The position numbers were made by a program, and so were the translations under genes. From IMG/VR virus record IMGVR_UViG_3300010412_000073, positions 1 through 25,139 of that record: a stretch of DNA of 25,139 nt. The stretch is one strand, 5' to 3'. Under the pieces are notes generated by a model. It was not told where the DNA came from, did no database searches, and saw nothing but the letters and a program-made list of their open reading frames with translations. The DNA comes from a virus. Below, one piece after another: positions 1 through 25,139 of this stretch; position 1 is the stretch's first letter; each line of letters opens with the position of its first letter.

Positions 1-5
1 CAAGG

Positions 6-320
6 TCAGTTGACTTGCCTAACGCGTGCGTTATCTTCATACTCTGCCTCCCTTTGTTGTTCATACAGGTCATCCCAATCAGGCTCCTGCATGAACGGTT
101 GGATTAACTGCTCTGCCACATCAGCTGCGTTGGATGTATCCCAATGTCTCCACAACCCATTCTTGTACACCTGTGTGTAGAACTCAGGGCCTTCATCCTC
201 ATACAAATGCAGCCACATACGGAACTTCAGTTTGTTAATGACACCCTCCCATAACAGGATGTCATCCTCAACCAACCCGTATCCCTCTTCACATTGAACA
301 TGCGTATCGAAGCTGCTCAT
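6..320 (-). CDS. hypothetical acidic protein, 104 aa
   Basis: I do not recognise this protein. It is acidic, rich in Asp, Glu and Trp, and has no signal peptide or membrane segment. Its start at 320 sits in an ATGA overlap with the stop of the gene at 317-535, and AAGGAGG lies a few bases upstream, so the start is well supported. It is the most downstream visible member of the minus-strand block of small genes. Translational coupling to its neighbour is likely. Small phage proteins of this type are often host-takeover or accessory factors, but nothing in the sequence shows that here. Confidence 0.75.
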   Translation of the reverse strand: MSSFDTHVQCEEGYGLVEDDILLWEGVINKLKFRMWLHLYEDEGPEFYTQVYKNGLWRHWDTSNAADVAEQLIQPFMQEPDWDDLYEQQREAEYEDNARVRQVN

Positions 321-535
321 TTGCTGCCTCCTTGGTTATAGTAGTGGTCTTTCATATCGAGTACCTGTTGCGGTGTATCTTCAATAACTTCACCAACTTC
401 ACCATCAACATCGGGCAGGTCATAACATGGATGGCATACGTCTTCACATCCAACGATGTTGTAACTCTCTCCCTTCCCAACGTTGATGTGCTTGCCGCAC
501 CTGTCACATGCCATAATCCAGGTCACGATGCTCAT
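317..535 (-). CDS. small zinc-binding-type protein, 72 aa
   Basis: The protein has Cys10-x2-Cys13 (CDRCG) followed by Cys30, Cys34 and Cys37 (CEDVCHPCYD), a spacing that fits a small zinc ribbon or knuckle. An acidic tail follows. The function is unknown; zinc binding is inferred from cysteine spacing only. The start overlaps the previous stop (ATGA), with AAGGG upstream. An internal Met at residue 8 is an alternative start that keeps all the cysteines. It is flanked on both sides by overlapping genes of the same minus-strand operon. Confidence 0.75.
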   Translation of the reverse strand: MSIVTWIMACDRCGKHINVGKGESYNIVGCEDVCHPCYDLPDVDGEVGEVIEDTPQQVLDMKDHYYNQGGSK

Positions 536-771
536 GACAGTTTCCCTTGCGCTTTCAGTTCCTCTACCTTGGATAACAAATCAATCAGCGTTGACACATC
601 AATCAATTCAATGCTGATTCCCTTCTTGGTTGGAGCCAAACTACTGCCGGTGTTGAACCACTTACGGATGTCAACGTATGCCTTGCCCTTAAACCTCTTC
701 ACGTTGACAATGGTGTTGCCGTTGAACTCACCAATCTGTACCGTCTGTCCTTCTTCAACGTTGATTTCCAT
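532..771 (-). CDS. hypothetical protein, 79 aa
   Basis: This is an unrecognised small soluble protein. Its first half is beta-like (VQIGEFNGNTIVNVKRFKGK) and its C-terminus is predicted helical (a leucine-rich segment followed by KVEELKAQGK). The ATG at 771 is preceded by AAGGAGG with good spacing. It is the first gene after the terminator at 798-834 on the same strand, so it needs read-through or a promoter I could not identify. Its stop overlaps the start of the zinc-binding-type gene. Confidence 0.75.
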   Translation of the reverse strand: MEINVEEGQTVQIGEFNGNTIVNVKRFKGKAYVDIRKWFNTGSSLAPTKKGISIELIDVSTLIDLLSKVEELKAQGKLS

Positions 772-797
772 ACAATCCTCCTTGTTTTAGTGAGCAT

Positions 798-834
798 AAA
801 AAAAGCGGGGTGGCGAGCCGTAGCCCACCACCCC
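798..834 (-). terminator. rho-independent terminator (minus strand)
   Basis: The arms GGGGTGG (807-813) and CCACCCC (828-834) form a GC-rich stem. On the minus strand this is followed by GC and then a run of seven T (798-804 on the plus strand as A). It lies just after the stop of the 18-codon ORF and before the gene at 532-771. It would end or attenuate transcription of the upstream minus-strand genes. Confidence 0.8.
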
Positions 835-840
835 ATCTCT

Positions 841-897
841 TCAACCCTGCGTATATTCCATCTCATACGCATCAAAGTCTAATGCGTCCTCATCCAT
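841..897 (-). CDS. possible 18-residue leader or micropeptide gene
   Basis: A tiny ORF encodes an 18-residue acidic peptide (MDEDALDFDAYEMEYTQG). Its ATG at 897 overlaps the TGA of the preceding 43-residue gene, and AAGGAGGG lies directly upstream. It ends just before the terminator stem at 807-834. The ribosome-binding site and coupling argue for translation, but at this length coding status is uncertain. It could instead be a fortuitous ORF in the operon tail. Confidence 0.35.
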   Translation of the reverse strand: MDEDALDFDAYEMEYTQG

Positions 898-1028
898 CAA
901 CCCTCCTTTCTGGTCTGTTTGTGATGACTGCCCTGGTCGTGGTTTTTCCCGTGCCTCTTGTACCCACACTCACACCACTTCTTGCTTGTACGTTTCAATG
1001 GCTGCGTGGGTTCGGCTTTCTTTTTCAT
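897..1028 (-). CDS. 43-residue basic Cys/His protein
   Basis: The start at 1028 has a very strong AAGGAGGAT ribosome-binding site overlapping the stop of the gene at 1038-1265. The 43-residue product is very basic and has Cys19-x-Cys21 followed by His26, His30, His35 and His36, so it could bind a metal or nucleic acid. The function is unknown. Length and composition suit a small phage regulator or host-interaction peptide, which is inference only. Confidence 0.6.
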   Translation of the reverse strand: MKKKAEPTQPLKRTSKKWCECGYKRHGKNHDQGSHHKQTRKEG

Positions 1029-1037
1029 ACATCCTCC

Positions 1038-1265
1038 TTAAAACTTGAATTCAAACTGATGGTTTGCCAGACTGTCCTTGTATAACTTGAACAGCATGTC
1101 CGATATGAACTGAACCGGCTGTCCCAGTCTGATTGCGTTGTTGATTGTTGACCCGTAGTTGCCCACGACCTCGTTGATTTCCTCCTGTTCCAGCTTGTAA
1201 TGATTCCCAAGCCTGTTGATTACCATCAAACGTTTCATGTCGAACAGTTCGTAATCAGGAATCAT
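1038..1265 (-). CDS. hypothetical protein, 75 aa
   Basis: This is an unrecognised small protein, likely helical, with no signal or membrane segment. Its start at 1265 forms an ATGA overlap with the stop of the gene at 1262-1534, and AAGGAGG lies four bases upstream. The operon context and codon use match its neighbours. A shorter ORF in another frame over the same stretch has no ribosome-binding site and was not annotated. Confidence 0.75.
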   Translation of the reverse strand: MIPDYELFDMKRLMVINRLGNHYKLEQEEINEVVGNYGSTINNAIRLGQPVQFISDMLFKLYKDSLANHQFEFKF

Positions 1266-1534
1266 GCGACCTCCTTGTCCTCGTGTTTAGCAACCCACGT
1301 TTCCAAGTCCATCATCAGCGGCCTGATGCCTGTCTTTGCAATAATCTCCCAGGCACGACCCAACAACCTGTTCTCCTCCCACACAGCCTTGATACCCCAA
1401 CGATAATCCAACGAATCCTTGTAGTGTTCGTTGATTATCCTCTGGTCATGTGTGTCGAACCTGTCCTTGAGACTATCACTCGACAACAACACACTCCCAA
1501 ACTCTCCACCCCAAACAAACCTATCATCCGTCAT
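1262..1534 (-). CDS. hypothetical protein, 90 aa
   Basis: This is an unrecognised soluble protein with many charged residues and tryptophans. Residues 45-75 (IKAVWEENRLLGRAWEII) look like an amphipathic helix. The start at 1534 is preceded by TTGGAGGT at good spacing. It is the first gene after the terminator at 1587-1616 and is coupled to the 75-residue gene by an ATGA overlap. No function can be given. Confidence 0.75.
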   Translation of the reverse strand: MTDDRFVWGGEFGSVLLSSDSLKDRFDTHDQRIINEHYKDSLDYRWGIKAVWEENRLLGRAWEIIAKTGIRPLMMDLETWVAKHEDKEVA

Positions 1535-1586
1535 ACAAGTACCTCCAAGGTCAGCATACAGTTTCGGTTGCCCTTATTCTCAAAAC

Positions 1587-1616
1587 ACAAAAAAAGGGGG
1601 AGATTGCTCTCCCCCT
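1587..1616 (-). terminator. rho-independent terminator (minus strand)
   Basis: A perfect 8-bp stem joins GGGGGAGA (1596-1603) and TCTCCCCC (1608-1615) with a 4-base loop. On the minus strand a run of seven T follows at 1589-1595. It lies just after the gene ending at 1622 and would end the most promoter-proximal minus-strand transcript. Confidence 0.85.
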
Positions 1617-1621
1617 CTCTG

Positions 1622-1891
1622 TTACTTGCCAACCGGAACCACCTTCACGCCGGCCTGAATCAGCTGCTTGAAGACATCTTTGTTGTCTTCACCAAGCCAT
1701 ACCATTCCGGCCTGCTCCTTCTTGCAACCCAGGAGCCTGCGGTTCATCGTGAGGCCCATCCACTCCGCACCCTCCTTACCTTTCCCGGTAAGAATGGTTA
1801 ACACCGAAGTGGCATCCTCAAACTTCTCAGGCTCCACGGTCTTCTGACTTGCAATCCTGTCCACGACACTCGCATAGTTAATCTTCTTCAT
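1622..1891 (-). CDS. hypothetical protein, 89 aa
   Basis: This unrecognised, probably mixed alpha/beta protein is the first gene of the minus-strand block. It has a basic start (MKKINYASVVDRI), a central segment with Met, Trp and one Cys (GLTMNRRLLGCKKEQAGM), and a C-terminal stretch LIQAGVKVVPVGK. I chose ATG at 1891 because GGAGGT is about six bases upstream. A GTG three bases earlier is possible but sits too close to that site. The gene is flanked downstream by a strong terminator and upstream by the structured control region, so it may form its own transcript. No function can be assigned. Confidence 0.75.
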   Translation of the reverse strand: MKKINYASVVDRIASQKTVEPEKFEDATSVLTILTGKGKEGAEWMGLTMNRRLLGCKKEQAGMVWLGEDNKDVFKQLIQAGVKVVPVGK

Positions 1892-1917
1892 CACATACCT
1901 CCATTATTTTTTTTTAG

Positions 1918-1951
1918 CGCCGACGCGCTTCGCTGTTTAAGCGCGTCGGCG
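1918..1951. repeat. perfect 13-bp inverted repeat (hairpin)
   Basis: CGCCGACGCGCTT (1918-1930) and AAGCGCGTCGGCG (1939-1951) are exact reverse complements around an 8-base loop. T-rich sequence lies on the left and A-rich sequence on the right, so neither strand has a T-run after the stem. This is the wrong arrangement for a rho-independent terminator. A protein-binding cruciform, an RNA structure in the 5' leader of the 89-residue gene, or a replication or packaging site are all possible. Confidence 0.75.
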
Positions 1952-1983
1952 TGAAAAATACTCTACCCCCACCCCCTGGGTTT

Positions 1984-2000
1984 GACCCCCACCGGGGGTC
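1984..2000. repeat. 7-bp inverted repeat in a C-rich tract
   Basis: GACCCCC (1984-1990) and GGGGGTC (1994-2000) flank the 3-base loop ACC. Two further C5 runs lie just to the left (1966-1970 and 1972-1976). No T-run follows on either strand. The function is unknown. Confidence 0.6.
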
Positions 2001-2062
2001 TCTATGTGACCACCCGATCTATATGGCTTCACCCAAAATAGTTTTTAAATGCTATAAATTGC

Positions 2063-2091
2063 TTGACTTTTAGTCATTTTTGTGTTATATG
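2063..2091 (+). promoter_or_regulatory. sigma70-type late promoter candidate
   Basis: TTGACT (2063-2068) and TATATG (2086-2091) are separated by 17 bases, with TG in the extended -10 position (2083-2084). The dyad TGACT-TTT-AGTCA (2064-2076) overlaps the -35 and could be an operator. Transcription would start near 2098, just before the terminator-like hairpin. This is the only good promoter I see ahead of the structural genes. Confidence 0.55.
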
Positions 2092-2110
2092 GCTTTGTAG
2101 AGAACAAATG

Positions 2111-2141
2111 GGCGTATCCAGGCATTGGGTACGCCTTTTTT
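2111..2141 (+). terminator. promoter-proximal terminator or attenuator
   Basis: GGCGTATCC (2111-2119) pairs with GGGTACGCC (2127-2135), nine pairs including one G-T, around a 7-base loop. Six T follow (2136-2141). It lies about 20 bases after the promoter and 16 bases before the small-terminase start. Unmodified transcription would yield an RNA of about 40 nt. It therefore looks like an antitermination or attenuation control point. Confidence 0.7.
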
Positions 2142-2156
2142 GTTGTTGGGAGGTCT

Positions 2157-2711
2157 ATGAGTAAATCCGCAGGTATGGCCGAGAAGCACTACAAGGCCAT
2201 CAAGATGCTCGTGGAGGCGGAGTCAAGCACGGAGCAAATCGCTAAGTCCTGCGGTATCTCAACGGATTACCTCTACGATCTGATCGAAGGCTCTCCCAAA
2301 GCAGCACCTTTGTCCTACCTTTTCAAATCAGAACTACAAAAACAGCTATCGCAATCACACAAAGACCTCCATAAACTAACAAAAGAGTGCAAAAAGATAG
2401 CAATCGAACTCTTGAAGGATCGTGTGATTGAGATCAAGAAGTTGAAGAAGAGGCCAACGAAGGAGCTTGTTAGTATCGTCAACGCGTTGAATAAGGCCAC
2501 ACCCAACGTTGAGATAGGCCAGTTTAACCAGTTTAACCAGATGACACCACAGGAGTTAAGTGTTGAATACCGTAGACTCATATCCCTGGGAACAGGAAAA
2601 GTTGTCGGAAGAGCAATTCCTGACTCTCCCAAGGGAACTCCAAGAACGCTATCTGACGCTCTTAGCGCAAGGCATCGCCTTATCGAAGAGTCAGAGGATT
2701 CGGACGTATAA
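2157..2711 (+). CDS. terminase small subunit (putative)
   Basis: A 184-residue protein sits directly before the large terminase. Residues about 20-45 (TEQIAKSCGISTDYLYDLIEG) form a helix-turn-helix typical of DNA-recognition domains in small terminases. A basic helical middle (about residues 65-105) fits oligomerisation, and residues near 125-133 contain a FNQFNQ repeat. In the cell it would recognise the packaging site on phage DNA and recruit the large subunit. I chose ATG at 2157 because GGGAGGT precedes it; an upstream GTG at 2082 would put the promoter and terminator inside the coding region. The last 152 bases overlap the large terminase in another frame. Assignment rests on position and the helix-turn-helix, not on a recognised family signature. 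Confidence 0.75.
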   Translation: MSKSAGMAEKHYKAIKMLVEAESSTEQIAKSCGISTDYLYDLIEGSPKAAPLSYLFKSELQKQLSQSHKDLHKLTKECKKIAIELLKDRVIEIKKLKKRPTKELVSIVNALNKATPNVEIGQFNQFNQMTPQELSVEYRRLISLGTGKVVGRAIPDSPKGTPRTLSDALSARHRLIEESEDSDV

Positions 2712-4074
2712 GCCTCACGACAAGCAGGAGATGTTCCACTTGTCCCAGGCGAAGACTCGTGCGATATTCGGCGGCAACCGAACCGGCAAGACCACAGCCG
2801 GAGGCATGGAGTTTCTCTTCCACATCACAGGGGTGTACCCAGACTGGTATCCTACGGAAAAAAGGCTCCATGGTAAGGTGATAGGCCGTATTTGCGCCAC
2901 AGACCTCCAGAAGGGCGTGGGAGAGGTAATTATACCGTTTCTGGAGGAGTGGCTGGACGCAAGCATAGTTCTTCGCAAGTGGCGAAATCCCATCGGAATA
3001 CCTACCAAATGGACATTAAAGAACGGAAATCAGTTTGACATCTTGACTTACGAGATGTCAACCGAACAGTATGAGGGGTGGAGGGGCCATATTGCATGGT
3101 TTGATGAGCCTCCGCCGAGAGATAAATACATCGCAACCCTTCGTGGGTTGGTTGACTTCCAGGGACGAGATTGGCTCACCCTTACCCCTCTTACTCAACC
3201 ATGGATATACGACGACATCTACACCAACGCTGATCCTGAAGTTTTCGTTGTAACGTGTGATATCCGTCACAACCCCTACCTGACAGAAGAAGCAATCAAG
3301 AACTTTGAGAAGATATTGACCGAGGACGAGCGTGAAGCACGTCTTCATGGCCGGTTCATGCACCTTTCCGGTCTCGTATACAAAGAGTTCGACCCAATGA
3401 TCCACATCTGTGAACCTCCCAGGGTCAAAGACTACTGGACGAAGTACATGGCCATTGACCCTCATGAGCGTACTCCTACGGCAGTTTTGTGGATGGCTGT
3501 TGATCCAAAGGGTTTCATGTGGATTTATGATGAATTATGGCTGAAAGATATGGACATTGAGCAAATTGCTCATGCGATCCTGGCTCAGGAGGGCAAGATG
3601 ACTCCTCAGATCAGGCTGATTGACCCGCACAACGACAAGGACAACGTTGCGGCGGGTGGATTCAACATCCGAAAAGAACTGATGCGCCACGGTGTGTACA
3701 CAGAGCGGGCAAATTCTGATCCATTCCTTGGTAAAGCCCGCATACGGCAGGCGTTAAAGCCTCTGTATTCTCCCACGACTAACCAAGCTACTCCCAATCT
3801 CAGGATTTCCCGCTTGTGTACACAGACCATTTATGAGTTTCAGCATTATGTTTATGACGAATACCGAAGAAACAAGGATGAGTACGATCTGAAGGAAGTT
3901 GCCAAGAAGAAGAACGACCATTTCATGGATTGTTTGAAATATATCTTCAACTACGACCCCAGATACATCGAACCTGAGTCAGAAGAGGCCGATGTTCCCC
4001 AGTATAAGGGGGAATACACGAAATACCCGGCAAAGCCGGTAAGTTCTGGGTCATACAGGAGCTTGGTGGAATAA
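2560..4074 (+). CDS. terL: terminase large subunit (ATPase/nuclease)
   Basis: This 504-residue packaging motor drives DNA into the prohead and cuts it. Walker A is GGNRTGKT (71-78), Walker B is IAWFDEP (178-184, with catalytic Glu183), and the coupling motif is LTLTPL (206-211). The C-terminal RNase H-like nuclease shows MAIDPHE (298-303), IDPHNDK (354-360) and a late DHFMDCLKY acidic motif. The chosen start is GTG at 2560, with AGGAG four bases upstream. It lies inside the small-terminase gene, giving a 152-base overlap. The N-terminal PRELQERYLTLL looks genuinely coding, but a TTG start within the next 60 bases cannot be excluded. Confidence 0.93.
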   Translation: MLNTVDSYPWEQEKLSEEQFLTLPRELQERYLTLLAQGIALSKSQRIRTYKPHDKQEMFHLSQAKTRAIFGGNRTGKTTAGGMEFLFHITGVYPDWYPTEKRLHGKVIGRICATDLQKGVGEVIIPFLEEWLDASIVLRKWRNPIGIPTKWTLKNGNQFDILTYEMSTEQYEGWRGHIAWFDEPPPRDKYIATLRGLVDFQGRDWLTLTPLTQPWIYDDIYTNADPEVFVVTCDIRHNPYLTEEAIKNFEKILTEDEREARLHGRFMHLSGLVYKEFDPMIHICEPPRVKDYWTKYMAIDPHERTPTAVLWMAVDPKGFMWIYDELWLKDMDIEQIAHAILAQEGKMTPQIRLIDPHNDKDNVAAGGFNIRKELMRHGVYTERANSDPFLGKARIRQALKPLYSPTTNQATPNLRISRLCTQTIYEFQHYVYDEYRRNKDEYDLKEVAKKKNDHFMDCLKYIFNYDPRYIEPESEEADVPQYKGEYTKYPAKPVSSGSYRSLVE

Positions 4075-4075
4075 T

Positions 4076-5032
4076 ATGGCTATGAACCGTCCATTTACTC
4101 AAGCTGTCAGAAGCAAAACCGGCCCTGCTGCCAAAGCCTACGGAAAAGCCCTGTGGGAAGGCGCTCAACTCCCGGCAAAGTACGCTCAGGCTGTCTATAA
4201 GCCGGTTATTCCTGCTTTAAGCAAGTACGGGGACATCTCGGCTGCATTTGCCCAACCTCTGGTTGATATGCCAGGGTTCCTCCGCCAGCGCTTCGGAGCG
4301 TCGGTTGGTGATGTACTGGCGGAAGGATATCACCCGGCAGGAGCTTTTCTCCCAGAGGCCATGCAGGAGAGCCTAGCGCGATTTTCTGGCGATGTTACGG
4401 ATGTGATGACTAGCCCTGTTTCATGGCTTGGAGGGATTGGAGCGAAAAGACTGGCAGGAGCCAGTATGGGGCTGGGTACGAGACTTATTCCCCCGACAGG
4501 CAAGGTTGTTGGAGGCAGGGCTGTTATGAGAAGTGGAGCCGTGGTTCCATGGCTGTCTAGGATGCTTGGTACGGAGATGGCGTTCCCTATCAGACTGCCC
4601 GAATCTGTAGCTGTATTGGGGCCTTTGGCGTCCCAGGCTGCCAATGCTCTGTATGGATCGCCAAAAGCAAAAGCAAAGGCGAAGAAAAGTGAACCTGGTG
4701 AACCTGGTGAACCTATCCAGGCAGAGACAGAAGAAGAGAAGGCGCAGAGCCAGGTCAAGTCGGATGATGAGATCGCTGCCATGATTGCGGCCAATTCCAT
4801 GTCGATTGAGCAGTTCAGGGAACAGCTTAAGTCCATGGAGGAGGTCAGAGGCAACCAGAGAAAGAAACCCTTTAGGATTAAAATAAAGCCGTTTGAAGGT
4901 GGTGGAAAAACCATAGGTGGAAGAGGCGGCGGGGTTGTTAATTTCCCACGCCAGACCGGACGGTTCCAGGCACCGCAGGCAATCGCAGCCCCTTATTTAA
5001 GCGAACTGAGAGCAAGCAGAGCAGTCCAATGA
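4076..5032 (+). CDS. Ala/Gly-rich hypothetical virion protein, 318 aa
   Basis: I do not recognise the family. The first 180 residues are rich in Ala, Gly and Pro with hydrophobic stretches but no clear signal peptide. Residues 196-204 are a Lys/Ala run (KAKAKAKK), followed by EPGEPGEP (206-213), an acidic linker, a helical segment near 230-258, and a Gly-rich basic end (275-295). It starts two bases after the large terminase, with GGTGG upstream, and its stop overlaps the lysozyme start. Its place between terminase and portal suggests a virion or assembly protein, possibly one ejected with DNA or an internal head protein. This is inference from location and composition. Confidence 0.7.
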   Translation: MAMNRPFTQAVRSKTGPAAKAYGKALWEGAQLPAKYAQAVYKPVIPALSKYGDISAAFAQPLVDMPGFLRQRFGASVGDVLAEGYHPAGAFLPEAMQESLARFSGDVTDVMTSPVSWLGGIGAKRLAGASMGLGTRLIPPTGKVVGGRAVMRSGAVVPWLSRMLGTEMAFPIRLPESVAVLGPLASQAANALYGSPKAKAKAKKSEPGEPGEPIQAETEEEKAQSQVKSDDEIAAMIAANSMSIEQFREQLKSMEEVRGNQRKKPFRIKIKPFEGGGKTIGGRGGGVVNFPRQTGRFQAPQAIAAPYLSELRASRAVQ

Positions 5033-5883
5033 TGATCAGACCACCGGATAGAGAGACCGGGATTTCAAACATGCAGAAGCCGCAGACTGTCCAACGTCAG
5101 GCCCAAACGTTGAGTAGTCAGAACCTGGCTCTTAGTCCTAACGTTAGACGTGGCAAAGAGATGACGCAACGTCTTGAGGGCGGTTTTAGTTCAACGCCGT
5201 ATATGGATTCGTTGGGTAATCCAACGATTGGGTTTGGTTTTAACATGAACGCGCATCCGAACCTGCCAAAGCAAATCACTTATGCTGCTGCCCAGGATTA
5301 TTTCGACAAGCAGTATCAGATTGCCCAGGGGATTGCCCAGGACTTCGCAGGGGAAGATTATGACCAGCTCAATGCAGACAGACAGCTGATCTTGAACGAT
5401 ATGGCCTACAACATGGGCAACAAATTAAAGACCTTTCAGAACATGAAAGAGGCCATTAAAGCCCGTGACTGGAACAGGGCAGCTGCCGAGATGGAGAATT
5501 CCAAGTGGTACCATCAAACCAAGAGCAGAGCCAAGGAACTTGTCCAGCTGTGGAAGAATGCCTTTGATCCAGAAGCGGATGGTTATGATTACATGCTTGC
5601 CAGGAATGCCAAGCTTGGGCCTGACAGGACTGGGCATTGGCCGAGTCTTGATCCAAGGACAGGCATGGTTCTTAAGGGGCGTAATCATCCGACTTGGGAT
5701 TTGATGCTTCAAGAAGAGGAACGTCTTGGGAACGAGATTGTTTTCAAGAACGGAAGATACTTCTCACAACCTATTGATTTTGTTGTAGATACTGATGAAA
5801 ACGGAAACGTAAAAACGTTTGATGGTATCAAGCTTGGCAAGTATGTTGAAAACCAAAACAACGGAGACGGCTGGTATGGATAA
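5029..5883 (+). CDS. phage lysozyme (GH24 muramidase) with C-terminal extension
   Basis: Residues about 43-175 match the T4-type lysozyme fold. The RLEGGF, YMDSLGNPTIGFGF pattern supplies Glu50, Asp60 and Thr66 in the catalytic order, with Asp-to-Thr spacing identical to T4 lysozyme. Later LNDMAYNMG and DWNRAAAEMENSKW fit the family's C-lobe. It would cleave the MurNAc-GlcNAc bond of peptidoglycan. There is no signal peptide. Residues 183-250 form an extra segment (GPDRTGHWPSLDPRTG, then NGRYFSQP) beyond a minimal endolysin. Location between terminase and portal, far from the holin and spanin candidates, allows either a virion-associated entry lysozyme or the endolysin. The start has only a weak ribosome-binding site and overlaps the previous stop; coupling is likely. 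Confidence 0.88.
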   Translation: MMIRPPDRETGISNMQKPQTVQRQAQTLSSQNLALSPNVRRGKEMTQRLEGGFSSTPYMDSLGNPTIGFGFNMNAHPNLPKQITYAAAQDYFDKQYQIAQGIAQDFAGEDYDQLNADRQLILNDMAYNMGNKLKTFQNMKEAIKARDWNRAAAEMENSKWYHQTKSRAKELVQLWKNAFDPEADGYDYMLARNAKLGPDRTGHWPSLDPRTGMVLKGRNHPTWDLMLQEEERLGNEIVFKNGRYFSQPIDFVVDTDENGNVKTFDGIKLGKYVENQNNGDGWYG

Positions 5884-6109
5884 TTATCTTGATCCTGTTT
5901 CAGCAAAGCAGATGTATGCAGACCTCTTGAGCAAGGGATACGACAAGAAGGCAGCCGCAAAAGAAGTTCAAACAAAAACCGGTTTAAGTGCCGTTACTTG
6001 GAAACCGATGAAATCAAAGGGGAGGGTTGATCAGTACAGCCAAGGCATAACAATGCCGACTCCAACTGCCTCAAATACTGATGGTTTTGGTTTCTTAAGG
6101 AATGTATAG
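5876..6109 (+). CDS. hypothetical protein, 77 aa
   Basis: The ATG at 5876 lies inside the end of the lysozyme gene, with GGAG about ten bases upstream, so translation is probably coupled. The product is polar and mostly helical at first (MYADLLSKGYDKKAAAKEV), with a Gly/Thr/Pro-rich end. The frame is open further upstream but without a supported start. I do not recognise it. A role as a small virion or assembly partner of the lysozyme is only a guess from adjacency. Confidence 0.65.
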   Translation: MDNYLDPVSAKQMYADLLSKGYDKKAAAKEVQTKTGLSAVTWKPMKSKGRVDQYSQGITMPTPTASNTDGFGFLRNV

Positions 6110-6327
6110 GTAATTATGTATCTGTCGCGTATATACGGTGTATTTGAAATGTTTACAAAGAAAGGGGTTTTCCCCCTAGTACCCTCTTTCCTTAAAGAAA
6201 CCTCTCTGTCTCTTTCTTTTTATAAAGGCTTTGCGTACATGAGAGAGTGTATGAGAGTGATAGCGTGCGTGTGCAGCGGGTATTTTATACACTCTGTCAA
6301 TGCTCGTGTCAACTAAAAAGGTGATAT
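6110..6327. other. 218-base gap without a supported gene
   Basis: This is the largest non-coding stretch inside the late block. It holds a pyrimidine-rich run (6182-6222), a GGGG-TTTT-CCCC mini-hairpin near 6166-6177, and an ATGAGAG near-repeat around 6239-6258. The portal ribosome-binding site AAGGTGATAT sits at its end. No convincing promoter or terminator was found. A 66-residue ORF spanning it has unusual composition and a poor ribosome-binding site and is not called. Confidence 0.5.
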
Positions 6328-8166
6328 ATGGGTGATAAAGACACGGTTATACAGTTACTTGAACAACCACAAGCTCAAGAGAAGATTATAGTTGAGCGTT
6401 ATCCTGTTGTTAAAAAGGATGAAAAGGTTGTTATTGATTATGTGGTCAAGGAGTTCAAGAGATACAAGCGCTATCACAAGGATTGGATGGATCGCTGTGA
6501 GATGATCTATCGTCATTGGATGCAAGAGCCTTTAATGCGTGATGAAGAGTGGATGAACGGTGTTCCCATACCTCTTATCACGGAATCTGAACAAACGATA
6601 TCACCAAGAGTACACACGGCGTTGTTTCCCAACGATGCTCCTGTTGACGTGAAAGCCGAAGGAGACTCTCCTGCTGGGCAGGCTATCAGGATTAAAGGCA
6701 TCATCCAACACTACTTCAGGATCAATAACGTTGATACGGAGTGTATACCGTCCATTCAACAATGCACCCTGTACGGAACCGGATATGCAGAGGCTGGGTC
6801 TTGGTGCGTGAAAAGAGGCTGGACGGTTGAAAACTTCATGAGAACCTACGGGATTACGGAGAGTCGGCCTGATTTTAAGTCCGTTGATTTCTTTGAGATA
6901 TTCCCGCATCCGGCAAAGAAGTGCATGAATGATTCCCTGCCGGTTATCAGGCGTCAGGTGATTGATGCACAGGCGCTTCGGATGCTTCAGTTAAACCCGC
7001 ATTTCAAGTTCCAGAACCTTCAGAAAGCCCTTGATTCTGAGTTCCCTCCAGACGAAGGGGACAAACTGACAGAAGCCCAAAAGGGAGACCAATACGAGCT
7101 TCTGACCTACTGGGGCGGGTATGACGACAAAATCTTTAAAGACGAGAAGGTGGTTGAGAGACTGGCTGTCCCGTATTGGATCATGATCGTCAACAGGAAG
7201 GTTTTGGTTCGTTGTATTCCAAACCCGTATAACCACCAGATTGCTCCGTATGTCAAGTTCACTCTGTTCGAGAACCCAAAATCCAGATGGTTTGGGATTG
7301 GTGTGGGTCAGATGGGTCAAGCTACCCAGGAGCGGATCAATAAGCTGGTGAACCAACGATTGGACAACGTTGATCTCGTGTTGAATAAACAGGGATTTTA
7401 TAATGGCAACGATCCGTTGATCAACAAGATGAAACTCCAGACTTCAAGACCTGGGCAATGGCACAAGGTCACAGACACGGTGTCTTCCATCCGTTGGATG
7501 GATGTTCCTGATGTGACTCAGTCAGCCTACAAGGAGGAAGAACTGGCAAAGCAGGACTTCAGGATGGTGACAGGTGCTGTTGCCCAGTTTATGCCTACAG
7601 AGCAGGGTCAACACAGAACGGCCATGGGAATCCAGCTTCTTCAGGGTGCAGCAGGAGTCAGGTTCCAGCCGGTATTGAAAAAGATGGAGGATGACTTCAT
7701 CCAACAGACCGCGATGTTTTTCTTTTCAAACCTGAAGCAGTTTATGACCGAAGACGAGTGGGTTTTGATTACGGGAAAGAACGGAGAACAGGCTCCGATC
7801 CTGATTACTCCGCAGCAGATTCAGGCAAAGGTGTTCTTCTTGCCGACCGGAATCTCAGAGACGGTCAACAAAGAGATTCAGGTTCAGCAGTTGCTCAGAT
7901 ACAAAGAGATCACGATGAACGATCCAACGGTCAACAGGCAGGAGATCAATAAACGGATCGCTGAACTGTTTGGATTCAAAGACCTTCACAAGTTATTGAC
8001 ACCCATTCAGCCGATTGGCCAGGATGGGCTGCCAACGCAGACTATGATGCAAATTCAACAACGATTAGCCGAAGGGGCTAATCCACAACAGATCAAGAAC
8101 GAGATTCTTGGGCCGAGGCCGGCTCCCATTCCGTTGGCTCCTCCAAGAGGAGGTCAGCCGCAATGA
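6328..8166 (+). CDS. portal protein (head-tail connector ring)
   Basis: This 612-residue protein has the length and motif layout of large portal proteins of short-tailed phages. An early helical region (RCEMIYRHWMQEP) is followed by ISPRVHTALFP (about 91-101), a GTGYAEAGSW segment (about 149-158), and a long helical region with MPTEQGQHRTAMGIQLL and MEDDFIQQTAMFFFSNLKQ. The C-terminus is Pro/Gln-rich. Twelve copies would form the DNA channel at the capsid vertex, where the terminase docks. AAGGTGATAT precedes the ATG. The stop overlaps the next gene by four bases. Position after the terminase and before the scaffold and capsid supports the call; family assignment is by pattern, not by a search. 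Confidence 0.85.
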   Translation: MGDKDTVIQLLEQPQAQEKIIVERYPVVKKDEKVVIDYVVKEFKRYKRYHKDWMDRCEMIYRHWMQEPLMRDEEWMNGVPIPLITESEQTISPRVHTALFPNDAPVDVKAEGDSPAGQAIRIKGIIQHYFRINNVDTECIPSIQQCTLYGTGYAEAGSWCVKRGWTVENFMRTYGITESRPDFKSVDFFEIFPHPAKKCMNDSLPVIRRQVIDAQALRMLQLNPHFKFQNLQKALDSEFPPDEGDKLTEAQKGDQYELLTYWGGYDDKIFKDEKVVERLAVPYWIMIVNRKVLVRCIPNPYNHQIAPYVKFTLFENPKSRWFGIGVGQMGQATQERINKLVNQRLDNVDLVLNKQGFYNGNDPLINKMKLQTSRPGQWHKVTDTVSSIRWMDVPDVTQSAYKEEELAKQDFRMVTGAVAQFMPTEQGQHRTAMGIQLLQGAAGVRFQPVLKKMEDDFIQQTAMFFFSNLKQFMTEDEWVLITGKNGEQAPILITPQQIQAKVFFLPTGISETVNKEIQVQQLLRYKEITMNDPTVNRQEINKRIAELFGFKDLHKLLTPIQPIGQDGLPTQTMMQIQQRLAEGANPQQIKNEILGPRPAPIPLAPPRGGQPQ

Positions 8167-8369
8167 ACAGGGAACAATGGGTGACTTTGAAACAGAGTTA
8201 CTGGCCGGGTGTTGTGAAAAAGTTGGATGAGCTTATCCAGTTTGAGATGATCAAGCTGAAGAACTGCAAACCGCATGAGTTGACTGCGATTCAGCAGGGT
8301 TTGGTTCAGCTTGAGAAACTCAAAAACCTGCCCGATGATGTTATCGAGGCAGAAAACTTCGGGCAATAA
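8163..8369 (+). CDS. small helical protein, 68 aa
   Basis: The start shares ATGA with the portal stop, and GGAGG lies about eight bases upstream. The 68-residue product is largely helical, with leucine-rich amphipathic segments (KKLDELIQFEMIKLKN and LVQLEKLKNLPDD), and no membrane segment. I do not recognise it. Coupling to the portal gene and placement before the scaffold suggest a small head-assembly partner. Its stop codon lies in the loop of a CGGGC-GCCCG hairpin (8360-8375). Confidence 0.75.
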   Translation: MNREQWVTLKQSYWPGVVKKLDELIQFEMIKLKNCKPHELTAIQQGLVQLEKLKNLPDDVIEAENFGQ

Positions 8370-8404
8370 AGCCCGCTTCGGCACAGGGAGCCGTTAAATC
8401 CCTG
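8360..8404 (+). repeat. two short hairpins ahead of the scaffold gene
   Basis: CGGGC (8360-8364) pairs with GCCCG (8371-8375) around AATAAA. CAGGGA (8384-8389) pairs with TCCCTG (8399-8404) around a 9-base loop. An A-run and the scaffold ribosome-binding site follow. No T-run follows either stem, so these are more likely mRNA processing or stabilising structures than terminators. Confidence 0.4.
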
Positions 8405-8423
8405 CTAAAAAAAGGAGTCTACA

Positions 8424-9110
8424 ATGACTGACGAAAACAAGAACCAGCCGCCTTCAGGGGGAGCGACTCCTCCTGCTCAAAATTCGGATGGTTCTAAGCA
8501 GGTACCTATCGCGGAACTGCACAGAGAGCGTGAGAAACGGCAAGGCTTACAAGCCGAGCTGGATCAGCTCAAGGAGCAGATGAACCAGCTTAGGTTTGGG
8601 GAATTTCAGCCGGGGCAGCAACAACAGCGCCAGCCTATTCCTCAACAAGCGCCAGACCCTGTCCAACAGCTGGAGCAGTTGTGGGATCAGAACCCCAGGA
8701 CGGCTGTTCAGACAGAGATTCAGATGGCTCTTGACTGGTATGATCGCGTGAACAACGAAGTGAATGCCCAAGTTGATAATGCGTTGCAGAAACATGCAGA
8801 CTTTAAAGACTTTCAGCATCACGTCAGAGCATGGGTCAACAGATTACCGGCAGCTCAAAGAGCAAAGCCTGGTATCGTTGAGCTTGCTTATCATGCGATT
8901 AAAGGGCAGAACATTGATGCTTTGCTCAAGAAAGCCCAGGAAGAAGCAATCCAGAAATACAAAGCTGGAGACTTCGGTACGCCTCCCGACGGAGGCGGTC
9001 TTCCGCCTTCTGGTGGCGGTCAGGGAAACCTGAACGATCAACAGCGTGCTGCTGCGGCTGCGATGGGAGTAAGTGAAGAAGACTATTTTAAAAACTTGAA
9101 GGGCAGCTGA
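8424..9110 (+). CDS. capsid scaffolding protein (putative)
   Basis: This 228-residue protein has the usual scaffold layout. A disordered Pro/Gly/Gln N-terminus (1-25) is followed by a coiled coil (VPIAELHREREKRQGLQAEL and on, 27-57), a Gln/Pro linker (62-80), a helical middle, a Gly/Pro stretch (185-203), and a short C-terminal helix with MGVSEEDYFKNLKG. Scaffolds guide capsid assembly and leave or are degraded before DNA fills the head. No separate head protease is visible between portal and capsid. AAAGGAG precedes the ATG. The call rests on layout and position before the capsid gene. Confidence 0.75.
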   Translation: MTDENKNQPPSGGATPPAQNSDGSKQVPIAELHREREKRQGLQAELDQLKEQMNQLRFGEFQPGQQQQRQPIPQQAPDPVQQLEQLWDQNPRTAVQTEIQMALDWYDRVNNEVNAQVDNALQKHADFKDFQHHVRAWVNRLPAAQRAKPGIVELAYHAIKGQNIDALLKKAQEEAIQKYKAGDFGTPPDGGGLPPSGGGQGNLNDQQRAAAAAMGVSEEDYFKNLKGS

Positions 9111-9122
9111 ATGGTTTGATCT

Positions 9123-9413
9123 ATGATTATTCCAGTACGAGGAGGGATTAACCCTGCTGCGTTTTCCAACGATTTGATTTGTCCGTACCCAGTCAATGGG
9201 GGGACATGCAGCGCAAAACGTTGGACATTCGTTGAGCAGATTAACCCAACCAGAATTAGGTATCGGTGTAAATCATGCGGTCGAACCATCCAGTACGATA
9301 TCTCTAACAATCCTTTGGCGACGCATCCTTATGCGCCGTTGAAGAAGCCGAAATGGCAGAGAATCGTAGAACGCTCAAAACGGATTCTTAAGGGCAAACC
9401 TTTAAGAGTCTAA
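9123..9413 (+). CDS. zinc-ribbon-like protein, 96 aa
   Basis: Cys20-x8-Cys29 and Cys49-x2-Cys52 (CPYPVNGGTC, then CKSCGRT) form a plausible four-cysteine zinc ribbon. A basic tail follows (KKPKWQRIVERSKRILKGK), which could bind nucleic acid. I do not recognise a family. The start has no clear ribosome-binding site, unlike its neighbours, so translation may be low or the start uncertain. Sitting between scaffold and decoration protein is an odd place for a regulator; a structural zinc protein of the head is equally possible. Confidence 0.65.
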   Translation: MIIPVRGGINPAAFSNDLICPYPVNGGTCSAKRWTFVEQINPTRIRYRCKSCGRTIQYDISNNPLATHPYAPLKKPKWQRIVERSKRILKGKPLRV

Positions 9414-9415
9414 GT

Positions 9416-9429
9416 GCGGGAAACCCCGC
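9416..9429 (+). repeat. short hairpin abutting a ribosome-binding site
   Basis: GCGGG (9416-9420) and CCCGC (9425-9429) form a 5-bp GC stem with loop AAAC. The AAGGAG ribosome-binding site of the next gene begins at 9430. It may stabilise the mRNA or affect ribosome loading. Confidence 0.4.
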
Positions 9430-9441
9430 AAGGAGACTGTG

Positions 9442-10236
9442 ATGCGATACCATTATGATTTAACACATGCTGAAGCCATCATTAAAGACCTTCCGGTTTT
9501 TGACGCTACGTCATTGGCCTCTGGGGAATTGTTGATGCTCGGCACTTCCGATCCTGATGCTGGGAACGACAAGGGCTTGGCTCTCGTTACGGCGGCTACT
9601 GGTACTGCTGCCAACGATGCAGTTGATGCTGTGGGTATTCTAAACGAGAACACCTACGCTTCTTCCAACGCTCCTGACAACGATCCCGCTGCAACCGCTG
9701 GCCCGAACTACGGGAAAGTGATCGTCAATCCGTTTGCGGTTTATATGGTCGAGCATTCTTTGGCCGCCGCAGATGACCAGGCGATTACTTCAACGGCAGG
9801 TGCTACGTTGACTGTTGCTGCTTTGGCAGATGACATTGACGGGTACTATGTCTATTTTCCGTTGAACGATGCCGGTGTAAAAGGTTCGCTTCGTCTTCTG
9901 ACGGCTGCCGCTGGTGGTACTGCCACCATGGATAGCGCGTTGGTTGCGAACGGAACGGCTGCTGATACGGCTGTGCTGATTGCACCGCCTATGAAGTATT
10001 CGTTCGAGCTTACGTCGGATGGCACCAAGGTCACTTCAACCGACCTCCAGGCTGCCGCTGATGCAACGAACCTTCGGATCATTGAGACTTGGATTGATAA
10101 AGATGAGGGCATTGAACTCCTGCGTCCGACGAACGGAAGCGGAGTCAACAACCTCCATCTTATCAAAGGCGGATTTGGCCCCAAGTTCTACTATGACATC
10201 ATGTTGAAGGATCATGCGTTTGGAGTTCAGGAATAA
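9442..10236 (+). CDS. putative head decoration protein, 264 aa
   Basis: The protein is rich in Ala, Gly, Thr and Asp with alternating beta-type segments and has no signal peptide. Its N-terminus has HYDLTHAEAIIKDLPVFDA followed by LASGELLMLGTSDP, a small barrel-like pattern. It lies directly before the capsid gene, where decoration or cement proteins are often encoded. ATG at 9442 is chosen over GTG at 9439 because AAGGAG then has a normal 6-base spacing. Alternative roles are another virion shell protein or a capsid-bound stabiliser. The family was not recognised with certainty. Confidence 0.65.
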   Translation: MRYHYDLTHAEAIIKDLPVFDATSLASGELLMLGTSDPDAGNDKGLALVTAATGTAANDAVDAVGILNENTYASSNAPDNDPAATAGPNYGKVIVNPFAVYMVEHSLAAADDQAITSTAGATLTVAALADDIDGYYVYFPLNDAGVKGSLRLLTAAAGGTATMDSALVANGTAADTAVLIAPPMKYSFELTSDGTKVTSTDLQAAADATNLRIIETWIDKDEGIELLRPTNGSGVNNLHLIKGGFGPKFYYDIMLKDHAFGVQE

Positions 10237-10262
10237 GTAGTAACTAACAAGGAGGAAGCAAA

Positions 10263-11171
10263 ATGGGTGTTATTCAATCAGAGAATTTCGGGTACCTGCT
10301 TGACCCAGGTCTCCGTAAGATTTTCATGGATGAATACGCACTCCCTGGCATGGTGTCAGACCAGCTCTACGGCATGGAGAAATCCGGTAAGGCCGTTGAG
10401 TATGACTACGCCATTGGCGGAATGGGTGACCTTGAGGAATTCAGCGGAACGATCCCCTACGGGCAGTTCTCTGGACAGTATCGGGTCAGCTATTCCCACA
10501 AGGAGTGGGTCAAAGGTATCAAAATTGAGCGTAAGCTCGTGGATGATGACTTGTATTCGGTCATCAACAAACGGCCTCAACAGCTCGCGTTGGTTGCGAA
10601 ACGCACGCGCGAGAAACACGGTGCCTCGATCTTCAACAACGCGTTCAACACGAGCGTGTTTGCTGGAGGTGACGGTGCTGCGCTGTGTTCGGCAAGCCAT
10701 ACTCGCGTTGACCAGGACGGTATTGCGACTGCGGCTATGTCGAACCTGGGTACGTCTGCTCTTTCGCAGACCTCCCTGTCGGCAGCTCGGCTGGCAATGA
10801 AGAACTATGTGGATGACACGCTCAACCTGTTGAACGTGACCGCAGACCTTCTTCTTGTCCCACCCGAACTTGAGGAAACCGCTTGGACGATTACCACAAG
10901 CGATAAGAAATCCGGTACGGCTGACAATGATGCGAACTTTTGGAAGGGTCGCTATAAGATCGTTGTTTGGGATTACCTCAATGATTCCAACAACTGGTAT
11001 TTGATCGACTCGCGGTATGCCAAGATGTTCCTGAAATGGTTTGACCGTATGCCGGTTGAGTTTAACAAGGACAAAGACTTCGACACCTACATCTCCAAAT
11101 GGTCTACCTATACGCGTTACAGCTATGGGTTCTCCGACTGGAGCTGGATTTACGGATCGAACGTGTCCTAA
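10263..11171 (+). CDS. major capsid protein
   Basis: At 302 residues it has the length and features of an HK97-fold shell protein. There is an N-terminal helical region (LLDPGLRKIFMDEYALPG), an E-loop-like stretch (about 55-90), a spine-helix region (VAKRTREKHGASIFNNAFN, 111-129), then FAGGDGAALCSASH (133-146). This GxGxxLCSxxH arrangement is familiar from Mu gpT-like capsids. Residues 255-302 are rich in aromatics. AAGGAGG precedes the ATG. No protease gene is nearby and the N-terminus is short, so maturation cleavage seems unlikely. A strong hairpin follows the stop. Confidence 0.88.
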   Translation: MGVIQSENFGYLLDPGLRKIFMDEYALPGMVSDQLYGMEKSGKAVEYDYAIGGMGDLEEFSGTIPYGQFSGQYRVSYSHKEWVKGIKIERKLVDDDLYSVINKRPQQLALVAKRTREKHGASIFNNAFNTSVFAGGDGAALCSASHTRVDQDGIATAAMSNLGTSALSQTSLSAARLAMKNYVDDTLNLLNVTADLLLVPPELEETAWTITTSDKKSGTADNDANFWKGRYKIVVWDYLNDSNNWYLIDSRYAKMFLKWFDRMPVEFNKDKDFDTYISKWSTYTRYSYGFSDWSWIYGSNVS

Positions 11172-11184
11172 CAGAAGTAAGCTG

Positions 11185-11213
11185 CTCAGGGGGGTGTAAC
11201 CCGCCCCCCTGAG
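11185..11213 (+). repeat. 10-bp hairpin after the capsid gene
   Basis: CTCAGGGGGG (11185-11194) and CCCCCCTGAG (11204-11213) form a perfect 10-bp stem with a 9-base loop. No T-run follows; the next ribosome-binding site (AAGGAGG) begins at 11221. It could protect the upstream capsid mRNA from 3' exonucleases or slow transcription into the downstream genes. Confidence 0.75.
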
Positions 11214-11233
11214 TGCCTTCAAGGAGGTGGCTA

Positions 11234-11986
11234 ATGGGTTTCACACATTTTTCAGGTGTCGATGCAGAGCAACTCAAGATTGACGGTACCTTGCTTACTG
11301 TCACGGCGGCAGAACTAAACGCCATGTCAGGTGGCGGGCTTTCCGCTGCTGAACTTGGGTATCTCGATGGTGCGACTCCTGGTACGCAAGTAGCAAGCAA
11401 GGCAGTTATTGCCGATGCCAACGTTAATACAGGCATCAGCAAGGTAACAGAACTTCACATCGGTGCAACTGGTGCCGAGACTCAAGTGACTTCAACGGCT
11501 GCTGAACTGAATCTTCTGGACGGTTCTACCGCCGGAACTCAGGTTGCCAGCAAAGCTGTGATCGCTGATGCGAATATCAACATCGGTGTGACCAAGGTTA
11601 CAGAGCTTCATATCGGAGCGACCGGTGCTGAAATTCAAGTTACCGCAACGGCAGCAGAACTGAACAAGAACGACGTTTCGGCTGAAACCGAAACGATTGA
11701 TTCCGGTGTGGCGGCTTCCGCTACCATCGGCATCACCAAGATCGACAACACGGTTACCGGCGCGGGAGCAATCACGCTGGCAGCTCCTGATGCCTCGATG
11801 CTTGGCAAAACCAAGATCATTGAAATGGTCGTAGACAACGGTGATGTCACGTTATCGTTGGCCAACGTTACTGGCGGAAGTGCTGCAACGACCTGCACCT
11901 GGGCGAACGTTAACGAGGCTTTGATTCTCGTTGGCGGTACGAACAAGTGGCATGTGGTTGCCGAATCCGGCGTTGTTTTAACGTAA
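11234..11986 (+). CDS. repeat-containing fibre or decoration protein, 250 aa
   Basis: The protein contains two copies of a 51-residue unit with TAAELN, LDG, TAGTQVASKAV, ADANxN, VTKVTELHIGATGAE and a partial third start (TAAELNKND). TAAELNxLDG-type repeats are known from phage and phage-like structural proteins and probably build extended beta structures. The C-terminal 80 residues (TITLAAPD-like, then VDNGDVTLSLAN and ALILVGGTNKWHVV) resemble a small beta-sandwich cap. ATG at 11234 follows AAGGAGGTGG; earlier in-frame codons overlap the hairpin and are rejected. Position right after the capsid gene suggests a head fibre or shell attachment, although a tail role is possible. Confidence 0.7.
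   Translation: MGFTHFSGVDAEQLKIDGTLLTVTAAELNAMSGGGLSAAELGYLDGATPGTQVASKAVIADANVNTGISKVTELHIGATGAETQVTSTAAELNLLDGSTAGTQVASKAVIADANINIGVTKVTELHIGATGAEIQVTATAAELNKNDVSAETETIDSGVAASATIGITKIDNTVTGAGAITLAAPDASMLGKTKIIEMVVDNGDVTLSLANVTGGSAATTCTWANVNEALILVGGTNKWHVVAESGVVLT
11363..11668 (+). repeat. two tandem 153-base coding repeats
   Basis: The unit starting at the LDG codons (11363) recurs at 11516, a spacing of exactly 153 bases or 51 codons. Protein identity between the copies is high while many third codon positions differ, so the duplication is old and kept by selection on the protein. Confidence 0.75.
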
Positions 11987-11995
11987 GGAGGAACT

Positions 11996-12355
11996 ATGTC
12001 ACGGACAATCCATAGAGAAACGCTGTATAGCGGTGCGGTGGCCCAAAACACAACCGTATACACTAACAGCTTCAAATGGGACAAGTGTTCCGGTGACGCA
12101 TCGGTATTGTTTTCCTCCTCGGCTGGTGACGTGACTGTCCAACAGCAATGCAGTATTGACGGGGTTAACTGGTTCACTCCGGTTAACAGCGCGGGTACGA
12201 CTGTTGGAACAATCGGAACCAATGTTTTGACAACTACAGGACGTTATGTTTCGTATTCTCCGGTGCTTGCTCCTCTGGGTCGCTACGCGATTACAGAGAA
12301 CAACACGGCGGCAACGAACGTGACTCTGTATGTCGTCTTTCAGGAGGACTACTAA
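11996..12355 (+). CDS. beta-sandwich virion protein A, 119 aa
   Basis: This small Thr/Val-rich protein shows alternating beta strands. It contains VTVQQQCSIDGVNWFTPV (about 46-63), which closely parallels VTLQCQASADGSTNWFNV in the gene at 15526-15858, so the two look like distant paralogues. There is no signal peptide or membrane segment. AGGAGGAACT precedes the ATG. The stop overlaps the next start (TAATG). A minor capsid or tail decoration role fits its place, but it is unproven. Confidence 0.7.
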   Translation: MSRTIHRETLYSGAVAQNTTVYTNSFKWDKCSGDASVLFSSSAGDVTVQQQCSIDGVNWFTPVNSAGTTVGTIGTNVLTTTGRYVSYSPVLAPLGRYAITENNTAATNVTLYVVFQEDY

Positions 12356-12858
12356 TGCCTTTTGAATCCGGTAACACAGCAGAAGTCAGGGCAGAGAAAA
12401 CGGTCATCGAAAAGGTGGTCGAGGTTCCTCGATTTAAAGAAGTCGAGGTGCTTAAACCTGTCCTGGTAGATAAGCCTGTGGAAGTTCAAAGACCGGTCTT
12501 CAAGGATTATGTGGTCGAGAAACCAGTTTTCGTTGACAAGCAGATCGTTGTTGGAAATGTCAAAGTTGTCGAAAATGTTGTTGAGGTTGCAAAGCCCGTA
12601 TTCAAGGAGAAGGTCATCGAGCTTCCTGTTTACAAAGAGGTCATTATCGAGAAGCCTGTGATTCGAGAAGTTGAAAAAGTAGTGAAGGTCGAAAGGCTTG
12701 AGATCGTTCCAAAGTTCAAGGAGATCGAGAAACAGATTGAGGTTCCTCGAATCATATACAAGGATCAGGTTGTTAACCGGCCTGTCTTCCGTGAGCGTAT
12801 TGTGGATGTGATCAAGCCAGCCTATAAGTGTCAGAACTGCGGTCATGAGGTAGTTTAA
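12355..12858 (+). CDS. Val/Lys/Glu/Pro-repeat protein with C-terminal CxxC
   Basis: Residues 17-155 are built from short degenerate units such as VEVPRFKEVEV, LVDKPVEVQRPV and VVEKPVFVDK. There are five KPV, two RPV and several VP turns separated by charged beta-type stretches. This resembles the valine- and proline-rich repeats of alveolins, eukaryotic cortical filament proteins, though similarity may be convergent. The end has Cys159-x2-Cys162 (CQNCG), half of a zinc ribbon, which could pair between subunits. An extended fibrous virion protein is the simplest reading. AGGAGG lies upstream and the start overlaps the previous stop by one base. Confidence 0.7.
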   Translation: MPFESGNTAEVRAEKTVIEKVVEVPRFKEVEVLKPVLVDKPVEVQRPVFKDYVVEKPVFVDKQIVVGNVKVVENVVEVAKPVFKEKVIELPVYKEVIIEKPVIREVEKVVKVERLEIVPKFKEIEKQIEVPRIIYKDQVVNRPVFRERIVDVIKPAYKCQNCGHEVV

Positions 12859-12859
12859 T

Positions 12860-13156
12860 ATGGGATGGGTTGAGTCGCCGTTAAATGCGATAGCAAGAAC
12901 AATAGCAGGTGAAGGAAACTACGAACAGTACACGACCACAAATCTGTACGTCGAACGTCCATTTGCCTCCTCTGTGACGACCATCACGATTACCAACGAC
13001 GACGCAAACCAGAACATTCAGTTCTCTTATGACGGGGCTACACTTGAAGGCGAGCTTCGACCGGCTGAAACCGTAACCGTTCAAACCGTCGAAAGGACTT
13101 CGATCTATGTGAAGTCTGATACCGGCGGCGCGATTTGCAGAATATGGGGATGGTAA
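12860..13156 (+). CDS. small beta-rich virion protein, 98 aa
   Basis: After a short N-terminal helix (SPLNAIARTIAGEG), residues 25-98 alternate as beta strands (VTTITITNDD, NIQFSYDG, ETVTVQTVERTSIYVKSD). The layout suggests a compact beta sandwich typical of phage decoration or fibre-tip proteins. The start is one base after the preceding stop. The ribosome-binding site is weak (GAGG at about 12847), so translational coupling is likely. The family is not recognised. Confidence 0.65.
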   Translation: MGWVESPLNAIARTIAGEGNYEQYTTTNLYVERPFASSVTTITITNDDANQNIQFSYDGATLEGELRPAETVTVQTVERTSIYVKSDTGGAICRIWGW

Positions 13157-13540
13157 ATGAGTCAGCTCCAGAAGGTTGCGTTTGTAAACATCACGAACTT
13201 CCCACATGCCAACAAGGAGCAGAATCAGCTTCTGGTTCGCGGTGTCCAAACGAATGTTCCTGCCTCCGCGCAGACGACTGTGGCGACTTTAGCCGCCAAC
13301 GGTGTGCGTTTTATCACCAAAGTCATCTGTTCAGGACATGCGGGAGCAAAGTGGGAACTGTACATTGATTCCAATCTGGTGGCAACGAAGCGAGATGGGA
13401 CGTACTCCCAGGAGTTCAGCTTCGATGCAACACCTTATCGGATAGATGATGGTTCCCAGATGGATGTGAAAGTGACACACTACCATACCGGATCGAGTCT
13501 TGATTTCGATGCCTCGATCATAGGATTCGACAGGGTGTAA
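13157..13540 (+). CDS. beta-sandwich virion protein, 127 aa
   Basis: The 127-residue product has a beta-rich pattern with a carbohydrate-binding-like or jelly-roll look (FITKVICSGHAGAKWELYIDSN, then a DGSQMDVKVTHYHTG stretch). This is only a resemblance. The start follows the previous stop directly, with GGGGATGGTAA upstream. Its neighbours on both sides are small structural candidates. No enzyme motif is visible. Confidence 0.65.
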   Translation: MSQLQKVAFVNITNFPHANKEQNQLLVRGVQTNVPASAQTTVATLAANGVRFITKVICSGHAGAKWELYIDSNLVATKRDGTYSQEFSFDATPYRIDDGSQMDVKVTHYHTGSSLDFDASIIGFDRV

Positions 13541-13541
13541 C

Positions 13542-13796
13542 ATGGCTGATTTAGGAACAAAACAAAACTGGCTGGTTAGCCCTGACTGGGAAGTCGAGAA
13601 ACGTTGGCTTCAGGTGCAAATTAACGAACGGGTATCCAGGATCAACAAGACCAAGCAGGACATTATGGATTTGAAAAATGTCCAGCTCATCAAGCTCGAA
13701 GCGCAGGTAATCATGATGGAACAAGAGATCAAACGCCTCGAAGAAAAATTGGCCAAGAAAGAACCAATCGAGGTAAAAGGAGGAGAAGATGGCTGA
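13542..13796 (+). CDS. coiled-coil protein, 84 aa
   Basis: Residues 15-75 form a nearly continuous amphipathic helix with heptad-like Leu, Ile and Met spacing (VQLIKLEAQVIMMEQEIKRLEEKL), strongly suggesting a coiled coil. The end is charged. It starts one base after the previous stop and overlaps the next gene by eight bases. It may trimerise or link neighbouring beta-rich proteins into a fibre. Family unknown. Confidence 0.7.
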   Translation: MADLGTKQNWLVSPDWEVEKRWLQVQINERVSRINKTKQDIMDLKNVQLIKLEAQVIMMEQEIKRLEEKLAKKEPIEVKGGEDG

Positions 13797-14772
13797 CGGG
13801 AATTTTCCTAGCTTAGTATCAAAGGATATTAACGCTAACGCCGTTGCCAACCCGATCTGGGTTGAGTTGACCGATGGTACGACTGCTATTGGTGTGACGA
13901 GCAATGCGTTGGATGTTAACGTTACGAATACTGTAATTTCAATCGACGACAACGGTGGCTCGATTACTGTTGACGGAACGGTTGCAATCTCAGGGACTGT
14001 TGCGGTAACTCAGTCCGGTTCATGGACGGTCGGTATCAGCGGCATTTCCGACGGTACCGATTCGTTGGATATCAACGCTGATGGTTCAATCAACGCTGTT
14101 GTGACAGACGGTGGTGGTTCCATCACGGTGGATGGTACCGTGACCGTGACTGACGGCGGTGGATCGCTGACGGTTGACCTTCTCTCTGAGAAGGTTGATG
14201 ATGCAGCTTTTACTGTCGCAACAGACAGCGTGCTGGCAATCGGTGCCTTGGCAGACGAGACAGCAACTGATCTGGTCGATGAGGGTGATATCGGTATTCC
14301 GAGAATGACCCTTGACCGGAAGTTGATTATCGAGATTGCTGATGCAACGACAGACAGTCAACGTTTGGAAGTCAACAGCGATGGCTCGTTGGATGTCAAC
14401 ATTGTCAGCGGAGCGTTGAGTTCCGGTGAGGTGCATGACTACGACACGGCTGCCGGTGTTGCATCGTTGGGTACCAGCAACCATGACTACACGGTTACTG
14501 GTAGTGGAACGAATGCCACGTTTCTGCTGGACTCGGTCATATGGTCGGGTTCTGGAAACGTGAAAGTGGAAATTCAGACCGGCCCGTTGGCTTCATTGGC
14601 AACGGTGGCTGTCGGTTTCTTGACGGACAGGCAGGGGGACACCAAACAGTTGTTCTTCGATCCGCCCGTTGAGGTTCCTGTAACATCAACCGGTACAGTA
14701 CGCGTGATTCGCACGAACCGTCAAGGTGCTGCGACTGATGTGTACTCAACCATCATAGGCCGAGAGGTCTAA
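13789..14772 (+). CDS. repetitive beta-rich structural protein, 327 aa
   Basis: The middle of the protein consists of short Gly/Asp/Val/Thr repeats. GGSITVDGTV occurs near residues 56-65 and again near 109-118, with related GGSLTVD after it, as in a beta-helix or stacked fibre. The last 110 residues, beginning around DYDTAAGVASLGTSNHDYTV, form a separate globular beta domain. AAGGAGGAG precedes the ATG inside the end of the coiled-coil gene. A head or tail fibre or appendage subunit is likely. A hairpin array follows the stop. Confidence 0.7.
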   Translation: MADGNFPSLVSKDINANAVANPIWVELTDGTTAIGVTSNALDVNVTNTVISIDDNGGSITVDGTVAISGTVAVTQSGSWTVGISGISDGTDSLDINADGSINAVVTDGGGSITVDGTVTVTDGGGSLTVDLLSEKVDDAAFTVATDSVLAIGALADETATDLVDEGDIGIPRMTLDRKLIIEIADATTDSQRLEVNSDGSLDVNIVSGALSSGEVHDYDTAAGVASLGTSNHDYTVTGSGTNATFLLDSVIWSGSGNVKVEIQTGPLASLATVAVGFLTDRQGDTKQLFFDPPVEVPVTSTGTVRVIRTNRQGAATDVYSTIIGREV

Positions 14773-14813
14773 TACAACATATGAGTTGTATTTGAGAACG
14801 AAATACAACTTTT
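14771..14813 (+). terminator. terminator-like hairpin with a competing upstream arm
   Basis: GTTGTATTT (14785-14793) pairs with AAATACAAC (14801-14809) over a 7-base loop, followed by TTTT. A third arm, AATACAAC (14771-14778), can instead pair with GTTGTATT (14785-14792). The two folds exclude each other, as in an attenuator. The stem is AT-rich and the T-run short, so termination would be partial. Confidence 0.55.
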
Positions 14814-14835
14814 AATATGTAAAACGGAGGGGCGT

Positions 14836-15009
14836 ATGTCCAATAATCGACTGGGAAAAGGGAAACAAGTCAGAGACACTAAAGGCGTTGAGCCTACTCA
14901 AAGTCCCAGCAGAATCCGAGTCGATCATGGCAACGCCCCTCTTGTTTCTGTGGGCATCCTGGCTGAAATACGGGACTTGCTGAAGAAGCTGGTTGAGAAA
15001 GATGGCTGA
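14836..15009 (+). CDS. 57-residue hypothetical protein
   Basis: This short ORF has ATG at 14836 with a good GGAGGGG ribosome-binding site, and it overlaps the next gene by eight bases. The product has a basic, polar first half and a helical amphipathic end (VGILAEIRDLLKKLVEKDG) that could oligomerise. It comes directly after the switch-like hairpin, so it would be the first gene controlled by it. The family is not recognised; length makes the call moderate. Confidence 0.65.
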   Translation: MSNNRLGKGKQVRDTKGVEPTQSPSRIRVDHGNAPLVSVGILAEIRDLLKKLVEKDG

Positions 15010-15526
15010 TATAAACGATTATTCAAAGGACGTATCGCTGCACTCGGCTTCTGATAATACTCAGAAGATTGATATGGTGTACGATTCGACCGATATGATT
15101 TATCGGGTTCCTGTTGATGCGAACGCAACCATCGTCAATAACGAATCTCCGACTCGGTATCAGCTTAAGACGAACTATGATGCGACAGGCGACACGCTGA
15201 CCTCGGCATCGGACACCGTATTGGATTCATACACAGGTGACGGAGTTCTCACATTCGTTGCCGTTACGAATCCAACAACATCCAACTATGAGGTGGCTAT
15301 TGAAATTGACGGAACCGAGCGTATCAGGATTACGATGGGCGACCTTGGGTCGTCATTGGCTTTGACAAGCGGAACGACACCGATATGGACTGAAACAGCC
15401 AATAAGAATTTTCGGTATCGCCCTTATGAGGCAATCGGTTTTACGACAGGCTTCAGGGTTTTGGCGAAGGCGACTGGAGCCAATACTACCGTGACGCATA
15501 TGGTTATGTATAAGGAACGAATCTGA
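15002..15526 (+). CDS. beta-rich virion protein, 174 aa
   Basis: The 174-residue protein is rich in Thr, Asp and Val with alternating strand patterns and no enzyme motif. I chose ATG at 15002 (MADINDYSKD). A TTG nine bases earlier is in frame but less likely. The ribosome-binding site is weak, and overlap with the 57-residue gene suggests coupled translation. Its stop overlaps the next gene's start. It probably contributes to the fibre or decoration assembly encoded across 11234-16051. Confidence 0.65.
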   Translation: MADINDYSKDVSLHSASDNTQKIDMVYDSTDMIYRVPVDANATIVNNESPTRYQLKTNYDATGDTLTSASDTVLDSYTGDGVLTFVAVTNPTTSNYEVAIEIDGTERIRITMGDLGSSLALTSGTTPIWTETANKNFRYRPYEAIGFTTGFRVLAKATGANTTVTHMVMYKERI

Positions 15527-15858
15527 TGGCGAAGGTTAATAGCGAAAAGACATTTGATGCAGAGGCGATCAGGGATACCAGTTTGGCAACTGGTACCATA
15601 ATCAAGAATTATGATTTTCAGCTTAAGACAATCATCATTCACAACCATCTGGATCAAACCGTGACCCTTCAATGTCAAGCATCAGCAGACGGCAGCACCA
15701 ACTGGTTTAATGTCGGCAGCTCGTTTGATGTAACAACGAATACCGATACCTACCAGACCTGTGAATCATATTTTCCTTATATGCGAATGACAGCTCAATG
15801 CAGTTCGTCACCATCAAGCGGTGATCTAACGGTCTGGTTTATCCAGTACGGAGTTTGA
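15526..15858 (+). CDS. beta-sandwich virion protein B, 110 aa
   Basis: It shares the motif VT-Q-Q-S-DG-NWF-V with the protein at 11996-12355 (VTLQCQASADGSTNWFNV here), in a similar position and at similar length. This makes a diverged duplication the likely origin. Most of the rest is beta-strand-like. ATG overlaps the preceding stop by one base; the ribosome-binding site AAGGAACG is moderate. The role is probably structural; the binding partner is unknown. Confidence 0.7.
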   Translation: MAKVNSEKTFDAEAIRDTSLATGTIIKNYDFQLKTIIIHNHLDQTVTLQCQASADGSTNWFNVGSSFDVTTNTDTYQTCESYFPYMRMTAQCSSSPSSGDLTVWFIQYGV

Positions 15859-15859
15859 T

Positions 15860-16051
15860 ATGGGAACTCTTGATCAATCTCAGGGTACAACGGTAAAGTG
15901 CAAGATTGCCATTGTGAACGTGACGGCCTATACACCATCTCAGGTCGAAACGTATTTTAACGACAACTACGGCAATAAAGGCTGGAGAATAATTCAGTTC
16001 GTCACAATCGGGACGGACAGATATCTTTTAACCGAGAAGGAATATGCGTAA
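15860..16051 (+). CDS. hypothetical protein, 63 aa
   Basis: This small mixed alpha/beta protein has VNVTAYTPSQVETYFND and GWRIIQFVTIGTDRYLLTEK. The layout of a strand, a helix, GWR and two strands looks like a compact ferredoxin-like or DUF-type mini-domain. Its ATG follows the previous stop by one base, with GGAG upstream. The stop overlaps the next start. Not recognised. Confidence 0.65.
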   Translation: MGTLDQSQGTTVKCKIAIVNVTAYTPSQVETYFNDNYGNKGWRIIQFVTIGTDRYLLTEKEYA

Positions 16052-16319
16052 CAGAGCGAGGAAAAAGATGGCGGCGAAAGGGTATATCGAGATTCCGGTT
16101 GATGAATGGACTGAAATGAAAGAGAGGGTGGCTAAAATGGAAACCCTCATGGAGCAGATGCTCAACAACCATTTGAAGCATTGTGAAACCGAAATACATT
16201 GGATCAAAGAACGGATTTCAAGAGGGAGGCCATCTTGGACAGTCGCAGCCATGCTCGCTTTTCTATCGTCAACAACGGTAGGATTGTTGGTTGCGTACTT
16301 AAATCATCTGGCCCATTAA
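16044..16319 (+). CDS. coiled-coil protein with C-terminal membrane anchor
   Basis: After a basic start, residues 20-60 form a charged helix or coiled coil (EWTEMKERVAKMETLMEQML). Residues 66-86 (TVAAMLAFLSSTTVGLLVAYL) form one membrane segment near the C-terminus. This is the layout of XhlA-type haemolysin/holin-accessory proteins, which sit near phage lysis genes. Known XhlA proteins assist holins; I infer a similar role here. ATG at 16044 overlaps the preceding stop, but ATG at 16068 with GAGG upstream is an equally good start giving 83 residues. Confidence 0.65.
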   Translation: MRNRARKKMAAKGYIEIPVDEWTEMKERVAKMETLMEQMLNNHLKHCETEIHWIKERISRGRPSWTVAAMLAFLSSTTVGLLVAYLNHLAH

Positions 16320-16373
16320 ACAAGACGGGGCGGCTATACCAGTTTCTCCCCCAACAAGAAAGGAAGTAGGAAC

Positions 16374-16835
16374 ATGGTACGAGGACAAAAAAAACACATC
16401 CTATCAGAGCAAGAGTTGGCGAATCTCCGTGATGAAAAGCGCGAGATTTCCGAAACCCGTGCAACGTTGGATGGACAAGGAATGGAACAGTATGGTCAAG
16501 GAACACCGGCATCTGGTGCAGACAGGGCTGCTCTTGAGAGACAGGAGCGTGCGTTGGATGAGGCCATTCGTGCTGGGAGTCCAGGGCGTGTTACTGGAAT
16601 GCAGAAGGATAAAATGGCAAGAGAAGCTGCCGAGTTGGAATCAAAGATTACGAATGGTATGCCGACCCGTGCGGAGATGGAATTGCCTCAGCGTTACCCT
16701 GGAGCTGTTCGCAAGCACATGATGTGGGAACAAAGAAACACGCCTGACATTCAACGTTGGAAACAACTTCAACGGCAACTGAATCCTGGCGACCCCACAT
16801 GCTCCAGCGTTGAACGTCTGAGGAGGGAGAAATGA
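16374..16835 (+). CDS. charged helical hypothetical protein, 153 aa
   Basis: The protein is highly charged and predominantly helical, with two long polar helices (about 10-35 and 50-95) and no membrane segment. It has LSEQELANLRDEKREI near the start. AGGAAGTAGGAAC precedes the ATG. The stop overlaps the next gene's ATG. It sits between the membrane-anchored coiled-coil gene and the holin candidate, but its composition gives no lysis clue. Unrecognised. Confidence 0.65.
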   Translation: MVRGQKKHILSEQELANLRDEKREISETRATLDGQGMEQYGQGTPASGADRAALERQERALDEAIRAGSPGRVTGMQKDKMAREAAELESKITNGMPTRAEMELPQRYPGAVRKHMMWEQRNTPDIQRWKQLQRQLNPGDPTCSSVERLRREK

Positions 16836-17026
16836 AACCGCTACAAGAGTGGACGGTACAGGAGCTTAAGTCAACTGCTTACGATGAGTTATTGAAACTT
16901 GAAACCTGTAGAACGAACATTCAGCTTTTAAGGGATGAAATAAAAAGACGTGAACAGGTTTCAGGAGATATACCTTCATCTGGTGGTAATGGTCATGAGG
17001 CCGCAGCACATCCGGTGGCATCTTGA
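16832..17026 (+). CDS. small coiled-coil protein, 64 aa
   Basis: The start shares ATGA with the preceding stop, and GGAGGGAG lies just upstream. Residues 5-44 form an amphipathic helix (VQELKSTAYDELLKLETCRTN, then LLRDEIKRRE); the end is a disordered Gly/Ala/His tail. It resembles short helical phage proteins of unknown role. Coupling to the 153-residue gene suggests they work together. Confidence 0.65.
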   Translation: MKPLQEWTVQELKSTAYDELLKLETCRTNIQLLRDEIKRREQVSGDIPSSGGNGHEAAAHPVAS

Positions 17027-17060
17027 CGGATTAAAGCGAGCGATATTCAGGAGGTATGAG

Positions 17061-17273
17061 ATGAGCTTTAGCATACAGAAAACTTTGGAGAAGGGAATCA
17101 GGGGCATCATAGCCGGTGCTGTGGCTGTCCTCGCATCCTTTCTTGCGAAGAATGCAGGGATCGAGATCACTCCAGAACAACAGCTTGCTTTGGTTGCTGT
17201 CGTATTTGGATTGATTGCGGCTTTGACAAACTTCTTGAAACACAAGTTTCCCAAGATATTCGGGTGGCTGTGA
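17061..17273 (+). CDS. holin candidate, 70 aa
   Basis: This 70-residue protein has two hydrophobic segments, about 14-33 (IIAGAVAVLASFLAK) and 42-60 (LALVAVVFGLIAALTNFL), joined by a short polar loop with ITPEQQ, and a basic C-terminus (KHKFPK). The size, two membrane passes and charged tail fit small class II-type holins that permeabilise the inner membrane. The overlapping gene downstream resembles a spanin. ATG at 17061 has AGGAGG at ideal spacing; the longer frame upstream is unsupported. A non-lysis membrane protein remains possible. Confidence 0.72.
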   Translation: MSFSIQKTLEKGIRGIIAGAVAVLASFLAKNAGIEITPEQQLALVAVVFGLIAALTNFLKHKFPKIFGWL

Positions 17274-17458
17274 TGGGTTGGGTAGCTATCGTTGGGTCGG
17301 TCATAAAGCTGATCATCATGATACTACAAAACAAATTCGAGAAGGATGCGAAGAAACGGAAAGCGAAGGAGGCATACCTTGAAAGAGCAAAGGAAGGCAT
17401 CAAGAAGCGTGACCGTTCTGCTGTTAACAGCTACTTTGATGCTGTGCGGAGGTTGTAG
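17273..17458 (+). CDS. possible inner-membrane spanin (Rz-like), 61 aa
   Basis: A single N-terminal membrane segment (residues 3-20, WVAIVGSVIKLIIMILQ) is followed by a highly charged helix (KFEKDAKKRKAKEAYLERAKE). This is the plan of an i-spanin, which spans inner membrane to periplasm. At 61 residues it is short for the family. It overlaps the holin candidate's stop by one base (TGATG) and contains the start of a lipoprotein gene in another frame, the nested layout seen for Rz/Rz1 pairs. Function is inferred mainly from that arrangement. Confidence 0.55.
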   Translation: MGWVAIVGSVIKLIIMILQNKFEKDAKKRKAKEAYLERAKEGIKKRDRSAVNSYFDAVRRL

Positions 17459-17591
17459 CCTTTTCAAACCAACAACGATTCATCCTATCACGGACGTTGA
17501 TTACAAGATCGTGGAGGATGGAGAACACACATACCATTGTTTCTCTGATTATTACCTCAAAGAAATCATGGATGTGAAGATCGAGGGATAA
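17379..17591 (+). CDS. possible outer-membrane lipoprotein spanin (Rz1-like)
   Basis: Reading from TTG at 17379, which has AAGGAGG six bases upstream, gives 70 residues beginning with basic residues, a hydrophobic stretch (VTVLLLTATLML), then CGGC-S as a lipobox-like site. Lipidation at Cys26 would place it in the outer membrane. The mature part is 45 residues. It starts inside the i-spanin candidate, as Rz1 lies in Rz. Position -3 of the lipobox is Cys instead of the usual Leu. An upstream ATG at 17346 gives an extra basic N-terminus and a poorer ribosome-binding site. Confidence 0.62.
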   Translation: MKEQRKASRSVTVLLLTATLMLCGGCSLFKPTTIHPITDVDYKIVEDGEHTYHCFSDYYLKEIMDVKIEG

Positions 17592-17592
17592 C

Positions 17593-18147
17593 ATGGACTG
17601 GCAACGGATACTGACATGGATCGCTGGACTGGCTCTCGTTGGAATGTTGGCGTTGGCTTGGCTGACGGCATCAGACAACGAAGTCGTTTGGTTTATGGTT
17701 CCAGTCCTTGCGTTATTCAGGATGATAGGTGGAACATGGAACAAAGCAATCGGGAGATTCCTGCCTCCTATCGTAATAGCAGGGGCATACCTGATCTTCA
17801 TAGGCTGGAGCTGGTGGATACTGGCGATACTTGCGGCTTATCTGCTGCTCGCCACGCTTCCGGTCAGTCTGATCGGGAATGGAGTGAACGACCATTGGTT
17901 CAACTGGGTATGGATGTGGATTCTTGGACTGCTGAATGGGCTGGCTTGCGTCACCCTTGGCATTCCTCTGGCGTTGGTTGCAACTAGCCTGTTCCTGTCC
18001 CTGGTTCCGATGGTTGTTTACGGAACATCGTTTACGTTCAGCAACATCAAAGCAACGGCAAAGTATTTCCCATGGAAGATGTGTGAGTTTCTCATGGGTG
18101 CATCGGCTGCGATTCCTCCGGCCATGCTCATAGACCTGGCGAGGTGA
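17593..18147 (+). CDS. multi-pass membrane protein, 184 aa
   Basis: Hydrophobic segments at about 7-25, 31-47, 57-90, 103-144 and 166-182 suggest five to seven membrane passes, with many tryptophans (GWSWWIL, WVWMWIL). It has no signal-peptide cleavage site or enzyme motif that I recognise. It lies one base after the spanin-like lipoprotein. Candidate roles are an additional holin or antiholin, a superinfection-exclusion protein, or another membrane modifier; none is shown by the sequence. The ribosome-binding site is weak (GAGGGATAAC). Confidence 0.7.
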   Translation: MDWQRILTWIAGLALVGMLALAWLTASDNEVVWFMVPVLALFRMIGGTWNKAIGRFLPPIVIAGAYLIFIGWSWWILAILAAYLLLATLPVSLIGNGVNDHWFNWVWMWILGLLNGLACVTLGIPLALVATSLFLSLVPMVVYGTSFTFSNIKATAKYFPWKMCEFLMGASAAIPPAMLIDLAR

Positions 18148-18148
18148 T

Positions 18149-18487
18149 ATGAGAGTTCCATCGAAGGCTGTGCATTACGGAAGGAACAGGGATGTCTCAG
18201 CATTTCGTGACGACAGGTATGTGAAGTGTGGACGGTGCGGTATGACGGTGAACATGGATCGACACGCGCGAGCGAGCTACGGCTTTAGGGCGGGTCAGGG
18301 CATAAGCCACCCTGACCCGCTGACCTATAACAGCAGTTCTACCGCTTACAACGGTACAGGGACGACATACAACGGTCGTCAGAATGACTTTACAATAACG
18401 GGTGGTTGTCCGTTTTGTGGTTCTTATACGTTTGATAAAGAGGAGGCGAGAAATGGCAACGTATCCCGCAGGTATACCCAGTCTTAA
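18149..18487 (+). CDS. zinc-ribbon protein, 112 aa
   Basis: Cys27-x2-Cys30 (CGRCG) and Cys87-x2-Cys90 (CPFCG) are a clear pair of zinc knuckles, separated by a Ser/Thr/Tyr/Asn/Gly-rich loop (about 58-80). This matches a zinc ribbon with a long insert. The function is unknown; DNA, RNA or structural binding are all possible. ATG follows the previous stop by one base, with GAGGTGAT upstream. The end overlaps the next gene's start by 35 bases. Confidence 0.7.
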   Translation: MRVPSKAVHYGRNRDVSAFRDDRYVKCGRCGMTVNMDRHARASYGFRAGQGISHPDPLTYNSSSTAYNGTGTTYNGRQNDFTITGGCPFCGSYTFDKEEARNGNVSRRYTQS

Positions 18488-19412
18488 TGATCCGATATCA
18501 ACGGATTACTTAACAAGTCCGGCTCATGCCGAACTACATGTGAGCGTGAACGATGAGATCGAGGCACTCGCAACAGAACTCGGAACTAATCCTAGAGGTG
18601 GTTATCCAGATGTTACTGCTCGGCTCGATGCTGTTGATGCTAGTCTTGCTGGCAAAGTTGGTAGTGTGGCTGGGGCTAACGGTTATCTCCTTATGTACCA
18701 AGGCGGTGTTATCGTTGATTCCGGTTATCAAGCAAGCGACTTCCTCGGCAGCGTGGCAGGTGTCGCAAGTAATTTTGCATCCCTAGACGGTGCCGGAGAC
18801 CTGCAAGACTCCGGTTATAGCGCGTCTAGCTTCACCGCAGCGGCCCACCCTGCCTCTGGAGACCATGATACCCGTTATTACCAGCAGAGTGAGGTCGATA
18901 CCCTGTTATCCGCCAAGGAGGACGCTGGGACGGCTGCGGCGGCAATAACGGCACACCTTGCTGTGCATACCTCAAGCGTGGAGCATAACCCTTTTATCGT
19001 AGGATCGAAGCAGATTGATGAAAGTAACATAGCTGACAATAAGGTTCTTTATTTTCATTTTGAATCCAATCAGATCAGGTATGGGGACATGGATGCCGTG
19101 TCTCAGGAGCAGGTACAGGACTGGGTAGCGGCTTTAATTCAGGATGGGGTAGGCCCGTTGACATGGACTTATGATGATGTGGCTGGAACTTTGACCGGAG
19201 ACTTGCCGCAAGGCATTGATACGACAGATACACCGCAATTCGTAAGCGTGAACATCAACGGAAATTATTCCCTGCCATCAGTTGACGGGTCAAACGGATA
19301 TGTAATGACAACGAACGGATCAGGGGTTGTGACTTGGCAGGCTGCGTCGGCAGCTGCTGACGTACAGAACTCACCAATCCGACATTTTGATTACGCATTA
19401 GGAGGTATGTAA
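18453..19412 (+). CDS. tail fibre or appendage protein, 319 aa
   Basis: The N-terminus (HAELHVSVNDEIEALATELGTNP, about 25-48, then DVTARLDAVDASL) is a recurrent pattern of phage fibre and baseplate-attached proteins. Two related DSGY segments (about 93 and 122) and Ala/Ser/Gly-rich stretches follow, and the C-terminal third is beta-rich. It probably forms part of a trimeric host-recognition or tail appendage. ATG at 18453 has AGGAGG upstream inside the zinc-ribbon gene; the longer frame is rejected. The stop overlaps the following start. Confidence 0.72.
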   Translation: MATYPAGIPSLNDPISTDYLTSPAHAELHVSVNDEIEALATELGTNPRGGYPDVTARLDAVDASLAGKVGSVAGANGYLLMYQGGVIVDSGYQASDFLGSVAGVASNFASLDGAGDLQDSGYSASSFTAAAHPASGDHDTRYYQQSEVDTLLSAKEDAGTAAAAITAHLAVHTSSVEHNPFIVGSKQIDESNIADNKVLYFHFESNQIRYGDMDAVSQEQVQDWVAALIQDGVGPLTWTYDDVAGTLTGDLPQGIDTTDTPQFVSVNINGNYSLPSVDGSNGYVMTTNGSGVVTWQAASAAADVQNSPIRHFDYALGGM

Positions 19413-19741
19413 TGGCAATCACCCCGAAAGTTTTAGGACAAGCTACACCGGCTGGAGCTGTCGAGGCGGCTGTTTATACCGTCCCAGCGGCTACGTCAGC
19501 AACGGTATCGTCGATAATAATCCACAATACAGACGCGTCTAATACTGATACAGCGAAAGTTAGAATTGATCCTGGTAGTGTTGCATCTACATTAGACAAA
19601 CAAATATGCGACATCAATGTTCCTCCTTCAGGAACCGTGATCTTAACCGTTGGAATAACGTTGGCGGCGACTGATCGTGTTTGGGTTCAAAGTTCGAACG
19701 GAGATGTTAATTTTCATCTTTTTGGAATTGAAGAAGCCTAA
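19412..19741 (+). CDS. small beta-sandwich virion protein, 109 aa
   Basis: The pattern TPKVLGQATPA, VYTVPAATSATVSSIIIHNT, then KVRIDPG, KQICDINVPPSGT and LAATDRVWV is a common small phage structural type lying beside fibre genes. It has a beta-sandwich look and no signal peptide. Its start overlaps the fibre stop by one base, with GGAGG upstream. It may form a fibre-tip or collar decoration. Exact role unknown. Confidence 0.7.
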   Translation: MAITPKVLGQATPAGAVEAAVYTVPAATSATVSSIIIHNTDASNTDTAKVRIDPGSVASTLDKQICDINVPPSGTVILTVGITLAATDRVWVQSSNGDVNFHLFGIEEA

Positions 19742-19752
19742 GGAGGAATAAA

Positions 19753-20832
19753 ATGTCTGTTGATATCATCGGAACGTATGCACCAAAAGAAGCAACTTAT
19801 ATAACTCAAACTGGTAACGCGTCGTTGCCAAACGAACAGCCGTTGTCGGCGTTGACAACAGGAGTTGTCAAGGTAACCAACGGGACTGGTGTGCTTTCAA
19901 CAGCCGTAGCCGGAACGGATTATCTCACTCCCACCGGTGACGGCTCCAGTCTTACCGGCATTTATGTGCCTGGTGGTACTGATGTGGCCGTTACGGATGG
20001 AGGTACTGGCCTGTCTGCAATCGGTCAATACGAACTGCTGTACGCATCGGCAGCGAATACGTTTGGAACTATCACGGCAGCAGCCAGCTCTCTGCTCGTG
20101 ACGGACGGCTCCAACGTTCCATCGTTGAGTACAGACATCCCAACGGCTGTGACTATCGGCACGGCTTATATCTATCGGGTCGGCGGTACGGACGTTGCTG
20201 TTGCAGACGGCGGAACCGGAGGTTCTGATGCGGCTACCGCAAAGACGAACCTTGGTTTCATGACCGATCTTCTTGATGACACCACCCCGCAGCTAGGAGG
20301 ACAGCTTGATATCAACGGAAACGCAATCGGTGACGGAACCCTTGAACTCCTTACATTTACCGAGACCGGTTCTGCGGTCAACCACATTAACATTACTAAC
20401 GCTGCTACTGGTAACGCCCCTGTGGTGTCTGCTGCTGGGGACGATACTGACATTGATCTTTCTCTGGCTTCTAAAGGAGCAGGCAGTATTGTTTTTCAGA
20501 ACGGTACTGCGGCTGCTAACGAAGCGTTGAGTGGAACGAGTGTCACACCGGATGCCAGCGATGGCGATTACTGGACGATTACATTCAGCGGCAACACAAC
20601 GTTGAATGCTCCGACGAATCCAACGACCGGCCAGAAGATTATTTGCCGGATGCAGCAGGATGCCGGTGGGAATGCTTATTCCATCACGTCTTGGAACGCT
20701 GTTTGGAAGTTCTCGTCTGAGATAACCAGCTCTCCAACGTTTTCTACCGGAGCCAACGAAGTGGATGCGTTCGGTGCTTTTTATGACGGCACTAGCTGGA
20801 ACATCGTTGCCTGGGCAACCAACATAGCGTAA
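19753..20832 (+). CDS. tail fibre protein, 359 aa
   Basis: It carries several hallmarks of phage fibres: NGTGVLSTAVAGTDYLTPTG, two copies of GGTDVAV-x-DGGTG (about 74-86 and 144-156), TPQLGGQLDINGNAI, and a DLSLASKGAGSIVF segment. The C-terminal 110 residues (WTITFSGNTTLNAPTNPTTGQ) resemble a fibre-end beta domain. It probably contributes to host binding. AAGGAGG precedes the ATG at good spacing, and another strong ribosome-binding site lies after its stop, so these are separate translational units. Confidence 0.8.
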   Translation: MSVDIIGTYAPKEATYITQTGNASLPNEQPLSALTTGVVKVTNGTGVLSTAVAGTDYLTPTGDGSSLTGIYVPGGTDVAVTDGGTGLSAIGQYELLYASAANTFGTITAAASSLLVTDGSNVPSLSTDIPTAVTIGTAYIYRVGGTDVAVADGGTGGSDAATAKTNLGFMTDLLDDTTPQLGGQLDINGNAIGDGTLELLTFTETGSAVNHINITNAATGNAPVVSAAGDDTDIDLSLASKGAGSIVFQNGTAAANEALSGTSVTPDASDGDYWTITFSGNTTLNAPTNPTTGQKIICRMQQDAGGNAYSITSWNAVWKFSSEITSSPTFSTGANEVDAFGAFYDGTSWNIVAWATNIA

Positions 20833-20842
20833 GGAGGCCATC

Positions 20843-23512
20843 ATGGCAGGGCCAGCACATTTCAAACCGATAGATATCCCGACAGGTCTTCAGGGATATT
20901 GGGAGCTGAACGCAAGCGGTAACAGACCTGACTCGTCCGGCAATGGGAACACTTTGACTGACAACAATACAGTCGGAGCTTCGACTGGAGACTACTGGTA
21001 TTTTGGAGGGAACACTTCAGTTTTTGTTTCAAGTAATAACGAGTGGTTAAGCATAACAGATGCTTCTCAGACCGGACTTGAGATGAACGGAACCTATACC
21101 GTAGCTGGATGGATTCGTCCACAGAGTATGGTTGGTGACGATACGTTCATTAGCAAGGGAAACGGGACGACAGGGCTGTTGATCTACGTCAATACTGCCG
21201 GAGAGATCAGCGTTTATCATAACGCTTCCCAGGTTCAATCAACGTACACTCCTGGGTTATCAAACAATAGATGGTATCACATAGCTATTACGTTTGATGA
21301 TCCAAACAACCTTCTGTATTACTACGTTAACGGTAACTTGTGGGAGGTTCTCGCACAGTCTACGACACCAACAGACAATGCTCAGGACTTTACCATATCG
21401 TATCCAGGCAGCAACCAGTTTGATGGATACATGAAGGACGTTGCAATTTGGAATACGATTTTGACTCCAGTTCAGATAAAGTCACTTGCGATGGGAGTTG
21501 ATCTTTCTTCTGTATCTTACAGACCGAACAATGTTTCTGTTGCTCCTTCTGCATGGTGGAAGATGAATGAGTATTCAGCGGGTGTAGGTGCAGTCACTCG
21601 GTCTGATTCAATAGGTTCAGTACATTTGACAGATGTTGGAACTACCGCATCGTCAGATGGTTTTACTGAAGCTGTCGGCCCTGATATGGATGGAACGACA
21701 AACTATTTCACATCAGCCGACAACACCGTGTTTGATTTCTCTGGAGGTGTGTTCTCGATTTCTGCTTGGGTCAAGAGCGAAGTCGGTACCTTGGACGGAA
21801 TTCTTGCCCACGCTACAGACGGCAGCAACTTCATGTATTTCCTGTTGGATGGCAGCGGTAAGCTGAACTTCCGTGTATGGCAGGGAGGTTCTCAGGTTGT
21901 GGACGTGATTGGTAAAACGACCTTTGCAGCCAACACATGGTACCACGTTGCTGTCACCGAAGACGGTGACGCATGGAGACTGTATGTTGACGGTGCTGAT
22001 GATACTGCTTCTGGTGGTGATGATGCAAATCGTTGCGCTAATTACACAGGCACGGTTTATATCGGTGCTAACGAAACAGGAGGAGGAAATCGTTGGCCAG
22101 GTAGGATTGTTGACCTGGCGATTTGGAAAGGATACGCATTAAGTACGGATGAGGTCAAGAATCTCGCGTCTGCCTTTGCTATCCAGCAGTTGGGTCTTGT
22201 TTCGTATTGGCAGTTGGATGATCAACGAAAGCCGAAGACCGTGACTGCTGTTGGAGATGCTCAGATAGATACGGATCAATTCAAATTCGGATCATCGTCT
22301 GCTTTGTTCGACGGGACAGGAGACTATATCGCTATATCTGCCCATCCAGATTTGAATTATATAGGCACGGGAGATTTCACAGTTGATTTCTGGGTTCGTT
22401 TTGCGACAGGTTCTACTTCAAATACAAGAAACCTGTTTCGATGCAACGATGATGAGATAGCTGTTATCTATAACATCAACACGCTCCGCTTTGAGATCAT
22501 GAATGTGCTTGTTATGGAACCTGCTTGGACTCCTACTGTAAACACTTGGTATCACATAGCCGCAACAAGGGTAGGTGCTTCGGCCAGACTCTATGTTGAC
22601 GGTGTGCAGCTTGGTACCGATGTTTCAAATACAGCCGTCATGACAGGTGTGAACGATTGGAGGATTGGAGCAAACGTAGGAGGAACGGATGTCTTTTCCG
22701 GTCATATGGATGAGATCCGGTTTTCAACAACGGCTCGTTGGCATAATGATTTTTCAGTTCCAACAAGCGCGTATTCGACAGACGACTACACGGCTCTGCT
22801 TCTTCATTGTGAAGGAGCTGATGCTTCTACTACGTTTACTGATTCGGCTGCTTCTTCTGGCACAAACCCTGCAACGTATACGGACTACATGGGAAGGAAT
22901 ACGTTGACTACAGTAAACAGTCCAGTCCAAGTCATCGGTAAAGTAGGAAGCGGAGCTGATATGGAGCTTGGGTCAACGCAGTACGCGTACATCACAGACG
23001 CTGCTCAATCTCAGCTTGATCTTGGCTATCAAATTACAATGCTGGCATGGATGAGGCCAGAGTCTGCTGTCACGATGCGTATCGTTGATAAGGGTGTGAC
23101 CAACCAGTCGTATGGGTTGAGGATGAACAGCACGCTTGCGGTAAATGCTTCCGTTGGAAGTGTCGAGGCTGAGTCTGGTGGAGGAGTAGCTACTGTAGGG
23201 GTATGGGGTCATTACTGCGGTGTTTACACAGGAGCGAGCATTGACATTGTTTTTAATTCTGTGAGTCGTGATCTTACTGCTTCGACATCTAATGCAACCA
23301 ACACAGCTAACAATTTTGAACTTGGAAGAAATCCTGTTGGTTTGAACCAGGAGCTTGATGGTTCAGTTGACGATGTTGCTATATTCGCAAGACATCTTCG
23401 TCCAGAAGAAATAAAAATCGTTTATATCAACGGTTTAACTGGTCAGCCGATAACGTATGAACCAAATCCCGCGCTGACTTACAACACGGGACAGTTCTTT
23501 GCTGTCCTTTAA
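20843..23512 (+). CDS. large LamG-domain adhesin/tail protein, 889 aa
   Basis: Four concanavalin A-like (LamG) domains can be followed: about 16-217, 235-445, 450-642 and 650-865. Each shows an opening GYW/SYW or WW strand with DSSGN-type or equivalent residues, a central AW/FW strand, then WYHIA or its equivalent and YVDG. Domain 3 ends in the ARWHNDFSVPTSAY linker typical of these proteins. Known LamG domains bind carbohydrates or proteins, so a receptor-binding appendage is likely. No signal peptide, protease or glycosidase motif is visible. AAGGAGG precedes ATG. Confidence 0.85.
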   Translation: MAGPAHFKPIDIPTGLQGYWELNASGNRPDSSGNGNTLTDNNTVGASTGDYWYFGGNTSVFVSSNNEWLSITDASQTGLEMNGTYTVAGWIRPQSMVGDDTFISKGNGTTGLLIYVNTAGEISVYHNASQVQSTYTPGLSNNRWYHIAITFDDPNNLLYYYVNGNLWEVLAQSTTPTDNAQDFTISYPGSNQFDGYMKDVAIWNTILTPVQIKSLAMGVDLSSVSYRPNNVSVAPSAWWKMNEYSAGVGAVTRSDSIGSVHLTDVGTTASSDGFTEAVGPDMDGTTNYFTSADNTVFDFSGGVFSISAWVKSEVGTLDGILAHATDGSNFMYFLLDGSGKLNFRVWQGGSQVVDVIGKTTFAANTWYHVAVTEDGDAWRLYVDGADDTASGGDDANRCANYTGTVYIGANETGGGNRWPGRIVDLAIWKGYALSTDEVKNLASAFAIQQLGLVSYWQLDDQRKPKTVTAVGDAQIDTDQFKFGSSSALFDGTGDYIAISAHPDLNYIGTGDFTVDFWVRFATGSTSNTRNLFRCNDDEIAVIYNINTLRFEIMNVLVMEPAWTPTVNTWYHIAATRVGASARLYVDGVQLGTDVSNTAVMTGVNDWRIGANVGGTDVFSGHMDEIRFSTTARWHNDFSVPTSAYSTDDYTALLLHCEGADASTTFTDSAASSGTNPATYTDYMGRNTLTTVNSPVQVIGKVGSGADMELGSTQYAYITDAAQSQLDLGYQITMLAWMRPESAVTMRIVDKGVTNQSYGLRMNSTLAVNASVGSVEAESGGGVATVGVWGHYCGVYTGASIDIVFNSVSRDLTASTSNATNTANNFELGRNPVGLNQELDGSVDDVAIFARHLRPEEIKIVYINGLTGQPITYEPNPALTYNTGQFFAVL

Positions 23513-23531
23513 CCAAGAAGGAGAACGGAGC

Positions 23532-24176
23532 ATGAAGGTAACTTCGATTTTGTTGGCATTGCTTCTGGCTTTCGCTCCTGTGTCGATGGGTGCTTTGTAT
23601 GAGGACAACTCTACAAACCTCGACCAGCAGCAACAGCAAGGGCAAATTGGCATCAACGATCAAGATCAAAAACAGAAACAGCAACAGGCACAGGGTCAAG
23701 CACAGGGTCAGCTTCAAGTTGCTCTTGCTGCCCAGGGCCAGATGCAGGGTAATCTGAATAAGAATGAAGGTAACCAAGGTCAGGCTGAAGTCAATGTTTC
23801 TCAAGAGTTCGAGGATCAGCTTCAGTTTCCTACTCATGTTGCTTTCGCTGCTCCGTCTGGAACCGAGACTGCACAGATGTCGATTGGTGGTTTGACGTTA
23901 TCTGATACAGCTCCGCATGTTGTTGCACAGGCCAAGATGAATGTCATCATCCAAGCGTTGGATTGGAAGCTGATGGAAGCTGAAGACGCGAAGGTTGCTG
24001 TGGCAGACATCCTTGACGACCTTGAGATTCAGACTAGACCCAAGCGTATCTTTGGGGTTGGCCCGAAGACTTCAGGTAAACACTTGTTCAATCTGTTCGG
24101 GATCATTGCTACCGATTCGTGGAGAGGCAACGGGCCTGACGAATCAGAAGAACCCGTTACGATTGACGAGTTGTAA
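23532..24176 (+). CDS. exported Gln-rich protein, 214 aa
   Basis: A standard signal peptide (basic MK, hydrophobic ILLALLLAFAPV, probable cleavage near SMG-A at 20/21) is followed by a Gln-rich low-complexity segment (about 31-75, e.g. DQQQQQGQ). Residues 85-214 form a more ordered domain. Export to the periplasm is inferred from the signal peptide. ATG at 23532 was chosen because it begins the signal peptide. I do not recognise a family. Its place between adhesin and connector genes is unusual for a host-modifying exported protein, so a secreted or assembly role are both open. Confidence 0.75.
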   Translation: MKVTSILLALLLAFAPVSMGALYEDNSTNLDQQQQQGQIGINDQDQKQKQQQAQGQAQGQLQVALAAQGQMQGNLNKNEGNQGQAEVNVSQEFEDQLQFPTHVAFAAPSGTETAQMSIGGLTLSDTAPHVVAQAKMNVIIQALDWKLMEAEDAKVAVADILDDLEIQTRPKRIFGVGPKTSGKHLFNLFGIIATDSWRGNGPDESEEPVTIDEL

Positions 24177-24185
24177 GGAGGAGTT

Positions 24186-24839
24186 ATGAATAGAGGAGAG
24201 ATCAGAGCATTAGCTCGGAAGAATCTCGGAGAGACTACTGCATCGTTTTGGACGGACGCAGAGTTGAACACTTATTTCGACAATGCAGGGTATGACGTCG
24301 CCCGCCGTGCAAAGTGTATTCGTACGAATAATTATACAGATACTATAGCCGAACAGGCCGAATACACTCTCTCCTCTATCATTTCAAATCCCGTTTGGGT
24401 ATTTGAAGCGTACATCAAGATGGATGGAACTACCTGGCAGGAGCTTGATTTAACAAACAGGACTGAATTAAATCAGCTTCATCAGGGTTGGATGAGTGCA
24501 ACGTCTGGAACTCCAACGAAGTTTTACTGGGATTACGATGAAGACTTGTTTGGATTGTACGTTAAACCAAACACATCCAATGCGGGTTCGGATTATCTTA
24601 GGATTTTTTATGCTGAAAACTATACTCCGATAACATCTGATTCATCTACACCTGCTGGCATTCCGTTTGAATTACAGCTGGCTATGGTTGATTTTATCAC
24701 GGCCTATGGATACATCCAACGAGGATGGGGGGACAAGGGCAATGATATGTGGACTAAATATTATCGAAGACTTCAAGAATACGAAGCCTTGCGCGAAGAC
24801 CCGGATATCACAATGAAGAACTATAGGAATATCAGGTAA
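24186..24839 (+). CDS. head-tail connector/adaptor protein (putative)
   Basis: The 217-residue protein begins with a helix (RGEIRALARKNLGE), followed by FWTDAELNTYFDNAGYDVARRAKC, a WMSATSGTPTKFYWDYDED segment, and a C-terminal helical region ending in YYRRLQEYEAL. This order is common in phage connector or adaptor proteins that sit below the portal. AAGGAGGAG precedes the ATG. The next gene overlaps its stop by one base. A position so far from the portal is not usual, but the segment pattern supports the call better than any alternative I considered. Confidence 0.72.
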   Translation: MNRGEIRALARKNLGETTASFWTDAELNTYFDNAGYDVARRAKCIRTNNYTDTIAEQAEYTLSSIISNPVWVFEAYIKMDGTTWQELDLTNRTELNQLHQGWMSATSGTPTKFYWDYDEDLFGLYVKPNTSNAGSDYLRIFYAENYTPITSDSSTPAGIPFELQLAMVDFITAYGYIQRGWGDKGNDMWTKYYRRLQEYEALREDPDITMKNYRNIR

Positions 24840-25139
24840 TGACATTATCCAGTTCTGTACAAGAATGGCGTATTAAGAAGTTCGTTGGTATGAACAACAA
24901 GGTTGAAGACAACGAACTGTCCACGGAACATTCTGTGCTGTCTCAGAATTTAAGATTTGAGAACGAACCAGGTGCGTTGATTAAACGCGATCCGTTGGTT
25001 TACTACAACGATACCGAGATGCAGGCAGGGAAGGCTGTTCACTCGACGTTCAGAATGTACACAACAGGAGGCAATTATAAACTGATCGCTATTTGTGAAG
25101 ATACCATTTACGTTGGAAACCATACGACAGGCGTCATGA
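24839..25139 (+). CDS. tail protein N-terminus (truncated by window)
   Basis: The ATG at 24839 overlaps the preceding stop, and 100 codons are open to the window edge. It begins MTLSSSVQEWRIKKFVGMN and later has SVLSQNLRFENEPGALIKRDP. The GMN, N-RF and GA-KR arrangement is familiar from beta-propeller-like tail or DNA-stabilisation proteins of short-tailed phages. It follows the connector gene directly. The call cannot be finished without the rest of the gene. Confidence 0.6.
   Translation, partial: MTLSSSVQEWRIKKFVGMNNKVEDNELSTEHSVLSQNLRFENEPGALIKRDPLVYYNDTEMQAGKAVHSTFRMYTTGGNYKLIAICEDTIYVGNHTTGVM

Follow-up and report, generated by a model that had tools for sequence, protein, structure and literature searches.

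Late transcription in phages lambda and 21 is organised around a late promoter (pR' in lambda, PR' in phage 21), a short leader, an intrinsic terminator (tR') and the late operon beyond it, and depends on the antiterminator Q. Lambda N-tL1 and the put/nut systems belong to the early type of antitermination, and nut, put and riboswitch systems are all RNA-loaded. A further combination of a promoter with a close terminator is found in Pseudomonas aeruginosa, where the sigma-70 promoter PalpB is followed by a terminator, tB, that begins 54 nt past the start and is bypassed through the promoter-bound antiterminator AlpA (PMC7969949, PMC9371919). The literature also places the factor site of both Q and AlpA between the -35 and -10 elements, with a -10-like pause in the initial transcribed region (PMC6606751, PMC9371919), and describes the two proteins as sharing no sequence similarity (PMC7969949, PMC9371919).

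The locus analysed here lies in an IMG/VR phage record of 25,139 bases (hereafter the window), which derives from an uncultured phage. An earlier note had likened its layout to lambda pR'-tR', and the likeness holds: a late promoter is followed by a real terminator, and the arrangement is kept in most relatives. The window pair would work like lambda pR'-tR' but cannot be classed as one, as no Q homologue was found, no -10-like pause element is enriched, and the promoter is situated at the left genome end, directly upstream of terS. A promoter-proximal antitermination switch is nevertheless the best reading of the pair. Neither this lineage nor a left-end promoter-terminator gate like that of P1 was found described in a literature search that covered few subscription papers.

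The promoter-terminator pair and its conservation

The pair and the genes that follow it comprise these features of the window:

2063-2068, plus strand: -35 element TTGACT of promoter P1 (sequence; family alignment, 51/62)
2064-2076, no strand assigned: dyad TGACT-TTT-AGTCA over the -35 element, probably incidental, not conserved
2083-2091, plus strand: extended -10 element TG-T-TATATG of P1 (sequence; family alignment)
2097-2109, plus strand: predicted start and initial transcribed region (AACAAATGG ends at 2111)
2110-2141, plus strand: intrinsic terminator upstream of terS, with hairpin 2110-2136 and T-run 2136-2141, kept in 38/51 loci
2148-2153, plus strand: ribosome-binding site GGGAGG of terS (sequence)
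2157-2711, plus strand: terminase small subunit, first gene past the terminator (PHROG 2538, E 1.4e-4)
2560-4074, plus strand: terminase large subunit, start of the structural operon (PHROG 2; PF03237)

P1 reads TTGACT-17-TATATG (2063-2091), with TG at 2083-2084 and the -10 hexamer TATATG at 2086-2091; the hexamer matches at 4/6 positions, its last base being G, and the expected start lies at 2097-2099, about 7 nt past it. A generic scan of the window returned 18 promoters against 20.6 expected, which is chance level, and P1 was absent from its list because the -10 element has no final T. Since the window sequence alone cannot settle the promoter, relatives were examined. Homologues of the large terminase subunit (TerL) were sought in viral contigs, where a single protein found 63 relatives and a 12-row alignment 93, of which 80 were kept. 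The 129 loci with a TerL match were reduced to 79 by merging identical 600-nt stretches and to 74 by omitting 5 distant loci. Sufficient upstream DNA was present in 62 of the 74, and 52 promoters exceeded a score of 8; removal of L052, a false match, left 51, and the -10 element of L143 was placed by hand. The 11 loci with no promoter call include four contigs that start within the leader (L026, L038, L047, L139) and one that starts within terS (L027); the others (L006, L028, L039, L046, L052, L126) have, by reading, a different upstream sequence. The relatives are uncultured and their TerL proteins are 50-70% identical; a single TerL scan across 84,980 bacterial and archaeal genomes returned no relatives, and the exact promoter pattern had no match in viral contigs.

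A promoter of the TTGACA-16/17-TATAAT type precedes terS in 51/62 loci, mostly with TG before the -10 element (the G is present in 40 of the 52 aligned promoters). The extended -10 promoter that the earlier note had read as facing the packaging and head genes is thus present in the window and has counterparts in the family; P1 is supported by this conservation among relatives with readable upstream DNA, and not by the generic scan. The family alignment contains no conserved spacer word between the -35 and -10 elements beyond the extended -10. The dyad over the -35 element, earlier proposed as an operator, is indeed present (p = 0.03 by shuffling of the window promoter), but as a conserved operator it was rejected: inverted repeats with arms of at least 5 occur in 15/49 promoters against 10.5 expected (P 0.055), which is no clear enrichment across the family. 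In L033, a relative with no terminator, a strong 8+8 dyad covers the spacer and -10 element and may be an operator.

The 9-bp hairpin that had been noticed soon after the start proved to be part of a longer stem of 11 pairs (2110-2136; outermost pair G-T; -17.3 kcal/mol), which stands about 12 nt past the expected start and is followed by the six T (2136-2141). For the region 2098-2156 the folding energy is -23.8 kcal/mol (z -4.05), and none of 200 shuffles was as good. The generic scan that missed P1 does list the hairpin among 42 terminator-like sites in the first 20 kb of the window, against 19.5 in shuffles. Promoter and terminator lie within 90 nt of each other twice in the window and never in 10 Markov sequences; the second such pair (minus strand, 6413), with a weak T-run, falls within the portal gene. 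The window's TerS is 34% identical to that of the relative L002.

Among the 51 relatives with a promoter, 38 have a terminator, that is, a strong hairpin and a T-run, which starts 40-68 nt past the -10 element. Ten dinucleotide shuffles per leader give an expectation of 7.6%, about 4 of 51. The hairpin of L032 lies inside terS and was excluded, which lowered the count from 39 to 38; L008 and L051 share a leader and L144 and L145 are copies, all of them retained among the 51, while L051 was omitted from the stem statistics, L051 and L145 from the inverted-repeat and leader-element counts, and one leader alignment that cut the 3' arms from the pair counts. The 37 stems counted are 10-19 bp long (median 14 bp, median -16.8 kcal/mol), and at least 5 T occur within 9 nt after the hairpin in 37/37. 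Stem letters vary but still pair: across a subset of 13, CG, GC, TA or TG stands at pair 4 and TA, CG, GC, AT or GT at pair 6. The hairpin starts 6-23 nt past the end of the -10 element in 37/38 leaders (36 nt in L003), so that, if transcription is taken to start 7 nt past that end, the RNA ahead of the hairpin amounts to about 16 nt or less in 37/38. Conservation of the pair reaches TerL identities of about 50%, and on this comparative evidence the pair is real.

In 13/51 relatives the promoter stands with no terminator; these are the clade L017, L020, L025, L032 and L033, part of another clade (L002, L007, L013, L019), L036, L042 and the L144/L145 copies. On the TerL tree the terminator state changes 6 times, against 11.8 with shuffled labels. 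We infer that the terminator is old in the lineage and was lost several times, a direction that depends on a tree with midpoint rooting only. Two clades differ further in their leaders. In L002, L003, L007, L013, L019 and L099, an outer stem of the form AAGC(G/A)AA.../...TTCGCTT (TTTGC in L003) stands directly before the start of terS; there is no clear Shine-Dalgarno sequence, and the inner terminator is lost in 4/6. In the clade of L017, L020, L025, L032 and L033, terS starts about 12-20 nt past the -10 element and is almost leaderless.

The fixed genome end and the two arms

P1 is directed inward from a fixed genome end that lies 40-244 bp away from it across the family. The window reads across the corresponding joint, left of which stands the right arm and right of which the left genome end; the leftward operon of the right arm includes the following features:

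2006-2015, plus strand: fixed genome end or joint GTGAC/CACCC, between 2010 and 2011 (contig ends of relatives)
1622-1891, minus strand: first leftward gene, 89 aa, before the operon's terminator; no Pfam or PHROGs match
1594-1617, minus strand: strong terminator immediately past the end of the first leftward gene (-18.6 kcal/mol, T7)
1262-1534, minus strand: second leftward gene, past the terminator; possible distant member of the family found there (15% identity to that family's first row)
803-839, minus strand: second strong terminator within the operon (-28.6 kcal/mol)
532-771, minus strand: PC4-like protein (PF02229, E 1.9e-13)

Of the contigs that end less than 300 nt upstream of the -35 element, 36/42 begin at the equivalent base, with (C/T)(A/C)CC; the four-letter words counted at these contig starts make up 3.5% of the other places there. 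Six contigs (the window, L022, L033, L035, L115 and L016) read across the joint as GTGAC/(C/T)(A/C)CC. Among five contigs longer than 49 kb that were read at both ends as single genomes, three have GTGAC at the right end (G001, G003 and G004, with these ends in L067, L073 and L074 reversed; not G002 or G019). Judged from these contigs, the joint is a defined genome end at one sequence, as in cos-type packaging. A first pattern for the joint motif was found in only 2/18 records, since the majority of contigs stop there. As far as contigs tell, joining a right end to a left end reproduces the joint exactly, without a base in common or a base lost, and the genome ends look flush. C-rich blocks (CCACCCCC-like; window 1955-2000) lie just inside the right genome end in most relatives read and are a possible packaging signal. 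A role for the terminator as an insulator of the joint from read-through was rejected: the right-arm genes run away from the joint, and the terminator is located downstream of the promoter, not upstream.

Downstream of P1, packaging and structural genes occupy about 30 kb, mostly on one strand. A promoter matrix built from the 51 P1 sites and run over 13 records at a cut-off of 12.5 detects P1 in 11 of them (it falls below the cut-off in G006 and G024). Seven of these 11, namely the window, G002, G003, G004, G005, G021 and G022, have no other rightward site at the cut-off along the stretch scanned after P1 (23 kb in the window, 31-36 kb in the other six), and one or two additional, weaker promoter-like sites occur in each of G001, G007, G019 and G020. 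By this measure P1 is usually the sole strong rightward promoter for the roughly 30 kb of structural genes, and since other rightward promoters are few, those genes would be reached mainly by transcripts passing the terminator. The promoter, the terminator, their conservation and this scarcity are all read from sequence and comparison. A second rightward promoter, P2, lies past the structural genes in the nine genomes read (G001-G004, G006, G019-G022), and its leader contains, by reading, terminator-like hairpins in 4/9 (G001, G002, G020, G022). There are two such hairpins in the P2 leaders of G001 (31974; L066:11974) and G002 (36404, terL orientation); both also have an ATG 7 nt past the -10 element, so a leaderless short ORF is possible.

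On the leftward side, a terminator follows the first gene in 8/11 right ends, against 0.5 in shuffles; the hairpin is weaker in G001 and G002 (-5.5), and in G004 no hairpin has a T-run. In the right ends read by eye, about 40 nt separate this terminator from the next gene, a gap that, by its size and not by a promoter count, leaves little room for a new promoter. The matrix scan detected no P1-type promoter for the leftward operon near the right end, and a search of viral contigs with the first leftward gene returned no relatives. This order of first gene, terminator and remaining genes resembles early antitermination of the lambda N-tL1 and put/nut type; it differs in that no RNA site was recognised here and the first-gene proteins have no family match in the searches made. 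The window also contains a long G+C-rich hairpin (1917-1951), followed on the minus strand by an A-run and then by the ribosome-binding site of the first leftward gene; it was rejected as a terminator, as its flanks fit neither direction.

Proposed regulated read-through of the terminator and its alternatives

We give an even chance to the proposal that the promoter-terminator pair is an on/off gate of the late operon, opened by antitermination. P1, a strong promoter of the sigma-70 type just inside the left end, would initiate constantly, and RNA polymerase would halt about 40-50 nt on at the intrinsic terminator, leaving the genes for TerS, TerL, capsid and tail off. A factor that the phage encodes or recruits would then modify the polymerase late in infection, so that the terminator is passed. 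Because the layout is kept in most relatives, the structural proteins are probably gated by read-through and made only once something lets RNA polymerase past the terminator; efficient termination, regulated read-through and the existence of a factor we infer. The factor would most likely load onto DNA of the promoter or onto the polymerase as it initiates: with so little RNA before the hairpin, a nut, put or dfn-like RNA site or a riboswitch hardly fits, and a promoter-loaded factor is therefore likelier. The 13/51 relatives with a promoter and no terminator indicate that the gate is dispensable or replaceable.

The earlier note had thus correctly identified a late promoter with a real terminator, and its further expectation of an antitermination factor found no recognised antiterminator in 11 records to attach to. 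Profile searches for a Q-type protein with PF06530 and PF03589 matched 0/11 records, their positive controls being matched; PF06323 also matched 0/11, with its positive control silent as well. The NusG profile PF02357 matched 0/11 records and 10/14 controls; several of the records are fragments, the window record itself being a 25-kb fragment from which roughly half of the phage genome is missing, and a paralogue may also reside in the host. As AlpA and Q are themselves unalike in sequence, an absent homologue is weak evidence, and an unrecognised factor is quite possible. AlpA requires a -10-like pause sequence; here such hexamers (A2, T6, at least 4/6 matches) occur in 10/37 leaders against 15.7 expected and are not enriched, and reading of the window's initial transcribed region revealed none with A2 and T6. 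The window's AACAAATGGG, which resembles the lambda pause element AACGATGGG, was rejected as a sigma-dependent pause element, A2/T6 hexamers being below expectation in the leaders. The small minus-strand proteins, first suggested as the factor by proximity, are candidates by position only, now slightly stronger ones in view of the terminator that comes after the first leftward gene in 8/11 right ends. These positional candidates are the products of window 1622-1891, 1262-1534 and 1038-1265 and the PC4-like protein at 532-771. The 1038-1265 protein has a sub-threshold match to a ParB-type HTH (E 7.5e-4). The PC4-like protein is also present in G001, and a homologue of the G001 protein in G002 and G005; a search of 8 further records, run with no positive control, returned no matches.

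The alternative that a leaky terminator merely holds transcription from a strong promoter at a steady low level, with no factor involved and with the leftward layout only setting a ratio, seems to us unlikely but deserves weight. Such a fixed attenuator agrees with the lack of a recognised antiterminator, with the loci that have no terminator, and with the leftward operon, where a gene stands before the terminator as ratio setting would lead one to expect. The rightward side, however, has no gene ahead of the terminator to favour, and structural genes, which usually need much product, all lie past a strong terminator with few other promoters to serve them.

It is less probable that the stem simply guards the late mRNA against decay, or directs its processing, with no termination at all. 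The hairpins are stable and located at the very 5' end, and in clade A, often lacking the terminator, an outer stem (AAGCGAATA..TATTCGCTT) is kept before terS; yet a U-tract is needless for protection, and T-runs follow all of the hairpins counted. Slightly more doubtful still is a small-RNA gene whose product would be the terminated RNA of about 45 nt, serving as packaging RNA, decoy or regulator. An abundant short RNA would be expected and the site adjoins the packaging end; CAA(A/G)TGG precedes the stem in 11/37 leaders against 0.1 by shuffling, mostly in one clade. Stem and loop letters are not conserved, however, and an Rfam search of the window at gathering score had no match, which also means no known leader RNA or riboswitch. 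Translation-coupled attenuation through a short upstream ORF starting near the 5' end is very improbable and was rejected: some leaders do have an NTG about 12-17 nt past the -10 element, but the 16/25 such frames that cross the hairpin compare with 12.4/25 expected by shuffling, 12/37 leaders lack such a start, and several frames end, by reading, after 4-6 codons.

Proposed closing of the genome ends and the wider reading

The right arm encodes a divergent protein with a predicted Ku core fold, found in 7/7 records that hold this arm (G001-G005, G019, G020) and lacking a Pfam match; the window record stops short of the part with this gene. Its homologues are located as follows:

L067:2884-3540, minus strand: Ku-fold homologue
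L068:8401-9060: Ku-fold homologue
L073:2348-3010, minus strand: Ku-fold homologue
L074:7547-8266: Ku-fold homologue
L077:2219-2884, minus strand: Ku-fold homologue
L154:4086-4742, minus strand: Ku-fold homologue
L156:2181-2840: Ku-fold homologue

An AlphaFold model (pLDDT 71) gave a Foldseek E of 6e-8, with Ku-containing entries occupying all of the 50 rows listed, and its best match in a VIA comparison was Mycobacterium tuberculosis Ku (Z 15.3, rmsd 2.0, 112 aligned), SPOC-domain chains reaching Z 12. The Pfam Ku profile PF02735 matched 0/11 records at E up to 1, and the protein is therefore named Ku-fold and not a PF02735 member; profile A3 run against PDB sequences gave one chance-level match, so that Ku is visible by fold comparison only. 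A protein with an ATP-dependent ligase domain (PF01068; L067:6520-7344, minus strand, in G001) is conserved in the same 7/7 records. Near the ligase, the right-arm operon also contains an AAA_5 ATPase (L067:5375-6520, minus strand) and a VWA-domain protein (L067:3683-5218, minus strand), present in 7/7 and 6/7 right-arm records, respectively.

The Ku-fold model, the ligase and a joint with no shared or missing base suggest that the phages carry out end joining of their own to seal genome ends that are flush or nearly so. Corndog-type mycobacteriophages are alike in having fixed ends and a phage Ku protein; Corndog has a 4-base 3' extension and a phage Ku, and appears to recircularise by end joining (PMC4351075). 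The present phages differ in their flush-looking ends and in having a gene for an ATP-dependent ligase within the cluster that encodes the Ku-fold protein.

Taken together, a broader picture can be offered only tentatively, and we regard it as doubtful: this uncultured lineage would gate both arms by promoter-proximal terminators beside a flush fixed joint, would use an antiterminator unlike Q and NusG that acts with no sigma pause, and would close its ends with the Ku-fold protein and ligase, a side finding that may matter more than the gate. The promoter and hairpin together occupy less than 80 bp and make a small unit for reporter work. If the gate is regulated, a lineage of 74 non-redundant terL loci uses antitermination for its late switch with no factor known to present families; if true, the P-tR' design would reach well beyond the lambdoid and Pseudomonas examples, and would indicate RNA polymerase modifiers of a new class.
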